The position numbers and the translations under genes were made by a program. Below are positions 1-64,000 of a DNA stretch of 64,000 nucleotides, piece after piece. Source of the stretch: Oscillatoriaceae cyanobacterium M7585_C2015_266. Lineage in GTDB: Bacteria > Cyanobacteriota > Cyanobacteriia > Cyanobacteriales > Oscillatoriaceae. Location: assembly GCA_015295835.1 (NCBI GenBank), contig DVEG01000015.1, positions 124,001 through 188,000 of the forward strand, in the 5' to 3' direction. Positions within the stretch are counted from its first letter, which is position 1, and each line of letters opens with the position of its first letter. A model generated the notes under the pieces. The model had not been told where the DNA came from, searched no databases, and worked only from the letters and a program-made list of their open reading frames with translations.

Positions 1-60
1 ATCTTAACTGAAGAATTGTAAATTTTCTAGCTTCTGGCCACTCTTCATTATTGGCCTTAG

Positions 61-84
61 AGGAGAGGCGATCGCTTCTCTTTT
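61..84 (+). terminator. possible intrinsic terminator of an upstream gene
   Basis: A short stem (GAGAGGC pairing with GCTTCTC, one G-T pair, loop GATC) is followed directly by TTTT. It contains a HIP1 octamer, so the hairpin may simply reflect that palindrome. The gene it would serve lies outside the window. Confidence 0.3.
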
Positions 85-192
85 ATACCTATGAGCAAAA
101 TTACTCAAGCGCCTTTTAAAGCCTTCAAAATAACGTAACAAGTCTTAACAAAGATTGATAAAAAGTTTCACTAACCAGGGAGTAGTTGAGCT

Positions 193-198
193 TATAAT
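193..198 (+). promoter_or_regulatory. candidate -10 box for the 106-aa membrane protein gene
   Basis: A perfect TATAAT lies 62 bases before the start codon at 261. No good -35 box is seen at the usual distance, so this is only a candidate. The gene has its own ribosome binding site, AGAAGGAG, at 246-253. Confidence 0.3.
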
Positions 199-260
199 TT
201 AAGATAGAAAAGTAAACAGCAAATATTAAAAATACTTGAAATTTAGAAGGAGAAAAAAAT

Positions 261-581
261 ATGAATCACTACTGCGATGAATGGATCAAAGAATGGTGCA
301 ATGAAAATGGCTGGACAGATTTATTTAGAGAGCGTTATGGAAATTACTGGGCATTTCCACCAGGAGCAGTGATACCAGAGCCAATCCCGAAAAAAACGCT
401 GCGATTGATAAAAGCAACAAAGGGAATGAGCCCAGATGAGAAAAAATGGTCGATAGCAGCAAGCCTTGTAACGTTGGTTGCTGTGGTTTTGAGCTTTGTG
501 CTCAAATGTCCAATGCCGATGGTGCTGGCATTTGCATTTAGCGCGATCGCAGTAGCAATGCTAGAAGTTGAGGATTGTTAG
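261..581 (+). CDS. conserved cyanobacterial hypothetical membrane protein
   Basis: This 106-residue protein has no function I recognise. The first 65 residues are polar and rich in Trp, Tyr and Cys (CDEWIKEWCNENGWTDLF, then YWAFPPGAVIPEPIP). The last 35 form two hydrophobic segments (about residues 66-83 and 87-101), so it is probably a small two-pass membrane protein with a cytosolic N-terminus. The start is well supported by an AGAAGGAG ribosome binding site 7 bases before ATG. The Trp-rich N-terminus ending in a Pro-rich linker resembles small conserved hypotheticals I recall from other cyanobacteria, but this is memory, not a search. It stands alone on the plus strand. Confidence 0.75.
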   Translation: MNHYCDEWIKEWCNENGWTDLFRERYGNYWAFPPGAVIPEPIPKKTLRLIKATKGMSPDEKKWSIAASLVTLVAVVLSFVLKCPMPMVLAFAFSAIAVAMLEVEDC

Positions 582-909
582 CATTTCCAATAAGTATAGT
601 ATAAAATCTATGATTTTAAAAATATTTTTTATATTTTCTTATGATAAAAAAAATTTTAAGGCTAAGAAAAGGGTTGACACCAAGACATTTAGGAAGCTAT
701 AGTAGCGAGTGGCAATGCGAAAGCAGGAGCTGGCAATTTCTTTTAAGTTTTAAGGAAAGCAAATCAATGGAAAGTTCTGGTAGGTGTTGCTATTCTGCAA
801 GACCTGAGAAAGCCAATGTATCTGAAAAAACCATTGTGTCTGACGAAGACCGTGAACCCTATCCCGCGCGTGAGCTGGCGGCGATCTTGTAGATGAAAAT
901 GCCCTATAT
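582..909. other. intergenic stretch with one doubtful ORF
   Basis: About 330 bases without a convincing gene. An 83-codon open frame at 641-892 begins with an A-rich ATG codon run, but has no ribosome binding site, an unusual composition (many Ser, Cys and Arg) and no recognisable motif. I treat it as chance. The first 60 bases are AT-rich and could hold a terminator for the preceding gene. Confidence 0.4.
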
Positions 910-1402
910 GACTCTAGTTGAGAGTCAAAGGTTCATCTCCTGATCGCCACCACGGTGATCGCTCTGATAAAGGAGATGAACAATGCAAGAACTAAGATAT
1001 CTACTTTATAGCACTTCATAGATAGCAGACATCCGATATGGCAGTCTAAAGGATGTTTTGCTGCTGAATAGAAAGTTTGATAGAAATAGCTTCCGTTTGG
1101 TGCTGATTAGAACAACATAAAGTTGAGCGTGGGAATCAAATAAATACGATTCCGATGGTCATTTGCTTGCTGTTCTACAGCCAGTAGAAATGGGCTAATT
1201 TCTACCAATAATTTGCCATGTCTATAATTTCGAATATTCCCAGATAATCCGTTATTGATATCAAAACGGACTTACTTTTTCAGGCTTTAAAACTAAGAAA
1301 TTAGCATCAAAAATTGTGCTGGATTTTTGTAGAAATCGCCAGATATTTTGAGTATGGGAATATTTAAAAATTTATCTCCTAAGCAAGAGAAGGAGGCTAA
1401 TC
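910..1402 (+). promoter_or_regulatory. long structured leader upstream of mgtA
   Basis: The 490 bases before mgtA contain an unusual density of complementary arms. Seen directly: GACTCT/AGAGTC (910-926); an 11-bp perfect pair GTTCATCTCCT/AGGAGATGAAC (931-941 with 971-981); AGCAGACATCC pairing with GGATGT and CTGCT across a 4-base bulge (1024-1065); GTAGAAAT/ATTTCTAC (1184-1205); a long-range 10-bp pair AATATTCCCA/TGGGAATATT (1233-1242 with 1355-1364); and CTCCT/AGGAG (1376-1380 with 1391-1395), which covers the mgtA ribosome binding site. A 12-codon ORF lies inside. In enterobacteria mgtA is controlled by a Mg2+-responsive leader with a leader peptide. Analogy here is inference, and the sequence does not look like the known M-box riboswitch. 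Confidence 0.45.
983..1021 (+). CDS. possible 12-codon leader peptide ahead of mgtA
   Basis: ATG at 983 opens a frame encoding MQELRYLLYSTS and ends at TAG. An AAGGAG ribosome binding site sits 7 bases upstream (970-975) and is itself one arm of a perfect 11-bp inverted repeat (931-941/971-981), so its translation should depend on how that hairpin folds. It could be a regulatory leader peptide for mgtA 380 bases downstream. A chance ORF in a structured RNA cannot be excluded. Confidence 0.35.
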   Translation: MQELRYLLYSTS

Positions 1403-4141
1403 ATGCGGAACACTTTTATTTCTGTGCGGCTTGGGCGGGGCAACAAAGGAAACAGTGCCTTAGAAAGCGCCAAGCTATCCCTTCGTGCTTTGGAAGAAGC
1501 TGGAAATAATGTTGAGCAGGTGTTGCGCTCCCTCAGCAGCAGTCGTCAGGGCTTAACTGAAGCCGATGCAGCCGCTCGGCTACGTAAGTATGGCAAAAAC
1601 GAAATCAGCCACGAAAAACCGCCCACCTGGTATATACAACTATTCAAAGCATTCAACAATCCCTTTGTTTGGGTTTTAGTAGGGCTAGCAATTGTTTCCT
1701 ATATTCTAGACTATGCTCTAGCTGAACCGGATGATAAAGATCTAACAACAGTAATTATCTTATCTGTCATGGTGCTAGTCAGCGGCTTACTGCGGTTTTT
1801 CCAAGAATACCGCTCCACTCAGGCAGCAGAAAAACTAAAAGCACTGGTAAGCACCACAGCAACGGTAATTCGTCGGGCTAGCCTAGATGCCCCAGGAACT
1901 CGACGAGAGATTCCCTTAAGCGAGATAGTTCCGGGAGATATTATCTGTCTATCTGCTGGGGATATGATTCCGGCAGATGTGCGGCTATTAACTTCAAAGG
2001 ATTTGTTCGTAAGTCAGGCAGTGCTGACAGGCGAATCCTTGCCAGTAGAAAAGTACGACACCCTTGGCAGTGTGGTGGAAAAACGGGCAGATTTACAGGT
2101 AAATCAGGATCAGGTGAGTGCGCTGGATATTCCCACTATCTGCTTTATGGGTACTAATGTGGTAAGCGGCACGGCGACGGCAGTGGTGGTTTCCACGGGC
2201 GAGCGTACCTACTTTGGCTCCCTTGCCAAAAACATTGTCGGCAAGCGGATTCTTACCAGCTTTGAAAAAGGCGTCAACCGGGTAAGCTATCTCCTCATCA
2301 CCTTCATGGCGGTGATGGTACCAATTGTATTTTTCATCCAATGGCTCACTAAAGGCAGCTTCCTGGATGCATTGCTATTCTCGCTATCGGTTGCCGTCGG
2401 ATTAACCCCTGAAATGTTGCCCATGATCGTAACCGCAAACCTAGCGCGGGGAGCTGTAGTAATGGCGAATCAAAAGGTCATAGTAAAACGCATCAATGCC
2501 ATTCAAAACTTCGGTGCAATGGATATCCTTTGCACAGACAAAACCGGCACTTTAACTCAAGATAAAATTGTCTTAGAGCGGCATGTAGATATTCACGGCT
2601 ATGAAAATGATGAACCGCTGGAGTATGGGTATTTAAATAGCTACTATCAGACTGGTTTAAAAAACCTGCTGGATGTAGCAGTTCTTGAACATGTTGAGTT
2701 AAAGAAGAAACTCAAACCAGTAGAAAACTATACCAAAATCGATGAAATTCCCTTCGATTTTGTACGGCGGCGGATGTCAGTAGTAGTAGAGCCGCAAACA
2801 TATCAAGCAGTGGGCAAACATATTCTGATTTGCAAAGGAGCAGTAGAAGAAATATTCAATATTTGCTCCCATGCAAAATACCAGGGCAAAATCATTCCCA
2901 TGAATGACTTTGTGCGGATGGAAGGGCTACGGGTAACACAAAGTCTGAACGAAGAAGGCTTTCGGGTAATTGCCGTTGCCTATAAGGAAATCCCCATTCC
3001 CCAAGATACGGTTCCCACCTACAGCATTAAGGATGAATCTGATTTGATTTTGGTGGGTTATTTAGCCTTCCTTGATCCGCCTAAAGATAGTGCGATTGAA
3101 GCGATCGCCGCTCTCCAAGACAATGGCGTTGCCGTGAAAGTAATCACTGGCGACAACGATATCGTCACCCGCAAAGTTTGTAGAGAAGTAAACTTGGAAG
3201 TTCGTGGGGTGTTGGTGGGTAACCAAATTGAGAGTATGAGCGATGAAGAACTCAAAGCTCAACTAGATACCACCACCATCTTTGCCAAAGTTTCTCCCCT
3301 GCAAAAAGCCCGTATCATCCGTCTGTTGCGGGAACAGGGGCACACTGTCGGCTACATGGGCGATGGCATTAACGACGCAGCAGCACTGCGGGATGCGGAT
3401 GTAGGGATTTCTGTAGATACTGCCGTAGACATTGCCAAAGAATCAGCAGATATCATACTGCTAGAAAAAAATCTAATGGTACTAGAGCGAGGGGTAATTG
3501 AAGGACGACGCACTTTTGCCAACATTCTAAAATACCTGAACATGACTGCCAGTTCCAACTATGGCAACGTATTCAGTGTTGTCGGTTCAAGTGCTGTACT
3601 CCCCTTCCTGCCAATGCAGCCGATTCAACTGCTAACCCAAAATCTAATCTACGATCTTTCCCAAACTACTATTCCCTTCGATAGTGTAGATAAAGATTTT
3701 CTCCGCAAGCCCCAAAAGTGGAATGTACCAAACATTGGACGATTCATGCTATTCATTGGCCCGATTAGCTCTATCTTTGACTACGTCACTTATATCGTCA
3801 TGTGGTTTATATTTGGGGCAAATACACCAGAAGAAGTGAAACTATTTAATTCCGGTTGGTTTGTAGAAGGGCTGCTCTCCCAAACCCTAGTAGTCCATAT
3901 GTTGCGGACAGCTCGTGTTCCCTTTTTGCAAAGCTGGCCTTCTTTACCAGTATTGCTTTCTACTGGAACAGCCGTTATTGTGGGTATGATTTTGCCCTTT
4001 ACGCCAATTGGAGCTGGATTAGGCATGGTTCCTTTACCTGCCAGTTATTTTGGCTGGCTTTGGTTCATTCTAGGTTCCTACTGTCTACTGACTCAATATC
4101 TCAAAGGATTTTATATCCGCACCTTTGGTAAGTGGTTGTAG
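1403..4141 (+). CDS. mgtA: magnesium-translocating P-type ATPase (MgtA, P3B type)
   Basis: This 912-residue inner-membrane pump imports Mg2+ using ATP. The phosphorylation motif DKTGTLT has its Asp at residue 379. The actuator-domain TGES motif (VLTGESLPVEKYD) lies near residue 212, and MGDGINDAAALRDADVGIS marks the hinge/Mg-ATP site near 650. The N-terminal cation-ATPase domain (EADAAARLRKYGKNEI) precedes the first membrane pair, and about ten membrane segments are present, with the C-terminal set after residue 710. Length matches the MgtA/MgtB family (about 900). An AGGAGG ribosome binding site precedes ATG. The gene follows a structured leader and is followed by a hairpin, a small membrane peptide and an MgtC-family gene, supporting Mg2+ homeostasis rather than Ca2+ or H+ transport. 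Confidence 0.93.
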   Translation: MRNTFISVRLGRGNKGNSALESAKLSLRALEEAGNNVEQVLRSLSSSRQGLTEADAAARLRKYGKNEISHEKPPTWYIQLFKAFNNPFVWVLVGLAIVSYILDYALAEPDDKDLTTVIILSVMVLVSGLLRFFQEYRSTQAAEKLKALVSTTATVIRRASLDAPGTRREIPLSEIVPGDIICLSAGDMIPADVRLLTSKDLFVSQAVLTGESLPVEKYDTLGSVVEKRADLQVNQDQVSALDIPTICFMGTNVVSGTATAVVVSTGERTYFGSLAKNIVGKRILTSFEKGVNRVSYLLITFMAVMVPIVFFIQWLTKGSFLDALLFSLSVAVGLTPEMLPMIVTANLARGAVVMANQKVIVKRINAIQNFGAMDILCTDKTGTLTQDKIVLERHVDIHGYENDEPLEYGYLNSYYQTGLKNLLDVAVLEHVELKKKLKPVENYTKIDEIPFDFVRRRMSVVVEPQTYQAVGKHILICKGAVEEIFNICSHAKYQGKIIPMNDFVRMEGLRVTQSLNEEGFRVIAVAYKEIPIPQDTVPTYSIKDESDLILVGYLAFLDPPKDSAIEAIAALQDNGVAVKVITGDNDIVTRKVCREVNLEVRGVLVGNQIESMSDEELKAQLDTTTIFAKVSPLQKARIIRLLREQGHTVGYMGDGINDAAALRDADVGISVDTAVDIAKESADIILLEKNLMVLERGVIEGRRTFANILKYLNMTASSNYGNVFSVVGSSAVLPFLPMQPIQLLTQNLIYDLSQTTIPFDSVDKDFLRKPQKWNVPNIGRFMLFIGPISSIFDYVTYIVMWFIFGANTPEEVKLFNSGWFVEGLLSQTLVVHMLRTARVPFLQSWPSLPVLLSTGTAVIVGMILPFTPIGAGLGMVPLPASYFGWLWFILGSYCLLTQYLKGFYIRTFGKWL

Positions 4142-4169
4142 ACTTAAAGTTTTCATACATACAAGTGCT

Positions 4170-4205
4170 AACTACTCTGCAATACTCTAACAAACTGGAG
4201 TAGTT
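4170..4205 (+). terminator. hairpin downstream of mgtA
   Basis: AACTACTC (4170-4177) pairs perfectly with GAGTAGTT (4198-4205) across a 20-base loop, and ACTTTTCTT follows shortly after. It may end or attenuate the mgtA transcript before the small gene at 4282. The long loop and weak U-tract keep confidence modest. Confidence 0.4.
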
Positions 4206-4281
4206 GGTACTTTTCTTAATTCAAGCTTTGAGCTATTACTGATTCATACTTGGCTTCATTCCTAATTTGGAGGTTTGTTTA

Positions 4282-4419
4282 ATGCTAGTTTTAGAAAACA
4301 TGTGGGCAGCTATTTTCGCTGTTGCTATTTTATTTATCATTTACTACGTTTTGATATATTTTATTGTCGTAGTAGTAATGAAAAAAGGAGTAAATAAAAA
4401 ACGCAGACTCCGTTTTTGA
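4282..4419 (+). CDS. 45-residue single-pass membrane peptide next to mgtA
   Basis: The frame encodes a very short protein with one long hydrophobic segment (WAAIFAVAILFIIYYVLIYF and on to about residue 32) followed by a strongly basic tail (KKGVNKKRRLRF), as expected for a single membrane helix with its C-terminus in the cytosol. A clean GGAGG ribosome binding site (4269-4273) sits 8 bases before ATG, which argues for a real gene. It lies 140 bases after mgtA and ahead of an MgtC-family gene. In E. coli the 31-residue peptide MgtS binds and stabilises MgtA; no sequence homology is claimed, but a similar partner role is a reasonable hypothesis. Confidence 0.6.
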   Translation: MLVLENMWAAIFAVAILFIIYYVLIYFIVVVVMKKGVNKKRRLRF

Positions 4420-4495
4420 GATACTAAAAAATTATTATTTCTCAAATATAAAATTAATTCAAGGGAAATAATCATGAAAAATAAAATACAACAAT

Positions 4496-4768
4496 TTGTC
4501 TGCCCGCTCGCCCCGGGGTAGAAAAGATACATTCAGCTTAGAATTCAACACTCATCTCCAATTATTTGCTAATCAGGTATCACTGCTTACTTGTCTGCAC
4601 ACAGGTGGGAAAATATCAACTCAGGAAAACTATCAGGAATTACTGAAATTTTGGGATGAATTACAACCCTATATATCTTTAGTTGCAGAGAGCGAGCAAA
4701 AGCATATACCTGAGCATACTACTTTGTATAATAGACAACCAATAAATGATATCCTAGACGACAGATAA
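4496..4768 (+). CDS. doubtful small hypothetical, possibly frameshifted
   Basis: A 90-codon frame opens with TTG and encodes a soluble, polar protein (KISTQENYQELLKFWDELQPYI in the middle) with no family I recognise. The only ATG with a plausible upstream purine stretch is at 4474, in another frame; it reads MKNKIQQFVCPLAPG and stops at 4519. The two frames overlap around a CGCTCGCCCCGGGG run. Either the gene uses the TTG, or a small indel in that run has split an ORF that began at 4474. It sits between the small membrane peptide and the MgtC gene. Confidence 0.35.
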   Translation: MSARSPRGRKDTFSLEFNTHLQLFANQVSLLTCLHTGGKISTQENYQELLKFWDELQPYISLVAESEQKHIPEHTTLYNRQPINDILDDR

Positions 4769-4946
4769 ATCTGCTTTAACATGTAAACGGATATACAGGA
4801 GCTTTAGCGATCGCATCTGACTTTAATTATCTGAGCCTGAAAACCCCGATCAATGTGTGTGTTGTAAGCTCAAAAACTTTAACTGAAAGATTAAACTAAC
4901 TTCTAAGCGGGATGATAAATTGTTTTTGGACACATTGGGGTAAGAG

Positions 4947-5648
4947 ATGACTCAGAAAGAATTTATTATTCGTATGATTGTTGCCTTTCTGCTAGGTTCA
5001 GCAATAGGGCTAGAACGTCAATGGCGACAACGAATGGCAGGATTGCGAACTAATACGCTAGTAGCAACAGGGGCAGCTTTATTCGTTATGCTCTCTGCTC
5101 TCACACCAGGGGATTCTAGCCCAACCCGCGTTGCTGCCCAAGTAGTTTCCGGCATTGGCTTTTTAGGCGGCGGTGTAATTTTGCGGGAAGGATTAACTGT
5201 GCGCGGATTAAATACAGCCGCAACCCTCTGGTGTGCGGCAGCTATTGGCTCTTTATCGGGTGCTGGGCTATTGTTTCATGCCAGTACTGGAACCCTTGCC
5301 GTTTTGGCTGCTAATTTATTACTGCGCCCATTAGGGTATCGTATTAACCAGCAGCCTCTCAAAGGTACAGAATTGGAACTGTGTTATCGCTGTGAGGTAA
5401 TCTGTCGCGCAAAAGACGAAGCTCACGTTCGCGCATTACTGCTGCAAACGGTAGCAGGTGGAAAAGTAATGCTGCGATCGCTTTATAGTGAAGATTTGGA
5501 AGATACACCTGACCGCGTTAGTGTAGAGGCAGATTTAGTTACTCAAGAACGTAACGATGCCTTTTTGGAACAAATTGTCAGTCGTCTGAGTTTGGAACCT
5601 GGCGTGATTTCCATCAGTTGGCGTATTATTGAGCAGGAGTTTGGTTGA
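4947..5648 (+). CDS. MgtC/SapB family membrane protein
   Basis: The 233-residue protein carries the MgtC/SapB signature: RMIVAFLLGSAIGLERQWRQ at the N-terminus, GLRTNTLVATGAALFVMLS, and GIGFLGGGVILREG followed by VRGLNTAATLW. About four or five membrane helices occupy residues 1-135. The last 100 residues form a soluble ACT-like C-terminal domain, as in full-length MgtC. The family is linked to growth at low Mg2+ and to inhibition of ATP synthase in pathogens; the function in cyanobacteria is not established. Its place 800 bases downstream of mgtA fits a shared Mg2+ response. No strong ribosome binding site is seen (GTAAGAG). Confidence 0.88.
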   Translation: MTQKEFIIRMIVAFLLGSAIGLERQWRQRMAGLRTNTLVATGAALFVMLSALTPGDSSPTRVAAQVVSGIGFLGGGVILREGLTVRGLNTAATLWCAAAIGSLSGAGLLFHASTGTLAVLAANLLLRPLGYRINQQPLKGTELELCYRCEVICRAKDEAHVRALLLQTVAGGKVMLRSLYSEDLEDTPDRVSVEADLVTQERNDAFLEQIVSRLSLEPGVISISWRIIEQEFG

Positions 5649-5711
5649 AACTATTTTCCCCAGCTCAAGATATTTTCTTAATTACGGATTTGTTTACTTA
5701 ATCCTTAATTA

Positions 5712-5784
5712 TGGAGCTAAGCGGACTCGAACCGCTGACCCCCTCAATGCCATTGAGGTGCTCTACCAACTGAGCTATAACCCC
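5712..5784 (-). tRNA. tRNA-Ala (anticodon GGC)
   Basis: Read on the minus strand the 73 bases fold into a full cloverleaf: acceptor GGGGTTA/TAGCTCC, D stem GCTC/GAGC with AGTTGGTA loop, anticodon stem CCTCA/TGAGG around loop ATGGCAT, and T stem AGCGG/CCGCT with TTCGAGT loop. The central GGC anticodon reads GCC codons. The acceptor has the G3-U70 pair that is the alanine identity element. The 3' CCA is not encoded. Confidence 0.97.
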
Positions 5785-5917
5785 TTGCGTGCTTTATTAT
5801 AATCGCTCAACTCTCCTGCATTTGTCAAGCCCCTTAGTAAAAAATTTTTTCTTTTTTTTCAAAGAAGGCTAAAATACCCTCCAGCTCTTGGTTACACTGC
5901 CTAAGACTTTACGGCTT

Positions 5918-6259
5918 CTATTGGGGGCTGGGTTGGCTTTCTACTGGATAGACTTGAACAGAGCTAATTTCCGGGGCTATTAATAAATGCGCACTTTTTT
6001 CCCTCCCATCCCACTGTGAAACCCAGTTTAGGTATTCGTCAGTATTGAGGTTAGGAGGTATATAAGACTGCTGGGTCATTTCTGTAACATAGCCAACATA
6101 AGCCCCCATGAGAAAATAAACTGCTACCATAGCTGCTGCTGCTGTGGCTACTAGCGTGCCTGCCAACATAAGCGCAAATTCTTTATTTTTGATCGCTTCT
6201 TGCATTAGGTGCAGGGACCAAGCTACCAGGGCAATGACAATAAGCAGTATTATGAACAT
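5918..6259 (-). CDS. small two-pass membrane protein, function unknown
   Basis: The roughly 113-residue protein has two hydrophobic segments: residues 1-18 (FIILLIVIALVAWSLHL) and about 30-55 (LMLAGTLVATAAAAMVAVYFLMG). A hydrophilic C-terminal half of about 60 residues follows, ending in a Pro/Gln tail. I do not recognise the family. The frame opens with adjacent GTG (6260-6262) and ATG codons; I chose ATG, and neither has a clear ribosome binding site. It lies downstream of hisF on the same strand, beyond a hairpin, so it probably has its own promoter. Confidence 0.65.
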   Translation of the reverse strand: MFIILLIVIALVAWSLHLMQEAIKNKEFALMLAGTLVATAAAAMVAVYFLMGAYVGYVTEMTQQSYIPPNLNTDEYLNWVSQWDGREKSAHLLIAPEISSVQVYPVESQPSPQ

Positions 6260-6334
6260 CACTTTATATATCTTAACTATTTAACCTTGACATATTGTAA
6301 CACTTGCTTCAGAAACCGCCACTCATCTTTACTG

Positions 6335-6370
6335 AAAATTCCCGGCTATTGGCTTTTAGCCGTTACCGGG
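6335..6370 (-). terminator. hairpin terminator downstream of hisF
   Basis: On the minus strand CCCGG pairs with CCGGG, and GGCT with AGCC inside, giving a nested hairpin (6341-6370) followed by AATTTTC. It lies 50 bases after the hisF stop codon. Confidence 0.45.
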
Positions 6371-6420
6371 TGGCTGTGACTGCCGTAACAAGATGTAAAG
6401 CAGGGAGTGGAGTGTTGCTT

Positions 6421-7188
6421 TTATAAACGCACAGGCACTTGATGCTCAGCCAGGTAATTTTTAATTTCCGCTACAGTTAACTGCCCGTAGTGGAGTAGAG
6501 ATGCCAAAAGAGCCGCTTCAGCTTTTCCCTGAGTGAGTGCTTCATAAATGTGGTGGCAGTTACCCGCACCACCAGAGGCAATCACGGGAATCTGTACTTG
6601 GCTTGCGATCGCCCGAGTCAGCTCCAAGTCGTATCCAGCTTGAGTGCCGTCGGCATCCATACTGGTAACCAGCAGTTCACCAGCCCCTCGCTGTTCACAC
6701 TCTTTTGCCCAAGCGAGCGCGTCGAGCCCCGTATTTTCCCGTCCGCCTCTTATATAAACATCCCAACCAGGGTTGGTAGTATCTTTACGACGGCGGGCAT
6801 CTATTGCTACTACAATACACTGATTGCCAAAACGGTCACTTGCCCTATTAATGAACTCAGGATCTCGCACTGCAGCGGAATTGATGCTTACTTTATCTGC
6901 TCCGGCGCGTAACAATCTTTTAATAGTTTCTAAGTTTTGTATACCGCCGCCCACGGTAAGCGGGATAAAAACCTGCTCGGCAGTGCGGTAAACCACATCA
7001 ATAATAATGTCCCGGTCCTCGTGAGTGGCCGTAATGTCCAAAAATACCAACTCGTCAGCCCCAGCATCATTGTAAGCCTGGGCCAATTCTACTGGGTCGC
7101 CAGCATCTTTCAAATTGACAAAATTTACTCCTTTGACAACCCTACCTGCTTTAACATCCAAACAGGGCAAAATTCTCTTAGCTAACAT
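6421..7188 (-). CDS. hisF: imidazole glycerol phosphate synthase cyclase subunit HisF
   Basis: HisF is the cyclase half of IGP synthase. With HisH it converts PRFAR and ammonia from glutamine to imidazole glycerol phosphate and AICAR in histidine biosynthesis. The 255-residue (beta/alpha)8 barrel shows both catalytic Asp motifs: [12 protein letters not shown] (Asp11) and [13 protein letters not shown]. The phosphate-binding GGG/GGI and ASGGAG loops are also present. I start at the ATG giving [11 protein letters not shown] because family members begin there; an in-frame upstream ATG at 7245 would add 19 residues unlike the family. hisF is not beside other his genes here, as is common in cyanobacteria. 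Confidence 0.95.
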
Positions 7189-7312
7189 CGCCAATCCTTT
7201 GCATAAAAATGACAGGGAATTGGGCATAGATTTCTCATAACCCAATCCAACTCTACAAAGGGTACCGCATACACTGATAAACTTTGGAGTGGTCTACGAA
7301 AGTGAAGTGAGA

Positions 7313-7513
7313 ATGGAAATCGGTCAGAAAGTAAAAGTGCGTCGTCTCAGAGATCGGCTGGAAACAGGCATGATCAACAAAATCAAGCAAAATCCTGTCG
7401 GCACAGTTTGCGGCTTCAAACCAGTCGATGGGCAAGCCATTGGCGTCATCGTCCGGTTTGAGCAGGGATGGTCCACCTGGTTTTTTGAAGACGAACTAGA
7501 AGCAGTTAACTAG
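7313..7513 (+). CDS. DUF2862-type small conserved cyanobacterial protein
   Basis: The protein is a compact, basic, all-soluble 66-residue sequence (MEIGQKVKVRRLRDRL, then VGTVCGFKPVDGQAIGVIVRF and WFFEDELEAV) that looks like an SH3-like beta barrel. I recall this as the cyanobacterial and plastid DUF2862 family; its function is unknown. An in-frame GTG at 7289 would add eight residues, but the ATG matches the usual MEIGQ start. It is divergent from hisF. Confidence 0.75.
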   Translation: MEIGQKVKVRRLRDRLETGMINKIKQNPVGTVCGFKPVDGQAIGVIVRFEQGWSTWFFEDELEAVN

Positions 7514-7692
7514 GAGGAGGAAAAATTCAACCAGCCCCTCCCTGTAAGCTGTCATTTGTCGCTAGTTGGCAGATTCCCAACTGTTGACAGAAAACTAATA
7601 AGGGACAATTAAGCTAGAGTGTGGCACGCGACAACCTTGGATGTTGCAGTGCTGCACTCCAGCATTCACCCCCTCACAAAAAAGGGAAAAAA

Positions 7693-8799
7693 ATGGCCCT
7701 ATTTTTAACATTTTTAGGCAAAGGCGGCACAGGTCGTACCACAATGGCGATCGCAGCAGCAAAGCGGTTTGCCTGTCAAGGGCAACGCGTACTCCTTGCC
7801 GCTTCTGACCCCAGTCCAGCCCTCGGCTTAATGTTAGGCGCTGAAATCGGCTCCGAGCCAAAAGAAATCGCACCCAACCTGAAAGTTTTGCATTTGCAAA
7901 TGACTGTACTACTCGAACGCGGTTGGGAAGAACTCAAAAAACTAGAAGCGCAATACGTCCGCACGCCGTTTTTCAAAGATGTTTATGGTCAAGAATTAGG
8001 AGTGCTCCCAGGCATGGATAGCATTCTGACAATCAACGCCATGCGCGAATATCAGGCAAGCGGAGAATACGACGTGATTATCTACGATGGCGAAGGCAAC
8101 CAAACTATGCTGCGCGCCATCGGTTCGCCAGAAATTCTCAGTTGGTATATCCGCCGATTTCGTAAAGTATTTACCGATTCCGAACTCGGCAAAACTCTAT
8201 CTCCCTTCGTGCAACCTATCACCAGCGCCGTTCTCAACGTCGATTGGTCTAGCGATAACTTTTCTCAGCCACTCGGACAATTTAACCAGTTGTTAGATAA
8301 GTGGAAAGAAACTCTCGCTGATCCTAACCGCGCTGTCGCTTATCTCGTTACCACCAATAACCCAGTTGCTGTTGCTACCGCTCGTTACCTCTGGGGCAGC
8401 GCTCAACAAGTAGGGCTGATTGTTGGCGGCGTTATTCTTAATCAGGCGCTCGCTACAGATAAAGTCTCCTTCGATGTCACCCAATTCGCACCCCTACAAG
8501 TCACCTCCGTTCCCTTCCGCAGTGGTGACGACTGGCATAGTCTCTGCAACGCCCTGCCAGATTTCAGCCAAGCCGCTCAAGCTCCCAAACCTATATCAAT
8601 TAATGTCGCCGCTCGCCAAGTTAGCCTTTTCTTGCCCGGATTTGATAAAAAACAGATTAAACTCACTCAATATGGGCCAGAAGTTACTATCGAAGCCGGA
8701 GATCAGCGGCGCAATATTTTCCTACCCCCTGAGTTGAGCGCTGCACCCGTTAAAGGGGCTAAGTTTCAGAATCAATACTTGATTATTTCCTTCGGGTAG
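7693..8799 (+). CDS. Get3/ArsA-like ATPase with C-terminal HSP20-like domain
   Basis: The 368-residue soluble ATPase begins with a deviant P-loop, GKGGTGRTT (residues 9-17). The ArsA/Get3 signature Lys10 is kept, but Arg15 stands where the Walker Lys is usual. The switch-region VIYDGEG follows near residue 132. The last 65 residues (RQVSLFLPGFDKKQIKLTQ to YLIISFG) form a small beta-rich domain like the alpha-crystallin/HSP20-type domain attached to many bacterial ArsA-like proteins. Family members target tail-anchored proteins or energise arsenite efflux; no arsenic genes are nearby. The ATG at 7693 has an AAAGGGAAAAA ribosome binding site and matches the family start. chlG follows 100 bases later in the same direction. 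Confidence 0.85.
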   Translation: MALFLTFLGKGGTGRTTMAIAAAKRFACQGQRVLLAASDPSPALGLMLGAEIGSEPKEIAPNLKVLHLQMTVLLERGWEELKKLEAQYVRTPFFKDVYGQELGVLPGMDSILTINAMREYQASGEYDVIIYDGEGNQTMLRAIGSPEILSWYIRRFRKVFTDSELGKTLSPFVQPITSAVLNVDWSSDNFSQPLGQFNQLLDKWKETLADPNRAVAYLVTTNNPVAVATARYLWGSAQQVGLIVGGVILNQALATDKVSFDVTQFAPLQVTSVPFRSGDDWHSLCNALPDFSQAAQAPKPISINVAARQVSLFLPGFDKKQIKLTQYGPEVTIEAGDQRRNIFLPPELSAAPVKGAKFQNQYLIISFG

Positions 8800-8901
8800 C
8801 AGTCTCAGACAGTGCTAAGCGCAGTAACGCTAAGGTGAAAACACTAAACTACAGCAAAAATTACTGCCAAAATTAAGAAGATTAACTATTTACAAAAGGG
8901 C

Positions 8902-9897
8902 ATGTCTAATCTTCCCACTTCTTCTCCCTCCCCAGCAACCCAGACTGAACGCAGCGCTAAAACCAGACAGTTGCTGGGAATGAAAGGCGCAGCAAGCGGA
9001 GAAACATCGATTTGGAAAATCCGCCTCCAGCTAATGAAACCCATCACCTGGATTCCCCTGATTTGGGGCGTAGTTTGCGGGGCTGCTTCCTCTGGTGAGT
9101 ACACCTGGACTTTAGAAAATATCTTGAAAGCAGCAGCCTGTATGTTGCTATCTGGCCCTTTGATGGTGGGCTACACGCAAACTTTAAATGATTTCTACGA
9201 TCGCGAAATCGATGCTATCAACGAGCCTTACCGCCCAATCCCCTCTGGCGCTATTTCTATGGCGCAAGTTATTACTCAAATTCTGGTGCTATTGTTTGCT
9301 GGGCTGGGATTGGCTTTTATTCTAGATAAATGGGCAGGGCACGAATTTCCTACAATTACTCTCATAGCTATCGGCGGAGCATTCCTGGCATATATTTATT
9401 CGGCTCCCCCTATAAAGCTTAAGCAGAACGGTTGGCTTGGTAATTACGCTCTCGGTGCCAGCTATATAGCCCTACCTTGGTGGACGGGTCACGCTTTGTT
9501 CGGGGAACTAAACGGCACGATTGTCGTACTGACGTTATTTTATAGTTTGGCGGGGTTGGGAATTGCGATCGTTAATGATTTTAAAAGCGTTGAGGGCGAT
9601 CGCCAGTTGGGCTTGAAATCTCTCCCCGTCATGTTCGGTATTCAAACCGCCGCCTGGATTTGCGTACTGGCGATCGATATCTTCCAAGTCGGAATTGCCG
9701 CCTACCTAATCGCTATTCACCAGCATCTCTACGCCGTAATTCTGCTGCTGCTAGTCATCCCGCAAATCACTTTTCAGGATATGTATTTCCTGCGCAATCC
9801 CCTGGAAAATGATGTTAAATATCAGGCAAGCGCCCAACCTTTCCTCGTTTTGGGAATGCTCGTAGTAGGTCTCGCTTTGGGACACTCCTCTATCTAG
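8902..9897 (+). CDS. chlG: chlorophyll a synthase ChlG
   Basis: ChlG is the membrane prenyltransferase that attaches phytyl (or geranylgeranyl) diphosphate to chlorophyllide a, the last step of chlorophyll synthesis. The 331-residue UbiA-type protein has the Asp-rich substrate/Mg2+ motif NDFYDREID at residues 96-104 followed by INEPYRPIPSG, typical of ChlG. A second conserved loop, NDFKSVEGDRQLGLKSLPV, lies near residue 225. About eight or nine membrane helices are visible. The N-terminal 40 residues are polar. It may be cotranscribed with the Get3-like ATPase upstream. Confidence 0.96.
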   Translation: MSNLPTSSPSPATQTERSAKTRQLLGMKGAASGETSIWKIRLQLMKPITWIPLIWGVVCGAASSGEYTWTLENILKAAACMLLSGPLMVGYTQTLNDFYDREIDAINEPYRPIPSGAISMAQVITQILVLLFAGLGLAFILDKWAGHEFPTITLIAIGGAFLAYIYSAPPIKLKQNGWLGNYALGASYIALPWWTGHALFGELNGTIVVLTLFYSLAGLGIAIVNDFKSVEGDRQLGLKSLPVMFGIQTAAWICVLAIDIFQVGIAAYLIAIHQHLYAVILLLLVIPQITFQDMYFLRNPLENDVKYQASAQPFLVLGMLVVGLALGHSSI

Positions 9898-10158
9898 GCG
9901 TTTTGCTATTGCAGAAGTGCGATCGCCCCTAGGGTATACTCTTAGGTATTCTTAAAATAGCGATCGCCCCTCTGCACCCACCCAAAACTACAAATCCTCA
10001 CTCACCCTATCAATTTTTTCCTTATACCATAAAATAAATTTCATTCCACAATCAAGCTCAAACCTTACAAAAAACAAGCATTATCAAAACAAAAAACATT
10101 CAATCAACCCCTAAAATTTAGCTTAAAATTGCAATTAATTTCAGATATTTTACTAGTA
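9898..10158. other. AT-rich intergenic region after chlG
   Basis: Two HIP1 octamers lie just after chlG (9920-9970), followed by a pyrimidine-poor A-rich stretch. No ORF with a ribosome binding site and no clear terminator hairpin was found. The PBP promoter lies at the downstream end. Confidence 0.5.
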
Positions 10159-10188
10159 TTGCATCAACGTCAACCCTTATTGTATACT
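10159..10188 (+). promoter_or_regulatory. candidate sigma-70 promoter of the class A PBP gene
   Basis: TTGCAT (10159-10164) and TATACT (10183-10188) are separated by 18 bases, a good match to a group 1 sigma promoter. The expected transcript would start about 60 bases before the GTG codon at 10256. Confidence 0.5.
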
Positions 10189-10255
10189 GTCTAAAGTATT
10201 AAAAATAAAACATACGAAAATCGATTACCTGGTTGTGTGTGAGTGAGGAGCTATC

Positions 10256-12616
10256 GTGTCAAAATTTCTTTCAAAGCTATTTAAGCTAGCAACAATTTCA
10301 GGCAAAGGTTCCCAGCCCATAGAATCTAAAACACCCCCTTCCGAAAAAAAAGACGGCGAACCGCTTCAGTATCAGGAGCCGGAGCCAGAAATTAACAATT
10401 CCCTACTAGATAGCAATACTACACACGCCCAAACACCTCAACAAACCTGTCAGTCATATCCTTGCCATCAACAGCCAGCACCAGAAAAAGCAGAATCAGA
10501 AAACACAACCCAGCCATCACATCGCCCCAGCAAATCTTTCATCCACCCAATCGCATCTAGCATCAAATATATAAAACCATTAGCTTTATCAATACAAGCC
10601 AGTTGGCGCCAAAAACCCCTGCACAAACGGCACTCTTTCTGGATAAGTATAGGCGTAGCTAGTATAGGCGGCGCTTCAATCGCAGTAATATTAGCATTTC
10701 AGACATTAGAACGCTCCCTACCGCCAACCGACGAGATCTTTACCTTCGTCAGAGAAGGAACCTTGACAATTAAAGCTGCAGACGAAACAATATTACAACA
10801 AATCGGCCCCGCTACGAGAGAAAAACTTAAAATAGAGCAAATCCCCGACAAACTAGTAAAAGCATTTATCGCCAGCGAAGACAGACGCTTTTACAAACAT
10901 GCCGGCATCGATTTTCAAGGCATTCTGCGAGCGACTATCTCCAACTTTCTCGCCGGCAATGTAGTAGAAGGAGCCAGCACCATCACACAACAGTTGGCTC
11001 GAATAGTCTTCCTCAATCAAGAGCCAAGCATCAAACGCAAAATTCTAGAAGCCCTGCTGGCGCTGAAAATCGAGCGGGAGATGAAAAAAGAGCAAATCCT
11101 TGAACGCTACCTCAATCTTGTTTATTTGGGAGCAGGAGCCTATGGTGTGGCAGATGCCGCTTGGGTTTACTTCGGCAAAACAGTAGATAAACTTACCCTG
11201 GCAGAAATGGCGATGATTGCAGGCTTGCCTCCCGCCCCGACAGATTATTCGCCGCTAGTCAATCCAAAAGTAGCTCGCGCTCGCCGCAATCTTGTCCTAG
11301 AAGATATGCTAGAAGCAGGCTACATTACCGCCGCTGAAGCAAAAGCGGCTAAAGCAGAAGAACTCAAACTCGCTCCCAAAACTCCCAAGCGCCTACAGTT
11401 AGAAGCTCCCTATTTCACCTCCTACATTCAGAAAGAATTACCAAAATACATCTCACGGGAAGCACTGGAAATCGGCGGGTTGACAGTGGAAACTACTCTC
11501 AATTTCAAATGGCAAAAATACGCCGAGAAAGCAGTCAAAGATGCAGTGGAAATTGATGGCGTATCTCAGGGGTTCGAGCAAGCAGCACTGGTGGCGATCG
11601 ACCCCCGCAACGGCGAAGTTAAAGCAATGGTAGGAGGAACAAATTTCGCTGATAGCCAATTTAATCGCGTTACTCAAGCTCAGCGCCAACCAGGTTCGAC
11701 TTTCAAGAGTTTTGTCTATACTGCAGCAATAGCCGCTGGCTTTTCTCCTTACGACGGCTACCGCGATGCACCTATGTCAATCGACGGCTATAAACCAGCA
11801 AATTACGGCAACTCCTATAGCGGCGGTTGGCTGTCTATGCTCGACGCCCTCACTAAATCCACCAATGTTGTTGCTGTTAGAGTACTCGCCGATGTGGGAT
11901 TTGAGCCTACTATTAAACTGGCGCACCAAATGGGGATCAAATCCGAACTCAAACCTTACTACGCTCTGGCTCTGGGTGCTATTGAGGTTAATTTGCTGGA
12001 GCTAACTAGCGCTTACGGCACTCTAGCAGCGCAAGGCAAACATGTTGAAGTCCATGGCATTCGTCGCGTTATAAATGGGCGCGGAGAAGTTCTTTATGAA
12101 GCGAAATTCCAACCTAAACAAGTTTTAGATAAAGACTCTGCCGCTATTATGACTTGGATGCTGCAGTCAGTAGTTAATAATGGCACAGGTCGCCCAGCCT
12201 ATATCAACCGCCCTGTTGCTGGCAAAACCGGCACTTCTGAAGAAGCTCGCGATCTTTGGTTTATTGGTTATATTCCTCAACTTGTTACCGGCGTTTGGCT
12301 GGGTAATGATGATAGCTATCCTACCTGGGGCAGTAGTGGTACGGCGGCTTTTACTTGGCATGAATTTATGTCTAAGGTAGTAGAAGGGATGCCAGTTGAG
12401 GAATTTCCCAAGTTGCCGAATTTGGAAGGACGCAAAGGCAGTATCGTTGCTAAACCTGTTGAGGCGAATATTTCATACTACGATTTTCAAAAACCTCAAG
12501 AAAACGCCGGCACTTCTGGTTACACTGTAGATAGTGCCTATTACAACAATGGTGTAAGTTCAGAACAATATTCTGATGGAGGTTACTCTGGAGGTTATCA
12601 GAACAATAGCTGGTAG
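10256..12616 (+). CDS. class A penicillin-binding protein (PBP1A-like transglycosylase/transpeptidase)
   Basis: This bifunctional murein synthase polymerises glycan strands from lipid II and cross-links stem peptides in the periplasm. The 786-residue order is: a Pro/Gln-rich cytosolic tail (1-125), one membrane anchor (about 130-150), a GT51 domain with EDRRFYKHAGID (catalytic Glu208) and GASTITQQLAR, and a transpeptidase domain with SxxK (Ser481-Lys484 in PGSTFK), SxN (Ser535-Asn537) and KTGT (657-660). The C-terminus is Tyr/Gly/Ser-rich. The start is GTG with AGGAG 7 bases upstream. A second class A PBP with an FHA domain is encoded at 47253. Confidence 0.94.
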   Translation: MSKFLSKLFKLATISGKGSQPIESKTPPSEKKDGEPLQYQEPEPEINNSLLDSNTTHAQTPQQTCQSYPCHQQPAPEKAESENTTQPSHRPSKSFIHPIASSIKYIKPLALSIQASWRQKPLHKRHSFWISIGVASIGGASIAVILAFQTLERSLPPTDEIFTFVREGTLTIKAADETILQQIGPATREKLKIEQIPDKLVKAFIASEDRRFYKHAGIDFQGILRATISNFLAGNVVEGASTITQQLARIVFLNQEPSIKRKILEALLALKIEREMKKEQILERYLNLVYLGAGAYGVADAAWVYFGKTVDKLTLAEMAMIAGLPPAPTDYSPLVNPKVARARRNLVLEDMLEAGYITAAEAKAAKAEELKLAPKTPKRLQLEAPYFTSYIQKELPKYISREALEIGGLTVETTLNFKWQKYAEKAVKDAVEIDGVSQGFEQAALVAIDPRNGEVKAMVGGTNFADSQFNRVTQAQRQPGSTFKSFVYTAAIAAGFSPYDGYRDAPMSIDGYKPANYGNSYSGGWLSMLDALTKSTNVVAVRVLADVGFEPTIKLAHQMGIKSELKPYYALALGAIEVNLLELTSAYGTLAAQGKHVEVHGIRRVINGRGEVLYEAKFQPKQVLDKDSAAIMTWMLQSVVNNGTGRPAYINRPVAGKTGTSEEARDLWFIGYIPQLVTGVWLGNDDSYPTWGSSGTAAFTWHEFMSKVVEGMPVEEFPKLPNLEGRKGSIVAKPVEANISYYDFQKPQENAGTSGYTVDSAYYNNGVSSEQYSDGGYSGGYQNNSW

Positions 12617-12623
12617 TCTCTTG

Positions 12624-12652
12624 TTGACAGAGCAGAGAATTTTTAGCATAAA
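12624..12652 (+). promoter_or_regulatory. candidate promoter for the Psb35-like gene
   Basis: TTGACA (12624-12629) is a perfect -35 box; CATAAA (12647-12652) lies 17 bases on as a 4/6 match to the -10 box. The transcript would carry a leader of about 110 bases before ATG at 12770. Confidence 0.4.
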
Positions 12653-12769
12653 GAGTGACTTTGTTTTTTATCTAATAATGACTCTCGGATTTGGTAACGC
12701 TGAATCTAAAGGGTTATGGTATGTATAGCTTAAGAAAAAAAGCGGCTTTAGTGTGTTTAAAGGTGTTTT

Positions 12770-12970
12770 ATGAATATATTGATGGATGTATCTGCGGGAA
12801 ATAGCAATTTTCCAGTTGCTTTTGCCGCTGTATATGTGGTGGGATTTATTGCCGCAGTTGTGCTGGGGTCGATCGCTTGGTATAATTCTAAACGTCCTGT
12901 AGGTTGGGAAGATAAGGAGCCTCCCTCTATTGTGCCGAAAATTAACAAAGAAGAAAATCCAGATAATTAA
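12770..12970 (+). CDS. small single-pass membrane protein, candidate Psb35
   Basis: The 66-residue protein has one hydrophobic helix (AFAAVYVVGFIAAVVLGSIA, about residues 17-36) followed by WYNSKRPVGWEDKEPPSIVPK and an acidic end. From memory this layout, with the SIAWYNSKRPxGWE signature, resembles Psb35, a small cyanobacterial factor that stabilises the CP47 assembly module of photosystem II and its Hlip partners. I cannot confirm this without a search, so no symbol is given. It has its own candidate promoter and a strong terminator, which implies a monocistronic transcript. Confidence 0.7.
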   Translation: MNILMDVSAGNSNFPVAFAAVYVVGFIAAVVLGSIAWYNSKRPVGWEDKEPPSIVPKINKEENPDN

Positions 12971-12986
12971 ACTATACCAGCGCTCG

Positions 12987-13042
12987 CAACTCCAATACTA
13001 AACAATACCAAAATTTAATACCTAGTGTTGGAGTTGATTTTT
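12987..13042 (+). terminator. intrinsic terminator after the Psb35-like gene
   Basis: CAACTCCAATACTA (12987-13000) pairs with TAGTGTTGGAGTTG (13023-13036) at all positions with one wobble, and ATTTTT follows at once. It may also serve rsmB from the other side. Confidence 0.65.
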
Positions 13043-13075
13043 ACTAAACGCAGGTAAAAAATATTCTCGAATAAA

Positions 13076-14416
13076 TCATACTTTATTCTTTCCCTTTATC
13101 AAACGTACCATAAAAAATCCATCCATTTGATGTCGATGGGGCCAAACTTTGATCCAGCCTTCGGGGGTGGCAAACGGGGCGACAGGAGACTCAGGAGCAG
13201 GCGGAGAGATTTCCCAGTTAGAATGACGCTCCAGAAAAGCGCAAATTAAATTTTCATTCTCTAAAGGATGCAAAGTACAAGTAGCATAAACCAAAACGCC
13301 ACCCTCTTTCAACCATCCCGCCACTTGTTGGAGTAACTTTCCCTGCAATTCGGCGAGTTTTTGGACATTTTCCGGGGTATGTCGCCACCTCGCGTCAGCA
13401 CGTCGGTGCAGAGTGCCTAATCCCGAACATGGGGCATCTAAAAGCACGCGATCGCCAACATTCTCAAACTGCGATATATTACAAACATCCCCCCTAAAAA
13501 TTTCTATAGACTTATGCTGCAAGCGTTGCGCATTTTCTGCTAGCTTTCTAAGCCGAGATTCCGCCTTGTCACAGGCAATAATTTTCCCCTCATCCCGCAT
13601 CAATTCTGCAAGGTGAGTCGTTTTCCCACCCGGAGCAGCACAAACATCAAAAACCACCTCACCTGGTTGCGGCTCAAGCAAATAACCAACCAGTTGCGCA
13701 CTACTATCCTGCACTGACCACCATCCCTGTTTATATCCGGGTAAATTTTCAATCGCCCCCGTACCACCTTTTAACCTCAACGCCTGTGGCAAGTGAGGAA
13801 CACGAGTCACCGTAGCACCTGCTGCCTCTAGCGCTGCCTCAACTTGTTCTATCGACGTTCGTAGCGGATTAACACGTAAGTCAATCGTCGGCGACTTATT
13901 AAACCACTGACAAAGCTGTTCTGCTTCCTCAAAACCAAGTTGTTCTATCCAAAATTGTACTATCCAGTCAGGGAAACTATGTAAAATTCCCAGACGTTCT
14001 GCGGGATTTTCTGGCAGTTGCAGGGGAGTGTCTGTATTGCAGATGTATTGTCGCAACAAAGCATTGACAAATCCGGCAAGTCCTACTAAAGAATTTTTTT
14101 TGCAAAGTTCTACTGTCGTATCAACGGCGGCGGCTGCAGGAATATTGCTGAGATAACGCAGTTGATATAAGCCCAGATGCAGGATTGTTCGCAAGTCTGG
14201 TGGTTGTTGTCTAGATTTTTTCTTAGCAAATAAGTCGATAAGGGCGTCTAGGGTTCGCATGCGGCGGATGCACCCATAAACTAATTCGGTTGTCAAACGG
14301 CGATCAGCGTCGCTGAGCTTGGCTTGACGCAGCCAGCGAGTAAGGGCGATATCGGCGAATGCGCCCCGGTGTACGTCTCGAAGTGCTAGAAAAGCAATTT
14401 GACGGGGATTATTCAT
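13076..14416 (-). CDS. rsmB: 16S rRNA (cytosine-967-C5)-methyltransferase RsmB
   Basis: RsmB methylates C967 of 16S rRNA using S-adenosylmethionine. The 446-residue protein has an N-terminal NusB-like RNA-binding domain (about 1-140; PRQIAFLALRDVHRGAFADI, ELVYGCIRRMRTLDALI) and a C-terminal Rossmann methyltransferase. The SAM loop is VFDVCAAPGGKTTHLAELM, the motif IV Cys is in DAPCSGLGTLHRRADARW, and the motif VI Cys nucleophile is in ATCTLHPLENE. Length fits the family (about 430-450). The gene is convergent with the Psb35-like gene and probably shares a transcript with the 250-residue protein gene upstream of it. Confidence 0.95.
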   Translation of the reverse strand: MNNPRQIAFLALRDVHRGAFADIALTRWLRQAKLSDADRRLTTELVYGCIRRMRTLDALIDLFAKKKSRQQPPDLRTILHLGLYQLRYLSNIPAAAAVDTTVELCKKNSLVGLAGFVNALLRQYICNTDTPLQLPENPAERLGILHSFPDWIVQFWIEQLGFEEAEQLCQWFNKSPTIDLRVNPLRTSIEQVEAALEAAGATVTRVPHLPQALRLKGGTGAIENLPGYKQGWWSVQDSSAQLVGYLLEPQPGEVVFDVCAAPGGKTTHLAELMRDEGKIIACDKAESRLRKLAENAQRLQHKSIEIFRGDVCNISQFENVGDRVLLDAPCSGLGTLHRRADARWRHTPENVQKLAELQGKLLQQVAGWLKEGGVLVYATCTLHPLENENLICAFLERHSNWEISPPAPESPVAPFATPEGWIKVWPHRHQMDGFFMVRLIKGKNKV

Positions 14417-14505
14417 ATAAATTTAAGAATTTAAACCGCTTCCACGCTTTTCCGTATGATAGGCGGCGATATATTTTAGATTACTTTTTCAACAATAAAG
14501 ATGTT

Positions 14506-15258
14506 TTATTGTGTTTTTTTTCTCTTTTTAAACAGGTTCGGCGGTCTTTCCTCTAGAGGTATGTCTGGTATTTCTGGTTTTGGAAAAGCCGAAGTTGGAG
14601 GCGACTTGATTAAGGTTTTCTGACGATATGGTTTGCCTGGAGGTTGTTTGCCTTTACCTTTTTTACCCTTTTTCTTCGGTTCTTCTTTTTGCGGTAACTC
14701 AAACACAGTTTGAGCCATGAATTTAGCATCTTCCAGAATCAGCTTGTTTCCCTCACGGCTGACGTCAAAATCCCAGAACTGGCCATCTACTTTTCCCGGC
14801 AAGAATCCCTCAATAGCTAAGATGAATGGCTGGTATTTTTTTCTCAGTTGTTTCTTTGGGGGGATAATATTGCGACAAATGAGGACGTTGATTATTCCAG
14901 TGCGGGGGTCTTGATTGACTATCTCGCCTCGCACGGAAAAATAGTCTAATCCTACGCTCACGTCTTCGATTGTTTGTCCTTCTAGAGGCAAGCGCAGATT
15001 TTTTAGTTGCATGTGCAGAATATTGTCTTCGGTTCTGGGCCACGCAACCCAGACATGTTCGGTTTCAAACAATTCCGGTTTAATTTTAATTAACCAGCCG
15101 GCAGTTTCTGTTAGGTTTGCTGGTAGTATGGTACCATCATGGGTGACGAGTGTACCTCTGGTGATTTTGTTTTGACTGGGCAAATAGCGCCCGCGCACGA
15201 TGCCGATCGCCCTATACTCCAATGGAATTGTAGGCGGTAAAAATACAGAATTTGTCAT
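14506..15258 (-). CDS. conserved cyanobacterial hypothetical protein
   Basis: The 250-residue soluble protein has a beta-rich N-terminal domain of about 185 residues (IPLEYRAIGIVRGRYLPSQ, VWVAWPRTEDNILHMQL, DYFSVRGEIVNQDPRTG). A very basic Pro/Lys-rich tail follows (KKKGKKGKGKQPPGKPYRQK) and looks disordered and able to bind nucleic acid. I recall homologues only in cyanobacteria and know no function. It lies directly upstream of rsmB on the same strand, 90 bases apart, so an RNA-related role is possible but unproven. Confidence 0.75.
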   Translation of the reverse strand: MTNSVFLPPTIPLEYRAIGIVRGRYLPSQNKITRGTLVTHDGTILPANLTETAGWLIKIKPELFETEHVWVAWPRTEDNILHMQLKNLRLPLEGQTIEDVSVGLDYFSVRGEIVNQDPRTGIINVLICRNIIPPKKQLRKKYQPFILAIEGFLPGKVDGQFWDFDVSREGNKLILEDAKFMAQTVFELPQKEEPKKKGKKGKGKQPPGKPYRQKTLIKSPPTSAFPKPEIPDIPLEERPPNLFKKRKKTQ

Positions 15259-15464
15259 AGGGCGGGGTTCTCCAACTTTTATTCTCTAATTATTTTTGTT
15301 TGCTTGATACAAATTGCTTATTTAATAATAATAAGATTCTAATTTCCCAGAAATGTTTATTAGTTTAGTTAAGATGTGAACAGTGCGGTGAGGGCTTTAC
15401 TTGTGCTGTCAAGCTCTCCAACTTTGAGCTGAGAATAGCGGTGTGTTCGTCAAACTAGAAAACC

Positions 15465-16736
15465 ATGACAACCGACCAAAAATCTGCCCACGCAATTCAA
15501 CCTCAGTCTAATGTTAACCTCTCTAGTGACTCTAGTGACAATCCTGGCAAAGATACGACAGTTGAACCAGCGGCAGGGATGACTACAGAAGTACACCCGC
15601 AACCGCGTCAAGTTTATAAAGCTAGTCCGACTTTGACTATATTGGTGGGGATTGTTCTCATTAGTGCGGGTTTGGTCACTAACAACCGATTTCTGGGACT
15701 GTCGAGCGCGTTTGCAACCATGTTTGTATCGGTTTTAGTAATTTTACCTAGGTTGCAAGCTATGTGGGAGCGGTTATTGTCTGCACGAAATCGGGTGCAA
15801 TTTGTTGCTGTTTTGGGTATGTTGATGGCAGTACTGGCTTCGCTAAAGTTTCTAGGGGGAAGCGAGCGCCTTGCTGCTTTCAGTCGTCAGATAGACTGGA
15901 ATGTCTCTGGCTCAGTAGCTGAATGGGTTGGAGCCGTGGGGCAAATCTTTGTTGCCATCTTAGCCTTATACATTGCCTGGCGACAATACATTATTTCTCG
16001 CGACTTAACCCTGGAGCAAAACCGGCTTACCAATCAGCAAAACATTCTTACCCAACAACAAACTATTGATGCCTATTTTCAAGGTATTTCCGATCTTGCT
16101 TTGGATGAAGAAGGCTTACTAGAAGATTGGCCCCAAGAGCGTGCTTTTTCAGAAGGGCGCACGGCAGCAATTCTCAGTAGCGTTGATGCAGCAGGGAAAG
16201 CTAAGGTGCTGAGGTTTTTATCCCGCTCGAAATTGCTGACACCGCTGAAGCGCGATCGCCATTTAGGCAGACCTATTCTCAATGGTGCTGGTGGTTACGA
16301 AGAAGATCGCAATGAAGGTGTACGCGTCATCGATTTAGGCATCATGCTAGCCGGAGCCAATCTCTCTGGCACCGATTTGCGCTGGACAGATTTGAGCGAT
16401 GCCAATCTTATTCGTGCCAATCTCTCTGGCTGCGAACTCGTCAAAGCCAACCTTTCCCGTACTATCTTGTATGAAGCTAATCTTAAAGGTGCCAATCTTA
16501 AAGGTGCTCGCTTATTCTACGGCTTTGTTGAACATGCCTCTCCGCGTAGTCGTACCGAACGCCCCAACTACGAAACTGGGGAATATACTGGCGCTGTGAT
16601 TGAAAACGCAGATTTTACTGATGTCAAGGGGCTTTCGGATGCCCAGCGTTACTACTGTTGTGCGTGGTGTGGCTCTCGTAGCCGAGCTACTATCCCAGGG
16701 GGTTGCGATGGTATTCCCAATAAATTAGGACGATGA
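15465..16736 (+). CDS. pentapeptide-repeat membrane protein
   Basis: The 423-residue protein has a polar, disordered N-terminus (1-50) and a hydrophobic block of three or four membrane helices (about residues 55-100, 115-140 and 148-170). A Gln-rich coiled segment with TLEQNRLTNQQNILTQQQT and a C-terminal pentapeptide-repeat run follow (ANLSGTDLRWTDLSDANLI, then ANLSG, ANLSR and ANLKG units, about residues 300-350). The repeats form a right-handed beta helix. The C-terminal part is Cys- and Arg-rich. Such proteins are abundant in cyanobacteria and mostly without known function. It is divergent from the upstream minus-strand gene. Confidence 0.8.
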   Translation: MTTDQKSAHAIQPQSNVNLSSDSSDNPGKDTTVEPAAGMTTEVHPQPRQVYKASPTLTILVGIVLISAGLVTNNRFLGLSSAFATMFVSVLVILPRLQAMWERLLSARNRVQFVAVLGMLMAVLASLKFLGGSERLAAFSRQIDWNVSGSVAEWVGAVGQIFVAILALYIAWRQYIISRDLTLEQNRLTNQQNILTQQQTIDAYFQGISDLALDEEGLLEDWPQERAFSEGRTAAILSSVDAAGKAKVLRFLSRSKLLTPLKRDRHLGRPILNGAGGYEEDRNEGVRVIDLGIMLAGANLSGTDLRWTDLSDANLIRANLSGCELVKANLSRTILYEANLKGANLKGARLFYGFVEHASPRSRTERPNYETGEYTGAVIENADFTDVKGLSDAQRYYCCAWCGSRSRATIPGGCDGIPNKLGR

Positions 16737-16760
16737 ATTATATACCATTAGCCTTTTAAT

Positions 16761-17321
16761 TTAATTCTCCGTAAAGGACGTTCCTCGTTTTTTACGTGCT
16801 TCCATTGCTTTTTCTAAGACTCTCAGCAATCCTGGCGCTTCTTCTTGTAGCGTTAGTAGCAATCTTTCGCCTATATCTTCGTCTCCCGGATCTTCGCCAG
16901 TTTCCATAACATGTTTTAGGCGCGGCATGGCTACCTCATCGACAATTTGAATTAATCCATTCAAACAGCGGTTGAATTGTCTTTCTGTTAGCGTTGAATC
17001 TTCTAGAGGAAATTCAATAATAGCGCGAATTTCTCCGTCAGTCGGATCATACTCCCATTGTAGCATTTTGGTTTCCCAGGAAATACAGAGCATTGTCTGT
17101 AAAATAGCATCTTTGTGGGGATGATTCTGTATACCAGAAAGTACTTGAGGAGCAAATAATTTAAAAAATTCTCCGTCTTCGTCGAGTTGAATCACAATCA
17201 GGAAATTGTCTACATTTTCAGCCGCTACTCCTGTAATGATCCGACTATTTTCTTTATCTATATTGTATCGCCACCCTCTTTCGTCTAGGTAATGGGCAAT
17301 CTGTTCCAAGGTTGCAGCCAT
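16761..17321 (-). CDS. YbjN-domain protein
   Basis: The 186-residue acidic, soluble protein matches the YbjN/type III secretion chaperone-like fold: MAATLEQIAHYLDERGWRY, then NFLIVIQLDEDGEFFKLFAP, and TMLCISWETKMLQWEYDPTD. The C-terminal helix carries EEAPGLLRVLEKAMEARKK. YbjN domains are thought to bind other proteins; no partner is evident here. I start at the ATG after a strong GGAGGGAA ribosome binding site; the longer TTG frame (17333) would start inside that site. It is convergent with the pentapeptide-repeat gene, only 24 bases apart. Confidence 0.8.
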   Translation of the reverse strand: MAATLEQIAHYLDERGWRYNIDKENSRIITGVAAENVDNFLIVIQLDEDGEFFKLFAPQVLSGIQNHPHKDAILQTMLCISWETKMLQWEYDPTDGEIRAIIEFPLEDSTLTERQFNRCLNGLIQIVDEVAMPRLKHVMETGEDPGDEDIGERLLLTLQEEAPGLLRVLEKAMEARKKRGTSFTEN

Positions 17322-17379
17322 GATTCCCTCCAAATATTAAGTTAAGTGTAGCCTAAAGAAAGATTTCTTAAAAAATTGT

Positions 17380-18393
17380 TTAGTCAAGGGCTACTGTTTG
17401 GGCAGTTTCAGCGGAGCGACGGGCGGCATCGGCTACTTTGAGGGCGTATAAGCTGGCTTTGGGGGTGATGTAGAGGGGAGTGCCTTCTATTAAGTGATCT
17501 AAAACCATGGCGGTGTCTTTGGCAAATAATCCTCGGCGGCTCCCTACTTGTAAACAAGTGATTTCACTGCCTCGCACGAGTTTTCCCTTGTCTTTGTCGA
17601 AGATTAAGGTGCCGCGATCGCCGTGAACTTCTAATTTGCGTTCGCTTTGCCAGAAAACTTCCCCTTTACCATAAACCACCTCAGCAATCATGCCGCTTTT
17701 GAAGCGCATTTGGGCAGTACACAGACAAGCAGTGAAATACCCTAATTCTTTTTCAGGCGGCGGGGCATCCCAGTATTGCGCTTGGCAGCTCACACTTTCT
17801 ACTTGCCCAAATACGTCTGTCAGTCGCTGCACACGTGAGAGAGCACCGATAAGGGGAAAGCCAAATAAATCTCGCTGATAGCTCCAACGACGAGGTGCGG
17901 GTTGCTCGGGGCTGAGGGTGGCATAGCGAACGTAAAAAACTTGGCCTGTATCCGGCAAGGATTTTACTAATGCCTGATGTACGCCGCCTAGTAGTTCTAA
18001 ATGTTCTACATGCAAAAACTTGCCGGCTTTCTCTGATAAGGCAATAATTTCGGTAGCTTCTGCTACGTCCAATGCTAGGGGATATTCGACAACTACGTCC
18101 TTTCCTGCTAGAATTGCTGCAAGAGCGATCGCTCCATGATCTCTACTGACTGTAGAAATTATCACTAAATCTATATCTTCCCTCTCTATTAGCTCGCGCC
18201 ACGAAACTGCTGCCTCGGTTTCATATGTTTGAGCAAATTCTTCTGTTTTTTCTGGTATGTGACCCGCTACTGCAACTAGCCGCGCTCGCTCATCCCCTTT
18301 TATTGCCTCTGCTCGCAATTTGGCAGCATACCCAGTCCCTACTAAACCTATTCTTATAGGAAGCCTTGCTGCTAATTTAATATTTGAATTCAT
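17380..18393 (-). CDS. Gfo/Idh/MocA family oxidoreductase
   Basis: The roughly 337-residue NAD(P)-dependent oxidoreductase has the N-terminal Rossmann dinucleotide motif GLVGTGYAAKLRAEAI and the family's EYPLALDVAEATEI segment, a variant of the usual EKPLA in which Tyr replaces the substrate-binding Lys. A C-terminal alpha/beta domain follows (GDRGTLIFDKDKGKLVRG). The substrate cannot be predicted. I start at the ATG giving MNSNIKLAARLPIRIG; the longer frame would need TTG. Loss of the conserved Lys could mean non-standard catalysis or a sensor role. It is monocistronic as far as seen. Confidence 0.82.
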   Translation of the reverse strand: MNSNIKLAARLPIRIGLVGTGYAAKLRAEAIKGDERARLVAVAGHIPEKTEEFAQTYETEAAVSWRELIEREDIDLVIISTVSRDHGAIALAAILAGKDVVVEYPLALDVAEATEIIALSEKAGKFLHVEHLELLGGVHQALVKSLPDTGQVFYVRYATLSPEQPAPRRWSYQRDLFGFPLIGALSRVQRLTDVFGQVESVSCQAQYWDAPPPEKELGYFTACLCTAQMRFKSGMIAEVVYGKGEVFWQSERKLEVHGDRGTLIFDKDKGKLVRGSEITCLQVGSRRGLFAKDTAMVLDHLIEGTPLYITPKASLYALKVADAARRSAETAQTVALD

Positions 18394-19068
<675 letters not shown>

Positions 19069-19085
19069 GCATATCCCCCTGTACA

Positions 19086-19124
19086 AGACAGAGAACTTGA
19101 CTCTTTCCTCAAGAATCTCTGTCT
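19086..19124 (+). terminator. first 3' hairpin after petF
   Basis: AGACAGAGA (19086-19094) pairs perfectly with TCTCTGTCT (19116-19124), with TTGA/TCAA nested inside. No U-tract follows, so it may protect the mRNA 3' end rather than terminate. Confidence 0.5.
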
Positions 19125-19182
19125 AGAGGCAAATGCTAAGCTTGAGTTTTTAATTAATTTCTTTTGCAGATAATTCACCACT

Positions 19183-19203
19183 GGGACGCTGTATTGGCGT
19201 CCC
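19183..19203 (+). terminator. second 3' hairpin after petF
   Basis: GGGACGC (19183-19189) pairs perfectly with GCGTCCC (19197-19203) around a 7-base loop and is followed by TTATTAAAAATT. A plausible intrinsic terminator with a weak U-tract. Confidence 0.5.
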
Positions 19204-19358
19204 TTATTAAAAATTATAATATTTAATAATTTATAATATAAATAATAGCGATCGCAGCCAGAAAACCGACTTTTTCAAAAAAACCTAAAATTTTTTCGGA
19301 AAAGTCGAATGACAAATAATAAAAATCAGTTTCCGTACAATCCTCATATGGAAAGACA

Positions 19359-21026
19359 TTAGTTGCTAGTACTCGGCTGTATGGCATCTAAAGTAGGCTC
19401 TCGCCAAAAAGCGATATCTTCACTAATAGGTTGTATCGAAGTTCCGGGATAATAAAAACCGAGAATGCGCGCACTCGACCAACCCTTCTCAGCAAGTGTG
19501 TAAGCGCCGGTTTGGCTCAATCCGACGCCATGTCCAAATCCGCCCCCGACAAAAGCAAAGCCCCAGAGAACTTTCTCAGATTGATAAATAGGCTCCAGAT
19601 AAAATAAAGTACTCAAAGGAGCATAGAATCCTCTGAGAATCTCGTCTTTTTCCAATTCAACTTTACCAATATCAGTAGTCACAGCCAATTTCAGAACTCG
19701 TCCAGAGGGGGCACGCTCTACTACTTTCACATCTTGAATAGTTTTAAAATTTGCCAGGGGATGTTTTTCCTCTTTCAGATAATCCTTAAGATTTTTATTC
19801 ATCTGAGCTAGAGAACTAGGCTCTCGCCAGCGAAATACATCCCAGTCGTCGCCATTAAACCCTTTTGTCAGATTGATAAAACGCCGGAAATTAGACTCCA
19901 CAGCTAAACTCTGCTTGGACAAGTTCCAAATATTATTAGCGGAATCTAATACTGCTCGTAGATAGGGGCGCTCGTCTCCGTGCCACATGTCACTAAAAGC
20001 AGCGGTGACACCGCCACTACTGGAAAAATATAAAGCGTCTACTAATTCATTTTGATAAGTAAGCACTAAACCTGCAGTATTAGCGATCGCTCGATCTACT
20101 TGCTGCCAAGTTTCCCCTATCCCCTTATAAACCTGACATTCCGTATCCGCACACAATTGATAATTATCCACCGCAAACCGCCGCAAATTTCTCAGGGCAT
20201 AAGTTCTAGCTATAATCGCCTGTGCTTCCAGGGCTGCATAGGGAGCTGTGGCTCCTATCTCATAAGGCACCACCCCTCGCAGGTAGGTTTCTAGCGGCAC
20301 CTCATTCACTAGAGTATAAGTGCCATAGGCATTAGGCTGAAGGTGCAAGCGCCCTTCGTATAGGCGCTCCCATTCTCCTTGTTTACCTCGTATAACAGCG
20401 ATCGCTCCTGCAGAAGACATTATCTCTATTTGTTCGCGAGCGTAGCGCTGCCCTTTTACCAATAAAGTTGCCTGCGGCACCTGCTTAAGAATATTTGTTT
20501 GTAAGTAAGCTATTTCATATCCGTTTTTACGCAAGCTTTCCAGCAGCAATCGTCGCAATAAAGGCGTGCTGTACGTCGCCCTTTTGGCCCACACTTGCCA
20601 CCGTTGCGGTTGACCAATTTCTACCTCTATACCTTTAGCTCGCCACTGATTAGCACTTTCTTCAGCATTCTCAAAACTGCGGTAAGTGCCCAAAACCACT
20701 CGCTCTTCTATCACCGGTGCTGACAGCCGTTTCTTTTGAATTTCTAATTTCACCTCCGACGCTTCTAAAGTGAGCGGTTGCCCGTCATTGCCTTTAAACC
20801 TTATAATCAGGCGCTCGCCCTTCTTTGCTTTCAGCGTCAACTGATCATTTGGTTTAGAACCAAATCGCTGCACTATACCTACTCGCAGCTCAATATCTTT
20901 GCCAGTCTGCCCTCGTGTCGGTTCTCCTGAAAATACCACCAGACAGGCAATCAGCACACTCCCCGACAACCAGCTCAAGCCCTCGCCTGTAGGAAAAACA
21001 AGTAATTCAGAAACAGATTTAAACAT
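19359..21026 (-). CDS. SpoIID/LytB domain protein (amidase-enhancer-like)
   Basis: The 555-residue exported protein begins with a hydrophobic signal segment (about 15-36, WLSGSVLIACLVVFSG). A SPOR-like region (VVLGTYRSFENAEESANQWRA) comes next. The SpoIID/LytB domain follows, with QPNAYGTYTLVNEVPLETYL, AQAIIARTYALRN, YFSSSGGVTAAFSDMW and the C-terminal GFGHGVGLSQTGAYTLAEKG block, which includes the His and Gln conserved in SpoIID lytic transglycosylases. In sporulators SpoIID trims glycan strands; in cyanobacteria a role in peptidoglycan remodelling at septa is plausible but inferred. It is divergent from the broken sulfiredoxin and dps genes. Confidence 0.88.
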   Translation of the reverse strand: MFKSVSELLVFPTGEGLSWLSGSVLIACLVVFSGEPTRGQTGKDIELRVGIVQRFGSKPNDQLTLKAKKGERLIIRFKGNDGQPLTLEASEVKLEIQKKRLSAPVIEERVVLGTYRSFENAEESANQWRAKGIEVEIGQPQRWQVWAKRATYSTPLLRRLLLESLRKNGYEIAYLQTNILKQVPQATLLVKGQRYAREQIEIMSSAGAIAVIRGKQGEWERLYEGRLHLQPNAYGTYTLVNEVPLETYLRGVVPYEIGATAPYAALEAQAIIARTYALRNLRRFAVDNYQLCADTECQVYKGIGETWQQVDRAIANTAGLVLTYQNELVDALYFSSSGGVTAAFSDMWHGDERPYLRAVLDSANNIWNLSKQSLAVESNFRRFINLTKGFNGDDWDVFRWREPSSLAQMNKNLKDYLKEEKHPLANFKTIQDVKVVERAPSGRVLKLAVTTDIGKVELEKDEILRGFYAPLSTLFYLEPIYQSEKVLWGFAFVGGGFGHGVGLSQTGAYTLAEKGWSSARILGFYYPGTSIQPISEDIAFWREPTLDAIQPSTSN

Positions 21027-21258
21027 ACTTTTGCTCTTAATAGCCTTCTGTATTGGAATAGCCCCTATCCACTAGCCATTTATAGCCTATTATCGACCAA
21101 AACCCAGAAATATTTTTTTATTGATTCAATTTAAAAACTAATGTAATTCCCTAAAAATATACAAAAATTTTTGCATTTTAAAATTAACTAAAAATTTAAT
21201 AGCAAAACGAAGTCAGTATGAGTATGATTAAAGCAGAACCAAAAAAACAGAAAGAGCA

Positions 21259-21512
21259 ATGAGGATAGAAGAAATACCGATCAACCGAATTCGTCGCCCC
21301 CTGCCGCGACAAAATGACCAAAAAAAAGTGGCCGCCCTTATGGAGTCCATTAAAGGCTGCAAGAGCCGATAGAAGTTTTAGAAGTAGACGGAGAATACTA
21401 CGGCTTTTCTGGCTGCCACAGATTTGAAGCTTGTCAGCGCCTAGGGTACGAAACAATTCGCTGCAAAGTTCGCCGCGCTCCCCGCTCGGTGTTGCGGATG
21501 CACCTAGCCTGA
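21259..21512 (+). pseudogene. sulfiredoxin, broken by a small deletion
   Basis: Frame one reads MRIEEIPINRIRRPLPRQ and continues to VAALMESIK before stopping at TAG. Two bases into the shifted frame the rest of a sulfiredoxin follows: LQEPIEVLEVDGEYYGFSGC, HRFEACQRLGYETIRCKVRR and the end [11 protein letters not shown]. The catalytic GCHR motif is intact. The two frames join near 21353-21357; the missing piece is the EIG-type turn, consistent with loss of about 7 bases (the shift needs 3n+1). Sulfiredoxin normally reduces overoxidised 2-Cys peroxiredoxin with ATP. The gene lies just before dps, another peroxide defence gene. A sequencing error is the main alternative. Confidence 0.75.
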
Positions 21513-21555
21513 AGCTGACAATCTCTTCAACCCTATAGTAAAAAAAGGAAACCTT

Positions 21556-22047
21556 ATGCAGATTCAAGCAAAACCTATGAAAATCGACATTGGAATAGAA
21601 GAGAAAAGCAGACAAGAGATTGCCGAGGGGCTGTCTCGGCTACTTGCAGATACATATACGCTTTACCTAAAAACTCACAATTTCCATTGGAACGTCACAG
21701 GACCAATGTTCCAAACTCTGCACCTGATGTTTGAGGCGCAGTACACTGAACTAGCAACAGCAGTTGATCAAATAGCCGAAAGGATCAGAGCTTTAGGATT
21801 TCCCGCTCCAGGCACATACAGTGAATTTGCTCGCTTAAGTTCAATTCCAGAAACCCCTGGTGTGCCGAAGGCAGAAGAAATGATTCGCCTGTTGGTAGAA
21901 GGGCAAGAAGCTGTGGTGCGCACGGCGCGATCGATTTTCCCGATTGTTGAAAAAGTCAATGACGAACCCACTGCCGACTTGCTCACTCAGCGGATGCAAG
22001 TACATGAAAAGACTGCTTGGATGTTGAGAAGTTTGCTAGAAGAGTAA
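21556..22047 (+). CDS. Dps-family ferritin-like DNA/iron protein
   Basis: The 163-residue four-helix protein matches the Dps family: [20 protein letters not shown] gives the ferroxidase ligands (His44, His56, Glu60 region), followed by [20 protein letters not shown]. Dps forms a 12-subunit shell that oxidises Fe2+ with H2O2 and stores iron, protecting DNA. The N-terminal extension ([18 protein letters not shown]) is short and not strongly basic, so DNA binding is uncertain. The AAAGGAA ribosome binding site supports ATG at 21556. It lies 44 bases after the sulfiredoxin remnant, probably in the same transcript, and ends at a clear terminator. Confidence 0.93.
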
Positions 22048-22075
22048 AACTGGATAATAGGGGAGCGGCACAGGG

Positions 22076-22121
22076 AGTAATGGGTGTTATAAATTATCCA
22101 TTACTAGCCCCTGATTTTTTT
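22076..22121 (+). terminator. intrinsic terminator after dps
   Basis: AGTAATGG (22076-22083) pairs perfectly with CCATTACT (22098-22105), with an outer GGG/CCC possibility, followed by a seven-T run (22115-22121). Confidence 0.65.
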
Positions 22122-22140
22122 GAATTTTCATAATATAAGT

Positions 22141-22788
22141 ATGGCAGAAACGGCGAGTCGAAAGTATGTTGAGCAGTTGCGGCAGATGATGCGGCGAGTC
22201 GGTATTGCGGATTTTAAGGCGCTGCGACAAAAAGCAGGGGTTTCAAAACAACAGATAAAGCTGTTGCGGCAAGGTTTAGTAGCGCAGATGCGGCTGGAAA
22301 ATTTGGTAAAAATTGCAAAAGCGCTGCAAGTGCAGACTGGGGAGTTGATAGGGATGTTGCTTTCGGAAGAAGTGACTACAGTAATGGCTGCACAGCTACA
22401 AGAAGAATGTGCTAGACTGCGATCGCAGCTTGAGATGCAACGACAGGAATTACTACAGGAATTTCAACGAGAAAGCCTACAAGTACTAGAATCCTGGCTC
22501 ATCCAGTGGCCAACAGCTGCCCATGCAGCACGAGAAAAACCCGATTTGCCAGCAGAAAGATTACTACCACTGCTACGCCCGGTGGAGCAGTTGTTACAAA
22601 AATGGGGGGTAGAAGCGCTCGCTACAGTCGGTGCAGAAATCCCCTATGATCCCAAACAACATCAACTCATGGAAGGAATTGCCCAACCAGGTGAGCCTGT
22701 AAAAGTACGCTACACTGGTTACCGACAGGGCGATAACCTCCTCTACCGCGCCAAAGTTAGTCCAGTTAAGGAGTTCCCAGAGGATTAA
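22141..22788 (+). CDS. helix-turn-helix / GrpE-like fusion protein
   Basis: The 215-residue protein begins with a Cro/Xre-like helix-turn-helix (about residues 10-75: FKALRQKAGVSKQQIKLLRQ, LENLVKIAKALQVQTGEL). A Gln/Glu-rich coiled coil follows (about 80-135: AAQLQEECARLRSQLEMQ and on). The C-terminus resembles the GrpE beta domain (VEQLLQKWGVEALATVG, then IPYDPKQHQLMEG, VKVRYTGYRQGDNLLYRAKV). GrpE is the nucleotide-exchange factor of DnaK; here the dimerising helix is short. The HTH suggests a DNA-linked chaperone regulator; this is inference. I start at ATG; the longer frame would begin with TTG inside the terminator U-tract. The last 23 bases overlap the convergent DUF1350 gene. Confidence 0.8.
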   Translation: MAETASRKYVEQLRQMMRRVGIADFKALRQKAGVSKQQIKLLRQGLVAQMRLENLVKIAKALQVQTGELIGMLLSEEVTTVMAAQLQEECARLRSQLEMQRQELLQEFQRESLQVLESWLIQWPTAAHAAREKPDLPAERLLPLLRPVEQLLQKWGVEALATVGAEIPYDPKQHQLMEGIAQPGEPVKVRYTGYRQGDNLLYRAKVSPVKEFPED

Positions 22789-23533
22789 GCCAGCGGAGAA
22801 TTTCTTTTTGCAAACAAAACAGTTCCCGTGAGATTTGTTGGCGAAACCACTGAGCGAGCGCATCTAGCGGCGAAAATTCCCTCCCCGCTTGCCAATTAAT
22901 ATCTTGACTCAAAGGAGTCAAATGATTACCGGGGAGTTTCTGCAGAGCTACCATACCTGGAAAACGTCGCTCAAGTACAGAAATCAGTGACAGAGTTTGA
23001 TCAATATCATCATCCATAAATTTAATCATTAGATTACGCCGAATTTGATAGCGCTCCGCAACGAGCTGGCTAGTTTCTAGGGGAGAAGGAGTAAATTCCA
23101 CTTCAAACAGCGGCAAAAACTGCTCCCCAAAAGGAATAGCGCGGCGAGCCGGATAATTATTATAGGAAATCAAGATATTGCCTGCACGTTCAACCTCAAA
23201 TAAACTACCAATCAGCAAGTGTAGCTTGCAACCCATACTGTGCCCCATACCGTAGATAGGCAAATATCCTCTTCTCAACTGTTTAGTTGCTTGCAAGCGA
23301 GCCATAGTCTGCTCAAAACTCCAGAGCACACTTCGAGCAATCTCTGCGTGATCAAAAGTATTTAAAAATGGCGTTGCTACTATCACATAGCCCGCATTTC
23401 CGATTTGCTCCAACAAATGTCGATATGTTATTTGCGGAGCAGCAGCAACAAAAGCGCCGCCGAGAAAATGTACCACAGCTACAGCCCGTGGGGGAATGAA
23501 TACCCAATTACCTGCAATTTCCTGCCAGTTCAT
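22766..23533 (-). CDS. DUF1350 family alpha/beta-hydrolase-like protein
   Basis: The 255-residue soluble protein matches DUF1350, found in cyanobacteria and plastids: WQEIAGNWVFIPPRAVAVVH, FLGGAFVAAAPQITYRHLLE, and a nucleophile-elbow-like GMGHSMGCKLHLLIGSL with Ser in HSMG. The fold looks like an alpha/beta hydrolase and PGNHLTPL may supply the catalytic His. The natural substrate is unknown. An upstream GTG at 23545 would add four residues; I chose ATG giving MNWQEI. Its 3' end overlaps the convergent HTH-GrpE gene. Confidence 0.82.
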   Translation of the reverse strand: MNWQEIAGNWVFIPPRAVAVVHFLGGAFVAAAPQITYRHLLEQIGNAGYVIVATPFLNTFDHAEIARSVLWSFEQTMARLQATKQLRRGYLPIYGMGHSMGCKLHLLIGSLFEVERAGNILISYNNYPARRAIPFGEQFLPLFEVEFTPSPLETSQLVAERYQIRRNLMIKFMDDDIDQTLSLISVLERRFPGMVALQKLPGNHLTPLSQDINWQAGREFSPLDALAQWFRQQISRELFCLQKEILRWLNPLGTP

Positions 23534-24333
23534 ATTAATATTCACTTAAGTATTTATATTTTATCATATTTTAACTTATTTTTACATTCTCTTCTCTGCT
23601 TGCAGACAATAGAATTTTTTACTCACTGTTTGTTTAAATTATTTTTAGAATTACCAATAACAACAGAGCAAAAGCGCAAACCCATACAAAATCGTGATCC
23701 CCTTATTCCTGGTTATTTTAATAGCTCCCTGTTGAATTTAGCGCTAACCGATGCACGCAGCCCATCTTTGATTTTTTCTCTTGATACAGATAGATTAGCA
23801 CCCCTCTTCAGATAGATATTTTTTAGGCGGCGATACCTAAGTATTCTTGCTTGTGGCGGCAGCAAATACCCCTATTATTGTCTCTTTTATGTTCTTATAT
23901 ATAGGGTTAAGTGCTAATTTCTAAGCTAGCAGCCGAGATGCGGAGCTACTGGGAAATGACAATATTTTGCAAATAAAATGAAAATAAAACTCAAAATCAA
24001 AGAAGTGTTAAAGGATTATTATATCATATGTCTAAGTTTCTGCCTTCTCCCTCCCCTTTCTCCTTGATTTCATTGAGTAAGTGAATGTAACTCTAGCGAA
24101 TATAGCTGGCATCAAGGGCTTCACTCTTCTCAAAATTAAAAAATTTTTAATTTGTAATTTAGATAACAAAAAAAAAAAAAAGATTTTATAAAAATAAAAA
24201 AATAATGTAAAAATAAACGCTTGTAGCTCAAAAAGAATAAACTAAGTAAACAGAATAGAAAAAGTTATCTATGAAATATTCCGAGGGAATGGGAGCTTGA
24301 AAATACTAAAAAAATAATAAGTGAGGAGGAAAT
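23534..24333. other. 800-base AT-rich intergenic region
   Basis: No gene with a ribosome binding site and family resemblance was found. A chance ORF reads through 23405-23815. The section 24160-24260 is nearly pure A/T, with a run of 14 A at 24169-24182. The kinase gene promoter is expected in the last 150 bases, but I could not fix boxes. Confidence 0.5.
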
Positions 24334-26205
24334 ATGATTACAACAACTGAAACAAGCGAAAAAGTAATAAACATTGTCAGAAGGAAACAGGCAATAGACA
24401 GACAGATATCAGCTCTTATAAAAACCAACGACAGACACAAAATCGAACACTCAGTTGAGTTGCTGCATTCAATCCGTCAGGCGCTCGATTGGCACGAGAT
24501 GCGTGCGGAGATTCAGCAGCAAAAACGGAAACTACAGATGCTCGAAGCTCGTTTCCGCAGTGTCATTGACAAAAACGCAGATAGTATTATTATATTAGAC
24601 TGCAAAGGGATTATTCGTTTTGCTAACCCGGCAACGACTTCTCTTTTTAACTGTAAGGTAGAAGAGCTTTTGGGGAAAGAACTTTTCGACAAGTTTGTCT
24701 TAGAGAAAAAAGCCTGCGAGATCGATACTTCAATAATGTCGCGAGAAAGCGATAACGGAACCGACGATATACGTGTAGTACAAACTTTGGTAGATATTAT
24801 TCCGGTAAGGGGAGAAAAAGCGATCGCAGAAATGCGGGTAGTAGAAACAGAATGGGAAGGTAAAATCGCTTTCCTAGTATTACTACGCGACATAACCGCT
24901 CGCGTGCGGGCAGAAGAAGCACTCCGGCAAGAAAGAGATTTTAGTAGAACCCTAGTAGAAGCATCACCAGCCTTTTTCATTGCCATCAACCCAGAAGGAA
25001 AAGTGCTGATGATGAATGAAGCCATGCTCACGGCTCTAGGCTATACTTTAGATGAGGTGATAAGTCGCGATTACCTGTCAAAATTTGTGATTGCAGTCGA
25101 ACGCGATCGCGCCAGAGACAATTTTGTAAAATTAATTCATTTAAAAACAAACCTTACTCACGAGAACCACATCTTAACAAAAGACGGACGCCAATTGCTA
25201 GTCGAGTGGCACAGCAGAGCCGTATTCAAGACATCTGGTGAATTAAACTTTATTTTTAGCGTCGGGCTAGATATCACCGAGCGCAAAAAAGCCGAAGAAG
25301 CCCTGCGCCAGTCAGAATCTCAATTTCGGGAACAAGCGCAAAGATTAGAGCAAGCACTGCAAGAATTACAGCGCACTCAAGCCCAGTTAGTTCAGACAGA
25401 AAAAATGTCTAGTTTGGGGCAGATGGTAGCGGGATTAGCACACGAAATTAACAATCCAATCAATTTTATCACCGGCAATGTTCACCATGCCAAAGAGTAC
25501 ATACAAGAATTGCTAGAACTGATACGCTTGTATCAGAAACACTACCCCGATCCCGTGCCGGAAATCAAAAAATACCAGGAAGAGATCGAGCTAGAATTTA
25601 TCATGGAAGATTTGCAGAAACTGCTTTCTTCTATGGAATTAGGCACGGATAGAATCAGGAAAATTGTTTTGAGCTTGCGAAACTTTTCCCGCTTAGACGA
25701 AGCAGAGAAAAAGTCGGTAAATATTCATGAAGGAATTGATAGCACGCTGCTGATATTGCATAATCGACTGAGAGCGAAACCAGGGCATCCTGAGATTGAG
25801 GTTATTAAAGAATACGGCGAACTTCCCAATGTGGAGTGCTACGCTGGGCAACTCAATCAGGTATTTATGAATATTCTTAGTAATGCGATTGATGCTTTGG
25901 AGCAAGAAATGGAAAATCCGCCAGAATCAGGTGTGAAGAAATTACCAAAGATATATATTACTACTGCACTCAAAGACAGCCAGTGGGTACAAATAAGAAT
26001 TCGGGACAATGGCCCTGGTATGAATGAGACAGTTTGCCGTCGCTTATTTGATCCTTTCTTTACTACTAAACCAATTGGTAAGGGTACTGGGTTGGGATTG
26101 TCTATTAGTTATCAGATTGTAGTGGAAAAACACGGCGGACAGTTGCAATGTTTTTCAGAACCAGGAAAGGGAGCAGAATTTGTTGTTGAGATTCCTATTA
26201 AGTAG
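24334..26205 (+). CDS. PAS-domain sensor histidine kinase
   Basis: The 623-residue protein is soluble, with no membrane helix. Order: a short helical N-terminus, PAS 1 (about 78-195, SVIDKNADSIIILDCKGIIRFA), PAS 2 with PAC (about 205-325), a coiled coil (325-350), a phospho-acceptor region with GLAHEINNPINFI (His370) and an ATPase domain with the N box (NQVFMNILSNAIDAL), G1 box (IRIRDNGPGMNE), F box (FDPFFTTKPIGKGTGLGLSI) and G2. This architecture autophosphorylates on His and passes phosphate to an unlinked response regulator; none is adjacent. The start has a strong GAGGAGGAA ribosome binding site. Confidence 0.93.
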   Translation: MITTTETSEKVINIVRRKQAIDRQISALIKTNDRHKIEHSVELLHSIRQALDWHEMRAEIQQQKRKLQMLEARFRSVIDKNADSIIILDCKGIIRFANPATTSLFNCKVEELLGKELFDKFVLEKKACEIDTSIMSRESDNGTDDIRVVQTLVDIIPVRGEKAIAEMRVVETEWEGKIAFLVLLRDITARVRAEEALRQERDFSRTLVEASPAFFIAINPEGKVLMMNEAMLTALGYTLDEVISRDYLSKFVIAVERDRARDNFVKLIHLKTNLTHENHILTKDGRQLLVEWHSRAVFKTSGELNFIFSVGLDITERKKAEEALRQSESQFREQAQRLEQALQELQRTQAQLVQTEKMSSLGQMVAGLAHEINNPINFITGNVHHAKEYIQELLELIRLYQKHYPDPVPEIKKYQEEIELEFIMEDLQKLLSSMELGTDRIRKIVLSLRNFSRLDEAEKKSVNIHEGIDSTLLILHNRLRAKPGHPEIEVIKEYGELPNVECYAGQLNQVFMNILSNAIDALEQEMENPPESGVKKLPKIYITTALKDSQWVQIRIRDNGPGMNETVCRRLFDPFFTTKPIGKGTGLGLSISYQIVVEKHGGQLQCFSEPGKGAEFVVEIPIK

Positions 26206-26626
26206 GAGGTGATTAAAAAATAAGAAACGTTTAAATTTATAATAAATTTTTTATTTTGGAATCAAGGGAAGCGCCGACGAAATCGTCTGGTAGCGGGCTA
26301 GATTATTGGCAATAAATTTTTATTATTTGTCCTATATTTTAGCGGTTTGTAAAAGAAGAAAGAAATAAAAAAATATATAAAAAAATGATATTTTGCTAGA
26401 GAAAAGAGGTATAATACTGAGAAAATAATAAGGTAGAGAGAAGCTATCTAGCAGCGGGGGGAGGACGGGGTTAAATAAAGAACTCATTCGGATAAGAAAA
26501 GGTATTGGGAGGAAAACAAAGAAACTGCCCCAATAAAATAGCAAAGATTTAAAAGTCGAGAGCTAGCCAGAATACGACTAGGCGATCGCTAAAAAGCCCT
26601 AATCTTGAAAAAAAACAAGAAATATT
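26206..26626. other. intergenic region between the two signalling genes
   Basis: An A-rich 420-base gap holding one HIP1 copy near 26581 and no convincing gene. A 70-codon minus-strand frame at 26332-26544 is an artefact of poly-A/T composition. No obvious terminator was found after the kinase. Confidence 0.45.
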
Positions 26627-28966
26627 ATGATGTCCCAAAGGTTAAAAAACAAAGCGATTAAGAACGATGCACTGCGGCAATACGATCCGAAAGCCGCATT
26701 GACAGATATTACTCGCTTAGCAGCCTATATCTGTGGGACCCCAAGAGCATTGCTATGTTTGATTGATGGCACCCGACAGTCGTTTAACTTAGAACTGCCA
26801 GAAAGTTATTGGGAGGTAGACTTCTGGGCTCATGCTATCATGCAGTCTGATGTATTAGTAGTGAAAAATACAGTTTTAGATGTTCGTTTTGCTAATAATC
26901 CGATTGTCACAGGAGCACCATATATTCGCTTTTATGCAGGAGCGCCGTTAATTACGCCAGAGGGGCACGCAATTGGAGCACTATGCGTGTTTGACTCGGT
27001 GCCGCGAGCGCTGACGCCCCAGCAAATAGAAACCCTAAAATCTCTCAGTCGTGTTGTAATGCGAGAGCGAGAATTGCACCGCCACCTCAGCAATTTGACA
27101 GAAGCTGCGTTCAGATGCGAACAGGTGGAGGAAGAAAGATATCAAGCAGAGCGAGAATATCTGTCACTATTAAATTATCTTAAACAAGGCATCTTTATAG
27201 TTCAAGATGGTTTACTGACATTTGTAAATCAGGCTTTTGCGCAGCTGCTGGGTTACACACCAGCGGAAATCATAGGAATGGAATTTGCAAAACTAGTGGT
27301 GCCAGAAAAGCGTAGCCGGAAAGAGCGGCAGCAAAAGAAAAGAGTGCCTGGGAATAGGCGAGCGCGAATGTATACTTGTCGGCTGCAGCACAAACAGCAA
27401 AAACATAAAATCAGCTTGCAAGTGAAAGTAGCGCGTATAGCCTATCAGGGAAAACCCGCCAGAATCGGAATTATTATGGATACTAGCCCTTACCAGCCAA
27501 CCCAACCACCATCACTACCTGATAATTTTTATGACACTCTCACTGGTGTACTTAATCAAGCAGGGTTTATGGAATGCTTGAGGCAAGCTATAGAGAAAGC
27601 CAAAAAAGAGAAAGATGCCGGGTTTGCCGTGCTAATTTTAGATATTGATGATTTCAAGATGCTTAAACACAGGTTGGGATGGCAACAGAGTGAATGGCTG
27701 CTAGTTGCCATAGCAAGACGATTGGAAAGCTGCTTACGTAAAGGGGATAGCATTGCCCGCATTGACTCTGACGAATTTGCCCTGCTACTAAACAATATTA
27801 TATCTGTATCAGAAGCTATTTACTGGGCGGACATTCTTTACCAAAAACTTGCAATCCCATTTCAGATAGATGGAAAAGAAGTATTTGTGACGCTCAGCAC
27901 TGGTATCGTCACCAGCCACCAACACTCTGCTTTTTGCTCGAATTTTGATATTTTGCCGGAGGAGTTTTTGCAGTATGCTGGTATTGCTATGTATACTGCT
28001 AAAACTAGGGGTAAGGGTAATTATAAGGTGTTTGAGCGGGAAATGTGCGCTCGCACCCTAGGAAGCTGGCAGTTAGAAATCGACTTACGACGCATGATTT
28101 GCGAACAATTTGATTGGGTTGAAGAAGCGAATTCATTTTTGTTGCCAAAGAAGAAATATTCTGGCGTTACTGCAATGACGTCAGCGGTAGCTCGTGATCC
28201 TGAGATTGATGCGTTTATTTCACAATCTTCGATATTTTTCTTAAACTATCAACCGATAGTATCTTTAGATACAGGTAAACTAGCAGGATTTGAAGCACTA
28301 CTGCGCTGGCATCACCCGACTAGAGGGGTGATAAAACCGACAGAATTTATCCCAGTTGCAGAGGAAACAGGGGTAATCATTCCACTTGGCGCCTGGGTTT
28401 TACAAGAGGCATGTCGCCAAATGCGTTTATGGCAGGAAGAATTTCCACGAGCAAAAGAGCTGACGCTGGCGGTTAATCTGTCTGCTAAACAGCTTTCTTA
28501 TCCTTACTTTGTTTCTCAAATCGATGATATTTTGCGGCAAACGGAAATTAATCCCAGTTGTTTGAAACTGGAGATTACCGAAAGCATTTTTGTGGATAAT
28601 GCTGACGTCGTTACAAAAGTTTTTGATTTTTTAAAATCCCGAAATATTCAAATTTGCATTGACGATTTCGGTACGGGTTACTCATCCCTGAGTTATCTGC
28701 GCCGCTTACCTGTTAGTATATTAAAGATTGATAAGTGTTTCGTTATGGATTTGCTTGCAGAGCCTTCAAATTCGGAAATTGTAAGGGCAAGTATCTCTCT
28801 GGCGCACAATCTGGGAATGCAGGTAGTGGCAGAAGGAATAGAAACTCAGGAACAAATGGTACATCTGTGGGCGCTTCAGTGTGAATACGGGCAAGGCTAT
28901 TTTTTCGCTAAACCGCTTGATAGTGTAGCGGCGGGAGCAATGATAGCAGCCGATCCGCAATGGTAA
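26627..28966 (+). CDS. GAF-PAS-GGDEF-EAL c-di-GMP signalling protein, degenerate GGDEF
   Basis: The 779-residue protein has a GAF domain (about 20-150: VLDVRFANNPIVTGAPYIRFYAGAPL), a PAS domain (about 180-285), a GGDEF domain (about 300-460) and an EAL domain (about 530-775). In the cyclase site the motif is DSDEF (residues 380-384), so both glycines are lost and diguanylate cyclase activity is unlikely. The EAL site keeps EALLRW, NLSAKQ, ITES, DDFGTGYSS, LKIDK, AEGIET and GQGY, as in active c-di-GMP phosphodiesterases. About 35 extra residues sit at the GGDEF-EAL joint, inside the normally tight LRRAI-to-YQPIV link. Confidence 0.92.
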   Translation: MMSQRLKNKAIKNDALRQYDPKAALTDITRLAAYICGTPRALLCLIDGTRQSFNLELPESYWEVDFWAHAIMQSDVLVVKNTVLDVRFANNPIVTGAPYIRFYAGAPLITPEGHAIGALCVFDSVPRALTPQQIETLKSLSRVVMRERELHRHLSNLTEAAFRCEQVEEERYQAEREYLSLLNYLKQGIFIVQDGLLTFVNQAFAQLLGYTPAEIIGMEFAKLVVPEKRSRKERQQKKRVPGNRRARMYTCRLQHKQQKHKISLQVKVARIAYQGKPARIGIIMDTSPYQPTQPPSLPDNFYDTLTGVLNQAGFMECLRQAIEKAKKEKDAGFAVLILDIDDFKMLKHRLGWQQSEWLLVAIARRLESCLRKGDSIARIDSDEFALLLNNIISVSEAIYWADILYQKLAIPFQIDGKEVFVTLSTGIVTSHQHSAFCSNFDILPEEFLQYAGIAMYTAKTRGKGNYKVFEREMCARTLGSWQLEIDLRRMICEQFDWVEEANSFLLPKKKYSGVTAMTSAVARDPEIDAFISQSSIFFLNYQPIVSLDTGKLAGFEALLRWHHPTRGVIKPTEFIPVAEETGVIIPLGAWVLQEACRQMRLWQEEFPRAKELTLAVNLSAKQLSYPYFVSQIDDILRQTEINPSCLKLEITESIFVDNADVVTKVFDFLKSRNIQICIDDFGTGYSSLSYLRRLPVSILKIDKCFVMDLLAEPSNSEIVRASISLAHNLGMQVVAEGIETQEQMVHLWALQCEYGQGYFFAKPLDSVAAGAMIAADPQW

Positions 28967-28969
28967 CAA

Positions 28970-29046
28970 AAGTGAGGTACTTATAAAGGTAGTAATTAAA
29001 AATTAAGAATAATATAAAATAAATTAAGTAAAAAAGCACCTCACTT
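28970..29046. terminator. bidirectional terminator-like hairpin
   Basis: AAGTGAGGTACTT (28970-28982) pairs with AAGCACCTCACTT (29034-29046) with one wobble across an A/T-rich loop. It lies between convergent genes, 4 bases after the EAL gene stop codon. Confidence 0.5.
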
Positions 29047-29070
29047 CATTTTACATTTGAGAATTTGAGA

Positions 29071-29331
29071 TTAGAAATCTTGCGGGCGATAGCGAGTGGC
29101 TAATTCTGAGGGAGGGCGATCGCTACTCCAAGCCCACCAAGCCAAGCCACATTGACAGTCATAGAATTCCTGCCATTTACGGCGGTGATCTTCAGTATAA
29201 ACAGGCGCTCTGCGGTTGATCCAAACCTGTTGCGCCTGCATGGGGGTAGATTTACATCTAGGGCAGCAAAATTCTGTGGCGTGAATTGCTTTATTCGTCC
29301 ACTCCGGCGGTACTAAAGCGAAAGCATCCAT
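29071..29331 (-). CDS. small zinc-ribbon-like conserved protein
   Basis: The 86-residue protein has two Cys pairs, CPRC (after ATEFC) and CQCG (in FYDCQCGLAWWAW), spaced like a zinc ribbon. Trp-rich segments lie around them. The N-terminus MDAFALVPPEWTNKAIHATE and the end ATRYRPQDF resemble conserved small cyanobacterial proteins I recall without function. The metal-binding prediction comes from the Cys spacing only. It is convergent with the EAL gene. Confidence 0.75.
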   Translation of the reverse strand: MDAFALVPPEWTNKAIHATEFCCPRCKSTPMQAQQVWINRRAPVYTEDHRRKWQEFYDCQCGLAWWAWSSDRPPSELATRYRPQDF

Positions 29332-29577
29332 AAGTTAAAATTCCTAAAAGCAATTGCCGACAATTGAAAGTTTCGGATTGGGAGCGTCTTATACGGCTAA
29401 GCCGAAGGTATATAGTAAGTCTTAGGGTTTGGCAAAATAATTTTGCTGCTACTATTTTAGAACCATGGGCGCATTAAAGCACGTCATTTTTGGATATTGT
29501 TTTATTGTCTTCAGGTAAAACTGGTTAGTGCATCAAGATTCCATCACAGTAATAAAATCAATCTCCGGAGATAGCTC

Positions 29578-31071
29578 ATGCCTAATTGGATTTATAATAT
29601 TATTTCATTTTTCGGCATCTTTGGTTTATGCGCGCTCGCCTGGCTGTTTTCAGAAAATCGCCGCATTATTCCCTGGAGGGTGATGATCTCCGGTATTACC
29701 TTGCAACTGATTCTTGGAGCCTTTGTTTTTCAAATCCCAGTCACCAGAGACGCTCTTTTATGGTTTAGTAGTTTACTAGATAGTGTTTTTGCAGCCGCAG
29801 AAACCGGGGCGCGGTTCATATTTGGTCCTCAGATCGTTCCCAGAGTCTATGGTGAAGAGCCACCTCTCGGTTACATTTTTGCCTTTCGTGCCTTGCCTAC
29901 GGTAATTTTCTTTTCTGGTTTCATGGCATTACTGGAAAACCTAGGCGTCATTCAAAAAGTCACAGAATTTTTTGCCAAAGTTTTTTACAAAGTCATGGGC
30001 TTGAGTGGAGCCGAAGCCTTAAGTGGAGCTGCCAATATTTTTGTCGGCATTGAAGCAGCGATCGTTGTCAAACCATATCTTGCTAAAATGACACGCAGTG
30101 AGCTTTGTGCAATTCTTGCTTGTTGTTTTGGTACGGCAGCGTCTTCAACTCTTGCTATCTATGTAAGCTTTCTCAGACCAGTTTTTCCAAATATTTTGGG
30201 GCACTTAGTTTCTGCATCGATTATAGCTATTCCAGCTTGTTTTGTCTTGTCAAAAATTTTAGTGCCGGAAACAGAAATTCCTCTGACAGCAGGGGGAATT
30301 AATTTGGAAGAGAAACTGGTAAAGGAAGTAAAAGATTATCAAAAAGAGGACAAAGATATAGAAGAGAAAAAACTAGAAACCGTAGCCGGAGAAACTATTC
30401 AGAGAGTAAGTCCCTTAGATGCGGCGATCGTAGGGGCATTAGAAGGGGTAAAAATGGCAGTTTCGATCGCAGCAGTACTGATTTTAATTTTGGGCATGGT
30501 TTCTCTGATCAATCAATTCTTTAGCTGGCTGGGGAATTGGCCAGGAATTGGATACATTTTCAAAGACTATGTAAACTTAGCCAATATTCAAGGAGTGTTA
30601 TTTTACCCGGTAACACTGCTTACTGGTGTACCCCTAGAAGACTCTTGGCGAGCTTCGGTAATTATAGGTCGTCGTCTTTTAGAAACGGCTATTCCTCCTT
30701 ATCAAGCTTTGGCAGAAACAGCAAAAGCAGGGTTGATAAGCGATCGCACTGTCGTGATAGTCAGCTATGCTCTATCTGGATTCGCTCACTTCGCCTCCGT
30801 GGGCATCTTTGTCGGCGGTACAATCGGACTAATTCCCGAAAGACGCAAAGATATCTCAGAATTAGGTTGGAAAGCATTATTCGTCGGTACCCTTGCCACA
30901 CTAATGATTGCTTGTATCGCGGGAGTTTTTGAAAACGGTAGCCCCAGCATTCTCGGTGAAAAGACACCCGTTGCTCCCGTAACTGCGCCGGCGACAAGTA
31001 GCCCATCACCGCAACCTACCCCGACAGCAACTGTTTCTCCTAACCAACCTGCAGCGAAACCGACTCGTTAA
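29578..31071 (+). CDS. concentrative nucleoside transporter (CNT/NupC family)
   Basis: The 497-residue inner-membrane protein has the CNT layout: three N-terminal helices with RRIIPWRVMISGITLQLILG, the gate/core domain with FRALPTVIFFSGFMALLENL and NIFVGIEAAIVVKPYLAKMT, and the final YALSGFAHFASVGIFVGGTI followed by LIPERR. CNTs import nucleosides with H+ or Na+. The usual GQTEAP substrate loop is VGIEAA here: the Glu is kept but the Gln and Thr that contact the nucleoside are not, so the ligand may differ. There is a charged insert (KEVKDYQKEDKDIEEKK) and a Pro/Thr-rich cytosolic tail. The ribosome binding site is CCGGAGA. Confidence 0.87.
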   Translation: MPNWIYNIISFFGIFGLCALAWLFSENRRIIPWRVMISGITLQLILGAFVFQIPVTRDALLWFSSLLDSVFAAAETGARFIFGPQIVPRVYGEEPPLGYIFAFRALPTVIFFSGFMALLENLGVIQKVTEFFAKVFYKVMGLSGAEALSGAANIFVGIEAAIVVKPYLAKMTRSELCAILACCFGTAASSTLAIYVSFLRPVFPNILGHLVSASIIAIPACFVLSKILVPETEIPLTAGGINLEEKLVKEVKDYQKEDKDIEEKKLETVAGETIQRVSPLDAAIVGALEGVKMAVSIAAVLILILGMVSLINQFFSWLGNWPGIGYIFKDYVNLANIQGVLFYPVTLLTGVPLEDSWRASVIIGRRLLETAIPPYQALAETAKAGLISDRTVVIVSYALSGFAHFASVGIFVGGTIGLIPERRKDISELGWKALFVGTLATLMIACIAGVFENGSPSILGEKTPVAPVTAPATSSPSPQPTPTATVSPNQPAAKPTR

Positions 31072-31077
31072 AAGCAA

Positions 31078-31686
31078 ATGGAGCCTACTGCTGAAATTCA
31101 ACGCCTGTTAGACTTGATGCCAGCTTCCGGGCGAATGATGACAAAAATCATCAGTAAGCCGCAACAGCCAAAAGTTATTGATGTTCCTTTTCCCATGCCT
31201 TGGAATCGAGAACGACGGATTTTTATCAATTTTGACTTGTGGCGGCAGTTGACAAAGCCACAGCGGGATTTAATATTGTTGCGCTCCGTTAGTTGGGTGA
31301 TAGCTATTCGCTGGTTTAAGCCAGATTTGTACCAGGGATTAGCGGCTGCTGGGGCGTTGGCTAGTTGCCAAGAATTACTACAAGCAGATGCGATAGGAGC
31401 GAGTGTGGCGAGTTTACTTACAGCGCTGGCTATCCGTCAACTTTGGCGCAGTTACCGCAGTTCGCAAGCAGAAATTGCTGCTGATGAAGCGGCTTTGCGA
31501 GTGGCTTGTCGGCGCGGTTACAGTGAAACGGAAGCGGCGAAACACCTGCTGACAGCTATTGAAGCGCTCGCCCAAATAGAAAAGCGAGGTAATTTGAATT
31601 TTATCGAGCTAATTCGTGTACAAAATTTGAAAGCGATCGCTGGTTTATCCCCTGTAGGCGTACCCGACAGCATCAAGCAGGAATAG
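31078..31686 (+). CDS. DUF3318 membrane-associated protein
   Basis: The 202-residue protein matches DUF3318: EIQRLLDLMPASGRMMTKII, PFPMPWNRERRIFINFDLW, LILLRSVSWVIAIRWFKPD, then a hydrophobic region near 95-120 and a helical C-terminus with EAALRVACRRGYSETEAAKH. Function is unknown; the family is mostly cyanobacterial. The EIAADEAALRVACRRGYSE segment looks like the variable part of an M48-like peptidase relative, but no HExxH is present. It begins 6 bases after the transporter stop codon, so the two are probably cotranscribed. Confidence 0.8.
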   Translation: MEPTAEIQRLLDLMPASGRMMTKIISKPQQPKVIDVPFPMPWNRERRIFINFDLWRQLTKPQRDLILLRSVSWVIAIRWFKPDLYQGLAAAGALASCQELLQADAIGASVASLLTALAIRQLWRSYRSSQAEIAADEAALRVACRRGYSETEAAKHLLTAIEALAQIEKRGNLNFIELIRVQNLKAIAGLSPVGVPDSIKQE

Positions 31687-31764
31687 AATTTCTTGAGAAT
31701 TTTGCCAGGCAGCTACATGAGATGATATAAAAGTCTTTTTAAGCCACCAACCCCTGATTTACCC

Positions 31765-32253
31765 ATGCCCTACAAAATACTTTTTGTCTGTCTCGGTAAT
31801 ATCTGTCGCTCGCCTGCTGCAGAAAATATTATGAACCACCTAATCGCAGAAGCCAATCTCAAAGATCAGATCATCTGCGATTCTGCCGGCACTAGCAGCT
31901 ACCATATCGGCGCTCCCCCTGATCCTCGTATGACTGCCGCTGCCAAAGCCAGGGGGATGACTTTTGTGGGAAAAGCCCGCCAATTTCAAAAATTAGACTT
32001 TGAAAAATTCGACCTGATTTTAGCAATGGATCGGGAAAACTACCGTGATATTCTTTCTCTAGATCGCGAGGGAAAGTATAAACATAAAGTCAAAATGATG
32101 TGCGATTTTTGCACTAAATATAAAGACAAAGAAGTTCCCGATCCCTATTATGGAGGTCCCGAAGGGTTTAACTATGTGATTGATTTACTCATGGATGCTT
32201 GCAATGGACTTTTAAAGTACATTGTCAGCAATTGTCTCAAAGAAGTAGTATAA
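31765..32253 (+). CDS. low-molecular-weight protein-tyrosine phosphatase
   Basis: The 162-residue phosphatase has the P-loop CLGNICRS with the Cys9 nucleophile and Arg15, and the general-acid loop VPDPYYGGPEGF. LMW-PTPs remove phosphate from Tyr residues and in bacteria often pair with BY-kinases in polysaccharide export. No such kinase is adjacent. The body (CDSAGTSSYHIGAPPDPRM, ILAMDRENYRDIL) is standard for the family. A TATAAA box lies at about 31725, and a hairpin separates the gene from convergent pgi. Confidence 0.92.
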   Translation: MPYKILFVCLGNICRSPAAENIMNHLIAEANLKDQIICDSAGTSSYHIGAPPDPRMTAAAKARGMTFVGKARQFQKLDFEKFDLILAMDRENYRDILSLDREGKYKHKVKMMCDFCTKYKDKEVPDPYYGGPEGFNYVIDLLMDACNGLLKYIVSNCLKEVV

Positions 32254-32262
32254 TCCAATAGA

Positions 32263-32285
32263 GAGACGCGAACAAGCCGCGTCTC
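32263..32285. terminator. hairpin between convergent LMW-PTP and pgi genes
   Basis: GAGACGCG (32263-32270) pairs perfectly with CGCGTCTC (32278-32285) around a 7-base loop. It lies between two stop codons and could serve both strands; neither side has a long T-run. Confidence 0.5.
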
Positions 32286-32299
32286 CTGCCAATATCAAT

Positions 32300-33886
32300 T
32301 TAGGAAATAGACACTCTCAAACTCGCAGGTTTTCCCAAATTTCCCTCTAAAACAATACCCCGTTGATTAGCGTGGAGATGACGAAGAATTTTATAAATCG
32401 CCTCAATGCGAGCGCTTTCCCCCACCTTTTCAGCCAGTTCATTCAGAGAAAGAGGAGCTTTTTCGGCTTTTAAAACTTCCACCACCCGTTTTTGCAAATC
32501 CAAAATCGCCGCCGCTGCCTTTTTACCAGCTTCTACCCCTGGTTGATGATAAGAATTAATATTCACCAAAAAACCATAAAGCCCGACAGCGCGTTCATAA
32601 AGAGCAATCAAAGCACCCACCGTGCGAGGATTGACTTGAGGAATCGTCACCGTAATCGAATCGCGGTAATTTTCATAAAGCGCCTCTCGAGTTCCCTGCA
32701 AAAACCCAGACAAATAATCTCCTGAAGTCACACCAGGATCGATTTCCGGTGAAGGACCATTTCGATCTTCTAAAACTTCTATAAAAGTTACAAAGAAATT
32801 CGGCACTCCCTCTCGTAACTGTTGAACATAAGCGTGCTGATCCGTCGAGCCCTTATTACCGTAAACGGTAATTCCTTGGTGAACAATATTGCCGTCGAGA
32901 TCTTTTTCTTTGCCGAGGGATTCCATCACCAACTGCTGTAGGTAGCGACTAAACAGTAGTAAACTGTCTTTGTAGGGCAGCACTACCATGTCTTTTTCCC
33001 CTCGTCCGTTGCACCCATAGTACCACGACAGCGCTAGCAGGGCAGCAGGATTATCTTTAATCTCGGGCTTGCGAGTTGCTTCGTCCATTTCTTTGGCTCC
33101 AGCTAGCATTTCTCGAATCGCAATTCCCTGCAAAGCCGCTGGCAGTAACCCGACGGCGGAAAGTTCTGAGGTGCGCCCGCCTACCCAGTCGTGCATTGGG
33201 AAAGTAGCTATCCAGCCTTCGGATTTAGCTAATTTTTCTAAGTTACTGTTGTGCCCTGTGATGGCAACGGCGTGTTTGGAAAAATCTAAATTTTGAGAGG
33301 CAAAGACTTTCTGAACCTCGATCATGCCGTTGCGGGTTTCGGGAGTGCTACCAGATTTGGAAATGACGATAACTAGGGTGCTTGTAAGCCGATCTTGTAA
33401 TTGCAGAAGAATTCTGTCAATGCCGGCTGGATCGGTGTTGTCGATGAAGTGAATGGCCATCCACGGATAATCCGGCGCTAGCGCATCGGCTACGAATTGA
33501 GGCCCTAGGGCGGAACCTCCGATGCCAATTGAAAGAATGTCGGTAAATTTGGGGGCGTTGGGCGGTTGGATGGCTCCGCTGTGGATTTTTTCGGCAAAGG
33601 CTTCGATTTGTTCGAGGGTTGTGATAATTTCTTGTTTCAGTTCTGGGGTGGGTGCTAAATCGGGGTTGCGTAACCAGTAGTGACCTACCATGCGGTTCTC
33701 GTCGGGATTGGCGAGCGCACCCTTTTCCAAGGCGGCCATATCTTTAAAAGCCTTTTCAAATTTGGGTTTTAATGATTCTACAAATGCGTCATCAAATCGC
33801 ATCCGGCTGACATCGACGTAAAATCCCAGCTCTTCGTGATAATATAGCCAATCCTGATACCGTTGCCAAAGTGCTGTTGCGTCCAT
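32300..33886 (-). CDS. pgi: glucose-6-phosphate isomerase
   Basis: Pgi interconverts glucose 6-phosphate and fructose 6-phosphate in glycolysis, the oxidative pentose phosphate route and glycogen turnover. The 528-residue protein has the SIS-type substrate loops [18 protein letters not shown] and [27 protein letters not shown], the catalytic Glu region [20 protein letters not shown] and the C-terminal GVEAGKKAA with the conserved Lys. Length is typical of cyanobacterial enzymes. A C-terminal extra of about 60 residues ([21 protein letters not shown]) looks like a winged-helix fold, also seen in other cyanobacterial Pgi as I recall. Confidence 0.96.
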
Positions 33887-34038
33887 AAGTCCCCATTTGG
33901 TTTTTAGTTATTACAAGCTTACCGAGAGAAGTTTATCGAACTCTTAAGCTACTATGGGCAAAATCTGGGTAATTTTTATTTATTTGAGTATGGTACTTTT
34001 TCCTCCTGCATACTTTTCATTTATTTTTTCACCAAAAA

Positions 34039-35385
34039 CTAGAGAATCTCATTACTTGAAATTTTACTTTTTTCATCTCTAGTAGGTAATAGCTCTGCAG
34101 GCGGATTAGCAACTGTTCCCCATTTTTTTAATAGTCTGTTTAATAATTCTTCTTGCTTAGCACGGAATCCTTCTTGATTATAGCCGACGTTCATAATTGC
34201 TACCCAAACAGAACCTAATTTTTGTGTTGGCAGCACTCCTGCTAAAGAACTTACGTTATTGAGAGTTCCGGTTTTGGTGACAAAAAATGTAGGCAATTTA
34301 CGCTCCTGTAAAACTCCTAAGTCTTTGCCTGCGATCGCAAAAACATCGGCTAATGTCATATTATAATTTCTTAGATACTTTTCAAGCGCTTGAAATATTC
34401 CCACAGCAGCCCTTGGTGAAATTTTATTTTCTTCCCCCAACCCCGAACCATTAATGAGTTGAATTTCTTCCGCTGGTACTCCTGCAGCTTCAGCCGATAA
34501 ACGCGCCACTACTTCCGCTCCGCCTACTGAATCTGCCAATATTTCAGCCATCATATTGTTGCTGTACATATTCATTTTTTTTAGCAAAGTGAAGAGAGGG
34601 AAAGATAGGTGTCGCACTAAAGGTTTGACATTGGTGGGAGCGGCAGGCAAAACTTTTACTGAACCTTCTATTATTACTTCTGGGCGGGGTGTGCCGGCTG
34701 GTAATGTCTGAAACTGTGTTTCTGCTTCTGCTAACCAAATTTTACTGTTTAAGCCTTCTCGAAGCAATTCACCTGATTTTTGTGGGCTGGATTCATAGTT
34801 CATGTAAAATTTGCCGGTTATCACGAGATTACCTGCAACGCGCTGGATGCCGATTTTGTTTAAGGTGTTACCAAGAGCGATCGCTTCTTCCCATACAAAA
34901 AACGGATCTTCTCCGCCTTCAATTACTAAATCGCCTTTTAATACACCTTTTTCGATGCTACCTATTGCTCCAATTTTGGTGACAAATTGATAATCGGGAC
35001 CATATTTTTGCAAAACTGCTAGAGTTGTTGCTGCTTTTGTAACGGAAGCAGCCGGCAGAGGAATTATACCTTGGTGATTTACTAATAGTCTGTCATTTGT
35101 TTGAATCCAAACACCTTGATTTTCTTTTGCAAAACCTTGAGCTTCCAAATCATTAAGGTAGCGTTTTACTTCGGCGGTAATATCGGGATCGGGATTATCG
35201 AGAGATAAGGCGACAACTTGTTTGACAGTAGTTTTATTAGTTTTTGGCGTGTTTAATTCTGCTGTTTTATCCGAATGAGGATTAGATACAGATGTGGCTT
35301 TGGGCGAGTCAGGATTAGAGCATCCTGTAATCAAGGGAAGTAGGAGTAGGGGAAGTGCAACAGTTAAGCGTAAAATTTTGAACAT
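34039..35385 (-). CDS. dacB: D-alanyl-D-alanine carboxypeptidase, S13 family (DacB/PBP4 type), lipoprotein
   Basis: This penicillin-binding protein trims or cleaves peptide cross-links in the periplasm. The 448-residue protein has a lipoprotein signal with lipobox LITGC (Cys22), the SxxK nucleophile Ser114-Lys117 (AASVTKAA), an SxN-type motif SNNMMAEIL and a C-terminal KTGTLNNVSSLAG. The inserted domain between SxxK and SxN (GGEDPFFVWEEAIALGNTL) is characteristic of S13 enzymes. Other envelope genes in the window (two class A PBPs, SpoIID protein) fit a common theme but are not adjacent. Confidence 0.9.
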   Translation of the reverse strand: MFKILRLTVALPLLLLPLITGCSNPDSPKATSVSNPHSDKTAELNTPKTNKTTVKQVVALSLDNPDPDITAEVKRYLNDLEAQGFAKENQGVWIQTNDRLLVNHQGIIPLPAASVTKAATTLAVLQKYGPDYQFVTKIGAIGSIEKGVLKGDLVIEGGEDPFFVWEEAIALGNTLNKIGIQRVAGNLVITGKFYMNYESSPQKSGELLREGLNSKIWLAEAETQFQTLPAGTPRPEVIIEGSVKVLPAAPTNVKPLVRHLSFPLFTLLKKMNMYSNNMMAEILADSVGGAEVVARLSAEAAGVPAEEIQLINGSGLGEENKISPRAAVGIFQALEKYLRNYNMTLADVFAIAGKDLGVLQERKLPTFFVTKTGTLNNVSSLAGVLPTQKLGSVWVAIMNVGYNQEGFRAKQEELLNRLLKKWGTVANPPAELLPTRDEKSKISSNEIL

Positions 35386-35494
35386 AGTAGTTGCTGAAGT
35401 ATAGACTGAGTAAATTTTTTTGGCTAATATCGATATCTTTATATCCCGCTAATTGATAGAATTTGTTAATTTGCTGGCGCCCGCACTGCCTACT

Positions 35495-37336
35495 TTATCT
35501 ATACTGATCCTCTATTATCCAGCTATTTTTTCCTGCCTCCCAAACCAGTAAGAAACGTTTAGACTCTGGGCTTACTCTTCCGTCTTTCATCAAGTATGTT
35601 AATTCTACATCTACAACAGCTGATTCAGTGCCGGATTCTACTAATTTGACTTGCTGCAAGTCTACGCGTTCGACTTTTTCCCACCAGTCTATATAAACAT
35701 CATAACTATCGGCGGAATATTTTTTTTGGAAGTTGTGAGAAAGCATGTTCCAACCTATTTCGTACTGGCGGTTATTAATGATATTTGAGTAGTAATTTTG
35801 CACTGCATCGGCTGGTGATTCTTTAGGTTTAGATGGTGTAGCAGGCTCACGCTCTTTTCTGTCAGCTATTGTATTCTTATACAAGACTTCAACACTCACT
35901 AGATATTCTGAAGCGGTGGGCGAGGATATTTCTACTACATAATCTCCTGTTTCTGGCAGTAAACCTTGCCATTGCATATTGCCTGCGATCGCTTCTCCAA
36001 TTGTTTGCCCATCGGGAGCAATAATTGTCACGTTCACATTTCCTTGCAACACCGAAACCGTAAACTCTTGCCCTTCTATACTTCTAATTAAATAACGCTT
36101 TTTTTGATTTGTTTGTATGCTGCCGCTTAGCTTTGTTCCGGTAGCCCCCCGTTTAAAATAAACTCGCTCTGTTGTGACAATTGGCTCAGAATTTGGTTCT
36201 GTTATTTCTGGTGTTTTCGTCGCAATAATTGGCTCTGGCGAGCGCCTTTTATCAAAAGAATCTTGGGCTTTATCCGGTTGATTTGTTATTATATCATTCG
36301 GAACTAACGGCGATTTCGGGCGTATCGCAATTATCACACCTGCAAATACTGCCGCACCAATCAATCCTCCAATCAGAGCAGACACATACCAATTTCTCAT
36401 ATTCATCTGCCTAGGTGGAGGAATTGGTACAGGTACGCTACAGTCAGGAGAAACGGCAACAGTCTCCATATTAGAAATATTCGCTGTTGCCACGGTTACA
36501 GTAGGCGGCATAGCTTGCGACTGGAGGGCGGCGAGCATTTCCCGCGACGTTTGGTAGCGATGGGATAAATGATACTGAATAGCCCTATCCAGCACTGCTA
36601 TTAACTGCGGAGTTATATTGTAAGCGTGCTGGTGCCAGATTATTTCGCCGCTGCGGGGGTTTACTTCTAATTCCTGCGGTAGCTTGCCAGTTAGCAGATA
36701 AATCGCCGTCATCCCCAAACTGTACAAATCACTGGCATAAACAGGTTTGCCTACTGCCTGTTCTGGGGGCATAAATCCAGGAGTGCCTATAACAATAGAG
36801 TTGGTAGGATTCCCCTGGGTATTAAGCTTTGTCCCCATTGTTTCTTTAACTGCGCCGAAATCGATTAATACTGGCATGCCATCGCGGTTGCGCAGGATGA
36901 TATTGTCTGGCTTGATATCTCGGTGAATAATACCTTTGTTGTGAATGTAATCTAGCACCGACAACAGGCTGGTTAAAATATCCCGTACTTGGGGCTCGCT
37001 CAGTATTCCCTGGGTTTTTACTTTTTGCAAGAGGGTTTCGCCTTCGATCCATTCTTGAATTAAATAAAATTGTCCGCCTTCAGAAAAATAAGCATATAAT
37101 TTAGGTATCTGGCTATTTCCCTCACCTAAATCTTCTAATACAGCCGCTTCTCGCTGGAACCGCTCTAGAATTAGCTGATACCTTTGGGGATCATTATTAA
37201 CTGGTTTAAGTTGTTTGATAACACAGGGGCGAGAAGAAGGCATATGGGTGTCTTCTCCCAAATAAGTTTCGCCAAACCCGCCTCCTCCCAGTTTGCGGAT
37301 AATGTGATAGCGATTGTTTAAAAGTGTCGGTGCCAT
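35495..37336 (-). CDS. membrane-anchored serine/threonine protein kinase
   Basis: The 613-residue protein has an N-terminal Hanks-type kinase domain (about 8-275): Gly loop LGGGGFGETYLG, Lys41 (VIKQLKP), catalytic HRDIKPDN (Asp140) and DFG (159-161) with GTPGFMPPEQ in the activation loop. One membrane helix (about 315-338, MRNWYVSALIGGLIGAAVFA) follows. Outside are a PPC-like beta domain (about 390-470) and an NTF2-like C-terminal domain (YYSNIINNRQYEIGWNML, DYDVYIDWW region). The order suggests a sensor kinase with an extracellular ligand-binding part. Targets are unknown; an FHA-domain PBP is encoded about 10 kb away. Confidence 0.93.
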   Translation of the reverse strand: MAPTLLNNRYHIIRKLGGGGFGETYLGEDTHMPSSRPCVIKQLKPVNNDPQRYQLILERFQREAAVLEDLGEGNSQIPKLYAYFSEGGQFYLIQEWIEGETLLQKVKTQGILSEPQVRDILTSLLSVLDYIHNKGIIHRDIKPDNIILRNRDGMPVLIDFGAVKETMGTKLNTQGNPTNSIVIGTPGFMPPEQAVGKPVYASDLYSLGMTAIYLLTGKLPQELEVNPRSGEIIWHQHAYNITPQLIAVLDRAIQYHLSHRYQTSREMLAALQSQAMPPTVTVATANISNMETVAVSPDCSVPVPIPPPRQMNMRNWYVSALIGGLIGAAVFAGVIIAIRPKSPLVPNDIITNQPDKAQDSFDKRRSPEPIIATKTPEITEPNSEPIVTTERVYFKRGATGTKLSGSIQTNQKKRYLIRSIEGQEFTVSVLQGNVNVTIIAPDGQTIGEAIAGNMQWQGLLPETGDYVVEISSPTASEYLVSVEVLYKNTIADRKEREPATPSKPKESPADAVQNYYSNIINNRQYEIGWNMLSHNFQKKYSADSYDVYIDWWEKVERVDLQQVKLVESGTESAVVDVELTYLMKDGRVSPESKRFLLVWEAGKNSWIIEDQYR

Positions 37337-37398
37337 TAGTTGCGAGCTGTGTAAGGTTACTTTTTGTAAGATAGCACTTGTCTACGTATCTACCTGCT

Positions 37399-39246
37399 CT
37401 ATGGCTTTTTCAGGGTGGGCGGTAGTAATTTCCAAAACGGTTTTTCTGTTGCTTGGCGGCGAGTATTTATGGCGGAGTGGGTATTGCCTCTAAGTTCATG
37501 ATAGTAGCGAGCGTCGAGAAAATGAACTTTTAGTTTAGAAGGGGCTATGCGTTCGCGAAATGCCTCCTGGGTATAATCTTTACCATTGATAATAGCGCCG
37601 CGAGGATCTGACACTAGCAAATGCCCATTTACTTCTACCGAGTTTACCATATTTGGCCACCAGGAATAACCGCCGTACCCAAACATTGCTGGAATTGGGA
37701 TTATTTGTTCGTCTTTCAGATTGAATTCTTTTTTTAGTTTAACGATAATGGGATTGACATTTTCGCGTTGTAATTTTAAATTATATTCTATCAAATTTTT
37801 GTTATTCAGCGCCGCCTCTACAGTAGTTTGTTCTTTCAGTTCCCGATTTATTTTTGCTTTCCCATATCCTTTATAAAAAAGTTCTTTTAGGAGATTTACG
37901 CCTGCTTCTGGGCTTACAACCAACATCAATGGTGTTCCGGAAGGAGTAGAAATAAAGTTAATTACTTCGTCTACATGGCGAATCATTAGCCAAGATGTAT
38001 CGATTTCGACTGGCGTACCTTGGATTTCTTGCGCTTTTATAAAATCTAGCACCTCTGGATGAAAAGAAACGCTGCCTGCTTTGCCGTAATAAATACGCCC
38101 TAGTGGAAAGCCGGGTAAAGGTGGTGTTACTTGTAAATTTCCGTAGCCATCTATCCATTGGTTGAAAACATCTAATTGGCGGGGCTTGCTTATTTCAAAC
38201 CAGCCAAAGTCATTATTTAAAAGCGAGCGCGCGTTGCTCTTGAGGTGGCTTTCTAAAACGACGCTGAAATTTTGTAAACGCGATTGATTAGGAAATTGAA
38301 CATAGCCTATTTTCATAGTATCTTGCATCCAAGTATTGCCTCCAGGCACCACCTGCACTGTTGTGTTGATAGATGACGCAATAGCTCGAATTTGGGAGAT
38401 AAATTGGCTGTTGTTTTTACCGCGATCGCTTACATACATTTCTACAACGGGTGCTGTATTTGGTAGCATAATCCAAGGGCTGACGCGCATTTTAATTGTA
38501 TCTTCGGCAACGATTTTGCCATCTTGTATAGCCAGAGCCTTTAGCCTCAGTAATCCATTCCAATCTTTATTAGCAAATTGTTTAGCCTCTACACCAAAGA
38601 GGATGTCACGATTATAGGCGAGCGCGCTTTTTCCGTCAGCATTTACCAATTTCCATCCCCCCTCATCTTTCTGAAAAATATTAATATATGGACTAGCTTT
38701 TTCGTCTGCTTCCAGCACTAACTTAGCCTTAGCAAAATTTGAGCCAACCTTGAACTTTAGTTTTGCTAAATCTTCAATATCTTTATCGCCATTAATTAAT
38801 TTATCTTGCCAATCAAGACTTTTATTTCCATCATCATCATCATTGTTAAAAAGTATAATTGCACCTTTTTTCCAATTCCAATAATGACGTTTAAAATAAT
38901 CTTTTGTATCTAGTATACCATCTCGATTGGTATCGCCAAAAAGGATAAAAGTATTTTTCTCGCCTGCATTGGTTGTTTCTAATTCTGCCGAAAGTATCTC
39001 ATAGGGTTGTAGTAGTATATTGGATGGGTAGGAATCACCGTAGAAAATCAAATCCCCACCAGTGGCGCAGTGATTGATTACATTCGGCAAGAGATTTACT
39101 GTAATAAGAGATTGTGAAGGTAATTGCTTTTGCACCAGCGCGCAAGATGCAGGCGGAGCAATAATAATAGGAGTATTAGTCAACTCCATGCCTGCTAACA
39201 TGCCGATTGTAGTAGCCAGAGTGCGCGCCCACCGAATTTGGTGCAT
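37399..39246 (-). CDS. peptidylarginine-deiminase-like protein with Ser in place of catalytic Cys
   Basis: The C-terminal half matches the protein-arginine deiminase catalytic domain: TWMQDTMKIGY (Asp309), WLMIRHVDEVINFI (His424, Asp426), SDPRGAI and GNTHSAINTRR. In active enzymes the last motif is HC; here codon 591 (37474-37476) is TCC, so the nucleophilic Cys is Ser. The N-terminal half has a hydrophobic export segment and two Asp-rich loops like EF-hand calcium sites (DTNRDGILDTKD, NDDDDGNKSLDW). Family enzymes convert Arg to citrulline in Ca2+-dependent fashion; this one is predicted inactive or altered. Animal PADs are thought to descend from cyanobacterial ones. Length is 615 residues. 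Confidence 0.85.
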   Translation of the reverse strand: MHQIRWARTLATTIGMLAGMELTNTPIIIAPPASCALVQKQLPSQSLITVNLLPNVINHCATGGDLIFYGDSYPSNILLQPYEILSAELETTNAGEKNTFILFGDTNRDGILDTKDYFKRHYWNWKKGAIILFNNDDDDGNKSLDWQDKLINGDKDIEDLAKLKFKVGSNFAKAKLVLEADEKASPYINIFQKDEGGWKLVNADGKSALAYNRDILFGVEAKQFANKDWNGLLRLKALAIQDGKIVAEDTIKMRVSPWIMLPNTAPVVEMYVSDRGKNNSQFISQIRAIASSINTTVQVVPGGNTWMQDTMKIGYVQFPNQSRLQNFSVVLESHLKSNARSLLNNDFGWFEISKPRQLDVFNQWIDGYGNLQVTPPLPGFPLGRIYYGKAGSVSFHPEVLDFIKAQEIQGTPVEIDTSWLMIRHVDEVINFISTPSGTPLMLVVSPEAGVNLLKELFYKGYGKAKINRELKEQTTVEAALNNKNLIEYNLKLQRENVNPIIVKLKKEFNLKDEQIIPIPAMFGYGGYSWWPNMVNSVEVNGHLLVSDPRGAIINGKDYTQEAFRERIAPSKLKVHFLDARYYHELRGNTHSAINTRRQATEKPFWKLLPPTLKKP

Positions 39247-39508
39247 AGTTGCTTTTCACCTTTTGATTTCAAAATAATGATTGTACTAATAATTTTTTTT
39301 ACAGAACTTTATATATTTACCACATGCAGAAGATGGATAATGAATTTATTTGAAAGCGCTCGCCTAAAACCACTTGAAGAAATCGCCAACTAGGTAAGCC
39401 CTTGCTTGGCAGTACACCCTTTGTAGGAGAGCGTCAGCGTGTCGAGAAAGCCAAAATCTTGCTAAAACAAAAATAGCAGCGGTTTAACCCAGCTATACAG
39501 TTTTTTTA

Positions 39509-40444
39509 ATGAGAGAAATTACCTTACAAGTTAAAAATACCAAAGACCGACTGGATCGTTACCTAGCCACACAACTAAGTGACTTATCTCGCTCGCGTTT
39601 GCAGCAATTGATATCGGAGGGTAACGTAAAAGTAAACGAACAAATTTGCAAATCAAAAAAAGCCACCGTGCAAGAGGGCGATCGCATTCAAATTCACATT
39701 CCCCCTGCCAAGCCCCTACAGCTACAAGCAGAAGAGATCCCCCTAGATATACTTTACGAAGACGAACACCTAATCATTCTCAACAAACCAGCAGGTTTAG
39801 TTGTCCATCCGGCTGCTAGTCACGAGGGAGGCACCCTAGTCAATGCTCTACTTGCCCACTGTCCCGATATTGCTGGGGTTGGCGGCGTGCAGCGGCGACC
39901 GGGAATTGTTCATAGATTGGATAAAGACACCACAGGGGCGATCGCGATCGCCAAAACCGACCAAGCGCATCAGAACCTACAAGCCCAACTGAAAGCCAAA
40001 ACCGCCCGTCGGGAGTATTTAGGGATTGTTTGCGGTGCTCCCAAAACCGAAAGCGGCACAGTAGATGCTCCCATTGGGCGTCATCCTAAGGATAGAAAAA
40101 AAATGGCAGTTGTGCCCATAGAGAAAGGCGGGCGCCCTGCCGTTACCCACTGGCGAGTCAAAGAACGACTAGGCAATTATACCTTAATGCACTTCCAGCT
40201 TGAAACCGGGCGTACGCATCAAATCCGTGTTCACAGTGCCCACATCAAACTTCCTATTGTTGGTGATCCGATTTACAGTAGCAATCATTCCGTGGGGGTA
40301 AACCTGCTTGGGCAAGCCTTACACGCATGGCGTCTTACCTTGCAACATCCGGTATCAGGGGAAGTGATTGAAGCGATCGCTCCTCTTCCGGAGACTTTCA
40401 ATACTCTTTTAGAAATCTTGCGGCGGCGTATTCAATACTCATAG
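39509..40444 (+). CDS. RluD-family pseudouridine synthase
   Basis: The 311-residue enzyme has an N-terminal S4 RNA-binding domain (about 10-65: RLDRYLATQLSDLSRSRLQQ) and the RluA/RluD catalytic domain. The HRLDKDTTG motif (Asp138) attacks the uridine. KPAGLVVHPAASH and the ETGRTHQIRVHSAHIKLPIV motif confirm the family. RluD makes pseudouridines 1911, 1915 and 1917 in 23S rRNA of E. coli; the exact target here is inferred. No clear ribosome binding site precedes ATG (AATGAGAGA). Confidence 0.92.
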   Translation: MREITLQVKNTKDRLDRYLATQLSDLSRSRLQQLISEGNVKVNEQICKSKKATVQEGDRIQIHIPPAKPLQLQAEEIPLDILYEDEHLIILNKPAGLVVHPAASHEGGTLVNALLAHCPDIAGVGGVQRRPGIVHRLDKDTTGAIAIAKTDQAHQNLQAQLKAKTARREYLGIVCGAPKTESGTVDAPIGRHPKDRKKMAVVPIEKGGRPAVTHWRVKERLGNYTLMHFQLETGRTHQIRVHSAHIKLPIVGDPIYSSNHSVGVNLLGQALHAWRLTLQHPVSGEVIEAIAPLPETFNTLLEILRRRIQYS

Positions 40445-40556
40445 GTAATTATTAAAACCAGATAGGGACGGAAAACTAGCGACTGCGGACTGAGAATGAG
40501 AACTAATTCTAGCCTCCAGCCTCTAGTTTTCTGCCCCTAGTTTCTAGCTAATAGAG

Positions 40557-41315
40557 TTAGCGACGGCGATAAGGTACCAATGCTTCGTAATTGAGGTTTT
40601 GAGTTGAAATCCTGGGAAGGTTAGTGGAAACAGGTATTTGCCGAGCCATACCCAGATAAAGCGACGGATCCCCGGCTTTAGGTTGTTTTTCTTGGGGGGT
40701 AAAGCGGCGCACCTGATTTTGCCAGATGACTTGCGGGAAGCCCAACTGAGCGCGGTGGTATGGGCCATAGCGAGGGGTTTTAAGGTTAAATGGAGTTTCC
40801 CCGATCGCCCGTTGCGGCAGAATCCGGCGCAATTGATAGGGCACCGTATTTTCGCCGAAGTTTTTCAGGTATTCTTCGCTGTTAACCAAAGCATCGATAA
40901 AGCCTTCTAGCCCTTTGGTTGCTAAAACGATTGACCAAGCAATTTTTTCGCGTTCGCTATAAACGTCGCGCCCTAGGATGCGCTGCACGCACATTTCCAC
41001 AAAGCGATAATTGCTGTTAGGTTCGTAATTCAACCGCCGGAAAGCATCGGAAGTTGCCAGCCCGCGAATAAAATCGCGCACGGTGATTTGACCGTATTTG
41101 AGCTGAGATTCCAAGAAGGTTTGGCGAGTGCTTTTTAGAATTTGGTGTTCACTGAAAATTTGGCGATAGGCTGCCCAAATCAACTCGTCTAGTTCAGAGG
41201 GCGAGAGGATATTGTCAGTGCTGTAAATCCGGGGTTTTTCTTCACCCGGTTTTTCATAGCCAGCTACGCGCTGGTTTTGGCTTTTGGGAGCGTACTCTAG
41301 CAGAGGTATAGCCAC
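40557..41315 (-). CDS. cpcG: phycobilisome rod-core linker CpcG
   Basis: CpcG attaches phycocyanin rods to the allophycocyanin core. The 252-residue protein has the N-terminal [20 protein letters not shown] and a Pfam00427-type linker domain (about 30-175: [80 protein letters not shown]). The basic C-terminus ends in [10 protein letters not shown]. The soluble C-terminus lacks the hydrophobic segment of CpcL, so this is the conventional rod-core type. The cpc operon is not in the window; a CpcS-type lyase gene is nearby on the same strand. Confidence 0.95.
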
Positions 41316-41401
41316 GTCACAATCTCCGTAATCTGAAATTTTTGTTTGTTAGTTATTAGTTGTCTTAGGTTTGAAATCCTTTGTCCAAGGTCTTTTTTAG
41401 G

Positions 41402-41454
41402 TGACTGGGGACTCAGGAGTTCAAACTAGGGACTGGGAAGTGGGAATTGGGTAT
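41402..41454. repeat. heptanucleotide-type short tandem repeat (STRR-like)
   Basis: Between cpcG and the metalloprotease gene the sequence runs through 7-base units resembling GGACTGG/GGAATTG (e.g. GGGACTGGGAAGTGGGAATT). Such degenerate heptamer runs are known from intergenic DNA of filamentous cyanobacteria. Confidence 0.5.
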
Positions 41455-41587
41455 TTTTGACCCGCAACCCGCGCTCGCGATTCTGCCGACTTTAAACCAG
41501 TCAACACTCAGGGTAGGGGATTGCGGCGCTATTAGTCTCATTTTTGTAAATAAATGCAACAATCTGTAACATTTTTTGATATCAGGG

Positions 41588-42220
41588 TTAAGTTTGGCCG
41601 CACCAAAAGGCCAAGGGGTCGGGTCTAGGGGTGCAGTGGGGCCAGTTGCGCAGCCAGGATTCGCGATCGCTTTGATTAAATTTCTTCACCTGTGGCGGTT
41701 CTAATCCCAAACCCAAACAGAGGTGCTCCAGGATAGCCAAAAAGTTGCGATCGTGTCCTGGGTAGCCCAAATGGGCGTGAGCGTATTCATGGGCAACGAT
41801 ACTTAGCCAATCCTGAGGGTAGATGCGTCCTACATCAATGACAAGAGCGCGAGGCTCAGCCGAAATATTACAGAAAGCGTCTACCCCCAGCCCTTCAGCT
41901 AGAGGTGCTGCCAAAATTTGCATTTCTCGCCTTTCTTGGGGATGAAAGCAACTGTGACAGGCTTCTAAACAGGTTTGCAGTTCGGCATTGATTACATCGA
42001 TATTGTTGCCAATCCAGGTACAAATGCGAATGCGTGAGTCGATATTCTCCGTCACCTCGATCATTCCCGGCTGTACAGCCAACTGCCGCACCGCTCTCAG
42101 ATAGTCCGAGCCGCGAATAAATGCATCAGATGACTCAGAAGAAGCAAGCAACCGAGTGAGGGGAGAAACTACTTCCCAGCCCTCACTCCCCTCTGCAACG
42201 CCGCCAGTCTCTTTTACCAT
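41588..42220 (-). CDS. HExxH zinc-metalloprotease-like protein, coupled to cpcS
   Basis: The 210-residue protein has HEYAHAHLGYPGHDRNF, the zinc-binding HExxH with a following conserved His/Asp, and a cluster of Cys residues (TCLEACHSC) ahead of it. DWLSIVAHEYAHAHLGYPGH is the catalytic helix. It has no signal peptide or membrane segment, so it should act in the cytosol. The family is one I recall as conserved hypothetical in cyanobacteria. Its ATG overlaps the last 7 bases of the CpcS-type lyase gene, so translation is probably coupled. A role in phycobiliprotein turnover or lyase control is inference. Confidence 0.78.
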   Translation of the reverse strand: MVKETGGVAEGSEGWEVVSPLTRLLASSESSDAFIRGSDYLRAVRQLAVQPGMIEVTENIDSRIRICTWIGNNIDVINAELQTCLEACHSCFHPQERREMQILAAPLAEGLGVDAFCNISAEPRALVIDVGRIYPQDWLSIVAHEYAHAHLGYPGHDRNFLAILEHLCLGLGLEPPQVKKFNQSDRESWLRNWPHCTPRPDPLAFWCGQT

Positions 42221-42822
42221 CCCAAAACCGAATAAAAAGATTTAGCGTCGGCTTTGTTTTGTTTGGCAGGCAAATCTACAGACTTACTAGATTCTGGCTC
42301 CGACAAAATCCGGCTCTCGGTACAAAATGAAGCTGTGCTAAACCCGCCAAACCGCTTCACCGTGCTGGTTCTCATCCGCAAGTTAGGATTAGCAAACCAG
42401 AAGCGTTCCACTGAACTCATTGTTTCATATTCTGTAATCAAAACCAGTCCGCCTTCTTCATCGATGAGATAGCGCCCAGCAACAGGCACGATTTCTGCAT
42501 AGCCCCTTTCTCTGAGCATTTGCCCCCGTTTGGGATTGTCGGGATCAGGCACGATCGCAAAAACTGTGGAGCCGGAGTGATTCTCGTTTTCTTTATCCCA
42601 TGCCATAGATCCTTGCCACTGTACGAATGCTCCTCCTACAGCTTTGCTGGGATCTATTTGATGCAGTTGGCAGATTTCTGCCACTTTCGGATCATCTGCC
42701 TCTAGGGTTTCTACTATTATTTCCGAATCACCTATCTCCGCTCTTCTAAAGGGTAGGTGGTGTGTGGCTCGCTGCGATCGCCACCGCCCCGCACTCCTTT
42801 GAAAAAATTCCATCGCGTCCAT
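42214..42822 (-). CDS. cpcS: CpcS/CpeS-family phycobiliprotein lyase
   Basis: Lyases of this family attach phycocyanobilin to Cys82/84 of phycobiliprotein subunits. The 202-residue protein shows the lipocalin-like pattern: MDAMEFFQRSAGRWRSQRAT at the start, GGAFVQWQGSMAWDKENENH, VFAIVPDPDNPKRGQML, YAEIVPVAGRYLIDEEG, and RFWFANPNLRMRTSTVKRFG. A polar tail ends in SFYSVLGW. The ATG at 42822 has an AGGGGAAG ribosome binding site and gives the usual start; the longer frame from 42849 adds nine unrelated residues. It overlaps the HExxH gene by 7 bases. Which subunit it serves cannot be read from the sequence. Confidence 0.9.
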   Translation of the reverse strand: MDAMEFFQRSAGRWRSQRATHHLPFRRAEIGDSEIIVETLEADDPKVAEICQLHQIDPSKAVGGAFVQWQGSMAWDKENENHSGSTVFAIVPDPDNPKRGQMLRERGYAEIVPVAGRYLIDEEGGLVLITEYETMSSVERFWFANPNLRMRTSTVKRFGGFSTASFCTESRILSEPESSKSVDLPAKQNKADAKSFYSVLGW

Positions 42823-43046
42823 CTTACAATTCTTCCCCTTCTCAAACAACTGTTTTTCCCAGTTTTCACCCTTTTATAATAAAACCTTCAGCCTTTATTA
42901 AATTTTTGTATCCCAACTTAATCCCTACCCCCACATCACACCCTTGACATCCTGTCAACCATTTTTACAAAATTTTACAAATTCTTTGAAATTTTGCTTA
43001 AAAGCGACATTTTCTCTTGCCCTGTAGTTTTTATAAAGCAAAAGTG

Positions 43047-43052
43047 TATAAT
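43047..43052 (+). promoter_or_regulatory. perfect -10 box upstream of the double-glycine frame
   Basis: TATAAT lies 26 bases before ATG at 43078, preceded by GTG (an imperfect extended -10). No canonical -35 box is seen at 16-18 bases. Confidence 0.35.
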
Positions 43053-43077
43053 ATCTGTCTTTTTACAACTAGATGAT

Positions 43078-43281
43078 ATGCGACTGCTCAATGAGGTTGA
43101 AACATCAGATTGCTTAAATTACTTAGAAAAATTGTAACTCTCTGATTTGCTGCTAATTCCTAACTTGCTCACAGAAACAGCAGCCGACGAGGTAAATGGG
43201 GGCTCTTCCTGTGCTACAGCAAATCGTCTTTTAGAACCAAAAATCCCCGCCCGGTGTAATATCAACCAAACCGCCCGCTGA
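43078..43281 (+). pseudogene. double-glycine peptide-like frame with internal stop
   Basis: From ATG at 43078 the frame reads MRLLNEVETSDCLNYLEKL, a TAA (43135-43137), then LSDLLLIPNLLTETAADEVN, GG, SSCATA and on to TGA at 43279-43281. The part ending in ETAADEVNGG followed by small residues and Cys looks like a double-glycine leader of a bacteriocin/RiPP-type precursor. A TATAAT box lies upstream. The internal stop means it is decayed, starts later (TTG 43147 or 43168) or is chance. The 3' end overlaps pstB on the other strand by 20 bases. Confidence 0.3.
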
Positions 43282-44068
43282 CATATTCCTGAGTCGATTC
43301 TTTAGAGGGATTGTGGAAAATTACTTGCGTCTCATCGTACTCGACTAGATAGCCAGTTCTCTCTCCTTTCTCCGTCGCCTCGACGTTAAAAAACGCCGTC
43401 ATATCGGAAATCCGGGAGGCTTGCTGCATGTTGTGGGTGACTATAACGATCGTGTAATGTTCTTTTAGTTCGTGGAGCACTTCTTCGATCCGCAACGTAG
43501 AAATCGGATCGAGGGCAGAACAGGGTTCATCCATTAAAATCACATCCGGCTGAACGGCTAGTGCCCTGGCAATGCAGAGCCGCTGTTGTTGCCCCCCTGA
43601 TAGAGCTAAGCCGCTTTCCCGCAGTTTGTCTTTTACTTCATCCCAAAGAGCGGCTTGCTTTAGACTTCGCTCCACTAACTCGTCCATATCTCCTTTATAG
43701 CCGTTAATCCGAGGGCCAAAAGCGACGTTATCGTAAATTGATTTCGGGAAGGGGTTAGGCTTCTGAAATACCATGCCAATGCGCCGCCGCACTTCCACAG
43801 GATCGATTTGAGGTGAATAGAGATCGTTGCCGTAGTAGCTGATTTTTCCTTTGGCGCGAAAATTTTTGATCAGATCATTAAGGCGGTTGTAGCACCGCAG
43901 CAGCGTACTTTTTCCGCAACCTGATGGTCCGATAAAAGCCGTAATCCGATTTTTATAAATGTCTAAAGAAACATCCCGCAATGCTAGGAAGTTGCCGTAG
44001 TAGACAGACAGGTTTTCCGTCCGCAAAACGATTTCGGTTTGTTTGGTATTTTGATAATCAGATGCCAT
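43262..44068 (-). CDS. pstB: phosphate ABC transporter ATPase PstB
   Basis: PstB energises high-affinity phosphate import by PstSCA. The 268-residue ABC ATPase has Walker [10 protein letters not shown] (47-55), the Q loop [20 protein letters not shown] typical of PstB, signature [15 protein letters not shown], Walker [14 protein letters not shown] and the H loop [13 protein letters not shown]. The ATG at 44068 gives the family start MASDYQ; an upstream in-frame codon would add 16 unrelated residues. pstS, pstC and pstA are not beside it, which is unusual for pstB but occurs in cyanobacteria with several copies. A PHO-box-like repeat lies 100 bases upstream. Confidence 0.93.
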
Positions 44069-44165
44069 AGTGATCAAAGTGTGGCTTAAATATGCTGGAG
44101 CTGCTAGCAGTTGCAACCTACCTACTACAGAGAAAATTCTTTGATAAATAAATGATTTGATTTAG

Positions 44166-44195
44166 CTTAATTTCTACTTGATAAGGGTTTTGTTA
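44166..44195 (-). promoter_or_regulatory. candidate PHO box upstream of pstB
   Basis: Three 8-base units spaced by 3 bases are present: CTTAATTT (44166-44173), CTTGATAA (44177-44184) and TTTTGTTA (44188-44195). The cyanobacterial SphR box is described as tandem PyTTAAPyPy(T/A) units with 3-base spacing; the first unit matches fully, the others at 6 of 8 positions. It lies about 100 bases before pstB. Written on the plus strand. Confidence 0.4.
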
Positions 44196-44804
44196 CCTGC
44201 CCACAAGCACTAGCTAGTTTATTTTTTTCCTTTAGCATACTTTGTATTTTTTCTCGCTATAATTTGCTAAAGCGAATATTTTTTTTGCGCGCGTACACCT
44301 ACTTTTTGCTGCCCATGGGCAAGCAGGCTTTTAAGCGCCTTTTTTACCAGTATCAAGTATAATTAGTAAAATAACGATTGTCTACAGGTTTTCAGATTGA
44401 TTCTCACCTCTGGGTAGTTAAATGCTTTTCTGGATTTATATTTGAACTACAGGCAAATAATACAGAGTAGAGAGTTAAGCAGTCGTTAAATTTTGATTAA
44501 GAGTATCTCAAGGGAAAGCAAGCTCTTCTGACGCTAAACTGCGAGCTTGGCAAGTTATAGAATTGTAACCAAAATCTGCTGTCAAGCCCAAGGCTTTAGA
44601 AATCAGGAGCTTGGTTAAGGCAGTATCCGACTGCTAAGTGGTATAATTGCGAAAACCAGAGAAAATTATAAGTACGGTGGAATACACCGGAATTTATGTC
44701 TGGAAGGCAAGCTTTGAGTGGGCGTCTAGAAAGAATATTCTAGTAGGCTTGACTGGGAGCTTGTCGTAATCTATATATAAATATGATTAAGTAAAAGGCT
44801 GAAA
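44196..44804. other. long divergent region between pstB and bioB
   Basis: The 610 bases hold no ORF I can support. An extended -10 box TGGTATAAT lies at 44639-44647 on the plus strand. A short inverted repeat CTAGAA/TTCTAG (44726-44731 with 44738-44743) lies in the leader that would result. No BirA operator of the E. coli type was recognised. Confidence 0.45.
44639..44647 (+). promoter_or_regulatory. candidate extended -10 promoter of bioB
   Basis: TGGTATAAT matches the extended -10 consensus TGnTATAAT exactly. No matching -35 box is needed for such promoters. The leader before GTG at 44805 would be about 150 bases. Confidence 0.4.
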
Positions 44805-45932
44805 GTGGTTCAAGCAAGGATATCAAATTCCCCTAATCTGTGGCAAGAAAGTTTCTCAAGACGAGAGCCTGTGCCAATTGATGGGACACGAGAACAATTG
44901 CGAGAGTGGCTGGAAAAGTTAACGGCAGCAATTATTGCAGGCGAGCGCATAAGTCGAGAAGAAGCGCTCGCCCTCACCCGCATATCCGGCGAGGAGAATA
45001 TCTTACTGCTGTGCGAAGCAGCAGATAGAGTACGGGTTGCTTGCTGTGGCAATACAGTAGACTTGTGCAGCATTATTAATATCAAATCTGGCAATTGCTC
45101 AGAAAATTGCAGCTTCTGCGCTCAATCTGCTCATCATCCCGGCAAAGATTCTCCTATATACGGTTTGAAATCTACTGAGGAGATAGTCGCCCAAGCAAAA
45201 GCCGCAGAAAAGCAAGGTGCACGACGATTTTGCTTAGTGTCTCAAGGTAGGGGGCCAAAATATAATAGTCCCAAACCAGGAGAATTTGAACGTATTTTGG
45301 AAACAGTAAGGCAAATTGTCGCTGAAACAAATATTAAACCCTGCTGCGCCCTAGGAGAAGTAACAGCAGAGCAGGCGCAAGCTTTAAAAGAAGCAGGGGT
45401 GACGCGCTACAACCATAATCTAGAAACGTCGGAAAAGTTTTTCCCAAATGTGGTAACGACACACAGTTTCCGCGATCGCGTAGCCACAATTAAAAACCTG
45501 AAAGCAGCCGGGATTCAAGCCTGCAGCGGCGGGATTATCGGTATGGGTGAAAGCTGGGAAGACAGGGTAGATTTGGCTTTAGCTCTGCGGGAGCTAGAAG
45601 TTGAATCCGTGCCTATCAACCTCCTCAATCCCCGCCCCAATACACCTTTGGGCGAGCGCCCTAAACTCGATCCATACGAAGCGCTAAAAGCGATCGCTAT
45701 TTTTCGGCTAATCCTGCCAGAACAAATTCTCCGCTACGCCGGCGGGCGTGAAGCCATCATGGGTGAATTACAAGCAATGGGGCTGAAAGCCGGGATTAAC
45801 GCTCTGCTCATTGGCCACTACTTAACTACTTTAGGCCAACCTCCAGAAAAAGACCACGCCATGCTTGCAGAACTTGGACTCGAAGGTGGAGAAGCGCCGA
45901 TACCTGGCATGTATCGGCAAAAATCAAAATAG
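44805..45932 (+). CDS. bioB: biotin synthase
   Basis: BioB inserts sulfur into dethiobiotin to form biotin, using S-adenosylmethionine radicals. The 375-residue TIM-barrel enzyme has the radical SAM motif CSENCSFC (Cys98, Cys102, Cys105) after GNTVDLCSIINIKSG. The [2Fe-2S] ligand motifs CLVSQGRGP and CCALGEVT are present, as is the conserved NLETSEKFFPNVVTTHSF segment near residue 205 and LLNPRPNTPLG. The N-terminal 45 residues are longer than in E. coli BioB. The start is GTG with weak AAAGG. A bioY gene follows by 37 bases, indicating a biotin operon. Confidence 0.96.
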   Translation: MVQARISNSPNLWQESFSRREPVPIDGTREQLREWLEKLTAAIIAGERISREEALALTRISGEENILLLCEAADRVRVACCGNTVDLCSIINIKSGNCSENCSFCAQSAHHPGKDSPIYGLKSTEEIVAQAKAAEKQGARRFCLVSQGRGPKYNSPKPGEFERILETVRQIVAETNIKPCCALGEVTAEQAQALKEAGVTRYNHNLETSEKFFPNVVTTHSFRDRVATIKNLKAAGIQACSGGIIGMGESWEDRVDLALALRELEVESVPINLLNPRPNTPLGERPKLDPYEALKAIAIFRLILPEQILRYAGGREAIMGELQAMGLKAGINALLIGHYLTTLGQPPEKDHAMLAELGLEGGEAPIPGMYRQKSK

Positions 45933-45969
45933 TAAAAAGTAAAAAATTTTCTTTATCCTGCTGCATCTA

Positions 45970-46539
45970 GTGGCCACTCCCCTTGAATTACTGTGGGCTT
46001 TGATTGGCTTGCTGCTCACCATCGGCGGCACTTTTGTAGAGGCTTCTATTGCCAGCCCTTCTTGGAATTTTGGCTCGGAAGCGCTTCATACCCAATCTTT
46101 GGGCGTCAACTATCAAATAGGAGCCGTCCTTTTGGTGGGCTGCCTGGGCGGTAAAAAAGCTGGTGCTCTTTCCCAAATTGCTTACCTGGCATTGGGTTTG
46201 GCATGGCTACCGGTATTTACTAAAGGCGGCGGCTTGCAATATCTCTGGGAGCCGACTTTCGGTTATTTACTAGGCTTCGTGCCGGGAGCCTGGGTATGCG
46301 GCTGGCTAGCGTTTAAAGTTGCTCCACGCTTGGAGTTTCTTGCTACCAGTTGTCTGGTAGGGTTGTTGAGCATTCATGTCAGCGGCTTGATTTATTTGGC
46401 CCTGATTTACTCGTTTAATCAAGAACAAGTGATGACGGCGGCTGCAAAATACTCCCTCTCTCCCCTGCCGGGACAATTGGCGATCGCCTGTGCTGTCTCC
46501 GTTCTCGCTTTTATTCTTCGCCAGGTCATGTTTTATTAA
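45970..46539 (+). CDS. bioY: biotin transporter S component BioY
   Basis: BioY is the membrane protein that captures biotin, alone or with an ECF energising module. The 189-residue protein has about six membrane helices and the family features GVNYQIGAVLLVGCLGGKKA, LSQIAYLALGLAWLPVFTKG and GYLLGFVPGAWVCGWLAF. No EcfT or EcfA gene is adjacent, as with many BioY-only bacteria. It begins with GTG, 37 bases after bioB, and is followed by lspA. Having both synthesis and uptake genes in one operon is notable. Confidence 0.9.
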   Translation: MATPLELLWALIGLLLTIGGTFVEASIASPSWNFGSEALHTQSLGVNYQIGAVLLVGCLGGKKAGALSQIAYLALGLAWLPVFTKGGGLQYLWEPTFGYLLGFVPGAWVCGWLAFKVAPRLEFLATSCLVGLLSIHVSGLIYLALIYSFNQEQVMTAAAKYSLSPLPGQLAIACAVSVLAFILRQVMFY

Positions 46540-46572
46540 TTTTTTATTAATTGAAAAAAGGGTATGGGGTAT

Positions 46573-46600
46573 ATTCCCCATTCCCCATTCCCCATTCCCT
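46573..46600 (+). repeat. CCCCATT-type heptanucleotide tandem repeat (STRR)
   Basis: Three exact copies of ATTCCCC (46573-46593) and a partial fourth lie between bioY and lspA. Flanks GGTATGGGG and CCCTATACC are near-complementary. STRR1-type heptamers like this are a mark of cyanobacterial, especially filamentous, genomes. Confidence 0.7.
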
Positions 46601-46605
46601 ATACC

Positions 46606-47085
46606 ATGTTCAAAAATCGTATCTTTTGGTCAGTCGCTCTCGTCAGTTTAGTTTTCGATCGCCTAACTAAACTTTGGGTAGTGCAGACTTTTCCCCTCAC
46701 CAATCCCCCGCAAACTTTACCCCTATTGCCCGGTGTCTTTCACCTTACTTATGTTACAAATACCGGAGCAGCTTTCAGTCTATTTGCTAATGGTAGTGCT
46801 TGGTTGCGCTGGCTTTCTTTAGCGGTGAGTGCAGGGTTAATGGCAATGGCTTGGTTTGGCCCTAAAATGAATCGCTGGGAACAGGCAGGTTTTGGTTTTA
46901 TTCTAGGGGGAGCGCTGGGCAACGGTATCGATCGCTTTATTAGCGGTGAAGTCGTCGATTTTCTTGATTTTCGCCTGATTAATTTTCCGGTTTTCAATCT
47001 CGCAGATGTATTTATCAATGTAGGCATTGCCTGCCTATTGATTGTCACCTTCAAAGTAGCCCCGGTACGGAAAGAACGATCATAA
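46606..47085 (+). CDS. lspA: lipoprotein signal peptidase LspA
   Basis: LspA cleaves the signal peptides of lipoproteins after lipidation. The 159-residue protein has four membrane helices and the catalytic Asp motifs NGIDRFISGEVVDFLDF and FNLADVFINVG, with VTNTGAAFSLFA before them. I start at the ATG giving MFKNRIFWSV; the longer frame would translate the heptamer repeat. Lipoproteins predicted in the window include DacB and possibly PsbO. It follows bioY by 66 bases on the same strand. Confidence 0.94.
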   Translation: MFKNRIFWSVALVSLVFDRLTKLWVVQTFPLTNPPQTLPLLPGVFHLTYVTNTGAAFSLFANGSAWLRWLSLAVSAGLMAMAWFGPKMNRWEQAGFGFILGGALGNGIDRFISGEVVDFLDFRLINFPVFNLADVFINVGIACLLIVTFKVAPVRKERS

Positions 47086-47252
47086 TATCATTTATCTAGC
47101 GCTCGCACCCTGTTTTTTTCAACTCAGCCTGAAAATAGCAAATTTTACTTTCAACTTATAATTATTATATACTGTAAATTTTAAATTTCAATTATTATTT
47201 TTTTTTCATTAATTATTCACGATTTTGTAATGCAAATTCATAACAAAATAGT

Positions 47253-49517
47253 ATGAATGCACCACAGCCTCCACAACCGCCAAACCAGCAGCAGCCGAGA
47301 ACAATTCTCAACGTTTTAACACAGGCGGTACAAAAGATCACCAAAGTAAACTTTTCCCAGATAGCCCTTAAACCCAATGCCAGAGTAGCAGAACTATGGA
47401 TACAGGATGCTAATTCGCCCAAAGAGCAAGTATACCCACTACTTGGGGATTTCTACCTAATTGGGCGCAGTTCCAAATCTTGCGACATTGTTATCCGCAA
47501 TCCCGTCGTCAGTCAAGTACACTTTTCCATATCTCGCGACAGCAGCAAATCAAACGCCCCTTTTATTCTCAAAGACGAAAACTCCACCAACGGCATCTAC
47601 TTTCGCGCTCGCCGCATATCTCAAATCATTCTCCGCCACGGGGACACCTTCACACTAGGGCCGCCAGAATTGGCCAATGCCGTCCGCATTCGCTTCGTAG
47701 ATCCGCCGCCCTGGTATGTATATGTATTTCGCTATACCATGTACGGTGCAGGAGGCATAACTGCACTGATAGCATTATTTATTGCCATAGAATGGCAAAA
47801 ATTCGACGTTCGCCCCTTACCAGTTTCCACACAAGGACCAGTAGTCGTCTACTCCCGCGACGGTGAAACGCCCCTACGCCCTCCCTATAATAACGCTCAC
47901 CGGGAATTGCGGCAACTATCAGACTTTTCCCCCTACTTGCCTAAAGCCATAATTGCCTCAGAAGACAGCCGCTATTACTGGCACTTAGGCATCGATCCCA
48001 TTGGCACCCTGCGGGCTTTATGGGTGAATCTTCGCGGCGGCAGCCTTCAGGGAGGCAGCACCATTACCCAACAGCTAGCGCGCAGTCTGTTTCGCGATTA
48101 TGTAGGCACCGAAGATTCTGGGTGGCGCAAACTGCGAGAAGCAATAGTAGCGCTGAAACTAGAGACATTTTACAGCAAAGATGAACTGTTGCTGTTTTAC
48201 ATGAATCGCGTATTTCTAAGCCTCAACCTATCTGGATTTGAGGATGCAGCACAATTTTACTTTGACAAATCAGCGAAAGATTTAACTCTGTCGGAGGCAG
48301 CAACTTTAGTGGGGATTTTACCAGCACCGAATGCCTTTAATCCAGTTCAAAATTACGAGCGGGCAGTCAAACAGCGTGACGGCGTAATTTATCGGATGCT
48401 GGCGTTGGGTAAGATTACTCAAGAAGAAGCAGAGCGAGCGCGGCGCTCGGTAATTCAAGTAAGCCCCAAAGCTAGGCAAATCCTCGGTAATACGATCGCT
48501 CCTTATTTTTACAGTTATGTTTTCGACGAATTAGAGCAGCTATTGGGGGAGGATTTAGCAAGAGAAGGCAATTTTATTGTCGAAACAGGTTTAGATCCGA
48601 AAATACAACAAGCAGCGGAGTCGGCGCTGCGGAATTCGGTAAATACTTCTGGTGTTTCAATCGGATTTTCGCAAGGGGCGATAGTGACGCTTGATTCCAG
48701 CACCGGAGAAATTTTAGCTATGGTGGGCGGAGTTGACTATAAGCGAAGTCAATTCAATCGGGCGACGCAAGCACAGCGACAACCGGGTTCGACATTTAAA
48801 GTTTTTGCTTATACGGCAGCACTAGAGCAAGGGATTCCGCCGTCAAAGGCTTATTCCTGTGCTGATTTAAATTGGGGCGGGCAAGTGTTTCAAGGATGTG
48901 GCGGCGGCAGTTTGGATATGTACTCCGGGCTTGCTGCTTCTGAAAATGTTATCGCTCTACGGGTGGCGCAGGATGTGGGGTTGGATAAGGTGGTGGATAT
49001 GGCTCGGCGTATGGGTGTAAAGTCGCAGCTGCAAGCGGTGCCGGGGTTGGTATTAGGGCAGAGTGAAACAAATTTGCTGGAAATGACGGGGGCATTTGGG
49101 GTGCTGGCAAATCGCGGAGTTTATAATCGCCCTCACGCGATTAAGCGTATTTTGGATAGTAGCGATTGTAAACAGCCAGAAAATCCACAATCCTGTCGGG
49201 TAATTTATGATTACGCTCAAGATCTGGCTGCTAACCAGCGGGTGATTTCGTCAGAGGTGGCGGATACTATGACTGTTTTGCTCCAAGGTGTTACCCGTTC
49301 GGGTACGGGGCGAAATGCTTATTTGGGTTATGGGGAAGCTGGCAAAACTGGTACGACAAATGATGGGGTTGATTTGTGGTTTATTGGTTATCTTCCTAAT
49401 CAGCAATTAGTGACGGGAATTTGGTTGGGAAATGATGATAATACGCCGACGAATGGCGGTTATGGTGCGATCGCTGCCCAACTTTGGGGGGATTACATGC
49501 GCCAGGTTTTGCGTTAA
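47253..49517 (+). CDS. FHA-domain class A penicillin-binding protein
   Basis: The 754-residue protein joins an N-terminal FHA domain (about 65-140: FYLIGRSSKSCDIVIRNPVV, SQVHFSI, STNGIYFRARRI) to a class A PBP. One membrane helix (about 152-176) follows, then GT51 with EDSRYYWHLGID (catalytic Glu237) and GSTITQQLARSLF, and a transpeptidase with SxxK (Ser513-Lys516 in PGSTFK) and KTGT (698-701). FHA domains bind phosphothreonine, so this murein synthase should be steered by Ser/Thr kinase signalling at its cytosolic end. It is a paralogue of the PBP at 10256. Upstream DNA is AT-rich. Confidence 0.93.
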   Translation: MNAPQPPQPPNQQQPRTILNVLTQAVQKITKVNFSQIALKPNARVAELWIQDANSPKEQVYPLLGDFYLIGRSSKSCDIVIRNPVVSQVHFSISRDSSKSNAPFILKDENSTNGIYFRARRISQIILRHGDTFTLGPPELANAVRIRFVDPPPWYVYVFRYTMYGAGGITALIALFIAIEWQKFDVRPLPVSTQGPVVVYSRDGETPLRPPYNNAHRELRQLSDFSPYLPKAIIASEDSRYYWHLGIDPIGTLRALWVNLRGGSLQGGSTITQQLARSLFRDYVGTEDSGWRKLREAIVALKLETFYSKDELLLFYMNRVFLSLNLSGFEDAAQFYFDKSAKDLTLSEAATLVGILPAPNAFNPVQNYERAVKQRDGVIYRMLALGKITQEEAERARRSVIQVSPKARQILGNTIAPYFYSYVFDELEQLLGEDLAREGNFIVETGLDPKIQQAAESALRNSVNTSGVSIGFSQGAIVTLDSSTGEILAMVGGVDYKRSQFNRATQAQRQPGSTFKVFAYTAALEQGIPPSKAYSCADLNWGGQVFQGCGGGSLDMYSGLAASENVIALRVAQDVGLDKVVDMARRMGVKSQLQAVPGLVLGQSETNLLEMTGAFGVLANRGVYNRPHAIKRILDSSDCKQPENPQSCRVIYDYAQDLAANQRVISSEVADTMTVLLQGVTRSGTGRNAYLGYGEAGKTGTTNDGVDLWFIGYLPNQQLVTGIWLGNDDNTPTNGGYGAIAAQLWGDYMRQVLR

Positions 49518-49652
49518 AGGTGTGCCCGGAATTCTATTTGTTTAGCTCTCGCACCACTATCTACTATCTATTTAATAATTCGTGTCTGCCATTCGTAGTT
49601 AATTTGGTATTAATTTGCTGATTGGATCTTTTTTTTGTCAATCTCTCTGCTG

Positions 49653-49829
49653 CTAAAGCACCAGTAACGCCAAAAAACATTTCACCCTTTTTTCTTCCAC
49701 TATTAGACGAATAAAGTTTTCTTCACTGCCTTTACGAATTAGCTCTTTTTGTTCATCCGTCAGTTCATAGTCGGCTAGGAGAGTTTCGATATCTTTGCGA
49801 TACTGCTCAAATTTTTTTGCTTTAAGGCG
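49653..49829 (-). pseudogene. gene remnant, unidentified
   Basis: On the minus strand an open stretch without a start codon encodes KKFEQYRKDIETLLADYEL, TDEQKELIRKGSEENFIRLI and VEEKRVKCFLALLVL before TAG. The charged helical pattern looks protein-like and recalls the small LigA-type helical domain, but I cannot place it. A TAA in frame directly upstream shows it is not a whole gene. The surrounding 560 bases (49518-50078) hold nothing else I can support, ending in a pyrimidine-rich run. Confidence 0.3.
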
Positions 49830-50078
49830 TTAATGTTTCAGAGGGGTTTTTTCTACTATTAAAACATTTAATTGCTATGATTCAAGCTATTTAGGTTTTT
49901 TAATCATGAATCGGTCATTGGCAATAGAAAATCAAGCATAGAGAGTCGGGTATAGATTTTTTCTCCCACTCTCCTACTGCCCCTCTTTCCTGCTCTCTTG
50001 CTGTTATGTTATGGCAAAGTTAGGAATAGAATAGAGAATAAAGATAAGACATCTGCTCACCTCACCCATGCGTCGTCT

Positions 50079-51707
50079 ATGCCTCCTTCGCGCCTGGTAA
50101 CGCTCGTTGCTGCGATCGCTATTATCCTAGGAATGGCGATATGGCTAATAAGTTCTATCGCTTGGCTATATGCTCAAGTTTCTTGGAATGCTCCTCCTCT
50201 GCTAGCTAACCTTTTGCTGCTCGTTCTCATCGCCTTCTTAGGAATATTAATTTGGGCGGTGCTTTATTATAGCAATTTGCTACAGCCTGGGAAAACTTCC
50301 AAAATCAAAGGCAAAAAGCAACTGCCTAAGATTCCCCAACAAAAAAGCGAAGTAGCTGCGGAAACCCTCAAAGCCGTGCGTCAGCAGGTAGAGCGTATTC
50401 AGGATGAAGTGGCTCGTGAGGCGCTATTACAGCGGGCGCGGGAAATTGAGCGCTCTCTGGCGCGGGGCAGTGTACAGGTTGTAGTATTCGGTACGGGTTC
50501 AGCAGGCAAAACTTCGGTGGTAAACGCTCTCATGGGGCGAGTGGTGGGGCTGGTGTCGGCTCCGATGGGCACGACGGAGGTAGGAGAAACTTATTGCTTA
50601 CAATTGCAGGGATTAGAGCGAGAAATTTTAATTACTGACAGCCCCGGTATTTTAGAGGCAGGAATAGCAGGAACGGAAAGGGAAAAATTGGCGCGACAGT
50701 TGGCAACAGAAGCGGATTTATTATTATTTGTTGTCGATAACGACTTGCGTCAGTCGGAGTATAATCCGCTCAGAACACTAGCGGAAATCGGCAAGCGTTC
50801 TATTTTGGTTTTTAACAAAATTGATTTGTATACACAAGAAGATAAAGAGAAGATTTTAGCTAGACTGCGAGGGCGGGTGCGGGGGTTTATTTCGGCAATG
50901 GATGTAGTAGCGATCGCTGCTAATCCCCAACCGGTGCGTTTAGAAAATGGCGAAATTTTCCAGCCTCAGCCCGACATCATGCCACTGATTCGACGGATTG
51001 CTGCTGTTTTGCGAGCAGAGGGAGAAGATTTAATTGCTGACAATATTTTACTACAATCTCAGCGCTTAGGAGAAGAAGCACGGCGATTAATTGAGCGCCA
51101 GCGTCGCCGTCAAGCGGAGAAAGTTGTGGAGCGGTATCAGTGGATAGGAGCAGGTGCTATCGCTGCCGTGCCCCTGCCGGTGATAGACTTACTAGCAACA
51201 GCTGCCGTTAATGCTCAAATGGTAGTAGAAATCGGTAAAATTTATGGCTGTGAGCTTAATTTAGAAAGGGGGAAAGAATTAGCGCTTCTTGGCGCCAAAG
51301 CCCTCGCTAGCTTAGGAATAGTGGAAGGAGCTGTAAAACTGGTATCTACTGCCCTACAGTTAAATGTAGCTACCTATCTTATCGGCAAAGCGATTCAAGG
51401 TGTGAGTGCAGCATACCTTACTCGAATAGCGGGAAAAAGTTTTATAGAATATTTTCGTCATGATCAAGATTGGGGAGATGGTGGTATTACTGAAGTCGTA
51501 CAAAGGCAATTTCAGCTAACACGTAAGGATGAATTTGTCAAGGCTTTTGTTAAAGATGCGATCGCTAGAGTCGTCGAACCCCTGCAAATTAACCAACCAC
51601 AATCCGAAATTATAGAAAAAGAGGAAGAAACCACCTACCAAGAAGAAGAATACGAGCCGTCGCCTCTAGATTGGGGGCAAAAAAAACAGCGGCGAGAAGA
51701 CTGGTAA
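50079..51707 (+). CDS. YcjF/DUF697-type membrane GTPase
   Basis: The 542-residue protein has two N-terminal membrane helices (about 5-65), a coiled segment, an Era-like GTPase domain with P-loop GTGSAGKT (138-145), GTTEVGET switch, DSPGI (G3) and NKID (G4), and a C-terminal DUF697 region (AAVPLPVIDLLATAAVNAQM) with more hydrophobic helices. Family members are linked to chloroplast/cyanobacterial membranes but have no settled function. I chose the ATG at 50079; the longer frame would need TTG at 49998. Position of the start is uncertain. It ends in an acidic tail. Confidence 0.85.
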   Translation: MPPSRLVTLVAAIAIILGMAIWLISSIAWLYAQVSWNAPPLLANLLLLVLIAFLGILIWAVLYYSNLLQPGKTSKIKGKKQLPKIPQQKSEVAAETLKAVRQQVERIQDEVAREALLQRAREIERSLARGSVQVVVFGTGSAGKTSVVNALMGRVVGLVSAPMGTTEVGETYCLQLQGLEREILITDSPGILEAGIAGTEREKLARQLATEADLLLFVVDNDLRQSEYNPLRTLAEIGKRSILVFNKIDLYTQEDKEKILARLRGRVRGFISAMDVVAIAANPQPVRLENGEIFQPQPDIMPLIRRIAAVLRAEGEDLIADNILLQSQRLGEEARRLIERQRRRQAEKVVERYQWIGAGAIAAVPLPVIDLLATAAVNAQMVVEIGKIYGCELNLERGKELALLGAKALASLGIVEGAVKLVSTALQLNVATYLIGKAIQGVSAAYLTRIAGKSFIEYFRHDQDWGDGGITEVVQRQFQLTRKDEFVKAFVKDAIARVVEPLQINQPQSEIIEKEEETTYQEEEYEPSPLDWGQKKQRREDW

Positions 51708-51771
51708 GGAATGGGTAATGGGTAAGGTGTAATCGGTAAGGCTCATACAACCAATTACCAATTACCAATTA
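51708..51771 (+). repeat. heptamer repeat pair forming a hairpin
   Basis: GGAATGGGTAATGGGTAAGG and, 20 bases on, CAATTACC in three tandem heptamer copies (51750-51771) are roughly complementary. This is another STRR-type element in an intergenic space between two genes on the same strand. Confidence 0.55.
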
Positions 51772-51786
51772 AACACAAAAACTTCT

Positions 51787-52740
51787 ATGCAATTAAACCT
51801 ACCAATTTTAGATCGTTTGTCTGCCTGTAAAAACTTGCTCATTGCCGGAATGGGCGGCGGATTTGACATATTTTGTGGATTGCCAATCTATTTCGAGTTG
51901 CGGCGACGGGGGCTACTTGCACACCTAGCGAGTTTCAGCTTTTCTGATATTGCAACTCTCAAAGATGGGATGCGGCTGACAAATACTCTCGTAGGTGTAA
52001 CATTTGAAACCCAAGCGGAGGGAGTGTGTTTTCCTGAGCTTTATCTTGCCCAGTGGTTTCACGAGAAATTCTGGGAAGACGTACCAATCTGGTGTTTTCA
52101 CAAAACTGGTGTTCGTCCTTTGATAGAAAATTATCGGGTACTTATCAAACATTTGTCAATAGACGGAATTTTGCTAATTGACGGCGGTGTTGACAGTTTG
52201 ATACGCGGCGACGAAGCGGAAATGGGAACGATTATCGAAGATTCTATTTCCTTATGCGCTGTTAATGAATTAATTGATATTCCCCTGCGACTGGTAGGAT
52301 GTTTGGGATTCGGCGCGGAGCAGGATGTCAGTTATGCTCATGTTTTGGAAAATATCTCGGCTTTAGTTAAATCCGAGGGTTTTTTAGGCTCGTGTTCCCT
52401 GTTGCGCCAGATGCCTGCTTATCAGGATTATGAAAGTGCGGTGATGTATGTTCAAAGTAAACCTTACCAGGAAACAAGCGTTGTCAATTCGTCGGTGATT
52501 TCGGCGGTGCGGGGGCATTATGGCGATTATAATCTTACTGAGAAAACCCAAGGTAGCCGATTATGGATTTCGCCGCTGATGTCGATTTATTGGTTTTTTG
52601 AAATGTCTGCAATCACCGAGCGGCATTTATTCCTAAATGAAATCAGAGCAACTGATATGTTTTCCGAGGTGATGCGGGCTATGTTTCTGGTGATTGGCTC
52701 TCGCCCTAAGCGCCCGCCTGCCAAAATTTGGCTATCTTGA
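51787..52740 (+). CDS. DUF1152 domain protein
   Basis: The 317-residue soluble protein shows the DUF1152 pattern: NLLIAGMGGGFDIFCGLPIY, FELRRRGLLAHLASFSFSDI, GILLIDGGVDSLIRGDEAEM, then RLVGCLGFGAEQDVSYAHVL. The Gly-rich GMGGGFD and DGGVDSL loops suggest a nucleotide- or sugar-phosphate-binding Rossmann-like fold. The function is unknown. It starts 79 bases after the GTPase gene, past a heptamer repeat, on the same strand. Confidence 0.85.
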   Translation: MQLNLPILDRLSACKNLLIAGMGGGFDIFCGLPIYFELRRRGLLAHLASFSFSDIATLKDGMRLTNTLVGVTFETQAEGVCFPELYLAQWFHEKFWEDVPIWCFHKTGVRPLIENYRVLIKHLSIDGILLIDGGVDSLIRGDEAEMGTIIEDSISLCAVNELIDIPLRLVGCLGFGAEQDVSYAHVLENISALVKSEGFLGSCSLLRQMPAYQDYESAVMYVQSKPYQETSVVNSSVISAVRGHYGDYNLTEKTQGSRLWISPLMSIYWFFEMSAITERHLFLNEIRATDMFSEVMRAMFLVIGSRPKRPPAKIWLS

Positions 52741-53081
52741 ATTAAAAATCAGGTATGGGCATGAGTTGGTGGGGCTGCTGGGATTGTGCACTCTTGTAAA
52801 AACCTTAAACTGCTCTTAATCTCAAACTTTCAAAGCGAGCGCTCGCCAGGGCAATATTCCCCTCGCCCCCTCCCACATTCTCATCACTATTTTATAAAGC
52901 AATTAACCGGATTTTACAAAACTTCTTATTTATAAAAATTAATAGCTTGTTGATTACACATAAAATTATTTTGCGTTATCCGTTTAATCACTTTTGTATT
53001 TTGCCGCTCCGGGCCAAGCCCGGAGGCAACGCCAAAACCAAAAATCTGAAGATTGACGAGGGCTAGACACTCCGGAGCAGC
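52741..53081. other. convergent intergenic region between DUF1152 gene and sigF
   Basis: A 341-base gap containing two overlapping GCGAGCGC/GCGCTCGC copies (52835-52846) and the GC-rich hairpin at 53001. No ORF is supported. Confidence 0.45.
53001..53029. terminator. strong GC-rich hairpin between DUF1152 gene and sigF
   Basis: CTCCGGGC (53007-53014), loop CAA, GCCCGGAG (53018-53025) is a perfect 8-bp stem; flanking TTGCC and GGCAA can extend it with a small bulge. It lies between convergent genes, without a T-run, so it is either a bidirectional terminator or a dispersed palindrome. Confidence 0.45.
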
Positions 53082-53870
53082 TCAAGCCTCCTTTTTTTCC
53101 GACACGCCCATCAACTGTTTAAGTGTCTCTAAGCCCTTCTTAACGTGACGAGAAACCGTCACAGCACTGATCCCCATACGCTCAGCCGTTTCCTTTTGCG
53201 TCAAGTCGTAAACAAACACAAACTCCAGAATCTGGCGTGTTTTTTCTTCGAGAAGTGCCAGGGCTTGCCGCAAGCGGATAACATCTTCCTGAGCAAGCTG
53301 GAAACTGCGATAGCGAGGATCGGGCACCAAATCTGCTAAAGAAGTAGTACCTTCTTCTTCATCTTGAATAGGTGCATCTAAGCTGAGGGGAGCGCGATTG
53401 CGAGAAGCCAGTTTAACTTCCTGCCATTCTGCTAGGGAAATTTGCAGAGCTGCTGCCATTTCTGCATCGGTGGGCTGGCGTTTCAATTTTTCAAACAGTG
53501 AGCGGGCAACAGAGCTAGCTTGAGATTGTAGAGCTTGCCACTGACGAGGTATGCGCACTGTTGAACTTTTATCGCGCAGATAGTGTTGAATTTCGCCCCG
53601 GATATAGGGAATTGCAAAAGAACTGAATGCGTGCCCTTTGGAAATATCAAATCGCTCGCTCGCTCGAATCAAGCCGATGCAGCCGACTTGCAACAAATCC
53701 TCGTAACTTTCTGAACACTGATTGAGCCAGTGATTGACTTCCTTTCTAACCAATCCAAGATTAATCTGTACCAACTGGTTGCGCAGCTCGGGCGAGGGAC
53801 ATTTCTTATAAGCTCGCAATAATTCTAAGCTTTCGCTCTTCAGTTCATTGCTTACCGTCGTAGTAGCCAT
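53082..53870 (-). CDS. sigF: group 3 RNA polymerase sigma factor SigF
   Basis: SigF directs RNA polymerase to promoters for type IV pili, motility and surface proteins in other cyanobacteria. The 262-residue sigma factor has region 2 (NLGLVRKEVNHWLNQC, ESYEDLLQVGCIGLIRASER, FDISKGHAFSSFAIPYIRGE), region 3 (AEWQEVKLASRNRAPLSLDA) and region 4 with the helix-turn-helix (DLTQKETAERMGISAVTVSR). The LSLDAPI and EIQHYLRDKSSTVRIPRQWQ segments are characteristic of SigF. I start at the ATG giving MATTTVSNELK; a GTG at 53894 would add eight residues. No ribosome binding site is obvious. Confidence 0.93.
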   Translation of the reverse strand: MATTTVSNELKSESLELLRAYKKCPSPELRNQLVQINLGLVRKEVNHWLNQCSESYEDLLQVGCIGLIRASERFDISKGHAFSSFAIPYIRGEIQHYLRDKSSTVRIPRQWQALQSQASSVARSLFEKLKRQPTDAEMAAALQISLAEWQEVKLASRNRAPLSLDAPIQDEEEGTTSLADLVPDPRYRSFQLAQEDVIRLRQALALLEEKTRQILEFVFVYDLTQKETAERMGISAVTVSRHVKKGLETLKQLMGVSEKKEA

Positions 53871-54239
53871 GAGAGAATTCCGTGGGTAGAGCACTTAAAA
53901 AAGGATGCACCTGATTTAGAGTATAAAACACAGCATTTGGCAATTGCTGCGATCTAAGTCACAGCTTCTGAATGGGTATAACACTCAGAAGGATGCTCAT
54001 TTCTTTGGCAACCCTTATCTTTCTCTGGAAGAATAGAGCAGGCTGCCGCTGCCAGTATTATAGGTATTAATTTTTAGGAAATCTAGTTTTGTATAAATTT
54101 TTACGTCCTATTTCTTAGTTTATTTTTGCTTGCGGTTTATCACAACCGTATTTATACGAATTTTTATGACTTTTTTAGATTATTTTTTTTTAAATTTTTT
54201 TTAAATTAAAACAAATTTAACGGTCTCTGTATTTTCACG
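53871..54239. other. upstream region of sigF
   Basis: The 370 bases between psbO and sigF (both minus) are AT-rich, particularly 54160-54220. Nothing coding was found; the sigF promoter must lie here but I could not identify it. Confidence 0.4.
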
Positions 54240-54272
54240 TATAAAAAGTTTCAGAGGGGCGGTAAGCCCCTC
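54240..54272 (-). terminator. intrinsic terminator of psbO
   Basis: On the minus strand GAGGGGC, loop TTACC, GCCCCTC (54254-54272) is a perfect 7-bp stem followed by TGAAACTTTTTAT. It lies 24 bases after the psbO stop codon. Confidence 0.65.
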
Positions 54273-54295
54273 CGTAGCCTATAAGCTAGCCAATA

Positions 54296-55126
54296 TTAGG
54301 AAACAGGTTGAACTCGACCGTAGAAGACGCCGCGAATCTTAACATCTAGAGGATCTTTAGCACCCAAATCAGTATCGGAGGGCTGTTCACTTTCAAAAAT
54401 CCCGGCGATCTCTCCAGTAGTCTCATCTACCTTAGAGACTTGAAGGGAAATTTTGCCCTTAGCAACGTCAGCACGCTTGACATTTGTGCGCTCATATTCC
54501 TCAACGTCAGCCCGAGCGGGAACGGCGATAGCGTTGTCATAACCAGTTGCTTCTCCGCGACCTTTAGGATCGAGGAAAGTAGAACCGCGATAGGAGGGGA
54601 CTTTAAATTCGCCTTGAAAATCGGTGGAGGTATTAATACCGTTCAAGCCAGGTTGGCTAGTTGCCACTAGACTTTTAATCGTAAACAAGAAAGGAACTAA
54701 CTCGCCGCCGGGCAGCTTAACGGTGATGGGTTGGAAATCAATACCATCTTGTTCGACAAAAGTAACAGCTCCATTGCTTGCGAGTTTGAGTTGCCCTTGG
54801 ATATCACTTAATGAAGTTGTTAACCGAGTCATTAATTTGCCAGCGACATATTCTGCCTCTTGGCGTTTATTGAGCGGTTCTTCCTTGACAAAAAAGCTCG
54901 TGGGCTGCAAGCAAACATCAGTCAAAACATAAGACTTGCTGGGATCGAGAACAATAGAGCCGCGAGCAGTTTCTTCCAGGGTAGGACAGTTATTGGCCAA
55001 TCCAGTTCCTTTAATCTGGTCGTAAGTTAGAGGAACATTGCTGGCGGTTGCTGGCCCTTCACTACAGGCAGTCAGTAAACTCAGGCAAACTGCTAAAAGT
55101 GCGGCAATGATAGCGCGATAGCTCAT
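54296..55126 (-). CDS. psbO: photosystem II manganese-stabilising protein PsbO
   Basis: PsbO caps the lumenal face of photosystem II and stabilises the Mn4CaO5 cluster. The 276-residue precursor has the signature NKRQEAEYVAGKLMTRLTTS, the DGIDFQPITVKLPGGELVPF block, VPSYRGSTFLDPKGRG, and the C-terminal FESEQPSDTDLGAKDPLDVK. The disulfide Cys47 and Cys72 are present. The signal segment ends in LLTAC (Cys21), a lipobox-like sequence not typical of the model cyanobacteria. I start at ATG (MSYRAI); a TTG at 55138 would add four residues. A clear terminator follows; the gene is probably monocistronic. Confidence 0.96.
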   Translation of the reverse strand: MSYRAIIAALLAVCLSLLTACSEGPATASNVPLTYDQIKGTGLANNCPTLEETARGSIVLDPSKSYVLTDVCLQPTSFFVKEEPLNKRQEAEYVAGKLMTRLTTSLSDIQGQLKLASNGAVTFVEQDGIDFQPITVKLPGGELVPFLFTIKSLVATSQPGLNGINTSTDFQGEFKVPSYRGSTFLDPKGRGEATGYDNAIAVPARADVEEYERTNVKRADVAKGKISLQVSKVDETTGEIAGIFESEQPSDTDLGAKDPLDVKIRGVFYGRVQPVS

Positions 55127-55354
55127 GGTAAACCTCAATCTCCAAAATCAAATTGCCTTTCAAAACATTAGGCTGCAGTAACTAGGGGCGTCTCGTTGCG
55201 ACTAGACAAGCCGCGTGAGCGAGAGCCATTACCCTGAAGCTGTCAAGCTCAATTCTGATAATGGCTGGAATCGTTCGGTCAAGAACTGATTACAAAAAAT
55301 TGTACAGGGGCACGCTACTCTGTACGCCGCGTTCTTGAAAAGCAAAAAATTGAA

Positions 55355-57136
55355 TTAATTTGTGGGAGAAGGTTGTGCCTGCTTTGCGGGTGGAGTGGTA
55401 GGTGCAAGAGGGGGACTAGTCTTTTTGGGAGGCAGTGCCCCTGGTTTTTCTTGTTTCAGTCGTATCAAGATGTCGGAGTGAATGATGCGCTCGCTAGCCA
55501 TGACTGTATTTACCCCAATAGTGCGAATGGCAGCGAGTATAGTTTTAGGCACTGGTGGTAAATCAAGAAAGGCAAACTGCTGGGCGTTATTCATGCGCTC
55601 GATGTCAATAAAAAAGTTGCCGCTACTGACATCGATGGGTGAGGGAAAAGCCTTTTGGAATTCCGGGTTTAGGGCGAGGGGGGCTTGTGGTTTGGGGGTG
55701 ATGGCACTAGCGACGGGGGCTCCAAGGGTAAGGAAAGCGATATTGCCATTTAACCAGCCGCGAGAAAGGGTGACTCCGCCAAATTGAGATGTCCAGTTAA
55801 TTACCGGTTGATTGGCGACTTTGACTTCTTCGACTTTAAATTTGTAGCGATCGCGCATTACTTTATCGAGTCGCTCTAAAGATTTTTCAGCAAGACGGCG
55901 ATTGGAAGCGCGTACCATAAGCATCAGAGCAGAAGGAAACTGAGAGGGATTATTTTCAGCAGCAGGAAGCAGCGACAGGGAAAATTCCCCATCCATCCAG
56001 GCTATAAAATCTTTCTCCCAATCCATACCAGTACTAGAGGCCACACCTTTTTGTAGCCATTCTGGGTTCATAGGTGTTAGCGGATTGAAACGCGCTCCCT
56101 CGGCGTAATCCTGCCACATATGAGCCAGGCTGCTGCCGGAAATCGTCATTAGGGTGTTGGATGGCAGACGAGAAAGAATTTCTTTAGCCCGATTTTCTAC
56201 CCGATGCTTTTTCTGAGTATCTGGTTTCAGCCAGGATACGCTGTTGAAGCGGATGCCTTCTGGTTCGAGGGTGATATTTGTCGCAAAACCTTGCTGTTCT
56301 TTTAGGGGCGCTTGGGCTTGTGGTGGAATCGGTTTAGCGGAGTGAATAGCTGCCACGGCGAGAGCAGCTGGCACGTTGATGTAGACTCTTGCCAAAGGAT
56401 TGGAGGTTTCTATTTTAGCCAGTGCTTCGCTGTAGCCTGGGGTAGTTGTCAGGGAGGGGCTACCTTTATAAGTATCGATCGCTAAATCTATGGCTTGCGG
56501 ATGATTTGTCACTACCATGAAGCGCTCGTCAAACAGGGCTATAGAATAAGTACTCCCATCGGGCAAGCCCTGTATTTCTCTAATTTTGACATTTTTATAA
56601 GTGCGTTCCACCCATTGCCCTTGTTTTAGCGGCTTAGGATTTTCCAGTAGTGCTTTAGCGCGAACGGCGTTTTCGATTGGCAAGATAATAACTACTGACT
56701 CTTGCCCTATAGGTAAATTTGTATTTACAGCACTTTTATTTGTTGAAAGACTGGCTTGAGAGGGCAAAAAGGCGATCGCGATTTCTCTGCCTACCCATGG
56801 CTGGATATCTTGCTCATAGTCATATCCATTTGCCTTCAGCAACTCTTGCCACTTTTCTAGATATTCATCTAGTAGCGCGCGGCTTTCATTGGTGCCGAAA
56901 TCCCGTAGCTTTTGCCACTGTCTTTTATTTGTAGATACAGAAACCGCCACAAAAACATCTTGAGGAATAATATTAGCAGCGAGAGGAATATTTCCTGACG
57001 GCCCTTTTTGAACCAGGGCCAAGTAGGCAGCGATTCCGCCACCGATAAGCAGGATAACCCCGCCTGCAATTAACAGACGAGGGTGTTTGAATTTTTCAAT
57101 TGCGGATTTTGTTTTTTTGAGAAGGGAGTCATCCAT
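55355..57136 (-). CDS. DUF3352 domain protein
   Basis: The 593-residue protein has one N-terminal membrane helix (about residues 19-40, LLIAGGVILLIGGGIAAYLA) and a large extracytoplasmic part matching DUF3352: IIPQDVFVAVSVSTNKRQWQ, PWVGREIAIAFLP, DERFMVVTNHPQAIDLAID, WLNGNIAFLTLGAP. A Pro/Ala-rich tail ends the protein. The function is unknown; the family is widespread in cyanobacteria. I start at the ATG giving MDDSLLKKT, with GTG two codons earlier as an alternative. The periplasmic or lumenal location is inferred from the single anchor. Confidence 0.85.
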   Translation of the reverse strand: MDDSLLKKTKSAIEKFKHPRLLIAGGVILLIGGGIAAYLALVQKGPSGNIPLAANIIPQDVFVAVSVSTNKRQWQKLRDFGTNESRALLDEYLEKWQELLKANGYDYEQDIQPWVGREIAIAFLPSQASLSTNKSAVNTNLPIGQESVVIILPIENAVRAKALLENPKPLKQGQWVERTYKNVKIREIQGLPDGSTYSIALFDERFMVVTNHPQAIDLAIDTYKGSPSLTTTPGYSEALAKIETSNPLARVYINVPAALAVAAIHSAKPIPPQAQAPLKEQQGFATNITLEPEGIRFNSVSWLKPDTQKKHRVENRAKEILSRLPSNTLMTISGSSLAHMWQDYAEGARFNPLTPMNPEWLQKGVASSTGMDWEKDFIAWMDGEFSLSLLPAAENNPSQFPSALMLMVRASNRRLAEKSLERLDKVMRDRYKFKVEEVKVANQPVINWTSQFGGVTLSRGWLNGNIAFLTLGAPVASAITPKPQAPLALNPEFQKAFPSPIDVSSGNFFIDIERMNNAQQFAFLDLPPVPKTILAAIRTIGVNTVMASERIIHSDILIRLKQEKPGALPPKKTSPPLAPTTPPAKQAQPSPTN

Positions 57137-57246
57137 GATCACTTGCTTCGGGGGTGATAAACGGTAGACGGATTATCTGCCAATTTAGGGCTTTAAGAGT
57201 TGAGAAGTTTCTATACAAAAGTAATTCTTAAAATTTTTTACTTCAC

Positions 57247-58422
57247 TTAAGTGATTTGAGGTAAATTAGAGTGGGTATCGGAAATAACCGAACGATACAG
57301 GGTATCCCGTTGTCGCTCAGGACGCCCCAGGGAATGAATCGCTGCCCGCAACTGCTCAACTTTCATCTCAGAGCCGCCTCGTGCCCCAGCCATTGTCGTA
57401 ATATGTTCCTCCATCAAAGTGCCGCCAATGTCGTTGCAACCCCATTTCAAAGCTTCTGTTGCGCCTGCGAGGCCGAGTTTAACCCAACTAGGCTGGTGGT
57501 TGGGAATCCAATTGCCGAGAAAAATTCTAGCCACTGCCGTAAGCAAAAGAGTATCGGCGAGAATGGGTTGATCTCGTCCGACGCGGCGACGTAGGGGTGC
57601 AGGTGCCTTCTGACCGACAAAAGGTAAGAGAATAAACTCACTAAAGCGAGCAGGATATTGTTGAGCGATCGCTCGTTGCTGTAGCGAGCGCAACTTTTCC
57701 AGATGCCCCACTTGTTGCGCTGCCGTCTCGATGTGGTTGCAAAGCATAGTGCTAGTAGTCGGCATTCCCAGTCGATGTGCTGTCTCCACAATTTCCAGCC
57801 AAGTCTCAGTATTAATTTTCTCCGGACAGATAATGCGCCGCACTTCATCGTCAAGAATCTCAGCCGCCGTCCCAGGCATCGAACCCACCCCAGCTTCCTG
57901 TAGCGCTGCAATAACGGCAGCATAACTTATCCCATCTTCCCTAGCAATAAATTGCACCTCTTGAGGAGAAAAAGCATGCAAGTGAAGCTGGGGAAATTCC
58001 TGCTTGATAATTTTCACCAATTGCAAGTAATACGGCAGAGAAGCTCCCTTAATTTTAGCTTTCGGATTCAAACCTCCCTGCATACAAATTTCTGTTGCCC
58101 CCTGCTGTACCGCCGAGGCTGCCTTTTCCAGAATTTGGGCCATGTCTAGCCAAAAAGCCCCTTCTTCTCCTTCATCCCGTCGAAAGGCGCAGAAACTACA
58201 GTGCTGTTCACAGATATTTGTGAAATTGATGTTGCGGTTGATAACATAGGAAACAGCATCACCGACTTGTCGCTGGCGTAATAAGTCGGCAGTATCGCGG
58301 ATGGCGGCTATCTCCTGCTTGTCTTTAACTGAAAGTAGTGCGATCGCCTCTTCAGTAGAAATATCTACACCCGAAACCGCGCGTTCAAGAATAGCATCAA
58401 CAGTTTTACTAATCACAGTCAT
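57247..58422 (-). CDS. cofH: FO synthase subunit CofH (5-deazaflavin pathway)
   Basis: CofH makes the adduct of tyrosine and 5-amino-6-ribitylaminouracil that CofG turns into 7,8-didemethyl-8-hydroxy-5-deazariboflavin (FO). The 391-residue radical SAM protein has CEQHCSFC (Cys71, Cys75, Cys78) after [35 protein letters not shown] and the C-terminal [20 protein letters not shown] typical of CofH. In cyanobacteria FO serves as the antenna chromophore of DNA photolyase. cofG is not in the window, which is usual. The upstream neighbour region (58423-58781) holds only noncoding DNA. Confidence 0.93.
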
Positions 58423-58781
58423 TTACAAAAAAATTAGATTAATCCTTTCCTATGCAAAATTTTCAGGTACAATTATCTGTGTTATTTTTGCGGCCTATAT
58501 TATTTTCAGCCAAGAGAACCGAACAAAAAATCAATTGTAGACTAGAAAAAAAACCAACTACTTCCTGCCTGAGAGAGATTTTTAACAATAGGCGCGCAGT
58601 TATCCTCGTTTTATAACGGTCAACTGCAGCAAGGTGCAAACCAACCATAAAACCCAATAATAGCAAATCAGCGCGGGTTTTACAGTGTCGGTTTCGACAG
58701 CTACAGAAACACTTCCTATTGGATAAGTTCGCTCTAAAAGGCCTCGTGTCCCCTTCTTATCAGCGCACTAAAATCCGCCCA
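58423..58781. other. divergent intergenic region between cofH and the glycan cluster
   Basis: The 359 bases hold no ORF beyond an in-frame TTG extension of the next gene (58719). A TATAAC-like box lies near 58611. No hairpin of note was found. Confidence 0.4.
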
Positions 58782-60011
58782 ATGAGTATCACTCAAACCA
58801 CCTCACTTTTACCCGTACCTTCAGGGCCTTTAGTGATTTCGCCGCTACCACCAACAGCAAACGGTTTACAGAAAAGCCCCCTGGGTTTTTCTCTAGTTAT
58901 TCCTACTTATCAAGAAAGTCAAAATATCCCTGAGCTTATCCGGCAATTGAGTTTGCTGCTGGATAGTATCCTGCCCGACGACTACGAACTAATTGTCGTC
59001 GATGACAATAGCCCCGATCGCACTTGGGAAGTCGCTCAATCCCTTATCCTCGAATATCCCAAACTGCGAGTTATGCGCCGCCAACAAGAGCGTGGACTCT
59101 CTACGGCAGTGATTCGGGGATGGCAAGTAGCTAGAGGAGAGGTTTTAGGTGTTATCGATGCTGACTTGCAGCATCCTCCAGAAACCTTATTAAAACTATG
59201 GTCAGAAATCCAGCGAGGAGCAGATTTAGCGGTGGCAAGTCGTCACGTAGAAGGGGGCGGAGTCAGCGAATGGAGCCTGCTCAGGCGCTTCTTATCTCGC
59301 GGCGCTCAGACTTTGGGATTAGTAATCTTGCCTGAAGTAGTGGGGCGTGTTTCCGATCCGATGAGTGGTTTTTTTTTGGTACGGCGAGAGGCGATCGCTG
59401 GCAAGGTTATGAATCCCCTCGGTTATAAAATTCTTATTGAAGTATTAGGGCGGGGAAATATAAGCTGGATCAAAGAAGTAGGCTATGTATTCCAAGAACG
59501 TCTAGAAGGAAAGAGTAAGGTTACTTGGCGACAATATATAGACTATATCCTCCACTTACTACGGTTGCGCTTTGCTTTATGGCCAGTTGCCCGCTTTCTC
59601 CGTTTTAGCTTGGTTGGCTTTTCCGGGGTATTCGTGGATATGGCCTTCCTCTACCTGTTGAGTGACCCCTCTGCCCTTGGTTGGGGGCTGACTCGCAGTA
59701 AAATAATAGCTGCTGAGATGGCAATTATCAATAATTTTCTGTGGAACGACTTGTGGACTTTTGGCGATATTTCTAGTCATCAGCGAGGCTGGCGCAAGCG
59801 CCTCAAACGTCTGTTAAAGTTTAACCTTATCTGTTTGGTTGGGCTGATATTGAATGTGCTGCTGTTGAACTTACTGTTTAATTTTCTTGGCTTTGCTCAT
59901 CTTCCCTATGGCAGATATATAGCAAATTTAATAGCGATCGCAGCAGTTACTATCTGGAATTTTTGGATTAACCTAAAACTCAGTTGGCGAGTGACGGAAG
60001 TCAATGATTAA
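58782..60011 (+). CDS. GT2 glycosyltransferase fused to a GtrA membrane domain
   Basis: The 409-residue protein has a GT-A domain like dolichol-phosphate mannosyltransferase (about 45-265): FSLVIPTYQESQNIPELIRQ, LIVVDDNSPDRTWEVA, VIDADLQHPPETLLKLW, and a SDPMSGFFLVRREAI acceptor loop. The C-terminus (about 280-405) is a four-helix GtrA domain (FLRFSLVGFSGVFVDMAFLY, NNFLWNDLWTFGDI). Such fusions make and flip polyprenyl-phosphate sugars for envelope glycosylation. I start at the ATG giving MSITQT; a longer TTG frame is unlikely. A GT39-like transferase gene follows 23 bases later, probably using the lipid-linked sugar. Confidence 0.92.
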   Translation: MSITQTTSLLPVPSGPLVISPLPPTANGLQKSPLGFSLVIPTYQESQNIPELIRQLSLLLDSILPDDYELIVVDDNSPDRTWEVAQSLILEYPKLRVMRRQQERGLSTAVIRGWQVARGEVLGVIDADLQHPPETLLKLWSEIQRGADLAVASRHVEGGGVSEWSLLRRFLSRGAQTLGLVILPEVVGRVSDPMSGFFLVRREAIAGKVMNPLGYKILIEVLGRGNISWIKEVGYVFQERLEGKSKVTWRQYIDYILHLLRLRFALWPVARFLRFSLVGFSGVFVDMAFLYLLSDPSALGWGLTRSKIIAAEMAIINNFLWNDLWTFGDISSHQRGWRKRLKRLLKFNLICLVGLILNVLLLNLLFNFLGFAHLPYGRYIANLIAIAAVTIWNFWINLKLSWRVTEVND

Positions 60012-60034
60012 CGATAAAAAATCAAGGATGAAGA

Positions 60035-61870
60035 ATGAAAGATAAATTATTCAGTCTGACCAAAAATTTTAAACTTCATCCTTCAGATTTCAAACTTCTG
60101 TTGTGGTGGATAGCAATTGGCACACTATTGCGGTTTGCACGGCTGGATGCAAAATCTCCGTGGACTGATGAGTTTTCTACAATGGTTTTTAGTCTGGGAA
60201 ATAGTTTTCGCATGGTGCCGCTAGAGCAACCAATTTCTATTGATGTTTTGCTACAGCCGCTAGTGCGATCGCCAAAACAAATAAGCGCACTTGCTCAAGT
60301 TCAAAACGCCATCGAGCGTCTCCTCGATGAAAGCAACCACCCACCAATTTATTTTGCCTTAGCTAATTTGTGGATGCAACTATTTCCAACAGCACCTGGG
60401 GAATATGTTTCCCTTTGGGTAGCGCGTTCCCTACCAGCGCTTCTAGGTGTTGCCTCGATTCCCGCTATGTTTCTCTTGGGAAAAATAGCCTTTCGCTCCC
60501 GCTCTGTCGCTCACCTTGCTGCTGCTCTCATCGCTGTTTCTCCTTACGGCATCTATCTGTCACAAGAAGCTCGTCACTACACTTTAGCAACTTTATTAGT
60601 TATTGCTTCTCTTTGTTGCCTTGCCGTTACGGTGCAAGCAATTGTTCAGCGCCAACCTCTATCTAAAAAAATAGCACTGATTTGGATAATTATCAATAGT
60701 TTAGGCATTGCCGTTCATTATTTTTTTGTTTTCACTCTCTGCGCAGAAGCTTTGGCATTAATCGAATTACTATGGCAACAAAAAAAGACACAGACAGAAA
60801 AATTCTTTTCCCTTTTTTCTTCTCATCTGAAAACTATTTTCATCGTCGCTCTAGGAACGATGATGGCAGGATTGGTATGGGTACCGGTTTGGTTGGGAAG
60901 TGCCGACAGTCGTCTGACGGAATGGATTTATAGTGACGAGCGCACCGGTTTTGCTTGGCTCAGCCCAATTTTTCAAGCTATTGGTGGTTGGATTCCAATG
61001 CTGTATTTGCTGCCAGTAGAATCGCCCTCCCTGCCAGTCGTGATAATTTCTGGTTTGGCAATGCTGATTTTTTTTATTTGGGCAATGCCGATTTTGTGGA
61101 GTGGTTTACGAGCGCAATTAAACTCGTTGGAAAATCAAGAAAATACAAAATTTTTTGTAGTTTTTGTCATAGTAGCGATCGCTATTTTTTTTGGCATTAC
61201 TTACCTAGCAGGAATCGACTTGACGCGCGCAGCTCGCTATAATTTCGTCTATTTTCCAGGCGTCATTGTTTTGTTAGCAGCCAGCCTCGCCGTCACTTGG
61301 AATCAATATTTTTTTTCCCAAAATAATAAGCAGCATCCTCCCGCAAAAATTTCCAAAATCTCTGGAAAAAAAGCAGTCATTCTTATTTGGCTGATGGGAT
61401 TATTAAGTGGATTAACTGTTGTCAGCAATTTAGGCTATCAAAAATATTACCGCCCCGATTTGTTAGTTCCCATAATTCACAAAACCTCTCTTTTTCAAAA
61501 TTCTGCACAAATGCCAAACCCTCCTGCAAAAGTACTGATTGCCACCACCCATAAAACCCACGTTCAAATTGGCGAAATGATGGGTATTGCCTGGGAATTC
61601 CGACGCCTTTATCCGCAAGCTAACTTAATAGCAGATATCAAATTTTTCCTAGCTCATCAAGAAAACGCTTATTGTCAAAAAAATAACTGTAGCGCAGGAA
61701 AAAGCTTGGAAAAAGCAGTAGCAAAACTGCGCCAACCAACAGATGTTTGGTTGGTGAATTTTCACGCGCCAGTCAATTTAGAAGCACAAAATTGTTTTTC
61801 TGTCAAAAAATTGAACGGCGCGTCAGGGGTGAACGGTTATAATTATCAGGTGTATCGCTGTTGGCTCTAG
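60035..61870 (+). CDS. GT39-like polyprenyl-phosphate-dependent glycosyltransferase
   Basis: The 611-residue polytopic membrane protein has about ten to twelve helices and the first-loop Asp-Glu motif WTDEFSTM of the GT-C fold, followed by a long outer loop and LSQEARHYTLATLL, which recalls the ArnT/PMT region. The C-terminal soluble part (about 505-611) has Cys pairs (CQKNNCSAG) suggesting an oxidising periplasm. It should transfer a sugar from the polyprenyl carrier made by its upstream neighbour to a glycan or protein; the acceptor is unknown. The start has GGATGAAG upstream and follows the GT2 gene by 23 bases. Confidence 0.85.
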   Translation: MKDKLFSLTKNFKLHPSDFKLLLWWIAIGTLLRFARLDAKSPWTDEFSTMVFSLGNSFRMVPLEQPISIDVLLQPLVRSPKQISALAQVQNAIERLLDESNHPPIYFALANLWMQLFPTAPGEYVSLWVARSLPALLGVASIPAMFLLGKIAFRSRSVAHLAAALIAVSPYGIYLSQEARHYTLATLLVIASLCCLAVTVQAIVQRQPLSKKIALIWIIINSLGIAVHYFFVFTLCAEALALIELLWQQKKTQTEKFFSLFSSHLKTIFIVALGTMMAGLVWVPVWLGSADSRLTEWIYSDERTGFAWLSPIFQAIGGWIPMLYLLPVESPSLPVVIISGLAMLIFFIWAMPILWSGLRAQLNSLENQENTKFFVVFVIVAIAIFFGITYLAGIDLTRAARYNFVYFPGVIVLLAASLAVTWNQYFFSQNNKQHPPAKISKISGKKAVILIWLMGLLSGLTVVSNLGYQKYYRPDLLVPIIHKTSLFQNSAQMPNPPAKVLIATTHKTHVQIGEMMGIAWEFRRLYPQANLIADIKFFLAHQENAYCQKNNCSAGKSLEKAVAKLRQPTDVWLVNFHAPVNLEAQNCFSVKKLNGASGVNGYNYQVYRCWL

Positions 61871-62013
61871 GGATTTGAAATTTTAGAAACCGAAAACTAG
61901 AACTAACTAATAATAGTAATAAGAAGATAATCTGATATAAAAAAGCAGAAGAAAGCAAGACAGTTTGTACGTTAAGGTAGGAGTGAAAGCGAAATAAACG
62001 TGCCATTGGGTTT

Positions 62014-63456
62014 ATGAGAACAAACAAACTCAACAGTAAAGCCATAACTAGCGCGGCATTGGTGCTAGCCGCTATTTTTTCTCAAGCCGGAGCGCTTTGC
62101 GCGCGTGGCACGCAACTCGAATATTCTCAAATTTCTGTTTCTCTGCCGCCCTTCGCAGCCGCCTATAGAGAGCGGCAGCCCTCTTTGTTGGCTGAAAGTG
62201 ATGCGTTTGCAGAAGGGATTAAAAGTGCTAATAGAGCCGTTTCTCTAACGCGAACGGCAAATTCACCAGAGGAATGGAATAATGTCGCCGTTGCGTGGCT
62301 AGAAGCAGCTACTTGGATGCAAGCGGTTCCGCCTCGAAATCCCAGACGCGCTCTTGCTCAGAAAAAAGTTATTGAATATTTGAGAAATTTCGCTTTCGCA
62401 AAACAAAGAGCCGCTGCCACCACTTCCAATTTGCCCTTTCCGACTTTTGGCAGTGACATACTCGATCAGCAGTTACAGCTTTATCTGTCTTATTTATCTG
62501 CTTTTGGTCCTCCGGATATTCTGATAGTGGGCAGTTCTCGTGCTTTGCAAGGAATTGATCCGAGAACTTTGCAACAAGCTTTAGCGGCTGAAGGTTATAG
62601 GGGTTTGCGGGTATTTAATTTTTCGGTGAATGGGGCGACAGCACAAGTGGTAGATTTTAAATTACGAGAATTGCTCAGTCCGAAGCAGTTGCCGCGATTG
62701 ATTATCTGGGCAGATGGAGCGCGGGCTTTTAATGAGGGGCGGGTTGATCGTACTTATGAGGCGATTGTCAATTCTCCCGGTTATAGCAATCTTAAGTCGG
62801 GAAGGCGTCCAAGTCTGAGTCTGGACGATTTTTCTGCTTCTGAAGAATCAGACGCGTTCCAGGCAAGGGTTTATAGTATTTTCCAGCCAAACCTTGCAAA
62901 AAATTTGAAACCTCAAAAGTTTGATAGTGATTTTTTTGACACTTCGCCGGCGAGCGCGGATTCTTTAACCGCATCCCTATCTTCTGAATTTCAGTTTGCT
63001 TTAAATGCCCTCCTCAACCAGTGGCATAATGTTATTGACTCTAATGGATTTTTCCCCGTATCAGCGCGTTTCAATCCGTTTACTTATTATCGACAAACTC
63101 CCAGAGTTCCAGGTCAGTACGACGGCGACTATGCTTCTTTTCGATTAGGGGGAAAGCAGGCAGCCGCTCTCAATTCTATTGTTGCTTTTACAAGAGCTCG
63201 CCGCATTCCTCTCGTTTTTGTTAATCTACCTCTTACCCAGGATTATTTAGATTCTGTAAGAATGTCTGCTGAACAACAATTTGTACAGGATATGCAGCAA
63301 CGAGCGCGCTCTTTGGGATTTATTTTTCGCAATCTATCTCGACGGGAATTAACCCGGAATGACTTTTTTGCCGATCCCAGTCATATCAATCGCTTTGGCG
63401 CCGCAGCCGTTTCCCGCGCCTTGGCTCGCGATCGCTCTATTCCCTGGCCAAAATAG
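62014..63456 (+). CDS. exported SGNH-hydrolase-like protein
   Basis: The 480-residue protein has an N-terminal signal segment (about 8-28, ITSAALVLAAIFSQAGALCA). It has the SGNH-type motifs ILIVGSSRALQGIDP (Ser nucleophile block), FNFSVNGATAQVVDFKLREL and the C-terminal DPSHINRFGAAAVSRAL (Asp/His block). The overall layout resembles the cyanobacterial DUF1574-type proteins. Such enzymes add or remove acetyl groups on exported glycans. It lies 143 bases after the GT39 gene and completes a three-gene envelope-glycan group, which supports but does not prove that role. Confidence 0.8.
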   Translation: MRTNKLNSKAITSAALVLAAIFSQAGALCARGTQLEYSQISVSLPPFAAAYRERQPSLLAESDAFAEGIKSANRAVSLTRTANSPEEWNNVAVAWLEAATWMQAVPPRNPRRALAQKKVIEYLRNFAFAKQRAAATTSNLPFPTFGSDILDQQLQLYLSYLSAFGPPDILIVGSSRALQGIDPRTLQQALAAEGYRGLRVFNFSVNGATAQVVDFKLRELLSPKQLPRLIIWADGARAFNEGRVDRTYEAIVNSPGYSNLKSGRRPSLSLDDFSASEESDAFQARVYSIFQPNLAKNLKPQKFDSDFFDTSPASADSLTASLSSEFQFALNALLNQWHNVIDSNGFFPVSARFNPFTYYRQTPRVPGQYDGDYASFRLGGKQAAALNSIVAFTRARRIPLVFVNLPLTQDYLDSVRMSAEQQFVQDMQQRARSLGFIFRNLSRRELTRNDFFADPSHINRFGAAAVSRALARDRSIPWPK

Positions 63457-63496
63457 TATTTTTTCCTATTTCCTATTAATATTTTTCTTTTAGGAT

Positions 63497-63543
63497 AGCT
63501 AGCTTTTAGATAAATCGCCTATCCGTGCGAATAAAAGCAAGCT
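63497..63543. terminator. bidirectional hairpin between SGNH and ybaB genes
   Basis: AGCTAGCTTTTA (63497-63508) pairs with TAAAAGCAAGCT (63532-63543) with one mismatch, between convergent stop codons, followed on the plus strand by ACCCTTTTATT. Confidence 0.45.
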
Positions 63544-63612
63544 ACCCTTTTATTAAAATTAAGGGCTGAAAATTTTTCTCAGCTATAGCCGAAAAAGGGG
63601 GTTAGTTTTCCG

Positions 63613-63957
63613 TTACAATCCCGGTATGTTCAGCCCTCCAGTAAGTTCTTCCATGCGTTCGCGCATAGTAGCGGTGGATTTGTCGTAGGCATCTTTCATT
63701 GCTATCTGCACGAGATTAGATACCACTTCAGCTCCTTCGCCTAAAACATCGGGAGAAATGATCACGCGCAGCGGTTCTTGGTTGCCACTTAGGTAAACCT
63801 TGACTAACCCGCCGCCAGCAGTTCCCTCGATTTCCATGCGATCTAGTTCTTCTTGGAGCTTTTTAGCTCCTTCTTGTACCTGCTGTGCTTTTTTAAAAGC
63901 TTCGGTCAGTTCTTTCATTTTCCCAAGACCGAAGCTAAATCCCTGTCCTTTTGACAT
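63613..63957 (-). CDS. YbaB/EbfC family nucleoid-associated protein
   Basis: The 114-residue protein forms a dimeric DNA-binding fold: [20 protein letters not shown], then [46 protein letters not shown], and a C-terminal helix with [20 protein letters not shown]. YbaB/EbfC proteins bind DNA and affect gene expression. The N-terminal tail is longer than in E. coli YbaB. The gene reads out of the window's right end, where its promoter (63958-64000) cannot be judged. Confidence 0.92.
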
Positions 63958-64000
63958 AATTAGTTGACTCTGTGTAAGTTGGGTTTTTTGCAGTTTACTG

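Follow-up and report, generated by a model that had tools for sequence, protein, structure and literature searches.

A probably exported PAD homologue without its nucleophilic cysteine and Ca1 glutamates in an Oscillatoriaceae cyanobacterium

Introduction

For human peptidylarginine deiminase PAD4, the ligand list in PMC5445078 assigns Q349, E353 and E411 to the Ca1 site, E351, D369 and N373 to Ca2, and N153, D155, D157, D165, D168, D176, D179, E252 and D388 to Ca3-Ca5. The mutagenesis passage of the same paper reports that the Ca1 triple mutant Q349A/E353A/E411A keeps about 0.1% of wild-type efficiency, with folding and dimerisation as in the wild type.

Human PADI6 is the closest described case of a PAD without its nucleophile. 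According to the structural passages of PMC11402830 and PMC11067741, it carries Ala676 at the position of C645 and A362 and M420 in place of the Ca1 glutamates; it is not stabilised by Ca2+ and is inactive in vitro. Among cyanobacteria, the section of PMC8826395 on cyanoPADI presents the protein of Cyanothece sp. 8801 as an active calcium-dependent enzyme, belonging to a three-domain clade near animal PADs.

Here we analyse a PAD gene from Oscillatoriaceae cyanobacterium M7585_C2015_266, found in a 64,000-nucleotide stretch of contig DVEG01000015.1 (the window). We put at roughly 75% the probability that it encodes a presumably exported or membrane-anchored, non-enzymatic pseudo-PAD whose function is still under selection. 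Pseudo-PADs were previously known from PADI6, and our search of CC-licensed PubMed Central found no bacterial one in titles or abstract openings; what is probably new is their occurrence in bacteria, in all readable rows of one clade and, by a probable second origin, in the window's lineage.

Results

The window encodes a true PAD homologue

The gene lies on the minus strand at 37399..39246, an intact open reading frame of 615 amino acids; all features below are on the same strand. The product is a true PAD homologue, since Pfam, phmmer and a structure model agree on it, and the initial annotation had family, strand and length right. Pfam places PAD_M (PF08527) at residues 104-236 (38539..38937; E 1.6e-10, 41.3 bits for a cut-off of 24.8) and the pentein catalytic domain PAD_C (PF03068) at residues 247-606 (37429..38508; E 1.8e-64, 218.6 bits for a cut-off of 25), while phmmer matches human PAD4 with E 3.6e-52. 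There is no Pfam match to PAD_N in the protein; Pfam also misses this domain in the three-domain clade Ai, as stated in the domain description of PMC8826395. Both domains found here, PAD_M and PAD_C, occur in cyanoPADI of Cyanothece sp. 8801 as well, a protein set beside ours by its description and not by its sequence. NCBIfam gives no match for this PAD or for two others that lack the nucleophile.

The AlphaFold2 model, made with 40 sequences, reaches pLDDT 82.4 and pTM 0.80; its weak parts are residues 1-94 (pLDDT below 50) and the blocks at 331-350. Human PAD4 is its best match among solved structures (Z 43.7, 1.9 A, 490 residues, 30% identity), and PADI6 is also matched (8ql0 with Z 37.3, 9fmn with Z 36.9). 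The model is closest to ligand-bound PAD4, but loop 331-350 has a pLDDT of only 68-72.

The protein begins with a hydrophobic segment suited to export or anchoring, residues 1-35 (39142..39246), which ends in APPASC. Its only cysteines, Cys35 and Cys60, both recur in the five family rows shown. Judging from this N-terminus and the two cysteines, the protein is probably exported or membrane-anchored.

The nucleophile is replaced and the Ca1 site dismantled

Three members of the catalytic tetrad named in the initial annotation are indeed present: Asp309 (38320..38322), His424 (37975..37977) and Asp426 (37969..37971) pair in the alignment with PAD4 D350, H471 and D473. The nucleophile C645 is aligned with Ser591, whose codon at 37474..37476 reads TCC on the minus strand, which confirms the replacement of the cysteine reported there; the best-matching PDB chain carries Ala at this position. 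A compensating cysteine can be ruled out: the catalytic domain holds none, and the sole cysteines, 35 and 60, lie outside it, so the idea that another one takes over the nucleophile's role fails. As H590 is kept together with D309, H424 and D426, a partly working guanidinium pocket is possible.

Two Ca1 ligands are lost: Lys312 (AAA, 38311..38313) replaces the glutamate E353 of PAD4 and Gln372 (CAA, 38131..38133) replaces E411, with the third, Q349, kept as Q308. The loop of residues 328-340 (38227..38265) is four residues shorter and lacks the conserved arginine equivalent to R374 of PAD4, which we take to have a role in substrate binding; this column is conserved in the Cys-containing rows of the window's clade and is a gap in the window protein. 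Beside the Ca1 loop, Gly367 (38146..38148) stands for a conserved tryptophan.

From 34 PADs of the window's clade that contain Cys, counting redundant rows, we derived a set of 79 conserved columns. The window protein leaves 70 of them unchanged and alters nine (E312K, the loop Arg, D336K, W367G, E372Q, P411T, P433S, C591S and T593I). By the same count, 11 Cys-keeping family rows, among which some genomes are present in two collections, show no change or one each; among distant Cys rows on long branches, a few change 4-6 columns and L104 changes 10. The catalytic, Ca1 and substrate-loop segments, drawn post hoc, hold 7/9 of the changed columns versus 22/70 of the unchanged ones (one-sided Fisher p 0.010).

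The remaining calcium sites fare differently. Both of the EF-hand-like loops pointed out in the initial annotation are present; their positions mark them as the Ca6-like and Ca3-Ca5 sites proper to the PAD family and not as separate EF-hands. The first, residues 105-116 (DTNRDGILDTKD; 38899..38934), has D105, R108, G110 and D116 invariant in A1, and is called Ca6-like on the basis of the Ca6 substitutions described in a passage of PMC8826395. The second, residues 134-159 (38770..38847), corresponds to the Ca3-Ca5 cluster; 9/9 PAD4 ligands that could be mapped from the list in PMC5445078 are kept, including E220 and D346.

We dropped Ca2 as an additional loss. The E351 position holds Thr or another residue, never Glu, in the window's whole clade, and the N373 position is variable in Cys-keeping rows (GNR, GIR, GLR). 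Since Cys-keeping relatives share both traits, Ca2 gives no argument for inactivation.

Compared with PADI6 as portrayed in the cited structural passages, the window protein likewise keeps the PAD fold and the Asp/His/Asp residues and has lost the nucleophile and the Ca1 glutamates, with different replacing residues. Unlike it, PADI6 is intracellular, in oocyte cytoplasmic lattices, and has a loop blocking the site and cysteines flanking its Ala; 8/16 of its calcium ligands are unconserved and none of its Ca1-5 sites is intact, whereas the mapped Ca3-5 ligands persist in the window protein. The absence of E351 is general in the window's clade, and Ca2 hence does not count as a common loss. PADI6 is an imperfect guide because of those flanking cysteines, and we infer that the losses in the two proteins were independent.

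A related clade lacks the cysteine in every readable copy

PF03068 was found in 25/386 genomes of the phylum. Our row set unites searches of the order (30 loci kept), a named genome collection (71 loci) and ten of twelve further stretches fetched for their PADs, and came to 77 rows, 74 of them different. Rows more than 97% alike, 11 short pieces and the two-frame loci L143 (Ala) and L150 (Cys) were left out, and twelve distant loci, all with Cys, also stand outside the set. Matches of the order search were read in part, hence "all" denotes all rows examined.

The window's family comprises 8 genomes with one PAD each. The other seven keep the Cys and both Ca1 glutamates (E353, E411), and the window is alone among the eight in having lost these glutamates and the loop Arg. 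Its Cys-keeping family members, such as that of Oscillatoria sp. PCC 10802 (L061), are 57-61% identical to it and share its domains, the Ca3-5 ligands and the hydrophobic N-terminus with two cysteines; what sets them apart is that the nucleophilic Cys, the loop Arg and the two Ca1 glutamates are present.

Position 591 is readable in 76/77 rows, with Cys in 26 and another residue in 50. The latter are the window and 49/49 readable rows of one related clade, which have Ser, Thr, Asp, Ala or Met; outside this clade the window is the only one of 27 rows without Cys. The clade (hereafter the dead clade) counts 50 rows once the unreadable L089 is added, has support of 100/99 and includes Planktothrix, Microcoleus, Tychonema, Kamptonema, Okeania, Trichodesmium, Hydrocoleum and relatives. 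In the phylum search, 11 genomes of the dead family turned up, and each carries a single PAD.

Read at sites 309/424/426/590/591, the dead clade is heterogeneous: G-H-D-Y-S in Planktothrix (T in one row), D-H-D-H-D in Okeania/Trichodesmium, E-N-D-H-S in Kamptonema, D/N-Q-D-Q-S in Microcoleus, and D-H-S-Y-T, D-Q-D-N-A and E-H-D-H-M in single rows. Like the window protein, these proteins have lost the nucleophile; Microcoleus also shares its E353K, W-to-G, E411Q and C-to-S changes. Unlike the window, they form a separate clade, have an N-terminus about 140-300 residues longer (as in the Cys-keeping L010 and L027) and lost D309, H424 or H590 in many rows. Two further differences are group-specific: Microcoleus pseudo-PADs have lost most Ca3-5 ligands, and the Ca1 glutamates survive in all but a few Okeania and Kamptonema rows.

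The full pair of Ca1 glutamates is present in 25/26 Cys rows (the remaining one has E-to-D) versus 14/50 Cys-less rows; because of these 14, the loss of Ca1 is not always tied to that of Cys. Only two independent pairs bear on the association of the two losses, which therefore cannot reach significance.

Cyanobacteria being the proposed source of animal PADs, the initial annotation had linked this gene to that origin, a link that proves misplaced. Rows from cyanobacteria with scores like those of animal PADs (491-535 bits for PF03068, versus about 190-242 in the window's own clade) are only 29-31% identical to the window protein and branch apart as a separate supported clade; "animal-like" is here a label by PF03068 score, in a tree of no animal sequences.

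Several loci show other forms of change. L142 and L143, of the same genus, are pseudo-PADs with Ala for Cys; the gene of L143 falls into two overlapping frames, and genes in this genus may thus decay until broken. A Cys-keeping PAD is split into two frames (433 + 255 aa) in Baaleninema simplex PCC 7105 (L103/L150), and in L015/L022 a PAD that scores like animal PADs and has the HC motif is broken by in-frame stops. Furthermore, in many genomes of family f2 a separate protein, with frames mostly of 440-460 aa, gives a weaker second match to the N-terminal extension of these dead proteins (model positions ~15-122; E ~1e-17 to 1e-20).

The cysteine was likely lost separately in the window's lineage

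Parsimony requires two changes at the Cys position. Two PAD trees computed without the trait columns group the window with its Cys-keeping family (support 97/94 and 99/93). The housekeeping proteins Pgi and RluD place it in the same family (85/94), with the dead-PAD family not forming one clade there, and genome kinship does so too; forcing the window with the dead family on the Pgi/RluD data gives an AU p of 0.089. An AU test of all dead PADs as one clade gives p 0.038 with 81 rows and 0.238 with 77; on these values the window's lineage is likely, though not proven, to have lost the Cys on its own.

Codon 591 is TGC or TGT in all 49 Cys rows (redundant rows included) and TCC in the window. 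In the dead clade it is AGT, AGC or ACT in Planktothrix, GAT in Okeania/Trichodesmium, TCT in Kamptonema and TCG, TCA or TCT in Microcoleus. Since a single step does not lead from a TCN to an AGY serine codon, the Cys may have been replaced several times independently inside the dead clade.

An AU test rejects (p 7e-5) a grouping of the window with the 24 rows of Microcoleus type; K312, G367, Q372 and S591, common to both, are for this reason best read as convergence. We also rejected recombination with a Microcoleus-type gene: in most 45-residue stretches the window protein is nearest to its own family. As exceptions, Kamptonema is nearest at 250 and 580 and Planktothrix at 400, and there are ties with Okeania (340, 400, 490, 520) and Microcoleus (520 only); no stretch has Microcoleus in the lead. 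A short gene-conversion tract is possible as the source of the four shared residues.

Selection and alternative explanations

A codon model run over 519 codons and 14 taxa with a custom script estimates omega at 0.138 for the window branch and 0.108 for the background, a difference that is not significant (2dlnL 1.06); omega = 1 on the window branch is rejected (2dlnL 42.3). This value cannot date the loss of Cys, because the long branch averages the time before and after it. Within the dead clade, omega is 0.071 in Planktothrix (8 rows), 0.099 in Okeania (10 rows), 0.136 in Kamptonema (3 rows) and 0.150 and 0.191 in Microcoleus (7 and 12 rows), and three Cys-keeping groups have 0.170, 0.085 and 0.097. 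Pairwise NG86/YN00 estimates for 10 pairs, 7 of them in dead clades, range over 0.04-0.24. Given their low dN/dS, the dead PADs of the related clade are kept by purifying selection.

The source genome, a draft of 35 contigs, measures 3.98 Mb at 98.5% completeness versus 6.4-8.6 Mb in family members at least 95% complete, and is therefore strongly reduced. A profile search of it returns a single PF03068 match, this gene, and no second, intact PAD. Its retention in such a genome, the intact reading frame and the window-branch dN/dS of 0.14 would all fit a function that is still selected.

The gene might instead come from a recently inactivated enzyme and be turning into a pseudogene, its Ca1 site and substrate loop having decayed neutrally once the Cys was lost. 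Such decay would suit the window's position as the sole Cys-less member among the 8 family genomes, its slightly long end branch (0.38-0.40) and the division of L143, a related dead copy, into two frames. Against it stand the uninterrupted 615-residue frame, the 70/79 conserved columns and 9/9 mapped Ca3-5 ligands that are kept, the rejection of omega = 1 and the purifying selection seen in other dead clades after the loss. We consider this course of events unlikely, if still worth weighing.

That Ser591 might be a new nucleophile in a hydrolase with another reaction or substrate, as the initial annotation had allowed, now appears very improbable. Serine is chemically the nearest nucleophile, it also occurs at this position in Planktothrix, Kamptonema and Microcoleus rows, and D309, H424, D426 and H590 are kept; yet the loop Arg has disappeared, as have both Ca1 glutamates. 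Nor does Ser appear to be a preserved nucleophile, since in the dead clade the position varies (D, T, A or M as well) and D309 or H424 is often lost.

Finally, a base-calling or assembly error hiding a true Cys is scarcely credible: TCC is one base from TGC and the evidence comes from one draft genome, but a single error could not account for the 9/79 changed conserved columns and a four-residue deletion, and the Ca1 glutamates would be missing even with the Cys restored.

The initial annotation's other proposal, a pseudoenzyme or binding protein, gains support from these comparisons: the Ca1 glutamates and loop Arg are gone, the catalytic domain is without Cys, and the related dead clade is under purifying selection.

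Discussion

On our preferred reading of the gene as a pseudo-PAD, the protein would be unable to citrullinate: it lacks the nucleophile, and the calcium site responsible for ordering its cleft has been taken apart. Its role may instead be that of an extracytoplasmic binding protein or scaffold, comparable to the part played by PADI6 within the oocyte. Lys312 and Gln372 might replace the Ca1 ion itself, holding the cleft loops in place without calcium. The window would then be one case of a wider trend, the related clade being dead in every readable copy examined.

More tentatively, and with somewhat less than even confidence, we suggest that the main role of the exported PAD in filamentous cyanobacteria is not citrullination, that the activity was lost at least twice, and that a lysine at the Ca1 site makes the protein an ordered extracytoplasmic scaffold or ligand binder. 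The losses would fall at the base of the Planktothrix/Microcoleus/Trichodesmium group and in the window's lineage, with several lines also losing the Ca1 activation site. The same Glu-to-Lys and Glu-to-Gln exchanges in the window and in Microcoleus could mean that a lysine sits where the ion was, leaving the protein permanently ordered with no need of Ca1.

On this reading, these PADs would offer a bacterial parallel to PADI6. The natural series from active-looking enzyme to dead protein lets one ask what a PAD does without citrullination, the question raised for PADI6. Annotation, too, calls for caution: such genes, in relatives of Trichodesmium and Planktothrix among others, should not be assumed to encode citrullinating enzymes.

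Gene neighbourhood

A Ser/Thr protein kinase gene (35495..37336, minus strand) lies 62 bp downstream of the PAD gene. A kinase also adjoins the PAD in L042, L061 and L043 and does not in L041, L152 and L153; in the remaining loci of the 20 checked, no match was found to a whole kinase beside the PAD. We therefore rejected a conserved PAD-kinase operon: adjacency is confined to part of the family and lends no support to a function. The window kinase has a stretch in common (48-49% over 96 aa, or 31% over 221 aa) with proteins encoded downstream of Microcoleus-type pseudo-PADs (L074:9763-10722, L076:12384-13805 and L066:10216-11151), three proteins that no Pfam family matches.
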